Origin: Candidatus Pacearchaeota archaeon
GTDB taxonomy: Archaea; Nanobdellota; Nanobdellia; Pacearchaeales; GW2011-AR1
Length of the DNA: 41,870 nucleotides
Assembly: GCA_018304025.1 (NCBI GenBank)
Contig: JAGVXA010000010.1
Coordinates: forward strand, 1 to 41,870
Direction: 5' to 3'
The number at the start of each line of letters is the position of its first letter. Within the stretch, counting starts at the first letter, position 1. Positions 1 through 41,870 of this stretch are shown piece by piece. The position numbers were made by a program, and so were the translations under genes. The notes below the pieces were generated by a model. The model was not told where the DNA came from. It saw nothing but the letters and a program-made list of their open reading frames with translations, and ran no database searches.

Positions 1-5
1 TCCTT

Positions 6-43
6 CGGCTTTCAGCCGTAGAGTCTCCAAGAGACTCTTTTTT
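6..43 (+). terminator. Tandem hairpins with T-run (terminator-like)
   Basis: Two hairpins lie back to back: a 5-bp stem (6-10 with 14-18), then a perfect 8-bp stem (20-27 with 31-38, loop CAA) followed by five T. This has the shape of an intrinsic terminator and probably ends a transcript entering from the left. Hairpins are not required for archaeal termination, so the role is inferred. Confidence 0.5.
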
Positions 44-149
44 GTGAATTTCATAGGCTGATATAAATCAGCGTTGAGAACTAATTTTCGGATACCACAA
101 TTAATTTCTTATTACAAACGTTTATAAACGCACATTTTGATAGACAAAC

Positions 150-578
150 ATGGGAAACTTTAAATCAAACAATCGGGGCGGATTTGGAAACAGATCCGGC
201 GGCAGAAGTTTTGGCGGAAGCTCTCGGGGACGCGGCGGATTCGGCGGAGGATTCGGGGGCGGGAGAGATTTCGGAAGAAGAAATACTGAAATGCACGACG
301 CTGTCTGTGCTAAATGCGGAAAGCAATGCCAAATTCCATTCAGGCCAACTGGAGACAAGCCTGTTTTTTGCAGCGATTGTTTCAGACAAAACGAAGGCTC
401 GAGAAATAACTCTTCGCAATCAGGAGCTTCTTCAGAGCAGATGAAACAGATTAACGCAAAACTTGACAAGATACTTTTGATTTTACAAGATTTAGAACTT
501 GATACGGATGATGATTTTGACGAAGAGGAAGAAGATTTGGATGAAGAGGATGAAGACGATTCTGAAGCGGATTTGTAA
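150..578 (+). CDS. RGG-rich CxxC-x17-CxxC zinc-binding protein
   Basis: This small protein of 142 residues has three parts. Residues 1-45 are rich in Gly, Arg, Ser and Phe with RGG-type repeats, typical of disordered RNA-binding tails. Residues 52-77 hold two CxxC pairs (CAKC and CSDC) separated by exactly 17 residues, the spacing of the CxxC-x17-CxxC zinc domain common in DPANN archaea and candidate phyla bacteria. The last 30 residues are almost all Asp and Glu. A TATA-like TTTATAAA at about 121-128 sits some 26 nt before the ATG, so the mRNA is probably leaderless. A nucleic-acid-binding or chaperone-like role is plausible from composition, but no function is established here. Confidence 0.85.
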   Translation: MGNFKSNNRGGFGNRSGGRSFGGSSRGRGGFGGGFGGGRDFGRRNTEMHDAVCAKCGKQCQIPFRPTGDKPVFCSDCFRQNEGSRNNSSQSGASSEQMKQINAKLDKILLILQDLELDTDDDFDEEEEDLDEEDEDDSEADL

Positions 579-661
579 TTCTGTTTGCTGAAATAGATTA
601 TGGGTTTTTATAATACTAAAATACGCGAAAAGCTTTTAATTGTAAATATTTAGGGTTGGGC

Positions 662-1552
662 ATGGCAAAATTAAGTGATGTGATTTTTGGAAACCCTTAT
701 CTTAATATTACTACAAAAATTGTGATTATTTTATCTGCTGCGCTAGTTTTAACTATAATCGCAAAGATATTTTTTTTGAGACTTTCCAGGAAAGCGTCTA
801 ATGAAATTTCTGTAGAAGAAAAGAAGCTGAAGCAGACGCGAATTAATTTTTTGAGAGTGCTTATTATTTTTATGATTTATCTTTCTGCTGTTGTGTTTAT
901 TCTTTTTTTGATTCCGGGGTTCAAGGCGTTTTCGGTTTCTTTGCTGGCGGGGGCAGGAATATTGGCGATTGTCGTCGGACTTGCTGCGCAGAAAACTCTG
1001 ACAAATATAATTTCCGGAATTTCAATTGCAGTTTCTGTTCCTTTTAGGATAGGGGACAAGGTAAAAATAGGGGAAGAATATGGAGATGTCGAGGAGCTTA
1101 CTCTGACGCATACTGTTATGAAGACTTGGGATAACAGAAGAGTTATCATTCCGAATTCGCTGGTTTCTGACAAAGAGGTGATTAATTACAGCATTAAGGA
1201 CGAAAAGCTGATGTGGACGATTAACATTGGAATTGGATACGATTCTGACATTGACAAGGCGAGGAAAATTATGCTGGACAAGGCGAAGAAACATCCTGAT
1301 GTTATTGTTCCGGATGTTGTTGATGCGAAGGGAGAAATTGAAAAGGGCGAGCCGTACGTGACTGTTACAGAATGCGCAGATTATTCTGTTAAACTGAGAT
1401 TATATTTTTGGGTTGCTGCGCCGAACAAAGCGTGGAAAACGAGTTTTGAATTGATAGAGCAGATTAAGAAAGAATTTGACAAGCAGGGAATTGAGTTTCC
1501 TTATTTGCAGAGAACGATTGTGAGGAAGAAGAGAATTAGGAGGGGGAAATAG
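662..1552 (+). CDS. MscS-family mechanosensitive ion channel
   Basis: This is a small-conductance mechanosensitive channel of the MscS family, which opens under membrane tension to release solutes during osmotic downshock. Three hydrophobic segments lie at about residues 13-40, 62-85 and 92-115. The third carries the Gly/Ala-rich pore helix (LAGAGILAIVVGLAAQKTL), followed by the conserved beta domain (FRIGDKVKIGEEYGDVEEL) and the VIIPNS motif. The 296-residue length is normal for the family. I chose the ATG at 662 over an upstream TTG at 656. A TATA-like CTTTTAAT at about 632-639 lies roughly 25 nt upstream, consistent with a leaderless transcript. Family assignment is secure; ion selectivity cannot be judged. 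Confidence 0.93.
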   Translation: MAKLSDVIFGNPYLNITTKIVIILSAALVLTIIAKIFFLRLSRKASNEISVEEKKLKQTRINFLRVLIIFMIYLSAVVFILFLIPGFKAFSVSLLAGAGILAIVVGLAAQKTLTNIISGISIAVSVPFRIGDKVKIGEEYGDVEELTLTHTVMKTWDNRRVIIPNSLVSDKEVINYSIKDEKLMWTINIGIGYDSDIDKARKIMLDKAKKHPDVIVPDVVDAKGEIEKGEPYVTVTECADYSVKLRLYFWVAAPNKAWKTSFELIEQIKKEFDKQGIEFPYLQRTIVRKKRIRRGK

Positions 1553-1578
1553 TTTTTAGTTTATATAAAATATATTCG

Positions 1579-1667
1579 TTTCGGCACGCAATTGGACGCA
1601 CAATTTTGTTCGGCTGTGCGTCTTATCTCTATGAAAATTTACTTCGTAAATTTTCTGCGTGCTGAAA
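1579..1667 (+). ncRNA. Three-way-junction structured element, copy 1
   Basis: The outer stem pairs 1579-1590 with 1656-1667 (12 bp, one G-T). Hairpin 1 pairs 1595-1602 with 1615-1622 (8 bp) and hairpin 2 pairs 1634-1642 with 1646-1654 (9 bp, TTC loop). The unpaired AATTG before hairpin 1 and TTATCT after it recur in the other copies, while the stem bases differ between copies yet still pair. It lies between the mscS-like gene and rpo7 and is preceded by an AT-rich TATATAAAATATATT stretch also seen before copy 3. Function unknown. Confidence 0.6.
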
Positions 1668-1737
1668 TCTATAATCGAGGACATAGGAAACTTTAAAAAC
1701 CGAATTTTGCTGGAAATATTAACCCCTTGGAGTTAAA

Positions 1738-2340
1738 ATGTTTTATCTGTTAAAAGTTGAAGAATATGTAAGAGTCGAGCCGAAGCACTTTGGTTTGCCG
1801 ACGCACGAAGCTATAGAAAAGCAGCTGAATGAAGATTTTGTAGATAGCATCACGAAAGAATACGGCTACGTTATTTCAGTTATTTCCGTCGACAAAATTG
1901 AAGAGGGAGTGATTATTCCCGGAGACGGCTCCGCGTTTTATAATTCTATATTTAATCTGCTGGTTTGGAAACCTGAATTGCACGAGCTAGTTTACGGAAC
2001 AATAACAGAGATTACTAATTTTGGAGCTTTTATTCAAATTGGGCCTGCGCAGGGAATGATTCATATTTCGCAAACAATGGAAGATTACGTTTCTCTTTCA
2101 AAGTCGGGAACGTTGTCTGGAAAGAGTTCAAAAAGAAATTTGGCTAAGGGAGATGACTGTGCTGCGAGAATTGTTGCGATTTCGTATAAAGCAGATACTC
2201 CGAAGATTGGATTGACAATGAGACAGCCGGGTTTGGGAAAATTGCAATGGCTGGACGAAGACAGGCAAAAGAAAGAATCTGCTTCGAAGAAATCTTCGAA
2301 TAAAGAAGATAGGAAGGGGAAGAAGGGGGGGAAGAAATAA
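1738..2340 (+). CDS. rpo7: DNA-directed RNA polymerase subunit Rpo7 (E')
   Basis: This is the stalk subunit Rpo7 (RpoE') of the archaeal RNA polymerase, which with Rpo4 binds emerging RNA and helps open the promoter. The N-terminal domain (about residues 1-80) begins MFYLLKVEEYVRVEP, matching the family. An S1/OB domain follows at about 82-165 (YGTITEITNFGAFIQIGP, GMIHISQ). The final 35 residues are a Lys/Ser-rich basic tail, longer than usual. The gene is preceded by a GAAACTTTAAAAA promoter-like box at about 1687-1699 and a GGAG eight nt before the ATG, so it may have a short leader. Its stop overlaps the start of spt4, so the two are probably translationally coupled. Confidence 0.96.
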   Translation: MFYLLKVEEYVRVEPKHFGLPTHEAIEKQLNEDFVDSITKEYGYVISVISVDKIEEGVIIPGDGSAFYNSIFNLLVWKPELHELVYGTITEITNFGAFIQIGPAQGMIHISQTMEDYVSLSKSGTLSGKSSKRNLAKGDDCAARIVAISYKADTPKIGLTMRQPGLGKLQWLDEDRQKKESASKKSSNKEDRKGKKGGKK

Positions 2341-2525
2341 TGGCAAAGGAAAAAGCGTGCAGGAATTGCAAGACGATTCACACATTAGCGAAATGCCCGC
2401 AATGCGGGAGCGAGGAATTTAGCGAGGGGTTCAAGGGAAAAGTTACGGTGTTTAATCCAGATGAATCAGAAATCGCGAAGAGGTTGAAGATAACGCAAAA
2501 AGGAGTTTACGCGATTAAATTATAA
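2340..2525 (+). CDS. spt4: Transcription elongation factor Spt4 (RpoE'')
   Basis: This 61-residue protein is Spt4, the small zinc-ribbon partner of Spt5 that clamps onto RNA polymerase and increases processivity. Four cysteines form two pairs (CRNC at residues 7-10 and CPQC at 19-22), followed by the SEEFSEGF segment and the conserved VFNPDESEIAKRL stretch. Length is normal. The start codon overlaps the last base of rpo7, and rps24e follows one base after the stop, so this is part of one tight operon. The same gene order (rpo7, spt4, rps24e, rps27ae) is widespread in archaea, which supports all four assignments. Confidence 0.95.
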   Translation: MAKEKACRNCKTIHTLAKCPQCGSEEFSEGFKGKVTVFNPDESEIAKRLKITQKGVYAIKL

Positions 2526-2526
2526 T

Positions 2527-2799
2527 ATGGAGATCTTAAATCAAACTCGGAATGAATTATTGAAGAGAAATGAAGTCAAGGGAATTGTTAGCTCTGTCGG
2601 GAATTTTGGTGTTGGAAATGCGATGAAAACAGTTGTTGAGCAAATGAAAGCTGCCGAGGAAAATGTTGTTATCAAGAATGTCAAGAGCAAATTCGGGAGA
2701 GACACTTTTTTGATTGAGGCGTTGATTTATGATTCTGTCGAGGACAAAATGAAGATTGAGCCGAAGGTTAAAGAGAAGAAAAAGGCGGGGGCGCAATAA
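2527..2799 (+). CDS. rps24e: 30S ribosomal protein S24e
   Basis: This is archaeal/eukaryotic-type small-subunit protein S24e. The N-terminus ([19 protein letters not shown]) and the central segment [24 protein letters not shown] match the family, in which the FGRDT-like core forms a beta strand. The protein is 90 residues, slightly short, with a basic tail [11 protein letters not shown]. It starts one base after the spt4 stop and is followed two bases later by rps27ae, placing it inside the transcription/translation operon. Confidence 0.93.
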
Positions 2800-2801
2800 A
2801 A

Positions 2802-3011
2802 ATGGGAACACAAAAAGGCGGCTCTAAAACAGACAGCCAAGGCAAGAAGCCGCACAAGAACAAGCTGACTTCCAAGAAATATTCTCTTTATGTCGACGGG
2901 AAGAAGAAAAACAAAACCTGCCCGAGATGCGGACCGGGAAATTTTTTGGCTAATCACAAAAATAGGGTGTATTGCGGGAAGTGCCATTATACTGAATTTG
3001 TTAAGAAGTGA
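2802..3011 (+). CDS. rps27ae: 30S ribosomal protein S27ae
   Basis: Small-subunit protein S27ae is a zinc-ribbon ribosomal protein, fused to ubiquitin in eukaryotes and free in archaea. The CPRCG and CGKC pairs lie at about residues 40-43 and 57-60, with [19 protein letters not shown] between and after them as in the family. The first 30 residues form a basic, Gly/Ser/Lys-rich extension that is longer than in many archaea. It is the last gene of the rpo7 operon. Confidence 0.94.
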
Positions 3012-3069
3012 TTGAAAGGATATATTTAATTCTAATAAAGAATAAATACTCTCAAACTATTTTTTGTTT

Positions 3070-3354
3070 ATGGTTAAAACGATTGAAAGACTGCCGACGG
3101 AAAAAGAGGAAATGGCGAGAGTCGGGAGAGCGGTTAAAATAGCGAAAAGAGTTTGTAATGGGCGGGAAATTTATTCTCCTGAAGGCGGCACATGGCTTGC
3201 TATTCATAATAATTCTCACAGAGATGTAGGCATATATGTTTATCCTTTAGATCGACGTATTGAATACGAATGGGGTCATAAAGAAAAAGCCAAGTCTTTG
3301 GGAAGGGCTCTTGAAAAGAAAAGAGAAGGCGAATATAGAGTTTTGAGAAGATGA
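3070..3354 (+). CDS. Hypothetical small basic protein
   Basis: I do not recognise this 95-residue protein. It is charged, with a Lys/Arg-rich N-terminal helix (about residues 1-35) and C-terminus, and a central segment GGTWLAIHNNSHRDVGIYVYPLDRRIEYEWGH that reads like two or three beta strands. No signal peptide or membrane segment is visible. I chose the ATG at 3070 over a TTG six bases upstream. A TATA-like segment (ATATATTTAA) lies near 3019-3029. It follows rps27ae by 58 bases and may be transcribed separately. Coding is supported by regular amino-acid composition only. Confidence 0.65.
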   Translation: MVKTIERLPTEKEEMARVGRAVKIAKRVCNGREIYSPEGGTWLAIHNNSHRDVGIYVYPLDRRIEYEWGHKEKAKSLGRALEKKREGEYRVLRR

Positions 3355-3442
3355 TTAGAAATTAAATGTTTGAGAATTCTCCTTTTTTAGACTAAGCGTT
3401 GTCGAAGGAAAGACTTAAAATATCTGGTTTCTTGTATAAATC

Positions 3443-6400
3443 ATGCGAAAAAGAGGCGCAATATTCCTAATTCTGTTATTTTCTCTAGCTCTGGTCAGCG
3501 CATCTGAAATTGACGAGCAGATTCAGAAGCTAACTTACTCTGCCGAAGAATATGAAACAGGCAATATAAATTATGTTCAGCTGCTGGTTTATATCTCTGC
3601 TGTTCGCGAAGGATTGAATGAAATGTTTGGAGCGAGCAGCAAAGAGATGGGTGGAATTATCAAAGAAGAGCAGCTAAAAAATGTTTTGGGCGAGCCTGCT
3701 GAACTCACTGGATGGGTGTGGGTTGAAGAAAGCCAGCATGAAAAAAAATTAGACGAGGATATTCCTGTTTGGAAAAAAATTGTTTTCGACGGGAAAAAAA
3801 TTCAGATAAGACTTGCTGCATTTCCTTCTTTATACAAAAACGAAATAATTTACAGGCTGAATTTTGAGACAGAGTTCAAGAAACCAGAAGAGCAAATGGA
3901 CGTCAAGGGAAGAATAGACGACATTAAAGCTTTGGCGGAGGAATTTAACGCGGATTCTTCTTCGGGGAATGCAGAAGAATTAGCAAAAGAATCTGTGAAC
4001 GCTGAAAGAGCTTTTGAATCTTACTTCAGAATGAACGGGGGAAAGTGCGAGAATTTGATGGCTGAGCTTTTTGGCGCTGAAAATAAAAGAGAGGCGCAGC
4101 ATATGCTTGTTTATGAAATTCAATTTTCAGAGGGAGATAATTTTGAAGCTATTTTGAGATTGGAGTTGTGCGACGAATGCGAATGGAATTGGGTAAATAT
4201 GAATTTGAATCTTGAAAGCAGAGGAAGAATGCCTCGAGAAAAGGAAGGTTCTGGGGGAGCATCGAAAGAAGAATTTATGAGCATGGAGACGGGCGCATTT
4301 GAGTCTGAAACAAAAAGTTTGATCGAGAATATAAAGAGTTCCTTGGAGAAAGAAGATTTTGGAGCTGCCATGTCTTACTCTGAAGAATTAAATATGCTGA
4401 CTCAGGCGTGGAATGAAAAATCCAACGACGTATGGAAACAAATAGATAAAGATTTTAGCAGGGAAAAAACTTTTTCGAGTCCGGAGGAAGAAAGGGAATT
4501 TAATGAAAATTACGGCTGGATTAAAGAAGAACAAGAAAGAAGAAGCAGGGAGAAAGAATTAAGGAATTTGAATTACCAGGAAAGAAAGGCATTTTATCTG
4601 GATTTGTTTGCGGATTACGAGAAAAAAGAATTTTATTTTGAGCAGACTGAATATCAGAAAAGATTAGTTGAAGAGTTCAAGGAGAGAGGAGAAGAAATTT
4701 GCGACAACGGAAAAGATGACAATGAAAATGGGCAGATAGATTGTGCTGACGCGCAATGCGGCGGGAAGATTTGCGGAAAGTCAACTCGCTCGGTTGTTTC
4801 CGAAGGAAATGGAAGTTCTTCTGAAGAAGTCGAGTTATACTGCATTTCAAATGAGTGCACTGAAAAAGAGTGGATTAAAGAAGCGGGTCTTTTGTCTGTC
4901 TGCGGGAATAATATTTGCGAAGAAGGAGAAAAAGAAGAAGGATTGAATTTTGACGGGAACGGAACATTGGGCGGTTGTCCGGGAGATTGCATCTTATGCG
5001 AGAGTTACGATTCAATAAATTGTTCGGGAAGAGTTATTTTCTCTGGGAAAAATGAGATGGGATGCCCGCTTGCTCCGGTTTGTGTTGAAGAGAATCTTTG
5101 CGAGAATGACGAGGACTGTGAATTTTTATGCGGCAAGGGAGTTTGCACTGAAGGAAAATGCGAAGTTGCTGAGCTGACAGAATGCGGCGAGTCAGAGTGC
5201 ACTGAAGGGCAGGAAAAAGTTATGAAATGCGGGGAGCAGGAAATTGTCCAGGCAATTTGCAGCGGGGGCTTGTGGGAAAATCTTGAAATAGAATGCGGAG
5301 CTGGCGAAATGACTGAAGAGGTAACTGAGGAGATAGCTGTTGTCGGAGAAGAGTGTTCTGTTAAATCTGATTGCGGCGGAGAAGATGACGTTTGCAGTAA
5401 CGGGAAATGCGTTACTCTTCCTGAAAATTCTGAAGAAGGAGAAGAGGGAGAAGTAGTTGCCGCTTCTTCTGAGGGTGGAGAGGAAGAAACTGAAGATGGC
5501 GAGGAAGAAACTGAAGATGGCGAAGAAGAAACTGAAGATAGCGAGGAAGGAGTTCAAGAAAGTCCGGCAGAGAGTGAATCTGATGGGGTTGAGGAACCTG
5601 AACAATCTGCTGAAGAATCTTCTGAACCTGAATCTGCGCCTGAAGTTTCTGAGCCAGAGAGTTCTGAGTCCAGCGAAGAATCTTCTGAGCCGGAGATAAC
5701 AGGAAATGTTATTCTTGGTTTCTTTTTGACGCTCGGACAAAGATTGGGAATTACTGGATTCTCTGTTGAGGACGGAGGAGACACGAGCAGTGATAGTGAT
5801 AGCAGTGATTCAAGCAGTGACAGCAGTGATTCAACTGGAGATGAAAGCGTGACAGTTGATAATTATGTTGCAGAAAGCGAGCCAGATTCAGAGGACGGCG
5901 AAGATTTTTCTGAAAGACAAGATGGCGAGTTTGTTGATGGCGGCGGTGAAATAATGATGGAAGGTTCAGGGGGAAATTATGAAGATGATAATCGGGAAGA
6001 ATACAGAGATGACAGGCGCGAAGAAGATAACCAGCAAAGATGCGGGGAAGAATGCAAAAGAATTTGTTTTGAAAACGAGATAAGGCCTTGCGTTGAGAAA
6101 TGCCTGAGAGAAGAATGCGGGAATGAGTTTGACTGCAATGTCGAAGAAGTGCAGAAAAGCTGCGAAGGAAGCTGCAAGGGAGACACTAGCGGATGCGAAG
6201 GCGACTGCGTGCCAAAATGCACGTCTGGAGGAGAGGACTGGTGGAAAGAATTTCAGAGAGAGCCTGAAGAAGAGCAATGGAAAGAAGAGAAGGGAGTTTT
6301 CCAAGCTGGCGGCGGATGCAGACAGGCGCAAGGAAAAACAGAGGGATTTATTTGGTTTGGGGGATGGGGAGAGCCGTTTGGAGAGATAGAGAAATTAAAA

Positions 6401-7462
6401 CAAAAATATTACCGCGGAGGACATGCGGACTGGTGCAAATGGGAAATGGAAAATTTGGCAAGACAAAGAAAAGAATTTGAAGAAGGATTTAATCAGGAAT
6501 TTGTGACGTGGTTCTTCGAGCAATACCTGGCGGATTCTGCTGAGGACTGGGAGAAACATGTTTCTGGAATTTTTGAACTTTACTGGAAAGATGTTGAAAT
6601 GTCGAAGCAAATGGCTGAAAGAATGCAGTGCTTGGGAACTGATAAATTTCCGGAAACTAATTTAATCAATGTCAAGTACGAAACGGAATACGGAATGATA
6701 GAGTTTTGGGAAGAAAAGAAAACTGTGAAATTTGATGGAATGGAAAAAGAAGTTGAACTTGTTTCTCCTTATATGAAAGTTTGGATTTTCCCGTCGAAAG
6801 AAGTGTTTAAGACGGAAATGAAAAGTGCTATGAAAAAACATATCTTTCCGGGTTCAGAGGGAGGGCAGGGAAGCCCGAGTGCTGAAGAAAAAGAGGAGAT
6901 GAAAAAAGACAAACAGTTCATGGAGTGGCTAGCGCAAATTTCTGAAAAATACGGCGGGAGTTTTGATGTTGCTCTTCAGTTCAAAGATTATGAAAAAGAT
7001 GAAGTTGTGTTTAATTTGTACATAAAAATGGACGAGCAGAATTTGGTAGAGGTTGAGCCGATGCCTTACGACGAGGTTCCTGCTGAAGACGGGCGCGTTG
7101 AACTTGATTTCAATAAAATTTACGAGCTCGTAACGATAGGCGAGAAAGACATGCAGCAAATACGAACTGAAAGTCCGCCATGGGACAAGAGAAAATTTGA
7201 GCCTGTTAGGAAAATAAAAGAGGTTAGCGGCGGAGCTAGAATGTGGATGAAGCAAAGAGACTTGATTAATTCGGCAAAATATTATCCTGAATCTGGAGAG
7301 GAAGATATGAAAATGTTTACAAAAGAAATGCTCGGCGGAATGTTTGGCGGACCTCGCAGCGAGCCTTCTGAAGAGGAAAGAAAGGAAGGCGACGACAAAA
7401 GCGGAGAGATTTGGGAAGAAAAAGAATTTGTTACCGGGGAAATTATTTTAGAGCCGGATTAA
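3443..7462 (+). CDS. Giant secreted Cys-rich surface protein with ITG motifs
   Basis: This 1,339-residue protein has a clear Sec signal peptide (residues 1-20, MRKRGAIFLILLFSLALVSA) and no later anchor as strong, so it is exported. A coiled, charged N-terminal half runs to about residue 415. It is followed by a Cys-rich region that opens with CDNGKDDNENGQIDCADAQC, a motif recurrent in exported adhesin-like proteins. Residues 660-830 are Ser/Glu/Asp-rich low complexity, interrupted by EITGNVILGFFLTLGQRLGITGF. A second Cys cluster (about 865-930) and a Trp-rich, charged C-terminal part follow. The protein ends VTGEIILEPD. A GGAAAGACTTAAAATA promoter-like box lies about 30 nt upstream. No enzymatic motif is recognised; a cell-surface or extracellular role is inferred from export and composition. 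Confidence 0.85.
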   Translation: MRKRGAIFLILLFSLALVSASEIDEQIQKLTYSAEEYETGNINYVQLLVYISAVREGLNEMFGASSKEMGGIIKEEQLKNVLGEPAELTGWVWVEESQHEKKLDEDIPVWKKIVFDGKKIQIRLAAFPSLYKNEIIYRLNFETEFKKPEEQMDVKGRIDDIKALAEEFNADSSSGNAEELAKESVNAERAFESYFRMNGGKCENLMAELFGAENKREAQHMLVYEIQFSEGDNFEAILRLELCDECEWNWVNMNLNLESRGRMPREKEGSGGASKEEFMSMETGAFESETKSLIENIKSSLEKEDFGAAMSYSEELNMLTQAWNEKSNDVWKQIDKDFSREKTFSSPEEEREFNENYGWIKEEQERRSREKELRNLNYQERKAFYLDLFADYEKKEFYFEQTEYQKRLVEEFKERGEEICDNGKDDNENGQIDCADAQCGGKICGKSTRSVVSEGNGSSSEEVELYCISNECTEKEWIKEAGLLSVCGNNICEEGEKEEGLNFDGNGTLGGCPGDCILCESYDSINCSGRVIFSGKNEMGCPLAPVCVEENLCENDEDCEFLCGKGVCTEGKCEVAELTECGESECTEGQEKVMKCGEQEIVQAICSGGLWENLEIECGAGEMTEEVTEEIAVVGEECSVKSDCGGEDDVCSNGKCVTLPENSEEGEEGEVVAASSEGGEEETEDGEEETEDGEEETEDSEEGVQESPAESESDGVEEPEQSAEESSEPESAPEVSEPESSESSEESSEPEITGNVILGFFLTLGQRLGITGFSVEDGGDTSSDSDSSDSSSDSSDSTGDESVTVDNYVAESEPDSEDGEDFSERQDGEFVDGGGEIMMEGSGGNYEDDNREEYRDDRREEDNQQRCGEECKRICFENEIRPCVEKCLREECGNEFDCNVEEVQKSCEGSCKGDTSGCEGDCVPKCTSGGEDWWKEFQREPEEEQWKEEKGVFQAGGGCRQAQGKTEGFIWFGGWGEPFGEIEKLKQKYYRGGHADWCKWEMENLARQRKEFEEGFNQEFVTWFFEQYLADSAEDWEKHVSGIFELYWKDVEMSKQMAERMQCLGTDKFPETNLINVKYETEYGMIEFWEEKKTVKFDGMEKEVELVSPYMKVWIFPSKEVFKTEMKSAMKKHIFPGSEGGQGSPSAEEKEEMKKDKQFMEWLAQISEKYGGSFDVALQFKDYEKDEVVFNLYIKMDEQNLVEVEPMPYDEVPAEDGRVELDFNKIYELVTIGEKDMQQIRTESPPWDKRKFEPVRKIKEVSGGARMWMKQRDLINSAKYYPESGEEDMKMFTKEMLGGMFGGPRSEPSEEERKEGDDKSGEIWEEKEFVTGEIILEPD

Positions 7463-7507
7463 TTTTGTTAGGGAAAGACTTAAATTCAATTCTTGTTTGA
7501 TTATGAG

Positions 7508-8020
7508 ATGGTGCGCGGACAAAGAGAAAATATTCCTCTGCGGGAAGCTGAAAGACTTGCGGGAAGAATTCTTAAAGAAATAAAGAAACTGCCCGGAGTT
7601 GACAAAGCGCTTGCTGCGGGTTCTGTTCGACGGAGAATTAAATTAGTTAGAAATATTAATTTGGTTGTTGAAAGTTCTGATTCAAAAAGAATTATAGACG
7701 AATTTGTCAAGATGAAATTTGTCAAGACGGTTTTGTCGAGGGATAATTTCAGAGCGAGCATTCTTACGAATAAAGGAATTGAGGTAGACTTGAGTATTTT
7801 CGAGCATTCAAGCTTTGGTTCTGGGCTGTTGTATTTGACAGGAAGCAAAGAACATAATATTTGGATGAAAAAAATTGCTGCGCAAGACGGACTTTTACTG
7901 AATGAATTCGGATTGTTTCAAGGAAAGACGAAGATTGGGGGGAAAACTGAAAAAGGAATTTACGCTTTGCTGGGATTTAAATTTGTCAAGCCGGAAAATA
8001 GATTTGGCGAGGACGAATAA
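7508..8020 (+). CDS. Family X DNA polymerase-like protein, catalytic Asp pair replaced
   Basis: This 170-residue protein resembles the palm and thumb of DNA polymerase X (Pol beta-like): AAGSVRRRIKLVRNINLVV, then IEVDLSIFE, then LLYLTGSKEHNIWMKKIA, LLLNEFGLF and a C-terminal YALLGF...PENRFGE. It lacks the 8-kDa and fingers regions. In active members the first metal-binding pair reads D-x-D (GDIDLL); here it is N-x-N (RNINLV), while the third carboxylate (VDLS) is kept. It is therefore probably inactive as a polymerase and may be structural or regulatory. I start at the ATG at 7508 rather than an upstream TTG. An ACTTAAATT box lies about 27 nt upstream, and the stop overlaps the next gene's start. 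Confidence 0.8.
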   Translation: MVRGQRENIPLREAERLAGRILKEIKKLPGVDKALAAGSVRRRIKLVRNINLVVESSDSKRIIDEFVKMKFVKTVLSRDNFRASILTNKGIEVDLSIFEHSSFGSGLLYLTGSKEHNIWMKKIAAQDGLLLNEFGLFQGKTKIGGKTEKGIYALLGFKFVKPENRFGEDE

Positions 8021-8373
8021 TGGATTATCTGCAGATTTTTAGGGTTATTGTTGTTTTGGTGATTTTTGTATTTTCTGCGCTGCCTTTGCATAGGGCTGTT
8101 CGGATTTTCAAGCCGAAGACAACTTACTGGAAAACTTTTCTGGTTGTTTTAATTTCTGGTTTTTTTGTTTCGCTGATTAATTCCTTTTTTACATTTTGGG
8201 GAGGGTTTGTTGCGTTTGTTTTTTTGATTTTTGTTTACAGCAAAGCGTTTGGATTAAAGAAACGCAAGGCATTTTTAGTTTGGGTGCTGCAGTTGGTATT
8301 TGTCGTCGTATCTTCTTTGATTTTTGAACTGGCTGTTAGACTGATTTCTGATTTTTCTTTTTTTGGCGGTTAG
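8020..8373 (+). CDS. Small integral membrane protein
   Basis: I do not recognise a family. The 117 residues form four predicted membrane segments (about 5-25, 37-57, 59-75 and 82-108) separated by short basic loops such as FKPKTTYWK and LKKRKA, which suggests cytoplasmic loops by the positive-inside rule. The ATG overlaps the TAA of the Pol X-like gene (TAATG), so the two are likely co-translated. Partner and function are unknown. Confidence 0.75.
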   Translation: MDYLQIFRVIVVLVIFVFSALPLHRAVRIFKPKTTYWKTFLVVLISGFFVSLINSFFTFWGGFVAFVFLIFVYSKAFGLKKRKAFLVWVLQLVFVVVSSLIFELAVRLISDFSFFGG

Positions 8374-8407
8374 GAAATTATAAAAAGGAAGAATTACTGG
8401 CAGTTGA

Positions 8408-9052
8408 ATGAAATATAAAAAGGGGTTGAGTTTGTTGTTTTTTGTTTTTTTGGCTACGGCGATATTTGTAGTGATTCTTTTTTTATTTTATTTTAATGGA
8501 GAAAACGGCGGGGCGGAACCTGAAAGCGCAGTTACAGAAAAAAATGAAAGTACAGATGTTGGCGAGCCGGTTTCTTTGCCGACGCTAAACGAAACGCATT
8601 TGGCTTGTTCAAATAATTCCTGTGTCGCTGTTGACGGAGCCGGGAGTGATGAATGCAATGACTCTGCTGATTGCCAGCCTGTTGTGGCTTTTCCGGATTT
8701 GATAATTAAAAATATAACCATGGCGGTAACGAAGAGTTCCAAGAATTCGACAACAAATATAACTTGGCATACTGTGAAGGTTTCTGTAACTGTCAAAAAT
8801 ATTGGAACTGCGAGCGCGAATCAGTCTGTGACTCAAATAACTTTTGCTGGAGATTTATTGCCGATGAGTTCTGCGAAGGTTTTTACGTCTGTGCTAGAGC
8901 CGGATAAAGAGACAACTTTGGAGTCGAGTTATGAGGAACTGCTCAAAGGGGATTATGACGCGACAGCCAGCGTGGATATTTTGCGAAAGATTGAGGAGTT
9001 GGACGAGACGAATAATGGGTTTTCTGTGGCGAGATTGACTGTTAAGGATTAG
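8408..9052 (+). CDS. Membrane-anchored CARDB-domain protein
   Basis: This 214-residue protein has an N-terminal hydrophobic segment (residues 7-28) that serves as signal or anchor, a Ser/Glu-rich linker with a cysteine pattern (CSNNSC...DECNDSADC), and a C-terminal beta-sandwich of the CARDB type. The CARDB signature is visible as PDLIIKNITM, VKVSVTVKNIGTASANQS and DETNNGFSVARLTV. Such domains mediate extracellular adhesion or cap larger surface proteins. The N-terminus (KKGLSLLFFVF) could alternatively be a type IV pilin-like signal, with cleavage after KKG. Many N-x-S/T sequons suggest glycosylation. It is 34 bases downstream of the membrane-protein gene. Confidence 0.82.
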   Translation: MKYKKGLSLLFFVFLATAIFVVILFLFYFNGENGGAEPESAVTEKNESTDVGEPVSLPTLNETHLACSNNSCVAVDGAGSDECNDSADCQPVVAFPDLIIKNITMAVTKSSKNSTTNITWHTVKVSVTVKNIGTASANQSVTQITFAGDLLPMSSAKVFTSVLEPDKETTLESSYEELLKGDYDATASVDILRKIEELDETNNGFSVARLTVKD

Positions 9053-9058
9053 AATTTG

Positions 9059-9226
9059 AAAAAGAAACAACCGTGCCTGATTTTAGACAGGATCTTGTTT
9101 CTTTTTGAGGAGTATAAGGAGAGAATCTAGTAGTAATTCGGATATACTTTACTGCCTTGTTAAAGGACTTTGTTGTAAAGTCTTGAAGAATTACTTTTCT
9201 TCTCTCTTTTCCGTAGGAATATACTC
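9059..9226 (+). ncRNA. Candidate structured RNA with nested long-range stems
   Basis: A 12-bp perfect inverted repeat (9059-9070 with 9095-9106) encloses a shorter CCTG/CAGG stem. Next to it a second domain is nested: GAGTATA 9110-9116 with TATACTC 9220-9226; GAGAGAA 9119-9125 with TTCTCTC 9200-9206; AGTAATTC 9132-9139 with GAATTACT 9188-9195; and GACTTT 9166-9171 with AAAGTC 9177-9182. All pairings point inward in order, which is unlikely by chance, so I read this as a folded RNA. I could not match it to SRP RNA or RNase P RNA. Strand is assumed from the flanking genes. Confidence 0.45.
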
Positions 9227-9252
9227 TTTCTATAATTTGTCTATAATTATAA

Positions 9253-9448
9253 ACAAAATTTAACCCTTGAACTTCACTGCGTTCATTCAAGGCTTAAAAT
9301 TCTTTCAGAATTTTAACCCTTGAAAATCCTACGCTCATTTCATTCGCTTCGTCAATTCAAGTGTTAAATTTTGGGTACAAAATTTAACCCTTGAACTTCA
9401 CTGCGTTCATTCAAGGCTTAAAATTCTTTCAGAATTTTAACCCTTGAA
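9253..9448. repeat. 72-bp perfect direct repeat made of hairpins
   Basis: Positions 9253-9324 and 9377-9448 are identical over 72 bases. Each unit ends in a long hairpin in which TTCAAGG pairs with CCTTGAA and TTAAAATTC with GAATTTTAA. The 52 bases between the copies contribute a third variant hairpin (TTAAATTTTG with CAAAATTTAA, flanked by TTCAAG/CTTGAA). The array lies just upstream of scpA and contains no open frame of note. Confidence 0.85.
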
Positions 9449-9673
9449 GAGGAGGTTTAATCCAAGCTAAAATAGATGAACTAAACGTCCTCTCCCGGGC
9501 AAAAAGAGGTGATAGTATATCGATGTACTTTTGGTATTTAAACTTTTCGGTATGTTGTAACTTCTTAATGAGAACAGCAGTTAGTTGTAACTAAAAGTGG
9601 TTTGGAAAAGTGCGGGTTAAGTTAAAAGGATTGTGAAGGTAAGTTCTATAAATAAGAGATTCTTGGGGAAGAG
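9449..9673. other. Gene-free leader region before scpA
   Basis: No gene is visible. AGAGGA at 9448-9453 can pair with TCCTCT at 9488-9493, a CCCGGG lies at 9494-9499, and TTAGTT-GT-AACTAA forms a small hairpin near 9580-9595. A TATA-like TCTATAAATAAG at about 9644-9655 probably drives scpA as a leaderless message. Otherwise nothing recognisable. Confidence 0.4.
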
Positions 9674-10654
9674 ATGGAAACCTTAAAAAATCGCTCTGTT
9701 TCACGACGCTCAAATCAAGAATTAAATTCGAGTACGAATTTAATTCTTGAAGGGGAAAACACTCATAAAATCGGGCAGGAGCAAGTTCACGGATTACTGT
9801 TCGGCGAGCAAGTCAGCTGGCAGGCAATTATTTACGATTTGATAAATTCTGAGCAGCTTGATCCGTGGGATGTTGACATTACTATTTTGAGCAACAAATA
9901 TCTTGAGAGAGTTCGGGAGATAGAAGAGGCGGATTTTTTTGTCTCGTCAAAAGTTCTTTTGGCTGCTTCTCTTTTACTGAGAATCAAATCTGAAATTTTA
10001 TTGAACAGGGACATTCCTTCATTAGATGATATTTTGTTTGGGCGAGAAGAAAAGAAAACTTACACGCAGGAAAGAATTGAGCTTGACGAGGAAATGCCTG
10101 ATTTGATTCCTAGGACGCCGCTGGCGCGGGCGCGAAAAGTTAGTTTGCAGGAGCTGATGACTGCTTTAGGAAAGGCGATTCATACTGAAAACAGGAGAAT
10201 CAAAAAAGTTGTGACTGCGCATCAGCAGGAAATCGAGACTGCGTTGTCTTTGCCGACGAGGAGATTCAATCTGAAAGATGAAATTACGAGAGTATACTCT
10301 AAGTTGAAAGAGCTTTTTTCAGGGGAGAAAGAAAAAATATCGTTTAATGAAATTTCGGGAAAAACGAAGGAAGAGAGAGTGGGGACTTTTGTTCCCCTAT
10401 TACACTTGGATAATCAGCAGAAAGTTTTTCTGGAGCAAGAGGGGCATTTCCAGGAAATTTGGGTTTGGATGAAAAAAATTTATGAGGAGAAGAATGCGGC
10501 TTTATTGGAGATTTGGCGACGAGAAGCGGAAGAGGCAATGGCTGCTGAAGAATTAGAGGAGATGGAAGAGGATGAAGGAGAGGAGAGGAAAATTTTTAGG
10601 AAGGAATCTGTGGATGAGAATTATCTTGGTTTGAAGAAGTTGTTTGGGGAATAA
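9674..10654 (+). CDS. scpA: Segregation and condensation protein ScpA
   Basis: ScpA is the kleisin that links SMC heads, acting in chromosome compaction and segregation. The N-terminal SMC-neck-binding helices are visible at about residues 50-115 (IYDLINSEQLDPWDVDITILSNKYLERV, then FFVSSKVLLAASLLLRIKSEILL), and the C-terminal winged-helix region sits near 240-275 (FVPLLHLDNQQKVFLEQEGHFQEIWV). The tail is a Glu-rich helix. The ATG at 9674 is favoured by a TATA box about 25 nt upstream. The first 45 residues before the conserved core are unusual and contain a perfect hairpin sequence (9715-9750). No scpB or smc is in the window. Confidence 0.92.
   Translation: METLKNRSVSRRSNQELNSSTNLILEGENTHKIGQEQVHGLLFGEQVSWQAIIYDLINSEQLDPWDVDITILSNKYLERVREIEEADFFVSSKVLLAASLLLRIKSEILLNRDIPSLDDILFGREEKKTYTQERIELDEEMPDLIPRTPLARARKVSLQELMTALGKAIHTENRRIKKVVTAHQQEIETALSLPTRRFNLKDEITRVYSKLKELFSGEKEKISFNEISGKTKEERVGTFVPLLHLDNQQKVFLEQEGHFQEIWVWMKKIYEEKNAALLEIWRREAEEAMAAEELEEMEEDEGEERKIFRKESVDENYLGLKKLFGE
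9715..9750. repeat. 16-bp perfect inverted repeat inside the scpA start
   Basis: Positions 9715-9730 are the exact reverse complement of 9735-9750, with a four-base loop AGTA. The TTCAAG/AATTTAA sequence style matches the hairpins at 9253-9448. It encodes the non-conserved NQELNSSTNLILEG of ScpA and begins about 40 nt into the predicted leaderless mRNA, so it could be an in-frame insertion of the same element family or a translation-control hairpin. Confidence 0.75.
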
Positions 10655-10715
10655 ATTTGTTTTATTTTCAGCGTTTTGAGGGAAGATTTATTAATTAAGA
10701 TTTCTTTGGGATGTG

Positions 10716-12650
10716 ATGGTGAAAAAAGGCGTGTTAATTCCTTTTGGACTTTTTATTTTTATTTTTTTAGGGGGAGGAGTTTCTGCCACTGAGCAGATGA
10801 CAACAGCTTCGAGAACTAGCTGTGTTGCTCCGTGCGCTGTGTTTTTCGATGCCGTTGATACAACAACAATCCAAGTTTGGACTTCTGGAGTCGTGCAACC
10901 TGGCGACGGAGATTTTGCCTCTTTTTTTTATCAGTGGGATTTTGGAGACCCAAATTCTGGAAATTGGAAATATGGGAGGCAAAATTCAGATGGAAGTTAT
11001 CCTTCTAAGAACAAAGCAACAGGATATGTCGCAGGTCATGTTTATGAGATGCCTGGAGATTATACAATAAAATTAAATGTAACTGATACGAACGGAGTTG
11101 TGCATGAGTATACCCAGAATATAACAGTTTCCGATTTTGATTTAGATAACACCTACTGCTTTTCTACAATAGGAGATTTTTCTGAATGTCCGTCTGGAAC
11201 ACCTGAACAAAATAAAATAAATACAAGTTCATTTAGCACAATCACGAGCTATGTTGCAACAGGCAGGAGATTGTTATTGAGAAGAGGAGACAGCTGGATA
11301 GTTGACAGACAATTTACTACCCTTGTCAATGGTCCGGTTATGATCGGAGAATTTGGATCAGGAGATAAACCGCAACTTACTGCTTCAGTTGGTTGGGGAG
11401 ACAGCATGTTAAGAATTACAAAAAATGATTGGAGGTTTGTGAATCTTAAACTTGTACATAATTGGGATAGGGTGCAGAATAGCGCCAATGCTATTATACA
11501 AACACAAGGTTCGCTACATACTCTTATCTCTGGAGTGGATGCGACTCGTTGGGGAGCAACTGCTTACGGATTGTCCGCTGCAGATTATACGTTTTTATAT
11601 GAGTCAAGTGCGACTGACGGAGTTTTGACGGGCGTGTATTCAGAATGGACTAAGCATATTGCAATTTTAGGCAGCTACATTCATGACACAACAGGAAATG
11701 GGGGAAATTTGCCGGGCTCCCATAATATGTATACAATCAGTAATTTTAAAGGGGTGTTTTCTCATAATCTCTTGGAAAACCCTGGAAATTTTAGGGTAAG
11801 CTTGAGGGTTAGTGGTACTACAACAACTGGTGACACATATTTATTTGGATCAGATTACGTCGTGATTAGTGATAACAATTTAAATATTGGTCCAACTGGA
11901 ATGATGGGTTTTGATATTTCTCCTAATGCAGATACTGATCAAGAAATACATCACATTCTAATAGAGCGCAATCGCGTTTATGGCTTTGGTGGTTCTCATG
12001 CGATACATATAGGCGGACCAAAGACTTCCCACATTGCAGTTTTCAATAATATTATTGATTCTTCTCGTATTTGGATTAATAAAGATACTCCTCTGCCTGG
12101 AGACGGACCTAAAGATATAAAAATTTTCAATAATCTTTTCAGTTCTGAATTAAGCTATCCTCTAATAGATTTTACAGATCAATTTAATAATGTGGAAATA
12201 AGAAATAATATCTTTCATTCTACTCAAAGCGCTCCTATTGAAGGTTGGTGGGCTCGTGGAATCAAGTTCCCTACTTCCGCCGATGTTAATAGATCAGTTC
12301 TTAGCAATAATCTTTATTACCATACAATTTTTTCTCCCGGTTGGAATAGAACTATAAAAATAGGTAATGACGCAGACATAGGATACACGCTTGACAAATT
12401 TAAATCAGCGTATCCAAATCAAGAGATTGGCAGCATGGAGGATGATCCTAAATTTATTTCTCCTAGCGATTTTCATCTTGAATCAACTTCTTCTGCAATT
12501 AACAACGGAACACAGATTGCAGGTTTGTTTGAAGATTTCGACGGTAACTTGCGAACTGATGGGATGCCGGATATCGGAGCGTATGAATATATTTCTGAAT
12601 CTCCTTCTGCGCAGTGCGAGATAAAGAAAGCTTATTGGAGAGTTGTGTAG
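10716..12650 (+). CDS. Secreted PKD and parallel beta-helix surface protein with CEIKKAYWR tail
   Basis: This 644-residue exported protein starts with a signal peptide (residues 1-24, VLIPFGLFIFIFLGGGVSA). A PKD-like domain follows at about 60-140 (FFYQWDFGDPNSG, HVYEMPGDYTIKLNVTD). Residues 150-610 form a right-handed parallel beta helix with repeated short strands such as HIAVFNNIIDSSRI and KIFNNLFSS, the architecture of pectate-lyase-like and adhesin proteins. It ends abruptly with CEIKKAYWRVV, a tail shared with three other proteins here. A GGAAGATTTATTAATT promoter-like box precedes it, as for the other tailed secreted genes. I prefer the ATG at 10716 to the GTG at 10713. Polysaccharide binding or cleavage is possible, but no catalytic residues were identified. 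Confidence 0.83.
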   Translation: MVKKGVLIPFGLFIFIFLGGGVSATEQMTTASRTSCVAPCAVFFDAVDTTTIQVWTSGVVQPGDGDFASFFYQWDFGDPNSGNWKYGRQNSDGSYPSKNKATGYVAGHVYEMPGDYTIKLNVTDTNGVVHEYTQNITVSDFDLDNTYCFSTIGDFSECPSGTPEQNKINTSSFSTITSYVATGRRLLLRRGDSWIVDRQFTTLVNGPVMIGEFGSGDKPQLTASVGWGDSMLRITKNDWRFVNLKLVHNWDRVQNSANAIIQTQGSLHTLISGVDATRWGATAYGLSAADYTFLYESSATDGVLTGVYSEWTKHIAILGSYIHDTTGNGGNLPGSHNMYTISNFKGVFSHNLLENPGNFRVSLRVSGTTTTGDTYLFGSDYVVISDNNLNIGPTGMMGFDISPNADTDQEIHHILIERNRVYGFGGSHAIHIGGPKTSHIAVFNNIIDSSRIWINKDTPLPGDGPKDIKIFNNLFSSELSYPLIDFTDQFNNVEIRNNIFHSTQSAPIEGWWARGIKFPTSADVNRSVLSNNLYYHTIFSPGWNRTIKIGNDADIGYTLDKFKSAYPNQEIGSMEDDPKFISPSDFHLESTSSAINNGTQIAGLFEDFDGNLRTDGMPDIGAYEYISESPSAQCEIKKAYWRVV

Positions 12651-12666
12651 AGATTAATGAAATTAA

Positions 12667-13899
12667 TTATTTCCCGAGAAATTTAATCAATTGTTTTTCG
12701 CCCATTAATTTTTCCTCGCCGGAAGTCATATCTTTTAATTTGAACATTTTCTTTTCAATTTCTTCTGTGCCGACGAAAATGACATAAGGAATTTTCTGGG
12801 CATTTGCGTATTCCATTGCCTTGCTTGGCTTGTCAAATGAAGTCATGCAGGAAATTTCTTCTTTCCTCAGTTTTTTTGCCAGTGCAATTGTTGATTTTTC
12901 CTGAGAGATGGATATCAAAATTGTCTTCGGTATTTGCTCTAATTTTAACTGGGAAATTTCTTCTTCGCACAAACCCATTAATGCTTCAAGACTGAATGAA
13001 ATTCCGACTGCGGGAATTTTCTTGTTGATATATTCTCCGACTGAATTGTCAAATCTTCCTCCGCCGACTAAAGAATTCTTTTTACTTAGCAAAGAAAATT
13101 CAAAAATATTTCCGGTGTAGTACCCCAGGCCCCGAACTAGAGTGGGATTTATTTTTACGTTGAGCCCGTAAAATGCGCAGGTTTCTTCCAACTCCTGGAG
13201 CTCTTCTGCTCCGGCGAAAGCATTTTTGATAAAGAATTTTATGTCTTTTTCGAGGAGCTTGAACAAAGTTATAATTTGATTTGCCGACGCGTATTTTCTT
13301 AAATTTGCCTTTACCATGTCTTCCCCGATTTTTTCCAGCTTGTCGAGTTCTCTCATTGTGTTTTTGATGTCTTCGATTTCAACGCTTTTTATCATTGCTT
13401 CGAGCAGGGCGCGATTATTTATTCTGATTTCAAAATCTTTAATTTTTAATTCGTCAAGAATGTCTGCGACGAGGGCGAGGCATTCGGCGTCTGCGTTTAC
13501 TGATTCGTCTCCTACGATATCTGCGTCGCATTGAGTGAATTGTCTTGTTCTGCCTACTCTTAATGGCTCGTCTCTGAAAACTTCGCCGATTTGGTAGCGC
13601 TTGAATGGGAGTTTGATAGTTGGATTTTTTTTGAGAATTCTTGCTAATTGGAAAGTGAATTCGTATCTTAATCCTAGCTCTCTGTTTCCTTTGTCTTTTA
13701 ATCTGAATCTGTCTGAGACGGCTTCGTCCTCGGTGTTGGACTGCATTAATTCGTCGAATTCTATGATTGGAGTTTCAACTGGGGAAAAACCGTAAAGCTT
13801 GAACCATTTCTCGACGATTTTTTTTATTGCTTCTCGTTTCAGGGATTCTGGGGGGAGGTAGTCCTGAAATCCTTTTACAGTGTCTATTTCTGTTTTCAT
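12667..13899 (-). CDS. hisS: Histidyl-tRNA synthetase
   Basis: HisRS is a class II synthetase that charges tRNA-His with histidine. The 410-residue protein starts MKTEIDTVKGFQDYLPPES. Class II motif 1 lies near residues 30-60 (PVETPIIE), motif 2 is FRDEPLRVGRTRQFTQCDADIVG at about 115-137, the histidine-binding LVRGLGYYTGNIFEF is at about 260-274, and motif 3 is GGGRFDNSVG. The C-terminal anticodon-binding domain follows. I start at 13899; the upstream ORF extension has no conserved sequence. A tRNA-His gene lies 135 bases upstream on the same strand, so enzyme and substrate genes are adjacent and may be co-transcribed. Confidence 0.96.
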   Translation of the reverse strand: MKTEIDTVKGFQDYLPPESLKREAIKKIVEKWFKLYGFSPVETPIIEFDELMQSNTEDEAVSDRFRLKDKGNRELGLRYEFTFQLARILKKNPTIKLPFKRYQIGEVFRDEPLRVGRTRQFTQCDADIVGDESVNADAECLALVADILDELKIKDFEIRINNRALLEAMIKSVEIEDIKNTMRELDKLEKIGEDMVKANLRKYASANQIITLFKLLEKDIKFFIKNAFAGAEELQELEETCAFYGLNVKINPTLVRGLGYYTGNIFEFSLLSKKNSLVGGGRFDNSVGEYINKKIPAVGISFSLEALMGLCEEEISQLKLEQIPKTILISISQEKSTIALAKKLRKEEISCMTSFDKPSKAMEYANAQKIPYVIFVGTEEIEKKMFKLKDMTSGEEKLMGEKQLIKFLGK

Positions 13900-13942
13900 G
13901 ATTAAGAGAATTAGAGGAGGTATAAAAAGTTTTGGCATAAAA

Positions 13943-14040
13943 AGCAAAGAAGTGGAAGCCACATTTCGACTACGAAGAAGAAGGGAATCTTCGATTCGCT
14001 CTTGCTCGAGTACTCGCTACGGCGAGCAAAGAAGTGGAAG
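13943..14040. repeat. tRNA-His 3'-end duplication flanking a hairpin element
   Basis: The 16-base sequence AGCAAAGAAGTGGAAG occurs at 13943-13958 and 14025-14040; the second copy contains the 3' end of tRNA-His. Between them lies an element whose 35-base core (13983-14017) is identical to one at 19597-19631 beside tRNA-Ile. The core carries TCTTCGATTCGC and a CGAGTACTCG palindrome. Confidence 0.8.
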
Positions 14041-14103
14041 GTGGGAGTCGAACCCACTCCAACAGCGCCACAAGCTGTTATGCTACCGTTACACAACATC
14101 CAC
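14034..14103 (-). tRNA. tRNA-His (GTG)
   Basis: On the minus strand the anticodon arm is ACAGC-TTGTGGC-GCTGT, giving anticodon GTG for histidine. The T arm is GTGGG-TTCGACT-CCCAC. The acceptor stem GTGGATG/CTTCCAC has a T-T mismatch at pair 6-67. A G precedes position 1, as expected for the histidine-specific G-1. The base after the acceptor is T rather than the C73 usual in archaeal tRNA-His, which is odd because the 3' region is involved in a duplication. Confidence 0.88.
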
Positions 14104-14254
14104 CATAGAGATAAAGAGAAAAATGGGTATAAAAGGGTTTCTTATTCGCGATTGTGACATGAGAATTTATTTAATATTCTGCAGAGATTTTTGATAAATA
14201 ATTAAATTTTCAGTTATATAGATAACTAATTTTTTCAATTTTTTCGACAAAGCA

Positions 14255-14545
14255 TTATTCACAGGCACGCTGTTGTATTTTTTCAGCGCGTCTTTTTTTG
14301 TATTTTATTCTTTGTCTTTTCTTTTTTTGTTTTCTTTCAAAGAGATATCCAATTAATTCTGTGCGGAGAATTGGGTTTGCTTCGAAACTTCTGCAGCCGC
14401 GCAAATATGGATGATTGTCGTCGGATAAGTGGACTTCGCTAATTCCATACGCACAATTGGCAAGTCCGGCTGAATTACGTTTGCAAACTTGGCTTTTGTA
14501 TCCTTTATGCCCTCTATAAGTGCAGAAATTTTCTGACAATTCCAT
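14255..14545 (-). CDS. Hypothetical Cys-containing small protein
   Basis: I do not recognise this 96-residue protein, which is divergent from the rhomboid gene. It contains four spaced cysteines (FCTYRGH, VCKRN, NCAYGISEV, RGCRSFEANP), which may bind zinc, and ends in a highly basic helix (FERKQKKKRQRIKYKKRR) that could contact nucleic acid. I start at the internal methionine MELSENF at 14545. Support is moderate: the composition is protein-like and the gap is otherwise empty, but no family was identified. Confidence 0.5.
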   Translation of the reverse strand: MELSENFCTYRGHKGYKSQVCKRNSAGLANCAYGISEVHLSDDNHPYLRGCRSFEANPILRTELIGYLFERKQKKKRQRIKYKKRRAEKIQQRACE

Positions 14546-14597
14546 AGCGCTTGAAAAGAGCAAGGTTATTAAAATATTGTTGTCTTGTTTTATCTAT

Positions 14598-15221
14598 ATG
14601 GCTGGGAAATTTCAATTTTACGCGTTTAAACTCGCAGGGATTATAATCCTGATTTTTCTGGCTCAGCTTTTGATTCCAGGATTTACTGAATTGTTTTTAT
14701 TAGATAAAGAAGTTTATTTTCAAATCTGGAGATTTTTCACTGCGATTTTTTTGCACGCTGACTTGACGCATTTGATTTTTAATTTGTTTGGATTGGTTTT
14801 GTTCGGGAGCATTTTGGAAAGTTTTATCGGCGGAAAGAGATTTCTTTTTGTATTTATATCGACGGGAATTTTGGCTAATGTCTTGTCAGTTAATTTTTAT
14901 GCGAGTTCTTTGGGCGCGTCGGGCGCGATATTCGGAGTTATCGGCGCGCTGATATTTTTGAAGCCGATGTTGGTTGTTTGGACTTACGGTTTGCCGATGC
15001 CTCTTTTTATCGCCGGTGTTTTGTGGGCTGCTGCGGATATTCTGGGGGTTTTTGGTTTTGGACAAACTGGAATCGGGAACATAGCGCATTTGTCTGGCTT
15101 GGTTTTTGGTTTGCTGTTTGGATTTTATTTTAGGGGATTGATTGTTCGTGAGAAAAGAAGATTGAGATTTGATATTGACGAGAGAGCTGTTAGGAATTGG
15201 GAAGAGGAGTATATGCGGTAA
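14598..15221 (+). CDS. Rhomboid-family intramembrane serine protease
   Basis: Rhomboids cleave membrane-protein substrates within the bilayer. This 207-residue protein has six hydrophobic segments. The catalytic serine motif GASGAIFG lies at about residues 111-118 and the catalytic histidine in IAHLSGLVFG at about 167-176. The H-x(4)-H-like FLHADLTHLIFNLFGL segment of the second membrane helix is also present, with conserved Asn. Both catalytic residues are intact, so it should be active. I start at the ATG at 14598 (MAGKFQF), preceded by a TTAAAATATT box about 30 nt upstream. Its substrates are unknown; the many single-pass surface proteins here are candidates. Confidence 0.9.
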   Translation: MAGKFQFYAFKLAGIIILIFLAQLLIPGFTELFLLDKEVYFQIWRFFTAIFLHADLTHLIFNLFGLVLFGSILESFIGGKRFLFVFISTGILANVLSVNFYASSLGASGAIFGVIGALIFLKPMLVVWTYGLPMPLFIAGVLWAAADILGVFGFGQTGIGNIAHLSGLVFGLLFGFYFRGLIVREKRRLRFDIDERAVRNWEEEYMR

Positions 15222-15245
15222 GAAGATTTATCTGGCTGGATTTAA

Positions 15246-17198
15246 TTAAATTCTTCTATACGGCTGTATCAGCGACATCGGCCTGCTGATTTGTCCTGGC
15301 ATTGCTGGGGGAGGGCTTGGCCTGTTCATTTGCCCTGGCGGGGAAAACTTTGGCGGCGGACTTGGACGCGTTAGAACAGTTACATTTGGTTCAGAAGAAC
15401 CTTTTTTTCTTAAAATTAAAAGAGCAATTATTGCGCCAATTAATATCACAACTAAAATTATAATTACTACTAGAATCATCATGGTTGAACTTGTCTCTGA
15501 TTCGCAGTCTTGCATCAATGATTGTCTTCCTGCTGTTGTGCCGCAGTTCATCGTGTCTGTTGCTGTTCTCGTTTGCTTTCCGTTTTTAGGACATTCTTCC
15601 GGAGTCCATTCGCTGTAAGTCCAACTTGGCGTGCAAACTTGGGGCGCAACATAAGTGCAAGTTTGTGTTATTGCCTGTCTTCCTGTTGTTGTTCCGCAGC
15701 TTCTTGCGTCTGTGGCTGTTCTTGTTTGATGTCCTGTTGCATCACAAGCGCTCCAAGCGCCGTAGGTCCAAATTGGCGTGCAGTATGTTATTGCTGGAGC
15801 AGAACCAAGAAATTCTTTTACTCCTGAATGATCCAAGCCAGAAACTTTGAAATAGCTTCCTTCAATTTCGCAGTCTATATCTCCTTCGCTGCCAGGGCAA
15901 CTAACGATTTCTTCAGAACCCTGATCGCAGTCGTTGGAAATATCATTTTCGCTGTCTGTGCTTTCGCTGTCTTCAACGCAGATTAGAGAGCTTGTGGAAT
16001 TTTTTTTGTTGACGTAAATTGTTTTTTCCGCGTCTATTCCTTCGACTATCAAGTAGCCGTATTTTTTGGTAGAAGACTGCCTTTGGAATTTAATTTCGTA
16101 GAAGTTTAATGGCTCGTCTTCGAAATCCCATCCAAATTCTGTTATTAATTCGTCGTCGTAATAGATTTCTACTGTTTCTTCTTCGTAGTCATTTACCCAA
16201 TCTTCTTCTTCGTCTCCGTCTATGAAGACTTCAAAATTTTCGCCGGCTTCGTCGAAATTTGATTCTTGGATTTTGTTTGGGGTTCCAATTCTTTTGTTGT
16301 TTCCATAATCGCAGTAACCTGTTACATTTACTGGTGTGAGAGAATTAAGTCCGCATTTGTTAGTGTCTTTGTAGTAGGTTGTGCTTTTTTCGGTTGTTGA
16401 ATTGCAGGGGGTTTGATAGGCTGTCCAATTTGGAAGGCAGGTTATGTCTGTTACTTTTGTCTGGGTTCCGTTGTATGTGAAACTGTATGCTTCAATTGGT
16501 TCGTTTAGGGCGTTATAAACAACTATATTTATTGGAACAGCTGTTGGAAGGATTGACTCTTGAGGGATTCTAAAATAGTTTCCTTCGCCGTCGAAGACTG
16601 TGTTGAAATTTGTGTTTGGACCTGCTGTAATGCTTATCAGCGCTTCTCCGCCTGAAGTGTAATTAATGTCAGTCACATTGAAATTCACGCTGCCGATTCT
16701 GCAAGTGTTGCTTCCTGCGGCTTCTGTTAAACCACAGACCTGGGGGGCTCCGGGTGCGTTAGTTATTTCCTGAATACTTGTTATGTTCATTCCTCCGCTT
16801 ACAAGAACTTGCGCTTTTAGAAGATAAGATTCTGAATTTGAAGAGTCGTTATAAGATGCAATAAAATATTTGTGATAATACTCTCCTGTTTTGTCTTTTT
16901 CTATAACTGTCAGGTTTTGGATTGCAGAAGTTGCTAATCTTTCACTTGGAGATTTTCCGATAATTGTGAATTGGTTTGTTGCGTCGTCGGCGTATAAGAT
17001 GTTAAAATTTAAACTTTCGTCACCGATGGTTGCAACGGATTTTATGCTGAAATTTCCGTCTCTTGTGAAAATAAAATTGCTTTCTCCTGGGGCAAAGGCA
17101 ATTTTTTTTTCTTGAATTGGGGATAATAAAAGCGCGAAAATCAAAATTGCCGCGATAAATAAAGTTATAAGCGCACTCTTTTTTATTTGAATTTTCAT
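15246..17198 (-). CDS. Membrane-anchored surface protein with TSP1-like repeats and Pro-rich tail
   Basis: The 650-residue protein begins MKIQIKKSALITLFIAAILIFALLL, an N-terminal signal or anchor. A long beta-rich ectodomain follows (about 30-460). Two Trp/Cys repeats resembling thrombospondin type 1 modules lie at about 463-560 (WTYGAWSACD..GHQTRTATD and WTYSEWTPEECPKNGKQTRTATD, each ending in Cys). A strong membrane helix is at about 572-597 (MMILVVIIILVVILIGAIIALLIL), then RKKG as stop-transfer signal. The tail is rich in Pro and basic residues (RPSPPPKFSPPG and related repeats). The ectodomain is therefore outside and the tail inside. I start at 17198; upstream codons fall in the tRNA-associated repeat. 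Adhesion or partner recruitment is inferred. Confidence 0.83.
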   Translation of the reverse strand: MKIQIKKSALITLFIAAILIFALLLSPIQEKKIAFAPGESNFIFTRDGNFSIKSVATIGDESLNFNILYADDATNQFTIIGKSPSERLATSAIQNLTVIEKDKTGEYYHKYFIASYNDSSNSESYLLKAQVLVSGGMNITSIQEITNAPGAPQVCGLTEAAGSNTCRIGSVNFNVTDINYTSGGEALISITAGPNTNFNTVFDGEGNYFRIPQESILPTAVPINIVVYNALNEPIEAYSFTYNGTQTKVTDITCLPNWTAYQTPCNSTTEKSTTYYKDTNKCGLNSLTPVNVTGYCDYGNNKRIGTPNKIQESNFDEAGENFEVFIDGDEEEDWVNDYEEETVEIYYDDELITEFGWDFEDEPLNFYEIKFQRQSSTKKYGYLIVEGIDAEKTIYVNKKNSTSSLICVEDSESTDSENDISNDCDQGSEEIVSCPGSEGDIDCEIEGSYFKVSGLDHSGVKEFLGSAPAITYCTPIWTYGAWSACDATGHQTRTATDARSCGTTTGRQAITQTCTYVAPQVCTPSWTYSEWTPEECPKNGKQTRTATDTMNCGTTAGRQSLMQDCESETSSTMMILVVIIILVVILIGAIIALLILRKKGSSEPNVTVLTRPSPPPKFSPPGQMNRPSPPPAMPGQISRPMSLIQPYRRI

Positions 17199-17262
17199 CG
17201 TCTCTTTTATGGTTTGTTTTAGTTGACGGATGTTATAAATATTTCTACTATTGGGGAAGAAT

Positions 17263-17509
17263 GGGAATTTTTGATTTGCTCTTGCTAATTCTGTTTGATT
17301 TGCTCTTGCTGCGGGCATCCTCGTCTGGCTAACGCCGACTGCGGTGCTCCTCGCTGCGGCAAACAAACATGCTCCGACCGGGACCCGAAATACAAACTCT
17401 TTAGAAAAGAGTTTCTATGAGTTCAGAAACTATAATTGCTTTGCTTCGCAAAGTTGTTTGCCGTCGGCACAAAACGGTAGGATTGAAGCAGTCTTTCAGA
17501 CTGCTAAAT
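17263..17509. repeat. tRNA-Glu-associated element with partial tRNA 3' copy
   Basis: Sequence related to the tRNA-His and tRNA-Ile elements (GGGAAT...GATTTGCTCTTGCT) begins at 17263 and is partly duplicated at about 17292-17310. At 17371-17388 a degenerate copy of the tRNA-Glu 3' end (GCTCCGACCGGGA) lies 139 bases from the real one. The interval between holds a series of small hairpins, including CTTTGC-TTC-GCAAAG and GCAGTCT-TTC-AGACTGC. Confidence 0.65.
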
Positions 17510-17581
17510 GCTCCGACCGGGATTCGAACCCGGGTTTCGGCCGCGAAAGGGCCGCGTCCTTGACCACTAGACTATAGGAGC
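17510..17581 (-). tRNA. tRNA-Glu (TTC)
   Basis: On the minus strand the anticodon arm is CGGCC-CTTTCGC-GGCCG, anticodon TTC for glutamate. The T arm is CCGGG-TTCGAAT-CCCGG. The acceptor stem GCTCCTA/TCGGAGC is paired except for T-C at 6-67, and A73 follows. Seventy-two bases, no intron seen. Confidence 0.93.
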
Positions 17582-17598
17582 GTTTATTTGTTAAGGAG

Positions 17599-17694
17599 AT
17601 GAGAAAAAAATTGCTTTTAAAACTTGCTATCCCAGGAAATTCTTTAGAAGAATTAGTCAGTGCAATAATTAGCGCATTAGAGTCGAGAAATTAG
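17599..17694 (+). pseudogene. Possible broken small ORF
   Basis: An ATG just after AAGGAG opens a 31-residue frame (MRKKLLLKLAIPGNSLEELV...). After its TAG a second frame continues with KLAETGEYKIYKEF to 17732, suggesting a single small gene with an indel. A 30-base part (17664-17693) recurs imperfectly at 19250-19279. No function is recognisable; this may be a remnant or chance. Confidence 0.25.
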
Positions 17695-17766
17695 CTGAAA
17701 CTGGAGAATATAAAATCTACAAAGAATTTTAAGAATTAATTTAAAAAATAAAATAAATTTGAATTA

Positions 17767-18069
17767 TCAGGACTTGATTAATTGAACTCCTGTGACTATG
17801 CCCCATATCCAAGCAATTGCCCAGAGGATGCAAAAGACTATCCATCCTGGAATGAATATCGCCGCTATTAACGCGAGCGCTATTAAGACGAGCTGATAAA
17901 TTCCGGTTTTTATTCTGCCTGCAATTATGCTTCCGAGTCCGGGAAGGAGAATGTTTAACACTAAGGCGCTAATTGTCAAAACTAAATGCCAGAACTGAAA
18001 TTTGTTTCGCAGATTTTTTTCCTGAGAGGATTTTCTCTTGATAGTTTTTCTTTTAGTTTTTCTTGCCAT
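17767..18069 (-). CDS. TM2-like small membrane protein
   Basis: The 100-residue protein begins with about 28 mostly basic residues (MARKTKRKTIKRKSSQEKN...), then two hydrophobic regions. The first contains LPGLGSIIAGRIKTGIYQLVL, resembling TM2-type membrane domains in which a Gly-rich turn precedes a paired helix; the second is IPGWIVFCILWAIAWIWGIVTG. The basic N-terminus should be cytoplasmic. A strong Shine-Dalgarno, AAGGAGGT, lies three bases before the ATG at 18069, which fixes the start. No function is known for the family. Confidence 0.78.
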   Translation of the reverse strand: MARKTKRKTIKRKSSQEKNLRNKFQFWHLVLTISALVLNILLPGLGSIIAGRIKTGIYQLVLIALALIAAIFIPGWIVFCILWAIAWIWGIVTGVQLIKS

Positions 18070-18072
18070 TTT

Positions 18073-18080
18073 ACCTCCTT
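18073..18080 (-). promoter_or_regulatory. Strong Shine-Dalgarno AAGGAGGT
   Basis: This full-length Shine-Dalgarno fixes the start of the TM2-like gene at 18069 and shows that this organism uses leadered translation as well as leaderless messages. Confidence 0.8.
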
Positions 18081-18165
18081 TTTGCAATTAATATAATTTA
18101 ACATACTTTTTTCTTTATATAGGTTTTGGTTTTCAGGATTTTGTTGATAGATAAACAAATTGCGA

Positions 18166-18190
18166 TTGCGCGCGAATTGGACGCCAATTG
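18166..18190 (+). other. Partial copy of the three-way-junction element
   Basis: TTGCGCGCGAATTGGACGCC keeps the 5' outer-stem style, the AATTG junction and the first bases of hairpin 1, but the 3' half is missing. It sits just before the methyltransferase promoter. It may be a decayed copy or a chance match. Confidence 0.3.
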
Positions 18191-18225
18191 AAAAAATATA
18201 AAAAGGGTGAATGGGTGGTTTTTTC

Positions 18226-19218
18226 ATGGAACAAAAAGAAAAAACTAAGAATTTTAAGAAGCAAATTGTGCCGGAAGGAAAAGTAAATGACTTGATTTTC
18301 AAGGAATTGATTAAGAGAGGATATTCTTTGAGGGGGAACACGAGAGTTTGGAATATCGCTGACTCTAAACTTTGGTATTTGACTCCGGCGCAGGCGCAGG
18401 CGTTTTTAGACTTGGAGAAGTCTACAGACTATCAGAAAGAGGTTATTCAAAAAGAAATTGATTTAATTAATAAAAATATGGGGGAAGTTGTAAAAAAAGT
18501 GGAGGGAGAAAATATTAATATTGTAGATATTGGCTGCGGCGACGGTAAAAAGGCGGTTTTATTTATTGAAAAGTTTGGCTTGGAGCACGTGAAAATTCGG
18601 TACTGCCCGATTGATATAAGCAACTATATGGTTACCAAGGCAATTAACAGAATAAAGAAATTGAATATCGAAGAGATAATTGAGTTTCAATGGAATATTT
18701 CTGATTTTGAGAATTTGGAAAATGTTGCGAATCTGATTAAATCTCAAAAATCTGGTAAGAATTTATTTTTGCTATTAGGAAACACTTTGGGAAATTTTGA
18801 AATTAATGAGCTGCTTTATGAAATAAGGAGCAGCATGGAATGCGGGGAAGTTTTGCTGATTGGAAATGGCTTGAATAATGCTAATGTCGAGGATATAGTA
18901 AAGTCCTATAACAGTTCTGACGTTTACAATTTTCTTATACATCTTTTGACGCAGTTAGGATTTGAAGCGGGCGATTTGGATTTTGGAGTAAGATTTGAAA
19001 ATTCGCGGGTTGAATTATTTTATACTGTGAAAGACAATGTTAAAATAAGTTTTCTTGGCAAGAATGTTTATTTTAATAAAGGGGATCAGATAATTGTTTC
19101 TGTTTCTTACAAATATGACAAGGACGAATTCAAAAGCTTGCTAAACTTGTATTTTGACGACGTTGATGTTTTTACTTCTAAGGATGAGTCGTATGCGCTG
19201 GCGCTTTGCAAGAAATAA
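18226..19218 (+). CDS. Histidine-specific-type SAM-dependent methyltransferase
   Basis: The protein of 330 residues belongs to the Methyltransf_33 (EgtD-like, histidine-specific) group by recalled motifs. The SAM-binding motif VDIGCGDGKKA lies near residues 103-113, and LLLGNTLGNF near 180-189 is characteristic. A preceding segment includes WNIADSKLWYLT. Characterised relatives trimethylate the histidine alpha-amine in ergothioneine synthesis; others act on diphthamide or unknown substrates, so the substrate here is open. An AAAATATAAAAAGG box ends about 20 nt before the ATG at 18226, favouring that start over 18211. No ergothioneine genes are nearby. Confidence 0.78.
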   Translation: MEQKEKTKNFKKQIVPEGKVNDLIFKELIKRGYSLRGNTRVWNIADSKLWYLTPAQAQAFLDLEKSTDYQKEVIQKEIDLINKNMGEVVKKVEGENINIVDIGCGDGKKAVLFIEKFGLEHVKIRYCPIDISNYMVTKAINRIKKLNIEEIIEFQWNISDFENLENVANLIKSQKSGKNLFLLLGNTLGNFEINELLYEIRSSMECGEVLLIGNGLNNANVEDIVKSYNSSDVYNFLIHLLTQLGFEAGDLDFGVRFENSRVELFYTVKDNVKISFLGKNVYFNKGDQIIVSVSYKYDKDEFKSLLNLYFDDVDVFTSKDESYALALCKK

Positions 19219-19382
19219 CGATACTTTTGAAAATAATCCGTTTGGAAAAAATAATTAGCGTGGTAGAATCGAGAAATTAATCGAAGATTAATTTCCGAGT
19301 ATTTGATGATTAATTGAAGTTGATATTTTTACGGTTTAGAGAAACGAAACTTTAAATAACTTACAAATTCTGTTATCTGTGA

Positions 19383-19407
19383 GATCCTGTAGCTCAGCCT
19401 GGTTTAG
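19383..19407 (+). repeat. Duplicate of the tRNA-Ile 5' end
   Basis: The 25 bases from 19383 (GATCCTGTAGCTCAGCCTGG and five more) are identical to the first 25 of the tRNA at 19464. The following GC-rich sequence is not tRNA. GCTCAGC at 19393-19399 can pair with GCTGAGC at 19439-19445. Confidence 0.85.
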
Positions 19408-19463
19408 GTCCGCCTTGACTGGCGCCTTGGAAAACCACGCTGAGCAGTAGGAAGGAAACAGAA

Positions 19464-19587
19464 GATCCTGTAGCTCAGCCTGGTTTAGAGCACCGCTCTT
19501 ATATGAGTTTGGTTCGTTAGAACTGAATTTTCTCGCTTGAGAAAGCTAAGAAAGGCGGGGGTCCTGGGTTCAAATCCCAGCAGGATC
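19464..19587 (+). tRNA. tRNA-Ile (TAT) with a 49-nt intron
   Basis: Exon 1 is 19464-19503 and exon 2 is 19553-19587, with A73 at 19588. The acceptor stem GATCCTG/CAGGATC is perfect, the anticodon stem is CCGCT/GGCGG and the T arm CTGGG-TTCAAAT-CCCAG. The spliced anticodon loop CTTATAA gives anticodon TAT, reading AUA. CTTA at 19498-19501 pairs with TAAG at 19547-19550, leaving three-base bulges TAT and AAA: a canonical bulge-helix-bulge with the intron at 37/38. Most archaea read AUA with a modified CAT anticodon; TAT is known from a few lineages such as Nanoarchaeum. Confidence 0.85.
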
Positions 19588-19670
19588 ATTGGGGAAGGGA
19601 ATCTTCGATTCGCTCTTGCTCGAGTACTCGCGTCGGCGAACGAAGAGGTTCAAATCCCAGCAGGATCATT
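19567..19670. repeat. tRNA-Ile 3'-end duplication flanking a 56-bp hairpin element
   Basis: Twenty-four bases of the tRNA 3' end (19567-19590) are repeated exactly at 19647-19670. The 56-base spacer (19591-19646) carries the same 35-base core as at tRNA-His, with TCTTCGATTCGC facing GCGAACGAAGA as an imperfect inverted repeat around CGAGTACTCG. Confidence 0.88.
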
Positions 19671-19678
19671 TATTAAAA

Positions 19679-19843
19679 ATGGAAATTACATACGACAAAC
19701 AAGCAAATGCAATATACATTGAATTTCGCAAAGGTAGTTTTGCTAAGAATAAAAAGATAGATGATTTTACGATAATTGATTTTGATAACGAAGGAAATAT
19801 TTTAGGAATTGAGCTGCTTGATTTTCGTAAAAAAGTTGTATAG
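19679..19843 (+). CDS. DUF2283 family small protein
   Basis: This 54-residue protein matches DUF2283 by pattern: an initial YDKQANAIYIEF strand, a variable loop, IIDFDNEGNILGIELLDF and a short tail. Family members are small, often of unknown function, sometimes near toxin-antitoxin-like genes. I start at the ATG at 19679, eight bases after the duplicated tRNA 3' end; earlier codons lie in that repeat. The YchF-like gene begins 36 bases downstream. Confidence 0.8.
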   Translation: MEITYDKQANAIYIEFRKGSFAKNKKIDDFTIIDFDNEGNILGIELLDFRKKVV

Positions 19844-19879
19844 GATTAATTTTATTAACTCTGGTTCTTGAAGATTAAT

Positions 19880-21064
19880 ATGCTAGTGGGATTAGTAGGC
19901 AGGCCGAATTCAGGGAAGAGCACGTTTTTCAAAGCAGCGACTCTCGCTGATATTTTAATTGCGGATTATCCTTTTGCGACGATAAAACCGAATCACGGGA
20001 TGGGTTATGTCAAGATTGAAGATTTGGCTCCTGAGTTCGGGAAGATTTCAAATCCGCGGGAGGGTTTTGTGAAAGGCGAGAAAGGAAAGTGGAGATTTGT
20101 GCCGTTTGATTTGATGGATGTTGCGGGCTTGGTTGCGGGGGCTTCAGAGGGGAAGGGATTGGGAAATGAATTTCTCAGCGACTTGGCGGGGGCTGACGCG
20201 TTTATTCATGTTGTTGACATGTCGGGAGAATTTGACGGCGAGGGAAAACCAACTAAAAATTATTATCCTGGACAGGATATTAAGATTATCGAGAATGAGC
20301 TTGACTTGTGGTACGCTGGAATTTTGAAAAAAGTTTGGAAGACGTTTGCGAGGACTGTCGAGATGCAGAAGAAAAAAATTTCAGAGGAAGTTGCGCGGCA
20401 GTTTTCTGGACTGAAGGTTAAAGAGGAAGATGTTAAATATGTTATTCGCAAAATTGGATTAAATCCAGACAGGCCTGCGGTTTGGGGCGACGAAGATGTG
20501 ATGAAATTTGCGCGAGAGCTGCGCCGCGCGAGCAAGCCGATGATTATTGCGGCAAATAAAATGGATAGGCCTGCTTCTGCTGAGAATTTTAAAAAAGTTA
20601 AATCTGAATTTGATTATCCGATTGTTCCGTGTTTTGCCGAGGGAGAATTGGCTTTGCGCGAGGCAGACAAGCACGGGCTTATTTCTTATATTCCTGGAGA
20701 GGATAGATTTGAAATAATTAAAGAGCTGAATGAGAAACAGAAGACAGCGCTTGAAGGAATCAAGAAAGAGATTAAAGATTTTGGCTCGACGGGAGTTCAG
20801 GAAGTTTTGAATAAAGTTGTTTTTGAGATTTTGAAAATGATTTGCGTTTTTCCGGCTGGGGACAAGATGACTGATTCGAAAGGAAATGTTCTGCCTGATT
20901 GCTATTTGATGCCTTTCGGAAGCACTGCTTTGGATTTTGCTTTTAGATTGCATTCTGATATTGGAAATAATTTTGTCAAGGCGATTTTGCTGAAGACGAA
21001 GAGGGCTGTTGGGAAGGATTATGAGTTGAAGCATAGGGACGGATTGGAAATTATGGTGAAGTAG
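19880..21064 (+). CDS. ychF: YchF-type (Obg family) GTPase/ATPase with TGS domain
   Basis: Archaeal YchF-like translation-associated P-loop GTPases bind ribosomes. In this 394-residue protein the G1 loop GRPNSGKST is near residues 6-14, the G2/switch region around YPFATIKPN, G3 DVAGLV near 78-83 and G4 NKMD near 228-231. The C-terminal third contains a TGS domain (MPFGSTALDFAFRLHSDIG, near 345-365). Length matches archaeal members. I start at the ATG at 19880, preceding the conserved LVGLVGRPN strand, rather than a TTG 12 bases earlier. Nucleotide specificity (ATP or GTP) cannot be settled from sequence. Confidence 0.92.
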   Translation: MLVGLVGRPNSGKSTFFKAATLADILIADYPFATIKPNHGMGYVKIEDLAPEFGKISNPREGFVKGEKGKWRFVPFDLMDVAGLVAGASEGKGLGNEFLSDLAGADAFIHVVDMSGEFDGEGKPTKNYYPGQDIKIIENELDLWYAGILKKVWKTFARTVEMQKKKISEEVARQFSGLKVKEEDVKYVIRKIGLNPDRPAVWGDEDVMKFARELRRASKPMIIAANKMDRPASAENFKKVKSEFDYPIVPCFAEGELALREADKHGLISYIPGEDRFEIIKELNEKQKTALEGIKKEIKDFGSTGVQEVLNKVVFEILKMICVFPAGDKMTDSKGNVLPDCYLMPFGSTALDFAFRLHSDIGNNFVKAILLKTKRAVGKDYELKHRDGLEIMVK

Positions 21065-21149
21065 CGAAAAGCTTTTATACAGAATCAGCATTTAATTAGG
21101 ATAATCTTCCCCGCTGATCAATAAACCGAACAGCGGGTTTTATCTTCAA

Positions 21150-21683
21150 ATGGAGAATGCAGTTATTCTTATTGATGGCGGATATTTCAATAGGATTCTA
21201 AAAAATAATTTTGGCGATTTAAATCTTGATTATCTTAAATTTTGTGAGTTAATCTGTGAAATGTTGAAAGTAAAAAGACTTCGAACTTATTATTATAATT
21301 GTCTCCCCTTTGTAAGGGTCGGAAATGAACTGGATAAAAAAAGATTGAGTAATGTACAAAAATTTTTAGGAAATCTTAAACGCCTCCCAAGATTTGAAGT
21401 GAAAATTGGAAAATTACAGTTTATTGGGGGAAAGTTCAGACAAAAAATGGTTGATGTTTTAATGTCGCTCGATATCGTTAAAAAATCTATTGGCAGCAGT
21501 GTTGGACATATTATATTGATTGCAGGCGACGCGGATTTTGTTCCCGCTATAAAGATAGCCAAAGATTCTAATATAATCGCTCATTTGTTTTATCATCCTT
21601 CTTCTGTCCATAATGAATTATTGGACGAGATAGATGAACTTCATGTTTTAGATAAAGATCTGATTGATAAATGCAGGATTTAA
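21150..21683 (+). CDS. NYN-domain (LabA/DUF88-like) PIN-fold nuclease
   Basis: NYN proteins are PIN-fold RNases with a metal site of clustered acidic residues. The pattern is visible in 177 residues: ILIDGGYF at 6-13 (first Asp), KMVDVLMSLDIV at about 99-110, and LIAGDADFVPAIKIAKDSN at about 122-140. All expected aspartates are present, so it is probably active. An inverted pair CCCGC/GCGGG spans 21110-21137 just upstream, inside the expected leader. Targets are unknown; related proteins act in RNA processing or defence. Confidence 0.87.
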   Translation: MENAVILIDGGYFNRILKNNFGDLNLDYLKFCELICEMLKVKRLRTYYYNCLPFVRVGNELDKKRLSNVQKFLGNLKRLPRFEVKIGKLQFIGGKFRQKMVDVLMSLDIVKKSIGSSVGHIILIAGDADFVPAIKIAKDSNIIAHLFYHPSSVHNELLDEIDELHVLDKDLIDKCRI

Positions 21684-21743
21684 TTGGAAATTATGGTGAA
21701 ATAGAACGCTAAATTTTAAATATCTCTTTTGTTTTTATTTTTC

Positions 21744-21956
21744 ATGGACATTCAAGTAAGAGTGAAGTTCGGAAGTTTCAAACAAGATGTTGAGAAATTT
21801 GCTGATAGAAGATATTTTGTGAGGATACTTTCCAAAGAGGAAGAACCTGATGCGATGGATGAATTAGTTGGGTTATTATCGAAGAAATTAGGAGTTCCTC
21901 TTGACGGAATTCAGCTGAAGCAGGATAAGGGACAGGATAAGGTTTTTGTTATTTGA
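21744..21956 (+). CDS. DUF167 (YggU/UPF0235-like) protein, divergent
   Basis: This 70-residue protein has the DUF167 layout: an initial strand DIQVRVKFGSF, then YFVRILSKEEEPDAMDELVGLLSKKLGVPLDGIQL and a final strand KVFVI. It lacks the Gly-x-Ala-Asn motif of typical members, replaced by PDAMDEL, so it is divergent from the second copy at 23387. I start at the ATG at 21744, with a TTAAATATC box about 22 nt upstream. Function of the family is unknown. Confidence 0.7.
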   Translation: MDIQVRVKFGSFKQDVEKFADRRYFVRILSKEEEPDAMDELVGLLSKKLGVPLDGIQLKQDKGQDKVFVI

Positions 21957-21981
21957 ATTCGTGTATATAAATTTTAATTGT

Positions 21982-22060
21982 TTTGTCGCGCATTTGGACG
22001 CCATTTTTTGTCGTCGGCGTCTTGTCTGAAAAATTTGCTCCGTAAATTTAGCGCGGCAAA
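21982..22060 (+). ncRNA. Three-way-junction structured element, copy 2
   Basis: Outer stem 21982-21991 pairs with 22051-22060 (10 bp, one G-T). Hairpin 1 is GACGCC 21997-22002 with GGCGTC 22016-22021, and hairpin 2 pairs 22031-22038 with 22042-22049. The junctions are ATTTG and TTGTCT, slightly changed from the AATTG and TTATCT of the other copies. Confidence 0.6.
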
Positions 22061-22392
22061 CTAAAAAATTAAAAATTTTTGTGCGGTTGTTTGAACGGAA
22101 AAAATAGCCACAATAAATTTGTACGGCGCGAAGCGCCGGACGTCGCCGATTTTTAGAGTTTTGTCGACGGAAAACGGCGGTTAATGTCGATTGTGCGAAT
22201 GTGAAAATAATTTGAAGAGGGGAATAATTAATGAGAAGAAAATTAAATGGGGACGGGAGGATAGTTAATTGGAAGAAAAATTCTCGAGAGGCTGTGAGAC
22301 TAATGAACTGATTGAGGAGATGACGAGTGAAAATTAAAGATGCGAAGAATATAAAAACTCTTTTTTGTTTATTCGAACAAGAGTGTGATAAA
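22061..22392. other. Intergenic region with small hairpins
   Basis: No established gene. A GGCGC-GAA-GCGCC hairpin sits at about 22124-22136, and ACTCTT...AAGAGT at about 22358-22385 can pair just before the GHMP kinase start. A short frame at 22231-22311 is listed separately. Confidence 0.4.
22231..22311 (+). CDS. Possible 26-residue peptide
   Basis: An ATG preceded by GAGGGG opens a basic 26-residue frame (MRRKLNGDGRIVNWKKNSRE...) before the GHMP kinase gene. It could be a leader peptide or chance. No homology is recognised. Confidence 0.2.
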   Translation: MRRKLNGDGRIVNWKKNSREAVRLMN

Positions 22393-23241
22393 ATGATAAA
22401 AGTAACTGCGCCTGTTCGCATTGATATTTCTGCCGGCTGGAGCGACGCTGATCCTTTTCGAGGGCAATTCGGCGGGGCTGTCTTGAATGCAGCGATTACT
22501 CTGCGAGTGAGCGGGATACTGGATAACAACAAATTGACGACGAGCTTAGAAAAAGTTCCGGCTGCTTCTGGGCTGGGAACTTCGGGGGCGCTGAGAACAG
22601 CTTATCTTGTGATTGCAAACCCTTCTTTGATTGAAAATAAAATGGAACTTGTGAAAAGAGTTAATACTTTTGAGAACGCTATCGTCGGGCAGAGAGCTGG
22701 ATTTCAGGATCAGTGCGCTGCTATATTCGGAGGAGTTAATTATTGGGATTTTTACAAAGACGGTTCGATACGCAGAATTAGTATTCCTGAAAGCAAGGCA
22801 ACGCATTTGTTTGACAGGTTGGTTTTAGTTTATACCGGCGACAGGCATCAATCTTCCGATGTTCATTCTGATGTTTTTGTAGGGAAGACTTACATGAAAC
22901 ATATTTTTGCGATTCAGAGAATGAAAGAAATCGCTAGGGAAATGAAGACGCATATTACTAATGAGAAAATGATGGCTGTTTTAATTAATGAAACTTGGGA
23001 GCTGCAAAAATCTTTGCATCTCGGGATGGAGACTTTTGCCATGAAAAAAATTCAGAAATTTGCCGAGGGAGATTATCTGGCGTGCAGAGCTACTGGGGCT
23101 GGCGGTGGAGGATGCATGATTTTTTATACTGACAAGAAACAAAAACTGATTAGCAAATTGAAGAAAGCAGACGGACAATTGCACAAAATGAGAGTTATTC
23201 CGTTTAAGTTTGATTACGGCGGGATAAGATTCGAGAAATAG
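22393..23241 (+). CDS. GHMP-family sugar kinase
   Basis: GHMP kinases phosphorylate small sugars or isoprenoid precursors. This 282-residue protein opens with APVRIDISAGWSDADPF and GGAVLNAAI, typical of the fucokinase/heptose-7-phosphate kinase branch. The ATP-binding PAASGLGTSGAL loop is near 56-67, and the C-terminal ATGAGGGGCMIFY glycine loop near 233-245. A sugar substrate is therefore likelier than mevalonate or homoserine, and a role in surface glycan precursor synthesis would suit the many glycosylation sequons here, but this is inference. I start at the ATG at 22393; a GTG at 22327 with a GAGGAG upstream would add 22 residues. Confidence 0.85.
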   Translation: MIKVTAPVRIDISAGWSDADPFRGQFGGAVLNAAITLRVSGILDNNKLTTSLEKVPAASGLGTSGALRTAYLVIANPSLIENKMELVKRVNTFENAIVGQRAGFQDQCAAIFGGVNYWDFYKDGSIRRISIPESKATHLFDRLVLVYTGDRHQSSDVHSDVFVGKTYMKHIFAIQRMKEIAREMKTHITNEKMMAVLINETWELQKSLHLGMETFAMKKIQKFAEGDYLACRATGAGGGGCMIFYTDKKQKLISKLKKADGQLHKMRVIPFKFDYGGIRFEK

Positions 23242-23386
23242 TCTGCTTTTGAAATTACTCTCGCTTCGCTCGAATTTCTTTGCTCAATCGACTCCTTGCG
23301 TTCGCTGATTTCGCTAATTTAATAATTATTTGGAAGAATATTTATATACCAAGACTGCTATTTACATAATAACTTTGTCTTACAAA

Positions 23387-23614
23387 ATGATAATTAAATT
23401 AAAAGTTATTCCGAATGCAAAAGAAGAGAGGATTGAAAAACTTTCAGTCGGCGAATATAAAATCAAAGTTAAGGAAAAGGCAGTTAGAGGAAAGGCGAAT
23501 AGGCGAGTTGCAGAGATTTTAGCGAAATATTTTGACGTACCTGTGAGAAATATTAAAATCAAAGGATTAAAAACGCAGAAGAAAATTGTTGAGATTACAG
23601 GGTTTAATTTTTAG
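23387..23614 (+). CDS. DUF167 (YggU/UPF0235) protein
   Basis: The 75-residue protein fits DUF167 closely: MIIKLKVIPNAKEERIEKL, YKIKVKEKAVRGKANRRVAEILAKYFDVP and IKIKGLKTQKKIVEI. The G-K-A-N motif expected in the family is present. I start at the ATG at 23387. A TTTATATACC box lies about 45 nt upstream. Function is unknown across the family. Confidence 0.85.
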   Translation: MIIKLKVIPNAKEERIEKLSVGEYKIKVKEKAVRGKANRRVAEILAKYFDVPVRNIKIKGLKTQKKIVEITGFNF

Positions 23615-23701
23615 ATTGCAGATAATTTTGAAACTAATTAGAAGGTAAATTTATTTTGTAATTCTCTTGCGCACCGAAATCAATTATATAAAATATATTT
23701 G

Positions 23702-23784
23702 TTTGTCGCGCAATTGGACTTGCCTATTTTTATCGCTGGCAAGTCTTATCTGTAAAATTCGCTTCGCGAATTTGGCGCGACAAA
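23702..23784 (+). ncRNA. Three-way-junction structured element, copy 3
   Basis: Outer stem 23702-23711 with 23775-23784 is a perfect 10 bp. AATTG follows, then hairpin 1 GACTTGCC/GGCAAGTC (23717-23724 with 23738-23745), TTATCTGT, and hairpin 2 AAATTCGC/GCGAATTT (23755-23762 with 23766-23773). Hairpin 1 has changed at several positions relative to copies 1 and 4 but keeps full pairing. Confidence 0.65.
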
Positions 23785-23823
23785 ATTATCCAAATAATTA
23801 AAGCTACATAAGATAGATGTATC

Positions 23824-23908
23824 TCGGTGCGCAATTGGACGCACAATTTATTTTGCTGTGCGTCTTATCTATATGAAAATTCGCTTCGCGAATTTTCTGG
23901 CGCACCGA
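23824..23908 (+). ncRNA. Three-way-junction structured element, copy 4
   Basis: Outer stem 23824-23832 with 23900-23908 is a perfect 9 bp. AATTG, hairpin 1 GACGCACA/TGTGCGTC (23838-23845 with 23857-23864), TTATCT and a 9-bp hairpin 2 (23876-23884 with 23888-23896, TTC loop) complete the fold. It lies 39 bases after copy 3, in tandem, upstream of the metallopeptidase gene. Confidence 0.65.
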
Positions 23909-23941
23909 AATCAATATAAACTTTGACTTCGGTTTTTAGCG

Positions 23942-24343
23942 ATGTTCAGAAAAAAAGGCGGCGGGAAATTAAAATACGAGGATGCTTTTGATTTGCAGGC
24001 GAGGATGGAGGAGATTATTCGGGTTTTGGGGATGAATCATATTGATACCACGAGAGTTAAATGCCTTCGGAGTTTTGGCTCGAGTTCATACCGTACGATT
24101 GCGCGATGTCATGCTTTGGGCAAGGTTATGCAGTTAGCTATGAGTTCTGGGGCGTGGTATGCGATTGAATTCTTGGAAAGGTTTGACAAGATGGACAGAA
24201 AAGAACAAGACAAAGTTATAATTCACGAACTTTTGCATATTCCGAAAACTTTTGGGGGCGGATTCAGGCACCATGATTTTGTCTGCGATGGAAATGTTGA
24301 ACTATTGCATGAGAGGTTTGAAAATTTGAGAGGAGTTTTGTAG
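23942..24343 (+). CDS. Putative metallopeptidase (HExxH)
   Basis: The 133-residue protein contains HELLHIPKTFGGGFRHHDF at about residues 95-113: the HELLH zinc motif followed at short distance by further histidines. This pattern is typical of small phage-type/archaeal metallopeptidases (I recall PhageMetallopep). The preceding region includes a FERFDKMDRKEQDKVIIHE helix. No signal peptide is seen, so it is cytoplasmic. A TATAAACTTTGAC box lies about 25 nt upstream. Substrate unknown. Confidence 0.8.
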   Translation: MFRKKGGGKLKYEDAFDLQARMEEIIRVLGMNHIDTTRVKCLRSFGSSSYRTIARCHALGKVMQLAMSSGAWYAIEFLERFDKMDRKEQDKVIIHELLHIPKTFGGGFRHHDFVCDGNVELLHERFENLRGVL

Positions 24344-24376
24344 GAGAAGAAAAGTTTAAATAGCTTTTTAACAATA

Positions 24377-24934
24377 ATGTTACATATGGAACAAAAAGAT
24401 TACAAAATGGAAATTGTTCTTTGGCTTTTGAATAAAAGAGGGCATATAAGAGCGATTGCCGAAGAGATGGGCATTAATCATATGATGATTGTTCGAAAAT
24501 TGAAAGAGCTTCAGAAAGAGAATGTTGTTGATTATGTTCAGGAGGGGAAAAATAAGACATATTTTCTTAAAAAAAATATTGAAGCCAAGAGCCATGTTTT
24601 TTCTGCAGAGGCATATAAATTGAAAAAGATTGTTGAAAAATATCCACAATTAAGAAATGTTATAGAAAAAATTCAGAACGATAGACGAATAAAGATAGCT
24701 CTGCTTTTTGGCTCATATGCGAAGAGAATTGCAAAACAAGACAGCGATATTGATGTTTATATTGAAACAGCCGATAAAAAAATTAAACAGGAAATTAGTT
24801 TAATTGATTCTAAGTTAAATATTAAAATAGGAAAGTATAATAATTCAAATCTTTTAATAAAAGAGATAGAAAAAAACCATGTAGTAATAAAAGGGATAGA
24901 GAACTATTATGAAAAAAATAAATTTTTTGAGTAA
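24377..24934 (+). CDS. MNT-type nucleotidyltransferase with winged HTH (antitoxin-like)
   Basis: This 185-residue protein has an N-terminal winged helix (about 10-65; IRAIAEEMGINHMMIVRKLKELQ) and a minimal nucleotidyltransferase domain with the GSYAKRIAKQDSDIDVYI motif at about 111-128 (G-S-x10-D-x-D). In HEPN-MNT modules the MNT protein neutralises the HEPN RNase toxin, in studied cases by adding AMP. A truncated HEPN gene overlaps its 3' end, as expected for such a module. The HTH may autoregulate the operon. An AAGTTTAAATAGC box is about 25 nt upstream. A second ATG at 24386 is an alternative start. Confidence 0.85.
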   Translation: MLHMEQKDYKMEIVLWLLNKRGHIRAIAEEMGINHMMIVRKLKELQKENVVDYVQEGKNKTYFLKKNIEAKSHVFSAEAYKLKKIVEKYPQLRNVIEKIQNDRRIKIALLFGSYAKRIAKQDSDIDVYIETADKKIKQEISLIDSKLNIKIGKYNNSNLLIKEIEKNHVVIKGIENYYEKNKFFE

Positions 24935-25253
24935 GTTAAGGCGGGAAGGAAAACTTGAAATTGTTGAACCAAGCGAAGAGATGAAGAAGTCTTATATTCT
25001 CAAATCCGAAAGCAATCTAACTTCTGCAAAAATTCTTTTGAATAACAACCGATTAGAGGAATCTGTTAGTTTGGCTTATTACAGTATGTATCATTTGCTT
25101 ATTGCCTTGCTTTTTAAAATCGGAATAAAATCAGAAAATCATTCTGGCTCAATTAATCCTGTTGGTGTTGCAGTTGGCGCATTGTCTTGCCAGACCCAGA
25201 TTACTCCGGCGGGAAATTGCGAGATAAAGAAAGCGTATTGGAGAATTATTTGA
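24909..25253 (+). CDS. Truncated HEPN protein fused to a surface-protein tail
   Basis: Residues 1-80 match the N-terminal half of a HEPN domain (SYILKSESNLTSAKILLNNN, SVSLAYYSMYHLLIALLFKIGIKSENHSG). The C-terminal half, which would carry the RNase R-x4-6-H motif, is absent. From about 25145 the sequence switches to NPVGVAVGALSCQTQITPAGNCEIKKAYWRII, identical in its last 11 residues (allowing I/V/L) to the secreted proteins at 10716, 26643 and 29590. This looks like a recombination or deletion scar that joined a toxin gene to the end of a lost surface-protein gene. It is probably not an active toxin. The start overlaps the MNT gene by 26 bases. Confidence 0.75.
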   Translation: MKKINFLSKLRREGKLEIVEPSEEMKKSYILKSESNLTSAKILLNNNRLEESVSLAYYSMYHLLIALLFKIGIKSENHSGSINPVGVAVGALSCQTQITPAGNCEIKKAYWRII

Positions 25254-25343
25254 GGGAAATTATTATACAAAGACTTATTATAAAATAATACATTACTAAT
25301 AGAAAGCTTTATATAGATGTTTAATATTACTGATGCCGATTAA

Positions 25344-26606
25344 ATGGACATAAAAAGTATAATTAAAGAGCAAAGAGAAGAACTTGAAAAAATAGAAAAA
25401 GAAGAGAGAATTATAGCGAGAGAAAGGCTCAAGGAAGCTAAGACATATCTTGCTCATCCGAATATATTAGTTATAACGGGCATAAGAAGGTGCGGAAAAT
25501 CAATTTTTTCTTATTTGCTGGAAAAGGAGAGCAAGTTTGCTTACATAAATTTTGATGACGAAAGACTTTCAGAATTGAAAGGCGAAGATCTTAACAAAGT
25601 GCTCGAATCTTTTTATGAACTATACGGAGATGTAGATTATATTATTCTTGATGAAATACAGAATATTCCGAAATGGGAACTTTTTGCGAATAGGCTAAGA
25701 AGAACAAAAAAAGTAATTTTAACCGGAAGCAATTCTAATTTATTATCTGGGGAATTAGCAACTCATCTTACTGGAAGATATATCGACATAAAACTTTTTC
25801 CGTTTTCATTTAAGGAATTTTTATCTTACAAGGGAGTTGACATTTCAAATGCATATACTACAAGAGAAAAAGCAAGAATTTTTAATTATCTTAATGAATA
25901 TCTTGTAAATGGGGGCATTCCTGAATCTTACAAATTTGGGAAATCTATAATAACAAGGATTTATGAAAATATTCTTACAAAAGATATTATTTTGAGATAC
26001 AAAATAAAGAAGATTGAAGACATAAAAAAATTAGCTAAATATCTCATAACGAATTCTTCAGAAGAGATTACATATAGTAAATTATCAAAACTTCTTGGAG
26101 TAAAACATGTGTCTACCATTTCAAATTGGGTTTCTTACTTAGAAAATTCTTTTTTGATTTTTAAGATAGGAAGATTTGACTTTAAGCTCAAACAACAGTT
26201 TATTGCTCCAAAAAAAGTTTATTGCATTGATCCGGGGATTGTGGACTCGATTGGTTTTAAGTTTTCAGAGAACAAAGGAAAAATTATTGAGAATGTTGTT
26301 GCTATTGAATTGCAAAGGAGAAAAGAACTGGAAGATAATCTTGAGGTTTATTATTGGAAAGACTATCAGCAAAATGAAGTGGATTTCGTTGTTAAGAACA
26401 GAAACAAAATTAGAGAATTAATTCAAGTAACTTTTGCGAACAGCAAGGAAGAAATAAAAGAAAGAGAATTAAAATCTTTGATTAAGGCAAGCAGAGAATT
26501 AAAATGCGTTGATTTAAAGATAATTACTTGGGATTATGAAGTTGAGAGCAAATTTGGCGGCAATAAAGTTAAATTTATTCCGTTGTGGAAATGGCTTCTT
26601 GGGTAA
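25344..26606 (+). CDS. AAA ATPase with DUF4143 C-terminal domain
   Basis: The 420-residue protein belongs to the archaeal/bacterial AAA_14-DUF4143 group. Walker A is TGIRRCGKS near 45-53, Walker B YIILDEIQN near 98-106, and LTGSNSNLL near 125-133 is the sensor region. The C-terminal DUF4143 part contains a winged-helix-like stretch (ITYSKLSKLLGVKHVSTISNWVSYLENSFLIF) and a nuclease-fold-like YWKDYQQNEVDFVV. Members are common in archaeal accessory regions and often patchily distributed; function is uncertain. A CTTTATATAGA box lies about 30 nt upstream. Confidence 0.88.
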   Translation: MDIKSIIKEQREELEKIEKEERIIARERLKEAKTYLAHPNILVITGIRRCGKSIFSYLLEKESKFAYINFDDERLSELKGEDLNKVLESFYELYGDVDYIILDEIQNIPKWELFANRLRRTKKVILTGSNSNLLSGELATHLTGRYIDIKLFPFSFKEFLSYKGVDISNAYTTREKARIFNYLNEYLVNGGIPESYKFGKSIITRIYENILTKDIILRYKIKKIEDIKKLAKYLITNSSEEITYSKLSKLLGVKHVSTISNWVSYLENSFLIFKIGRFDFKLKQQFIAPKKVYCIDPGIVDSIGFKFSENKGKIIENVVAIELQRRKELEDNLEVYYWKDYQQNEVDFVVKNRNKIRELIQVTFANSKEEIKERELKSLIKASRELKCVDLKIITWDYEVESKFGGNKVKFIPLWKWLLG

Positions 26607-26642
26607 GGGAAGATTTAATAATATCGGAGAGTTGAGGAAGAG

Positions 26643-28559
26643 ATGAGAAAAGAGGCGAGAATTGATAAAAAGATATTGGTGATTTTTGGGATTTTTATTT
26701 TTTTGATTGGGGGAATTGTTTTGATTTGTTTGGGTGGGGGAGTTTCTGCTGAATGTATTGGCGGAGTTACCGTCGAAAATAATATTTCACAATATGGAAT
26801 AACTTGGTTTTTTGACAAGCCGTATCAATGCGGAACTTTTGTGAATGGGGATTTTTGGGTGAAGACGGATGATTCGACGGGGGTTGTCAATGTGATAAGG
26901 ATGACGCCGGATATGGAGTATGATATTTTAGTAACTACTGATGCTTGTACTTATACTACTGCCACGACAGATTGTGCTGCTCACAATAATGAAAAATATC
27001 ATTTTGATTTAACAAATGATTATATGAGTTCGTGTGTTCTTTATCAAGGGCATAATGGATATTGCACCTATAAGAAAGTAAAGCACGGGTTTATGGTGAA
27101 TCCCAGCAATCCAAGTCAACAAGGGTTTGATGCTAGAGTATCTTCGTCATCATTTAATGAGAGTGTTATCCCTAATATTCCTTATATTGCCAATGGAAAT
27201 GATTCTATTATAAAAGTAATTTCATTTATACCTTGGCAAAGACCCAGATTAAAATCTGCGGCGGTGTTGACAGTGTTAGATAAAATTCCCACAGACAATG
27301 GATCTACAATATTTAGACCACCTTATTTTGGAAATGACAAAAAATTATATTCTTTTAATGATGTAGGTTTTAATAATTTGCCTTCGTATGAACCAGTTAT
27401 TGTGCCACCACCACTTTCTTATTTTTATAATCCGGGTATAGAGCATAAGTTCACGGGTGTTCAGATAGATTACTTTAATGGGGCAGAGATAGACTATATT
27501 CACCCGCATGATAACATGCCAAATGACGGGGGGGCTTTAGCATTCAGAAACGCAAACATCGCTTTACGCTTGATGCTGAATGATACTTTTGATGATAAGA
27601 GAGAACTTGCGATAAACTATATTCAGCATGGAATTGATTTGTACTATGCGGGAATCGGCGGGACAAAATGGCATCCTGATGGTCAGATATTCCTCGGAAG
27701 AAAATTGCCTATAACATTTGCTGCAGTGATGTTGAATGATTCTTCAATGAAAGAATTTGTTAGGACAGCAGATGATATGCAGTTTCAGGAAAATGGCGTG
27801 TTTCATTATACTAAAGAATCAAATAATGTTTTATGGTCATTGAACAAGAGCACATATTGGAATTATTGGAGATATTGGTCCGAGCTTGTTAATCTTCCAG
27901 ACAGCGGGGGGAAAGTCGGTCCTGACCCGCATAACTATATTGATGGCAGCAGTATCCCTGGTATAACTTATCTTGATGGAGGCAATGCAATGCAGGCAAA
28001 GTATACAGCGCTCGCGATTTATCTTATGCTCCCACTGCGTGATGTTTGGAACGATGAAGAATTACTAATATTTGCAGATAGGTGGACGTATCATGGAGTT
28101 ATAACGCAGCCAGATCCGTGCGCTCCGCCGACGGGAATTTGCAAAGCAGGAACGAATAGGGCTGGACAAACCTGTACTCTTGCTAATTCATATCGTTGCA
28201 ATCTCGATTCTCCACCTAGCACGTATGATTATTCTGTTCTTTCATTATGCGATTATCCTTCTTTGTATGCTTTAGATTATGGTGTCAAGTATGGACTAAA
28301 TAGCACAACTAACGAGTGTATTCATGATACAGATACTTCCGATGGTATAGGCAGGCTTCCGTGGGTTGACGGAATGCGTACGAATAGCGGTGTTAGCAGT
28401 AATAGTTGGAAAGAGAGTTTATGGGATACATACCGCAACTGTACAAATGAAATAAAAGATGGAACAGAAACAGGAGTTGATTGCGGAGGGATTTGTCCTG
28501 ATGCGTGCGCTTCGATTGGGAATTGCGAGATAAAGAAAGCGTATTGGAGAATTGTGTAA
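26643..28559 (+). CDS. Secreted protein with CEIKKAYWR tail, paralog 1
   Basis: The 638-residue protein has a signal peptide (about residues 8-36, ILVIFGIFIFLIGGIVLICLG...). A conserved N-terminal module (NNISQYGITWFFDKPYQCG, VNGDFWVKTDDSTGVVNVIR) is almost identical in the protein at 29590. The middle diverges, with beta/alpha regions resembling large hydrolase-like surface proteins. Near the end both paralogs share DTSDGIGR and a C-x-N-x(2)-DGTETG-DCGGICP cysteine motif before the tail CEIKKAYWRIV. A GGGAAGATTTAATAAT box and a GAGGAAG precede the ATG. Extracellular location is clear; enzymatic activity is not, and no catalytic residues were recognised. Confidence 0.82.
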   Translation: MRKEARIDKKILVIFGIFIFLIGGIVLICLGGGVSAECIGGVTVENNISQYGITWFFDKPYQCGTFVNGDFWVKTDDSTGVVNVIRMTPDMEYDILVTTDACTYTTATTDCAAHNNEKYHFDLTNDYMSSCVLYQGHNGYCTYKKVKHGFMVNPSNPSQQGFDARVSSSSFNESVIPNIPYIANGNDSIIKVISFIPWQRPRLKSAAVLTVLDKIPTDNGSTIFRPPYFGNDKKLYSFNDVGFNNLPSYEPVIVPPPLSYFYNPGIEHKFTGVQIDYFNGAEIDYIHPHDNMPNDGGALAFRNANIALRLMLNDTFDDKRELAINYIQHGIDLYYAGIGGTKWHPDGQIFLGRKLPITFAAVMLNDSSMKEFVRTADDMQFQENGVFHYTKESNNVLWSLNKSTYWNYWRYWSELVNLPDSGGKVGPDPHNYIDGSSIPGITYLDGGNAMQAKYTALAIYLMLPLRDVWNDEELLIFADRWTYHGVITQPDPCAPPTGICKAGTNRAGQTCTLANSYRCNLDSPPSTYDYSVLSLCDYPSLYALDYGVKYGLNSTTNECIHDTDTSDGIGRLPWVDGMRTNSGVSSNSWKESLWDTYRNCTNEIKDGTETGVDCGGICPDACASIGNCEIKKAYWRIV

Positions 28560-28605
28560 AAATAAAAAAGAAAAGTTTAAATATATAATTAAACAATGTT
28601 TAAAC

Positions 28606-29373
28606 ATGGAGAGCATTATAAGAAATGTCGGCAAATGGGGAAACAGCGCCGGAGTTTTATTGCCAAAAGAATGGGCTGGAAACCAGGTAAATATAATTTT
28701 AATAGAGAGAACAGAAGAAATAAAAAAAGAAGTTTTTGATATCCTCGCCGATAAACTTGAGGAAATTATGGGAATATATCTTGTTGGGAGCTATGCCCGC
28801 GCTGAAATGCGGGAGGATTCTGATATAGACATTGTAGCTATTTCCAGCAATCTTAGAGAAGAAATTGTTTCTGGCAAATATCACATTTCAGTTATTCCGA
28901 TAGACATTGCCAGGCGGAATATTAAAAAAAATCCTCTGATGCTCCTGCCGAGGCTGATAGAAGCAAAAGTTTTGCTAAACAGACATTTACTGAGCGAGCT
29001 TAAGAAAATAAAGTTTGAAAAAGGATTTATTAAAAGATATATAGACGAGACGAAGGACATAATGAAGATTAATTCAGGATTATTGGAGCTAAACAAAATT
29101 GAGAAATATACAGATAATGAAATTTTATATTCTTTGGTTTTGAGAATAAGAGGAATTTTTATTTTGAACTGCCTATTGAACAAGAAATCTTATTCTAATA
29201 AACTATTCTTTAAAAATTTGGAGAAGGGTGTTGGAAAAAACGAATCTAAAGAGATTTATAGAATCTATAAATCTTACAGGGCAGACAAAAAAATTGACCG
29301 AAAAATTAAACTTGAAACTGGAAGGAAACTTTTGGAAATTCTAAGAAAAGATATTACGGCTGCAAGATGGTAA
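28606..29373 (+). CDS. AbrB-like/nucleotidyltransferase fusion protein
   Basis: Residues 1-34 (RNVGKWGNSAGVLLPKEWAGNQVNIILIE) resemble the swapped-hairpin AbrB/DUF2080-type DNA-binding domain. A nucleotidyltransferase domain follows, with GSYARAEMREDSDIDIVAI near 61-79 (G-S-x10-D-x-D intact). The remaining 170 residues are helical. The fusion suggests an autoregulated antitoxin-like or mobile-element-linked protein. An AAGTTTAAATATA box 25-30 nt before the ATG at 28606 favours that start. It overlaps the next small gene by 7 bases (ATGGTAA). Confidence 0.78.
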   Translation: MESIIRNVGKWGNSAGVLLPKEWAGNQVNIILIERTEEIKKEVFDILADKLEEIMGIYLVGSYARAEMREDSDIDIVAISSNLREEIVSGKYHISVIPIDIARRNIKKNPLMLLPRLIEAKVLLNRHLLSELKKIKFEKGFIKRYIDETKDIMKINSGLLELNKIEKYTDNEILYSLVLRIRGIFILNCLLNKKSYSNKLFFKNLEKGVGKNESKEIYRIYKSYRADKKIDRKIKLETGRKLLEILRKDITAARW

Positions 29374-29549
29374 AGCGAATAAAGAGACTGAAAAAAGGGA
29401 TTGAATCTTTGGAAAAACAAATAAAATTCCATGAAGAAAAATTAGATAAGGCGATTGAAGAGAAAGATATTGATTTGGAAGGATATTATAGAAAAGAAAT
29501 TGCAGGACTTAGAAAAAGCAAGTCGCGGAAAGAGAGATTTTTGCCGTAG
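29367..29549 (+). CDS. Small coiled-coil protein
   Basis: Sixty residues of almost pure charged helix (RIKRLKKGIESLEKQIKFHE, KLDKAIEEKDIDLEGYYRKE), with heptad-like Leu/Ile spacing. The start codon overlaps the stop of the nucleotidyltransferase gene, so it is probably its co-translated partner, perhaps the second half of a two-gene module. No family is recognised. Confidence 0.6.
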   Translation: MVKRIKRLKKGIESLEKQIKFHEEKLDKAIEEKDIDLEGYYRKEIAGLRKSKSRKERFLP

Positions 29550-29589
29550 TTTTGCGAAGATTTATTAATTTGTTTTTATTTGTGATGGG

Positions 29590-31380
29590 ATGAAAAAAAA
29601 GGCGATTTTGATTTTTGGGGTTTTGATTTTTTTAATTGGCAATGTGCGCGCAGATTGCGTCGAAGGAATTACTGCTGGAAATAATATTTCACAATATGGA
29701 ATAACTTGGTTTTTTGACAAGCCGTATCAATGCGGAACTTTTGTTAATGGAGATTATTGGGTGAAGACTGATGATTCGACTGGGGTAGTGAATGTTATTA
29801 GAATAACTCCTGATTTTCAACAGTTTAATTTTAATAGCTATTTAAAATGGATAAATGGTTGGGAAGTGAATCCAACTTATAGTAATAAACACGGATTTGA
29901 TGAGAGAGCACAACTTTATGATGCTATTCTTGTTCCGAGCCTACCATATAATGCTCATGCTGATGAGTCTTTGATTAAAGCTGATAGTTGGGAAGAAGCA
30001 GGATTTACTACAGGTTATAGAAGATGCGAGGGAGGTGATACGCCAACTTGTTTATATGCTGTATCTGTCCTTACTGTTGTTGGAGCAATTCCTGAAAATA
30101 ATGGTGAAACTGTTTTTAGACCTTCGTATTTCGGAGCAAACAAAGTTTATTATTCTTCAAATAATTTAAGAACTGACTTATTGCCTTCATTGAATCCTGT
30201 GACAAATGCTCCGACTTTGCAGTGGGCTGTCAATAGATTTAAACCAGTCCAGTTAGATTACATTGCAGTTGCTGACCTTGCGGATTATCTTCATCCTAGA
30301 ATGAGTTGGCCAAATTACTATCCTGCATCAATGGCAAGAGATGTTGGGAACGGTGTACTAAGATTAATGTTGAATGATAGTGTCAGTGCTAAAATGCCAG
30401 CAGTAATTGCTATGACTCAAGCAGGAATTGATTATTATGGTATTTTTAAAGGAGGAATATCGTGGAGTCCTGGAGCTGGAGAAGCAATTGGAAGAAAGAT
30501 GCCTATAATATTTGCTTCTGTAATGCTTGATAATGCAGAAATGAAAAATGCAGTAAGGCCATCAAGAAGCGGCATTCTGGACGATAAGGGATTAGGATTT
30601 ACTGCCTTTGGTGAAGACCAACCTTATCAAGGAAAGAATACAGTGTTATGGGGAGATCCTTTAGGTTCTGCCAAATATTGCCCAGATGAAGATTTTTATT
30701 GGGAAGATATTATTGCTGATTCAACTAGAACATGCAGAGATCCATATGGGTATATAGACGGAGGTAGAATACCGGGCGGAGGATATCAGTTGTGCTGTAC
30801 CTCAGATGCATGGCTTGGGGAAACCTTGGCATTATGTTTGATGCCTTCATTGAGAGACCCCTGGAATGTGACTTATTATCAATATTTACTAGATTATACT
30901 GCAAGATGGAAAGATTCTGGAGCATATACTCAGCCTGATCCGTGTGCTCCTGTAGAGGGTGTGTGTGTTGGAGGAACAAGAAATGGACAGAAATGCACTA
31001 CTGCTTGGTTTGTCTCAGCCGAGTGGGCAGGAACAACAGATACATTCTGCACTGGGGGAGGAATATGTCAATTATCATTAGATAAGTTTAAGGTCACATA
31101 TGGACCAGATCCAAACAAACCTGGAGACTGTATAATGGATAATGACACAAGTGATGGTATTGGAAGATTTCCATTATTGCATGAAAAAAATCAAGGTATA
31201 TGGACAGGATATTCAAGTGAGTTTGCCCATTCAATGTGGGCCAAGTATAAGAATTGCTCAAACGGAGTAATGGACGGAACAGAAACAGGAAAGGATTGCG
31301 GGGGGATTTGTCCGGAGGAATGTGTTACGCCAGTGCAAGGGAATTGCGAGATAAAGAAAGCGTATTGGAGAATTTTGTAA
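29590..31380 (+). CDS. Secreted protein with CEIKKAYWR tail, paralog 2
   Basis: This 596-residue exported protein has a short signal peptide (residues 1-21, MKKKAILIFGVLIFLIGNVRA). Residues 24-75 are nearly identical to paralog 1, at DNA level as well. The middle (about 80-440) is diverged but collinear, with shared landmarks such as TVVGAIPENNGETVFRP, LRLMLNDS and DPCAPVEGVCVGG. The end carries DTSDGIGRFP, DGTETGKDCGGICPEEC and the tail CEIKKAYWRIL. A GCGAAGATTTATTAATT box precedes it. Probably a recent tandem duplicate separated from paralog 1 by the nucleotidyltransferase and coiled-coil genes. Confidence 0.82.
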   Translation: MKKKAILIFGVLIFLIGNVRADCVEGITAGNNISQYGITWFFDKPYQCGTFVNGDYWVKTDDSTGVVNVIRITPDFQQFNFNSYLKWINGWEVNPTYSNKHGFDERAQLYDAILVPSLPYNAHADESLIKADSWEEAGFTTGYRRCEGGDTPTCLYAVSVLTVVGAIPENNGETVFRPSYFGANKVYYSSNNLRTDLLPSLNPVTNAPTLQWAVNRFKPVQLDYIAVADLADYLHPRMSWPNYYPASMARDVGNGVLRLMLNDSVSAKMPAVIAMTQAGIDYYGIFKGGISWSPGAGEAIGRKMPIIFASVMLDNAEMKNAVRPSRSGILDDKGLGFTAFGEDQPYQGKNTVLWGDPLGSAKYCPDEDFYWEDIIADSTRTCRDPYGYIDGGRIPGGGYQLCCTSDAWLGETLALCLMPSLRDPWNVTYYQYLLDYTARWKDSGAYTQPDPCAPVEGVCVGGTRNGQKCTTAWFVSAEWAGTTDTFCTGGGICQLSLDKFKVTYGPDPNKPGDCIMDNDTSDGIGRFPLLHEKNQGIWTGYSSEFAHSMWAKYKNCSNGVMDGTETGKDCGGICPEECVTPVQGNCEIKKAYWRIL

Positions 31381-31522
31381 AGATTTTTTGTAGGAGAAAA
31401 GGGATTTTCTCTTTATGGCTGAAAAAAAGGGCGCGTTTTGTTGAAAAATTTAGACAATTAGGAAAATAGCAGCGGGAAGAGAATTAAAAACAAAAAATTT
31501 CAGAAAAAGTGCGTAGGAGAAA

Positions 31523-31533
31523 TACTTATATAG
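31523..31533 (+). promoter_or_regulatory. TATA box for the TTG-started surface-protein gene
   Basis: TACTTATATAG is centred about 20-25 nt before the TTG at 31548, the spacing of a leaderless archaeal transcript. No ATG lies near the conserved N-terminal domain, so this box supports the TTG start. Confidence 0.55.
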
Positions 31534-31547
31534 TATAAATTTCTAAT

Positions 31548-34403
31548 TTGGATGTTAGAAAAGAGGGTTATCCTACATTGGTTCATCAGAAATATACTTA
31601 TAAGAATGGCAAGACGTATGGGCCTTATTTATACGAGAATAAACGCATCGATGGCAGGGTTGTTACGCGCTATCTTGGGCAGAAAGAAAAGCCGAATATC
31701 ACGACGACAAATGCGATTTATATCCTTCTGATATCACTGATTGCGATTGGCGCGATTGTTTTGATGTATCATTTCTTTTCTCCTACAGCAAATGTTGCGT
31801 TTGAAGTTGATTTTGTCTACAAACCCGGCGAGCCGTTAGAGGGTTTAATGAGATTTAGAATTAAGGAGGGAGAATTAGTTCCTAAAGATTCTATTATCAG
31901 AATTAATTATGGTTCGCAGTCAAAAAATTTTGCTTTGTCTGAATTAATCAGCGATCCAACTATTTCCGGGGAGTTTTATGCCGAAGGAAAAAGCCTTTCA
32001 GGGAGCGGAGAAGGATATGGTGTTGAAGGTTCCCGAATTGTTTATCCAACTATTGATTTTGATTTGTTGATTTCTTCTAAGGAGAAATCTGAAGAAGAAT
32101 CTGACAGCGATGAAGGGAGTGAAATAGTTGTCGAGGAAGCGACTGAAGGGAGTGAAATAGTTATCGAAGAAGCTACTGATGCAGGAATTGCTACTGATGA
32201 AGAAACTGCCGGCGAAGAAACGGCGGAGGAAGGCGCTGTTGAAGAAAGTTCTGAGACAAGCAGCGAATCGACAAGCGAGACGAGCAGCGAGAGCAGTTCA
32301 GAAAGTTCTGACTCTGGTTCTTCTGATTCCGGAGATTCAAGCTCGTCGGATTCCGGAGAGAGCAGCGACGCAGGAATAACTGGAGCGGCGATTCTTGAGA
32401 GCGAATCTATTATCAGCGGGCAAGTCAGCGAGGATGAAGAATTCACTTATATTCTCGAGAAAGGACAGAAAGCGAGAATTGCTCCAGGAAGCGTGAAAGT
32501 TGATGGAGAAGAAATAAGCGAGAGCAGTATTTCCCTAAAGGTTTTTGGCGACGAAGCTGAAGTAACAACAGATTATTTTATTAATGAAAGAGGATTTGGC
32601 GAGGATTTTCTCGGTGATTTTGGGCTGACTTTGTATGTCGACGTCAAGGAATTGGATTTAATTGCAGAACCGGGATTGATAACTGTTGAATTAGTTTCTG
32701 GAGACGACGTGATTGCCGTGCACGAGGAAGACATTACTGTTTTTGGCAAGGCGGAAAACAAGACAGAGGAGGAAACAAAAGAAAAGAATAAGACAAAAGA
32801 GGAGAAAGAGGGCGGCTTGAGTTTTGCCGGCGAGATTGAAACGATTATAATTCCTAAAGACGGTTCTGCTGTTGTTGATTTGAGCGAGTATTTTTCCGGA
32901 GCTGAAAGTTATGATTTTGACGCTGCAAACATTACTGCTTTATTCGACGGGGATTTAATGACTTTGAATGCTGAGCCAGGATTTAGCGGTTCTCGCAGCG
33001 GAAAAGTTACAGGTTATTTTGACGACGAGAATGTTGAAAGCAACTTGTTTAATATTTTAGTATCGTCGGGCGCGGTGAGAATGACGACTTCAAGAGAGAG
33101 AATAAAGGTTGGAGAAAAAGTCAGGTGGGTAAAAAATATCAGCTTTGATACTGCAGAAAACACGACTGTCGAGATTCCCGCAATTGCCGAAAACGTGAAC
33201 ATCAAACAAAATGTTGAAGGGGAGATTGTCAGCGTCGAGCCTAGTTTGCTGACGGGGGAAGTTATAATTGAAATGGACCTGGAGAAACAGCCGAGAATTA
33301 TTCAATGGATTAAAAAGTTAATAAGAATGATAACCGGACGAATAACTGGACGCGCTGTGACTGACTTGAACGACACGGGTGTTGAAGTTGTTTTGGAAAA
33401 TTCTGACAATTACGTGATAGAATATGAAACCTCTGCGCCGACTGCTGTCGAGTCGGAGATTTCCGGCGGGAAAAAAATTGTTATTTCAGGACCGGATGAA
33501 GTTGAATATACCGACGTTATCGCGTTTACTGAATTAAATAATTCTGTTTCTGTCTTGGATTCGGGGCAGATAAAAATTTACTGGCATAATTACGACGCTG
33601 CGCCTGAAGAAGTCAAGAGAGTTAGCGAAGTCGAGGAGAAAGATGTTGTCGAGGATATTATTATCGACGAGAATGGGGAAGTAAGCGATGCTAGCGAAGA
33701 GAATTTGAATTTGATTAGCGGAAATGTGATTCAAAATAGTTATGAAGAAAATAAAAAGAAAGAGGCTTTTGATGTGGCCTCAAAGGTACAGCATATCTCG
33801 ACGGACTATAATAATTATGACGACTATAACTATATAAATATTTCTGTTTACAATGATTCGGCGGAGAAAGCCCCAGTGGCTCAACGGTTACAGCACCGAA
33901 CTGATACTTCGGGTCCTGACGGACTTCCGGGTTCGACTCCCGGCTGGGGCGACTCCGCTTTTAATTCCGGCGCAGCAATTACTGGAAATGCTGTTTCAGA
34001 AATTCCGACGGAGAATTATGCCAGGCAATTAATTCCTTTCGATGCTTATGACTTGGATGACGACGGGAATGTTGATTATATTGAGTGGGTTGTACCTCAT
34101 CTTTCTAATCAAACATTTGAGATAATTATTGAAATTTCGAAGGCAGAGCATTTGGATGCAAACAGGACTTTTGTCGAGGATGTTTATGATTCAGTCAAGG
34201 CGAGAGACGGGAACTGGACGACGATTCCCGACGGAGATTATCTCCGCGTGACTTTTGAGGAGAATTTGACTTCTGAGAAAGATATTACGATTTATGCTAG
34301 AGCGGGATGCAATGAAACTATTTTGATTAATGGCGTTGAAGTTCCGTGCGAGATTTTTGAGAAGAAGACGAGGATTGACGAGATAAGGGGGGAATTGGGA
34401 TGA
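31548..34403 (+). CDS. Membrane-tethered Ser/Glu-rich surface protein with embedded tRNA
   Basis: The 951-residue protein starts at a TTG. Residues 10-45 form a GKTYGPYLYENKR..VVTRYLG motif seen in small cytoplasmic domains; a membrane helix follows (about 56-78, IYILLISLIAIGAIVLMYHFF). The rest should be outside. A Ser/Glu/Asp low-complexity belt spans about 180-280, then ITGAAILES, beta-sandwich segments, ITGRITGRAV, and a C-terminal domain with DAYDLDDDGNVDYIEWVVP. Residues about 775-801 (APVAQRLQHRTDTSGPDGL...) are simply the translation of an 81-nt tRNA gene that keeps the frame open. The stop overlaps the next start (ATGATG), and four overlapping genes form an operon. Confidence 0.8.
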   Translation: MDVRKEGYPTLVHQKYTYKNGKTYGPYLYENKRIDGRVVTRYLGQKEKPNITTTNAIYILLISLIAIGAIVLMYHFFSPTANVAFEVDFVYKPGEPLEGLMRFRIKEGELVPKDSIIRINYGSQSKNFALSELISDPTISGEFYAEGKSLSGSGEGYGVEGSRIVYPTIDFDLLISSKEKSEEESDSDEGSEIVVEEATEGSEIVIEEATDAGIATDEETAGEETAEEGAVEESSETSSESTSETSSESSSESSDSGSSDSGDSSSSDSGESSDAGITGAAILESESIISGQVSEDEEFTYILEKGQKARIAPGSVKVDGEEISESSISLKVFGDEAEVTTDYFINERGFGEDFLGDFGLTLYVDVKELDLIAEPGLITVELVSGDDVIAVHEEDITVFGKAENKTEEETKEKNKTKEEKEGGLSFAGEIETIIIPKDGSAVVDLSEYFSGAESYDFDAANITALFDGDLMTLNAEPGFSGSRSGKVTGYFDDENVESNLFNILVSSGAVRMTTSRERIKVGEKVRWVKNISFDTAENTTVEIPAIAENVNIKQNVEGEIVSVEPSLLTGEVIIEMDLEKQPRIIQWIKKLIRMITGRITGRAVTDLNDTGVEVVLENSDNYVIEYETSAPTAVESEISGGKKIVISGPDEVEYTDVIAFTELNNSVSVLDSGQIKIYWHNYDAAPEEVKRVSEVEEKDVVEDIIIDENGEVSDASEENLNLISGNVIQNSYEENKKKEAFDVASKVQHISTDYNNYDDYNYINISVYNDSAEKAPVAQRLQHRTDTSGPDGLPGSTPGWGDSAFNSGAAITGNAVSEIPTENYARQLIPFDAYDLDDDGNVDYIEWVVPHLSNQTFEIIIEISKAEHLDANRTFVEDVYDSVKARDGNWTTIPDGDYLRVTFEENLTSEKDITIYARAGCNETILINGVEVPCEIFEKKTRIDEIRGELG
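33829..33840 (+). promoter_or_regulatory. TATA box of the embedded tRNA
   Basis: ACTATATAAATA lies inside the coding sequence. TATATAAA starts 39 bases before the tRNA, exactly the spacing found before the second tRNA-like copy (38907 to 38946). Confidence 0.5.
33870..33950 (+). tRNA. Class II (Ser-like) tRNA with GAT anticodon inside a CDS
   Basis: The cloverleaf is nearly perfect: acceptor GCCCCAG/CTGGGGC (7 of 7), anticodon stem CCGAA/TTCGG with loop CTGATAC, variable arm GTCC-TGAC-GGAC, and T arm CCGGG-TTCGACT-CCCGG. G73 follows. Long variable arm plus G73 is the archaeal serine pattern (leucine has A73), but the anticodon GAT reads isoleucine codons. The 81-base gene is a multiple of three and leaves the surrounding frame open. 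It may be an active mistranslating tRNA, a decoy, or an inert cassette. Confidence 0.75.
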
Positions 34404-34912
34404 TGAACCGAGAAGAAAATAAAACGGGAGAAAAATTTAGAATGAAAAGAAAAGAGTTTGACTATTATATTTTTATCGACTACTCTGAAAGTTTGATAGG
34501 ATATACTATTATTGAAAAGTCGAAAATTAGAGATTTGCTTCCGAAAATTTCTAAATTAGCCCACTATAAAGAAATAGTGCATAAAAAACCGTATCTTGCC
34601 GCAATAAGAAAGAGATTTGAAAGAGAGGAAATTACAAAATTTTTAATGAAGTGGAAAATAAGGAATATGAAGGAGAATATTGAGATTTTCTCGGATGTTT
34701 TGGAGTTTGTAAAACGCAACGATAATTGTGCAATTTTTGTTTCAGTTGATAATAATCAGTATAAATCTTTTTTGAAATTGTTTGAAGTATTTCCCCATAA
34801 GGAGAACGTTGAAGTTTCTCAGGAAAGTTGTTTGAGGAAAGGTTCAATTGAGTGCAGATTGAGTTATATTATTGATAATCTATTAAATATAAAGAGGACG
34901 AAAAATGCTTAA
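34400..34912 (+). CDS. Hypothetical cytoplasmic protein in surface-protein operon
   Basis: This 170-residue protein is not recognised. It has no signal peptide. The N-terminal YYIFIDYSESLIGYTII followed later by CAIFVSVDNN reads like two core beta strands with acidic residues, and the remainder is helical and basic. An RNase H-like or nuclease fold is possible but unproven. It overlaps the upstream stop and the downstream start, so it is translated with the surface proteins, perhaps supporting their expression. A second methionine (MKRKEF, 34442) is an alternative start. Confidence 0.6.
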   Translation: MMNREENKTGEKFRMKRKEFDYYIFIDYSESLIGYTIIEKSKIRDLLPKISKLAHYKEIVHKKPYLAAIRKRFEREEITKFLMKWKIRNMKENIEIFSDVLEFVKRNDNCAIFVSVDNNQYKSFLKLFEVFPHKENVEVSQESCLRKGSIECRLSYIIDNLLNIKRTKNA

Positions 34913-35090
34913 GCAAAAATCAAAGATTTTGTATAATTTATTTTCAGAGAAAAAATATAGAGTAGTAGACCCCTCAATCCTACTAATCGGACAAGCCGAG
35001 GTTCGTCAGGGTCTGTTCCTCTACGAATTAGATATATGTTCAAAGTATATAAAATTTTCGGTTGAAGATGGCAAAAGGAGATTAAAATGA
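34905..35090 (+). CDS. Small ORF bridging two operon genes
   Basis: A 61-residue frame overlaps both neighbours (ATGCTTAA at its start, AAAATGA at its end), so ribosomes could pass through it. The product is not recognised. AGACCC (34967-34972) pairs with GGGTCT (35009-35014) around a CGG-ACAAG-CCG hairpin, so the stretch may matter as RNA rather than as protein. Confidence 0.4.
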   Translation: MLKQKSKILYNLFSEKKYRVVDPSILLIGQAEVRQGLFLYELDICSKYIKFSVEDGKRRLK

Positions 35091-37894
35091 AGAATAAAAA
35101 AAGAGTGGATAAAAAAAGAAGATTGATTTGGGTAGTTTTATCAGTTGTTATTTTAATTGGTTTTGGTTTTGCGGAGCAAAATCAATCTTTAGAAGATGAA
35201 TTAAATAACTTGACTGCAGAATTATCTTCTTCGGGATATTCCTGGTTAGTTGATTATTCTGTGAGTTATCCGTCGGTAGAAGTTTACGAGAAAGACGGGA
35301 GCGAGAAGATTGCTGATTTTGGAGAGATTAGCGAAGACGGGAAATATAAGATTTATTTGACTTCATTAGTTGGAGAGCAGGATACATTTGATTTGAAGAT
35401 TCTTGGAGCGAGTGTGGATTTTGATTATGTTGTGGACCCGTTCGCAGATAATGGTTCGCTGATTCAGACTATTGCTGACTGCGGCGATTTAATCACGGAA
35501 AATGCAACTTATGTTTTGAATCAGAGTGTCAACACGACAAATACTTGCTTCAATATAATGGCAAATAATGTTACGCTGGACTGCCAGGGCTTTGATATTA
35601 ATTACTCTCAGTCGGGGTTTGGCTACGGGGTAAATATTACAGGATATAATTACTCGACGATTAAGGAATGCAATATTTATGAGGGAAGCACAGCGAGTTC
35701 AGCAAAGCATGGGATTTATTTGAACAATGCGAAAAATAATACTATTGAGAATAATAATGTGACAGTGATAGATTCTTACGGGGGTCTTTCTGCGGTTTAT
35801 TTAGCTGGGTCTTCAGACCAGAATTTATTGAAAGGAAACACACTTTTTGCTTCGGGCGCTGCTGTATCTGGAATTTATCTGTCCAATATGCCGAGATATA
35901 ACTCAATAGATAATAATACGATAGTCACAAAAGGATTAGAAGATGGCTGCGGCATTAGACTTCATATAGCTCCTCTGAATAATCTTACAAATAACAAAAT
36001 TAATACGAGCAGGGAGAGGGCATTTATTATTTACTTTCTTACTTATGCGAATAGCAATCTATCTATAGACTCTTCTAACTTAGCAGAAGGCAAGCCTGTG
36101 AATTATACCTTTGACGCAGAGAATCTTGTTTTTGACGGAGTTGATTTCACACAATACGGCTCTGTGATTTTTGTTTACTCGAACAATATAACAATAAGAA
36201 ACTCTAATTTTTCCGACGATTCGCTTTATCTTTTAGAAACGCATAACAGCACAATAGAAAATAATCTTTTTAACACGACAAATAGTTATGGGCTAGCCAA
36301 TTCTTATTCAAACAACAATTTAATAAATAACAATACAATTATTTCCTATTCGAATCCTGGATTTTATGGCTATTATTACGCTTATAACTCCAATATTACC
36401 AATAACACAATAGAAACATATAACAGCTCATCTTCTGGTTTGTGGTTTTTTTATGTAAATTCAACAAATGTAAAAAACAACAAGATAATAACGAGTGGCG
36501 GAAATTCATACGCGGTATATTTGAACTCTTATTCATCTTTGAACTATTTTTCAGGCAATGTAATTAATACATCAACAGGCACAAATACCATTGGGATTTA
36601 TTTACAGAGCGGCTCAAATAGTAATGTTTTTGTGAATAACAGCATTAATACAAATTCCTCTTCAGGTTATGGAATTTATTTCTATATTGGCACGGATAAT
36701 AACACTTTTTCAAGAATGAATATAAATACAACAGCGCATAGCATCTATGTTGCAGACATAAACCAAAATTTCACAATTACTGATTCTATTGTCAAAACTT
36801 CTTCAGCAACGAATTTTGGATTTTATATTTACAACCGCGTTAATGGTGGTATGTGGAATTTCACGAATGTAACTCAGGCAGGCGGAGTGCCGATAAATAT
36901 TTCCTGGGTCGCTGGCGGGAATGGGACTTTGAACATGCATTGGTATTTGGATGTGAATGTTACTGATAATTCAACTGGCGGAGCTCTTGTGTCGGCGAAT
37001 GTTTTGAGCTGGAATTCTTCTGGCGGGCTTAACGGGAATTCTACTACTGGCGCTTCTGGATTAACTCGACAGACTTTATTGGAGTACACTCGAAATGCTT
37101 CGACGACAACTTACTTTTCGCCTTACATGGTTAATGTTTCTCTCAACGGGTATTCTAACTTTACAAATGATTCGTTGAATTTGTCGGGGAATGTTTGGTG
37201 GGATGCTAAGTTGAGAGATATTACTCTTCCGAATATTACTTCTATTTCTCCGACGAATGAGACGTTTACTTCTAACCAGACAATTAACTTTACTGCTAAT
37301 TTAACTGATGTGGGAAGTGGATTGAGTAATGCTACTTTGTATATTTACAACCAAAGCGGATTGTATAACTCTACTTTCTATAATATTGTTGGCGCGCCTT
37401 TGACTGCTTCTGTCGGGATTGTTGTTTATATGATTGAAGGAGTTTATACTTGGTTCTGGGAAGTGTTTGACGTCGCTGCTAATTTCATTACTTCACAGAA
37501 TGAGACGACTGGCGTCGGAGGGAATTATACTCTTACCGTCGATATTTCTACTCCGAATATTTCGTTTGTTGCTCCGACTCCTTCGGATGGTTCGACAACT
37601 GCGGGGAATTCGATTTATGTGAATGTTTCTGCTGACGGGAGCGCTGGGCTTGGTACTAACATATCGACGTTCGTTGATTTTGATAATTCTTTGGTTGGTT
37701 GGTGGAGGATGGATGATTTGAATTCTTCTGGGGATGTGGTGGATTATATGGGGTGCTATGATAATGAGACGGAGATTTTGACTGAAGAGGGATGGAAGTA
37801 TTTTGCTGAACTGAATGATGATGAAAGAGTTATGACGCTAAATCAGGAAACAGGAGAGAAAGAATTACAATTGCCGACGGAGAGACAGATTTGA
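35087..37894 (+). CDS. Secreted NosD-like beta-helix/LamG surface protein, 5' part (frameshifted)
   Basis: The 935-residue frame begins with a signal peptide (about 12-29, LIWVVLSVVILIGFGFAEQ). Beta-helix repeats of the NosD type run from about residue 130 to 580, with many N-N-x-I-x-N-N-T steps and dense N-x-S/T glycosylation sites. Two Ig-like segments follow (PNITSISPTNETFTSNQTIN, PNISFVAPTPSDGSTT), then the start of a LamG domain (LVGWWRMDDLNSSGDVVDYMG). The LamG is interrupted at Cys-890 by the start of an intein (CYDNETEILTEEGWKYFAEL). Translation meets TGA at 37892 within the Hint domain. The remaining 4 kb continue in the +1 frame, so the intact product needs a frameshift or a sequence correction. 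Confidence 0.82.
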   Translation: MKNKKRVDKKRRLIWVVLSVVILIGFGFAEQNQSLEDELNNLTAELSSSGYSWLVDYSVSYPSVEVYEKDGSEKIADFGEISEDGKYKIYLTSLVGEQDTFDLKILGASVDFDYVVDPFADNGSLIQTIADCGDLITENATYVLNQSVNTTNTCFNIMANNVTLDCQGFDINYSQSGFGYGVNITGYNYSTIKECNIYEGSTASSAKHGIYLNNAKNNTIENNNVTVIDSYGGLSAVYLAGSSDQNLLKGNTLFASGAAVSGIYLSNMPRYNSIDNNTIVTKGLEDGCGIRLHIAPLNNLTNNKINTSRERAFIIYFLTYANSNLSIDSSNLAEGKPVNYTFDAENLVFDGVDFTQYGSVIFVYSNNITIRNSNFSDDSLYLLETHNSTIENNLFNTTNSYGLANSYSNNNLINNNTIISYSNPGFYGYYYAYNSNITNNTIETYNSSSSGLWFFYVNSTNVKNNKIITSGGNSYAVYLNSYSSLNYFSGNVINTSTGTNTIGIYLQSGSNSNVFVNNSINTNSSSGYGIYFYIGTDNNTFSRMNINTTAHSIYVADINQNFTITDSIVKTSSATNFGFYIYNRVNGGMWNFTNVTQAGGVPINISWVAGGNGTLNMHWYLDVNVTDNSTGGALVSANVLSWNSSGGLNGNSTTGASGLTRQTLLEYTRNASTTTYFSPYMVNVSLNGYSNFTNDSLNLSGNVWWDAKLRDITLPNITSISPTNETFTSNQTINFTANLTDVGSGLSNATLYIYNQSGLYNSTFYNIVGAPLTASVGIVVYMIEGVYTWFWEVFDVAANFITSQNETTGVGGNYTLTVDISTPNISFVAPTPSDGSTTAGNSIYVNVSADGSAGLGTNISTFVDFDNSLVGWWRMDDLNSSGDVVDYMGCYDNETEILTEEGWKYFAELNDDERVMTLNQETGEKELQLPTERQI

Positions 37895-40800
37895 GACAGA
37901 AGAAGGAGAATTAGTTGTAAGTGGGGAGCATAAAGTTTACGCTTCTTCAGAAGAAAGAGGGGAAATTTCAAATCTATCTTCGTATAGTGTAATTAAATTG
38001 CCTTCGAAATCTTCTGGCTTTGTTTCATTAACTAATTTAAGGAAAGCTTGTTTTGAAGATTCTATTCTGCGCTGTGAAATTCTTAACCAAACAATTGAGA
38101 ATATTGTTTCCTCGTTATATGATAATCTATCTGTAAAATCAGAGTCATTGGTTACGAATATTCTTTTTTCTGATTTAGAGAACTCTGATAACTTGCCGTT
38201 AGAGAGTTGTTTAGATTTGCGAATGATGTCTAATCCTTGCTGTTTAAGAAATATTTCTAATCTTCTGTCTACGTTTTCGTCAAAAAGAAATTTAGGCTTT
38301 GACAGCTGTTCTGAATCTGGCATTATTTTCACCTCTTGTCAACTCAGTTGCATATTGCAAAGCTGCTCCGATATGAGCTTTAGTCAAGGATGGGAAAGCT
38401 TCAATTATTTCTTGGAGGGGAGCTCCGTCTCTAAGCATTTCCAAAACTTGCCAGACCATAATTCTGGTGCCCTTGAAAGTAGGCTTGCCATGACAAATCT
38501 CACTGTCGGCAACAATGTAATCGTTGATTTCAATTCTCATGAAAATAAAAATATTAATGAAGTATATAAAGATTATGGATTAGAGTTAATTACAGACGTT
38601 TATTCTGATTATTTGAATGGGGAGGAGATTTATTTCTTAGATTCTGAGGGGAGAGAAGTTAAAGTGAATTCGATAACTAAGATTGATAATTATTTCGGGA
38701 AGATTTATGATGTTGATGTTGAGAATGATGTTGTTTTGGTTCGACGATGGAGCAGTCCGGAAGAGAGAGAAAGATATTATAATTATTTGGAAGAAAATAA
38801 TTTGATTGATAATGAACTCAATGAAGAAAATAAAAAAGATGCTACAAATATAGCATCAATGGCAACGCATATCTTAGCAGATTATGATAATTTTAATTAC
38901 AACAGATATATAAACTTTTCTGTTGATAACAACTCTGCAGAGGATGCCTCAGTAGCATCAATGGTAATGCACCAGTCTCAAAAACTGGGTCTTAGCAGAC
39001 TTCCGGGTTCAAATCCCTCTTCGAGTCCTGACTTCTTGATTAATAGCGAAGATACTAAAGTCAAAACTCTCAGCTGGGGCGCCTCTGCATTAAATTCTGA
39101 TAATTTAGAAATACCTGTGCCTCCGACGGCGTTTTGGTCAGGGAATTCGAATAATGGTTCTGTCGTCGGTGCGACGCAGGTTAGTAATGGGAAGATGGGG
39201 AAGGGGATGGGGTTTGATGGGGATGGGGATTATATTAAAACAGCATCTACAACAGATTTTAGTTTAGCAAACATTACAGTTTCAGTGTGGGTTTATGCGA
39301 ATGAAGTAGGGTATGGTGGAACACACGAATCTGATACAGTTGTTCAACGTTACAGCGCCTTTCCAAAATATGGTTGGAAAATAGGTATAGATAATAACGG
39401 GAAACCAGTTTGGGTTTATTATAATAGTAGTAGTTGCACTTCAGATGTAATAACAAGCTCAGGAGCCTCAGTTGTTGGTGGTTGGCATCATTTAGTTGGC
39501 GCAAGGAATTCCACTAATTTGACATTATACGTGGATGGAGTCCAAAGAGGAATGATTAAAACAACCTGCGCAGACCAAACTATAAGTGAAACACTTTTGA
39601 TTGGTAAATGGAAAGTTGGACAACTTGAAGGAGACGTCAATGGCACAATCGACGACGTAATGATATTTAATCGTTCGTTGTCTGCGACGGAGATACAAGC
39701 GCTTTACGCTAATACTTCAATCAAATATTTGGAGAAAAACTTTACTTCTTTAGCAGAAGGCGCGCACACGATGAAAGCGTATGTTCAGGATTTGGCGGGG
39801 AATGTGAATACGACGGAGTTGAGGACAGTCGCGGTTGACTTCACGCCGATGAATAATTGGAATTGTACTGGGACTGCGATAAAAGATTGGACGAATACTT
39901 CGTGCTGGAGTCGGGGAGTTGTGCCTGTGTTGAATGATTCTGTTGTTTTCAATGCTACTGGAGTTGCGCCTTGCAACATTACAAATAATTCTGTTGTTCA
40001 GGATTTGAATTCGTTTACCGTCGAATCGGGTTATACTGGTTCGATTCATTTCGGTCCGATGTTCGCTGTTGGTTCGTGGGGAGCTAATGCTGTTGGGACG
40101 CAAGAGTGGAATGTAACTAATGACATAAATATTTCCGGCGGGACGATGTATATTTATGGGGATTATCTTCTTCCTGTTAATGCTACTAATCTGATTTATG
40201 GATTGTACAATTTGACTGATGAAGGACATGGACAAATTTGGCATTCGTTGAATGGGAATATTACTGTCGGAAGTTCGGGGAAATTGGATGGGGTGGGTCT
40301 GGGCTTTCCGAAAACTGTCGGTCCAGGTTATTCTTTTGGTGGTAGCTATGGTGCTTCATATGGAGGATTAGGCGGGAATACTGTTTCAAATTATATTTAT
40401 GGAAATGCAACTGCTCCTGTAAGTTTAGGTTCTGGAGGTTTTGTTGATAATGCGGGTTCTGGAATCAAGCTGAAATCAGATTATCTTGCTATCTATGGAG
40501 TAATTAATGTTAGCGGGCTAGGTGCCTCTGCGGGGAATAACGGTGCTTCTGGGGGGAGTATTTGGCTAGACGCATTAAATGTTTATATTTCTGGCTCCAT
40601 ATCTGCAGATGGCGGGCCTGGCGGAAGTACAACTTATAGTGGTGGCGGTGGCGGAAGAATAAGATTAAGTTATTCAATTTTGAATTATACTGGAATCATC
40701 AGCATTTCGGGCGGGAGATATTCGGGTCGGGACGGAACTTTAACATTTACAAATAATACTTGGCCAGCTGATTGGAATTTAACTGGAAATATTGGATTAC

Positions 40801-41870
40801 TTGGAGGGGATTTCGGGGAGGGAGAAGTTGTGAATGTCTTAGGTAATTTTAATACTAATGGATATAACCTTAGTATTTATGGAGACTGTTTTGGTAATGG
40901 GGGAGGGTATAAGGCATTTGTATGCTATAACACTACTCCAGATGGCAAGGGAGTGTGGATTAATGCTTCTGGAAATATCACTGTTAGTTCTAGCTCTATT
41001 ATTGATGGCTCTGGATTAGGATTCGATGTTCAAACTGGTCCTGGCTATTACGACTCTTCTTATGGCACTTCATATGGAGGACTTGGAGAAGGATCTAATT
41101 CAAATTATATTTATGGAAACGAAACTTCTCCTGAATCATTAGGCAGCGGAGGTTATACTTTGGATGATTATGGTGGCTCTGCTATTAGATTAGAGTCATC
41201 GGGATTTATTTTATTAGACGGAGTGATTAATGTTAGCGGGCTAGGTGCCTCTACTGGGAATATCGGTGCTTCAGGAGGAAGTATAAATCTTATTGCAGAG
41301 GAAATATTTGGGCAAGGCCAATTACTTGCAGATGGCGGGCCTGGCGGAAGTACAACTTATGGCGGCGGCGGCGGCGGAAGAATAGCATTAGTTTCACATT
41401 CCTCTACTTACTTTAATGGAACTATCTTAAATAAAGGGGGCTTATATCAAGCTTCCGGTGGCACTATCTATATCAACGCAACGAACTCAATAACTTTAAC
41501 TGGCGCAAACATTTCTGTCGTCGGATTTAATGGAACAGCTACTGGTTCAAGCGAGGATTGGGGACAGAGAATAAATATTACTGCACCTTTGCTGACGTTA
41601 TCTGGAATAATAAATGCCTCCGCGATAAATCAATCTGCTGCTGGAACATCGAATGGAACAATCACATTTAATTTCACGAATTGCGATTCTTCATTTGTTG
41701 GGATGACAACTAATCCAAATGCGATTTTCTTGACGCAATGCACTCCGAATGTTACAATTATTTCTCCACTTAATGATACATTTACAGGAAATGCGACGGT
41801 AAACTTCACTGCGAACGTGACTTCTGTCAGCGGAATTAGGAATGTTACTTTGAGCATTTACAATACGACG
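37842..41870 (+). CDS. Continuation of the LamG/Gly-rich surface protein (partial, runs off window)
   Basis: This frame is open for 1,343 codons without a stop, and has no start codon before the Hint block B motif, so it is the 3' part of the gene that begins at 35087. It encodes the rest of the intein, then after Ser+1 the remaining LamG domain (KGMGFDGDGDYIKTAS, NITVSVWVYANEV, GTIDDVMIFNRSLSATEIQALY) to about 39720. An Ig-like linker (EGAHTMKAYVQDLAGNVNT) and a G8-like region (WTNTSCWSRGVVPVLNDSV) follow, then two long Gly-rich repeats (from about 40250) and a further Ig-like domain at the edge. Exported with its N-terminal part if translated. A natural frameshift, a sequencing error, or a decaying gene are all possible. 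Confidence 0.75.
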   Translation, partial: MRKQERKNYNCRRRDRFETEEGELVVSGEHKVYASSEERGEISNLSSYSVIKLPSKSSGFVSLTNLRKACFEDSILRCEILNQTIENIVSSLYDNLSVKSESLVTNILFSDLENSDNLPLESCLDLRMMSNPCCLRNISNLLSTFSSKRNLGFDSCSESGIIFTSCQLSCILQSCSDMSFSQGWESFNYFLEGSSVSKHFQNLPDHNSGALESRLAMTNLTVGNNVIVDFNSHENKNINEVYKDYGLELITDVYSDYLNGEEIYFLDSEGREVKVNSITKIDNYFGKIYDVDVENDVVLVRRWSSPEERERYYNYLEENNLIDNELNEENKKDATNIASMATHILADYDNFNYNRYINFSVDNNSAEDASVASMVMHQSQKLGLSRLPGSNPSSSPDFLINSEDTKVKTLSWGASALNSDNLEIPVPPTAFWSGNSNNGSVVGATQVSNGKMGKGMGFDGDGDYIKTASTTDFSLANITVSVWVYANEVGYGGTHESDTVVQRYSAFPKYGWKIGIDNNGKPVWVYYNSSSCTSDVITSSGASVVGGWHHLVGARNSTNLTLYVDGVQRGMIKTTCADQTISETLLIGKWKVGQLEGDVNGTIDDVMIFNRSLSATEIQALYANTSIKYLEKNFTSLAEGAHTMKAYVQDLAGNVNTTELRTVAVDFTPMNNWNCTGTAIKDWTNTSCWSRGVVPVLNDSVVFNATGVAPCNITNNSVVQDLNSFTVESGYTGSIHFGPMFAVGSWGANAVGTQEWNVTNDINISGGTMYIYGDYLLPVNATNLIYGLYNLTDEGHGQIWHSLNGNITVGSSGKLDGVGLGFPKTVGPGYSFGGSYGASYGGLGGNTVSNYIYGNATAPVSLGSGGFVDNAGSGIKLKSDYLAIYGVINVSGLGASAGNNGASGGSIWLDALNVYISGSISADGGPGGSTTYSGGGGGRIRLSYSILNYTGIISISGGRYSGRDGTLTFTNNTWPADWNLTGNIGLLGGDFGEGEVVNVLGNFNTNGYNLSIYGDCFGNGGGYKAFVCYNTTPDGKGVWINASGNITVSSSSIIDGSGLGFDVQTGPGYYDSSYGTSYGGLGEGSNSNYIYGNETSPESLGSGGYTLDDYGGSAIRLESSGFILLDGVINVSGLGASTGNIGASGGSINLIAEEIFGQGQLLADGGPGGSTTYGGGGGGRIALVSHSSTYFNGTILNKGGLYQASGGTIYINATNSITLTGANISVVGFNGTATGSSEDWGQRINITAPLLTLSGIINASAINQSAAGTSNGTITFNFTNCDSSFVGMTTNPNAIFLTQCTPNVTIISPLNDTFTGNATVNFTANVTSVSGIRNVTLSIYNTT
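37937..38323 (-). CDS. DUF5615 PIN-like toxin component
   Basis: The 128-residue product has the DUF5615 PIN-like pattern: FLFDENVDRRLEIFLKQQG near residues 11-29, then RIFVTNDSDFTDRLSYNEE near 56-74. The acidic residues (D, E and the N-D-x-D-F triad) expected in the predicted RNase site are present. It pairs with the DUF433 gene, whose 3' end overlaps its start by 32 bases, as in known DUF433-DUF5615 toxin-antitoxin-like modules. I start at the ATG at 38323, preceded by AGAGGTG, rather than the GTG at 38332. It lies entirely inside the intein, on the opposite strand. Confidence 0.82.
   Translation of the reverse strand: MPDSEQLSKPKFLFDENVDRRLEIFLKQQGLDIIRKSKQLSNGKLSEFSKSEKRIFVTNDSDFTDRLSYNEETIFSIVWLRISQRRIESSKQAFLKLVNETKPEDFEGNLITLYEDRFEISPLSSEEA
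38292..38540 (-). CDS. DUF433 antitoxin-like protein
   Basis: The 82-residue protein is a DUF433 member: CHGKPTFKGTRIMVWQVLEMLRDGAPLQEIIEAFPSLTKAHIGAALQYA, with the characteristic GKP.F.GTR start and a helix-turn-helix-like core. DUF433 proteins are predicted antitoxins and DNA-binding autoregulators that precede DUF5615 toxins. The ATG at 38540 lies about 25 nt after a TATA box, so the pair has its own leaderless promoter independent of the host gene. Confidence 0.85.
   Translation of the reverse strand: MRIEINDYIVADSEICHGKPTFKGTRIMVWQVLEMLRDGAPLQEIIEAFPSLTKAHIGAALQYATELTRGENNARFRTAVKA
38561..38570 (-). promoter_or_regulatory. TATA box of the antisense toxin-antitoxin pair
   Basis: On the minus strand TTTATATACT is centred about 25 bases before the DUF433 start, the spacing of an archaeal leaderless promoter. 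It is embedded in intein coding sequence on the other strand. Confidence 0.6.
38946..39080 (+). pseudogene. Degenerate tRNA-like sequence in the intein, split by a 56-base insertion
   Basis: Acceptor GCCTCAG (38946-38952) pairs with CTGGGGC (39074-39080) with one G-T. The anticodon arm is CCAGT-CTCAAAA-ACTGG (anticodon CAA), the variable arm GTCT-TAGC-AGAC and the T arm begins CCGGG-TTCAAAT-CCC. About 56 bases then interrupt the T arm before the acceptor 3' strand; they contain TCTTCG...CGAAGA. G follows at position 73. TATATAAA lies 39 bases upstream. The whole reads in frame as intein residues. Confidence 0.65.
40240..41405 (+). repeat. Two Gly-rich coding repeats of about 150 residues
   Basis: Two consecutive modules share GNITV.SS, GPGY, SYG.SYGGLG, SNYIYGN, LGSGG, DGVINVSGLGAS or similar, and ADGGPGGSTTY followed by GGGGGR. 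Parts are nearly identical at DNA level, for example around 40510 and 41230. The spacing is about 720 bases. This is a tandem duplication in a surface-exposed, probably fibrous, adhesin-like domain. Confidence 0.7.

Follow-up and report, generated by a model that had tools for sequence, protein, structure and literature searches.

The window, by which we mean the whole stretch of 41,870 nucleotides that was analysed, belongs to a DPANN-type genome of 0.99 Mb (G000, an assembly of 29 contigs that is 88% complete) and harbours four copies of an element that folds into a three-way junction. All four lie on the + strand, at 1580–1667 (copy A, given a start of 1579 in the preliminary description; 82 bits), 21982–22060 (copy B; 75 bits), 23702–23784 (copy C; 88 bits) and 23824–23908 (copy D; 72 bits), in agreement with their first description. 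The unit begins with an AT-rich left arm, often containing a TATA-like box, which is followed by the three-way junction, comprising in order the closing stem P1, AATTG, the hairpin P2 with its conserved loop, TTATC and the hairpin P3 with a TTC or TCC loop. Its unpaired conserved parts are the AATTG before P2, the AATT...CGGCT-like loop of P2 and the TTATC between P2 and P3.

In copy C, the 5' strand of P1 (TTTGTCGCGC, 23702–23711) pairs with the 3' strand at 23775–23784 and encloses the unpaired, conserved AATTG junction (23712–23716), the P2 hairpin GACTTGCC/GGCAAGTC with the conserved loop TATTTTTATCGCT (23717–23745), the equally unpaired and conserved junction TTATCTGT (23746–23753) and the P3 hairpin AAATTCGC-TTC-GCGAATTT (23755–23773), all on the + strand. 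The P3 loop is the place at which whole elements are nested in other copies. The stems of copy A are TTCGGCACGC/GCGTGCTGAA (P1), GACGCACA/TGTGCGTC (P2) and GAAAATTTAC-TTC-GTAAATTTTC (P3); those of copy D are TCGGTGCGC/GCGCACCGA, GACGCACA/TGTGCGTC and GAAAATTCGC-TTC-GCGAATTTTC, while copy B combines a P1 of TTTGTCGCGC/GCGCGGCAAA with a P2 of GACGCC/GGCGTC and a P3 loop of TCC. The stem substitutions first quoted for these copies are real, AATTG/ATTTG and TTATCT/TTGTCT are indeed unpaired in all four, and the second hairpin (P3), described as usually closed by TTC, has a loop of either TTC or TCC. TATA-like boxes, also on the + strand, precede copy A (TATATAAA, 1562–1569), copy B (21964–21971), copy C (23685–23692) and, in degenerate form, copy D (TACATAAG, 23805–23812). 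An Rfam search of the window returned tRNAs only and no match for the element, consistent with the initial statement that it could not be matched to a known class.

Folding and compensatory changes

Each window copy folds on its own, with the outer stem P1 around hairpins P2 and P3, and the fold is more stable than those of shuffled sequences (z-scores of -9.4, -3.3, -6.2 and -6.6 for the four copies). A covariance model (R1) was built from a seed of 13 copies with an explicit structure, and covariation was assessed in an alignment of 61 matches at E < 0.01 (59 of them distinct) from the fetched part of the genome. Both-side changes were found in 23 of the 24 pairs, double-change cells numbered 223 against 74 expected after shuffling, 89% of the cells pair (about 95% in P2 and P3) and the covariation score was 0.370, compared with 0.133 for shuffled alignments. 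As the model guided the alignment, these pair counts are biased in favour of the structure; sliding the partner by one to three columns destroyed the signal, with a score below 0.1 in every slid version. The exchange of P2 stems is plain by eye (GACGCACA/TGTGCGTC, GACTTGCC/GGCAAGTC, GATTCGC/GCGAATC, GACTCGC/GCGAGTC, GACGCC/GGCGTC, GATTTTG/CAAAATC and GTTTGACA/TGTCAAAC): whole stems are swapped between copies that have the junction motifs and the P2-loop motif in common. The preliminary description had read such covariation as selection on an RNA or cruciform structure, and a folded single strand that is under selection or actively maintained is strongly supported.

Copy number, insertion sites and orientation

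The covariance-model search suggested at the outset uncovered further copies, about 60 genome-wide rather than four: R1 gave 71 matches in the host genome at E < 1, of which 63 were at E < 0.01. A second model, R2, returned at E < 0.01 66 matches in the host, 30 in G002, 11 in G008, four in G003, three in G001, two in G004, one in G005 and none in the congeners G006, G007 and G009. Among 200 genomes of the order, a single borderline match was found outside the genus. Spread beyond the genus was also discarded after GTDB contigs had been scanned for an exact pattern; of the seven matches, one is a true element, in the metagenome-assembled genome of Nanoarchaeota archaeon MM_PW_MetaG.mb.4; its coordinates are identical to those in G008, so that the two are probably the same genome. 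The same kind of scan detected no element in viral contigs.

About half of the host assembly (contigs C2, C5, C8, C9, C11, C12, C17, C24 and C26–C28) contains no three-way-junction copies, and the regions of G002 that correspond to these contigs are also poor in copies. For genes on element-bearing host contigs, most of the matches in G002 fall on contigs that likewise bear elements. For 27 of 53 host elements, a G002 element lies within 3 kb of the match of a neighbouring gene, compared with 44 of 144 background genes. This territory may be a result of replication timing or of long intergenic regions. A second hairpin repeat, ATCGAGAAATT-[variable stem]-AATTTCCGAG, occurs in the window at 19267–19310 and throughout the host genome, with its stem swapped as a whole and all copies on the G-rich strand (38:0); since this family occurs on both element-bearing and element-free contigs, the two groups belong together.

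Copies of the main element are found nested in the P3 loops of others, in the arrangement AAATTCGCTC[TTGATGCGTCGC...GCGACGCATCAA]CTCCGCGAATTT, as well as in P2 loops. Empty sites were sought by joining the flanks of an insertion by script and searching the genome for the joined sequence. The element at C6:13588 sits in the P3 loop of another element, an intact relative of which lies at C6:57843 (a 93-nt match with 96% identity), and those at C21:56037 and C13:26129 sit in the TTC loop of the second hairpin family (GAAATTGCTC-TTC-GAGCAATTTC), which is thus a target of insertion and of which empty copies are present at C13:70350 and C2:26943. Target duplications amount to none or 1 nt at C6:13588, to about 3 nt (CTC) in other P3 nestings and perhaps to 4–5 nt in P2 nestings; the CTC-type nestings occur in TCC loops. 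Because neither the boundaries nor the duplications are uniform, no single cleavage rule is established, and the left flanks of the few insertion sites, with duplications of 0–5 nt, display no common motif on visual inspection. The number of nested composites may overstate the number of events from which they descend.

The four window copies are intergenic, as first described, but this does not hold genome-wide, because copies also sit in frame inside genes. Two copies are inserted in frame in a YgiQ-type gene whose radical SAM product matches Pfam Radical_SAM_N (E = 4e-75), one adding about 34 codons and the other about 38. The alignment with the homologue from another genus (G017), which has neither insertion, breaks at both places, protein positions of about 186–223 and 394–427. 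A MazG-like gene, named from its protein sequence and without a Pfam match, contains one in-frame copy that is absent from the homologues in G015, G034 and G005, and a ROK kinase gene has one copy at its N-terminus. Of four in-gene copies that were checked, three run antisense to the gene that carries them. At both YgiQ sites, the inserted DNA extends about 20 nt leftwards of P1 and contains the TATA-like box, which argues for movement at the DNA level.

The strand of the element coincides with the sign of the GC skew in 60 of 61 matches on 13 contigs of the host, nine with positive skew (C3, C4, C6, C13, C15, C19, C20, C21 and C22) and four with negative skew (C1, C7, C10 and C25), the sole exception being a weak antisense overlap at C1:10847. 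As copies share ancestry, these counts are not independent, and it is more prudent to count contigs (13 of 13); GC skew serves here as a proxy for replication direction. Local skew agrees for ten motifs in the host and ten in G002, except where it is near zero. Genes are split 410 to 368. Other hairpin repeats of the host display the same polarity. That polarity is a trivial property of any repeat was ruled out by mixed repeats in the host (5:2) and in G004; in the latter genome, where the element is almost absent, an interspersed repeat is unpolarised (8:7), so that polarity is not automatic. It is unusually strict and common to several hairpin families.

Origin of the copies and of the fold

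We consider it likely, with a probability of roughly two in three, that the element is a non-autonomous, mobile palindromic DNA of about 80–115 bp. Its presence in many copies, its insertion in hairpin loops and protein genes, the swapping of stems as modules, the upkeep of pairing and the link between orientation and the sign of the GC skew are shown. The folded single strand would move at replication forks, and, if only foldable copies move, copies would stay foldable; pairing would then covary because copies that had lost the fold would not be propagated. The catalytic step of this movement is a matter of guesswork. Several observations count against this reading: the host genome, 88% complete, gave no match for a Y1 transposase (PF01797) and no TnpB over the cut-off, boundaries and duplications vary, about half of the assembly lacks the element, and with DNA energy parameters the + strand does not fold significantly better than its complement. 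A Y1 (IS200-type) transposase is present in eight of ten congeners. Ends shared with the IS200-type elements of the genus were rejected, as the ends of Y1 elements in the congeners give no match to the model, and one element in G008 (C76) is merely near a decayed Y1 gene. For the two tyrosine recombinases encoded in the genome, no link to the elements was seen. Spread by reverse transcription was likewise set aside, the only reverse transcriptase found being that of a diversity-generating retroelement. This retroelement (L235, at about 27700–30300 of contig C11) has, besides a template repeat, two variable repeats that differ mainly at template adenines; the reading frame of its reverse transcriptase seems interrupted close to a G-run. 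It is possible, if rather doubtful, that several unrelated hairpin families are moved by one putative single-stranded DNA machinery that acts on the lagging-strand template only and favours hairpin loops; almost every short hairpin repeat on the chromosome would then be expected to point with replication.

The main enzyme-free rival is template switching combined with self-templated correction of palindromes. Replication errors, in the form of template switching at hairpins, would multiply neutral palindromes and self-templated correction would perfect their stems, with neither selection nor an enzyme. Covariation, insertion into hairpin loops, irregular duplications and strand polarity would all be explained without a transposase, as would a polarity common to several unrelated hairpin families. 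On the other hand, conserved unpaired motifs and a conserved P2 loop are not expected from such a process, and long-range transfer would be needed for complete units, left arm included, to be inserted cleanly and in frame into unlinked genes. This explanation is unlikely.

The copies might instead be multi-copy genes for a small noncoding RNA acting in trans, each with its own TATA promoter, and their multiplication would be incidental. Strong covariation together with conserved unpaired motifs is what such genes would display, a TATA-like box occupies a fixed place relative to P1 in 26 of 60 copies, and in 46 of 57 copies the + strand is the one favoured by RNA energies. An excess of G-U pairs was not accepted as evidence that RNA folds, since such pairs are favoured on the G-rich strand in any case and can also stem from its C-to-T bias. 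TATA motifs in the host are most frequent at 29 and 27 nt before ATG, the spacing of leaderless genes, and the box in the elements lies 17–20 nt before P1; by the genome's own spacing, transcription would therefore start 7–12 nt inside P1 or at AATTG, which would remove the 5' strand of P1 from the transcript, yet P1 covaries. Nested and in-gene copies, the latter mostly antisense, and an orientation that follows GC skew and not gene direction also speak against RNA genes. The original reading as RNA elements is not supported, the copies being mobile, and we regard RNA genes as decidedly unlikely. The element may act as a mobile promoter.

Signals that guide replication or segregation (KOPS-like, or marks of origin or terminus) and are selected for orientation would account for the near-perfect polarity and for the correspondence by gene content of element-bearing regions between the host and G002, but are highly improbable, given that the clusters of nested copies, the mosaic make-up of stems, the copies inside genes and the scarcity of the element, almost missing from other congeners, look like mobile DNA and that several unrelated families have the same polarity.

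Relation to known palindromic elements

Mobile palindromes are already known, and Rickettsia palindromic elements (RPE) sit in frame in protein genes; no mobile palindrome in DPANN archaea was described in the literature searched. In-frame insertion in protein genes, twice in the YgiQ-type gene and once in the MazG-like gene with homologues lacking it, is shared by the archaeal element, which differs in having a three-way junction and conserved unpaired motifs, in being nested in hairpin loops and in an orientation that follows GC skew; the comparison is by description. RPE are palindromic units of about 100–150 bp located between and inside genes (PMC2229807).

The lagging-strand template is where IS200/IS605 elements insert (PMC6006769), and TnpA-REP (RAYT) recognises hairpins that have an unpaired motif at the foot (PMC8266576). 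The archaeal element resembles IS200/IS605 in an orientation that fits the lagging-strand template (60 of 61 matches and 13 of 13 contigs, with GC skew as a proxy), and resembles these and REP/REPIN in the proposed recognition of a folded single strand and the unpaired motif at the foot of a hairpin. In contrast to them, it is devoid of a GTAG motif and has two hairpins inside a closing stem, with no Y1 enzyme found in the host and the ends of Y1 elements of congeners unmatched; IS200/IS605 and TnpA-REP may thus serve as models only, and membership is not claimed.

In the yeast GC cluster GC42, the hairpin structure is under constraint, and mitochondrial double-hairpin elements are cited as mobile in the same paper (PMC4478555). 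These are, like the archaeal element, small mobile palindromes, but of organelle genomes; the third closing stem, the in-frame insertion in genes and the strand polarity are features observed in the archaeal element. Classical MITEs are similarly short, non-autonomous and dispersed, with inverted ends, whereas the target duplication of the archaeal element is not constant (0–1, 3 or 4–5 nt) and, because P1 varies freely, there is no fixed terminal repeat sequence.

As mobile DNA, the elements would constitute a natural record of single-strand-coupled insertion, and their polarity would allow the direction of replication to be read from metagenome assemblies that are fragmented. They also call for caution, since covariation, ordinarily taken to prove that an RNA is functional, can arise from mobile DNA that needs to fold in order to move.

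Further repeats were observed. One of them, TTCGATTCGCTCTTGCTCG...GGCGAACGAAGA, adjoins tRNA genes, with the 3' half of a tRNA duplicated (window positions 13980–14035 and 19594–19649); its seven genome copies are all oriented alike with respect to contig skew, irrespective of the direction of the tRNA. In an intergenic region of the window, a 72-nt sequence occurs twice in direct orientation and identical form, 124 nt apart (9253–9324 and 9377–9448). Identical sequences of about 98 nt at many contig ends of the host (C13:1–98, C28, C26, C2, C29, C21, C1 and C14) are probably repeats that broke the assembly. Finally, large putative surface proteins encoded in the window share a GNCEIKKAYWRI-like C-terminal tail (12609, 25212, 28518 and 31339), which is possibly a sorting signal.
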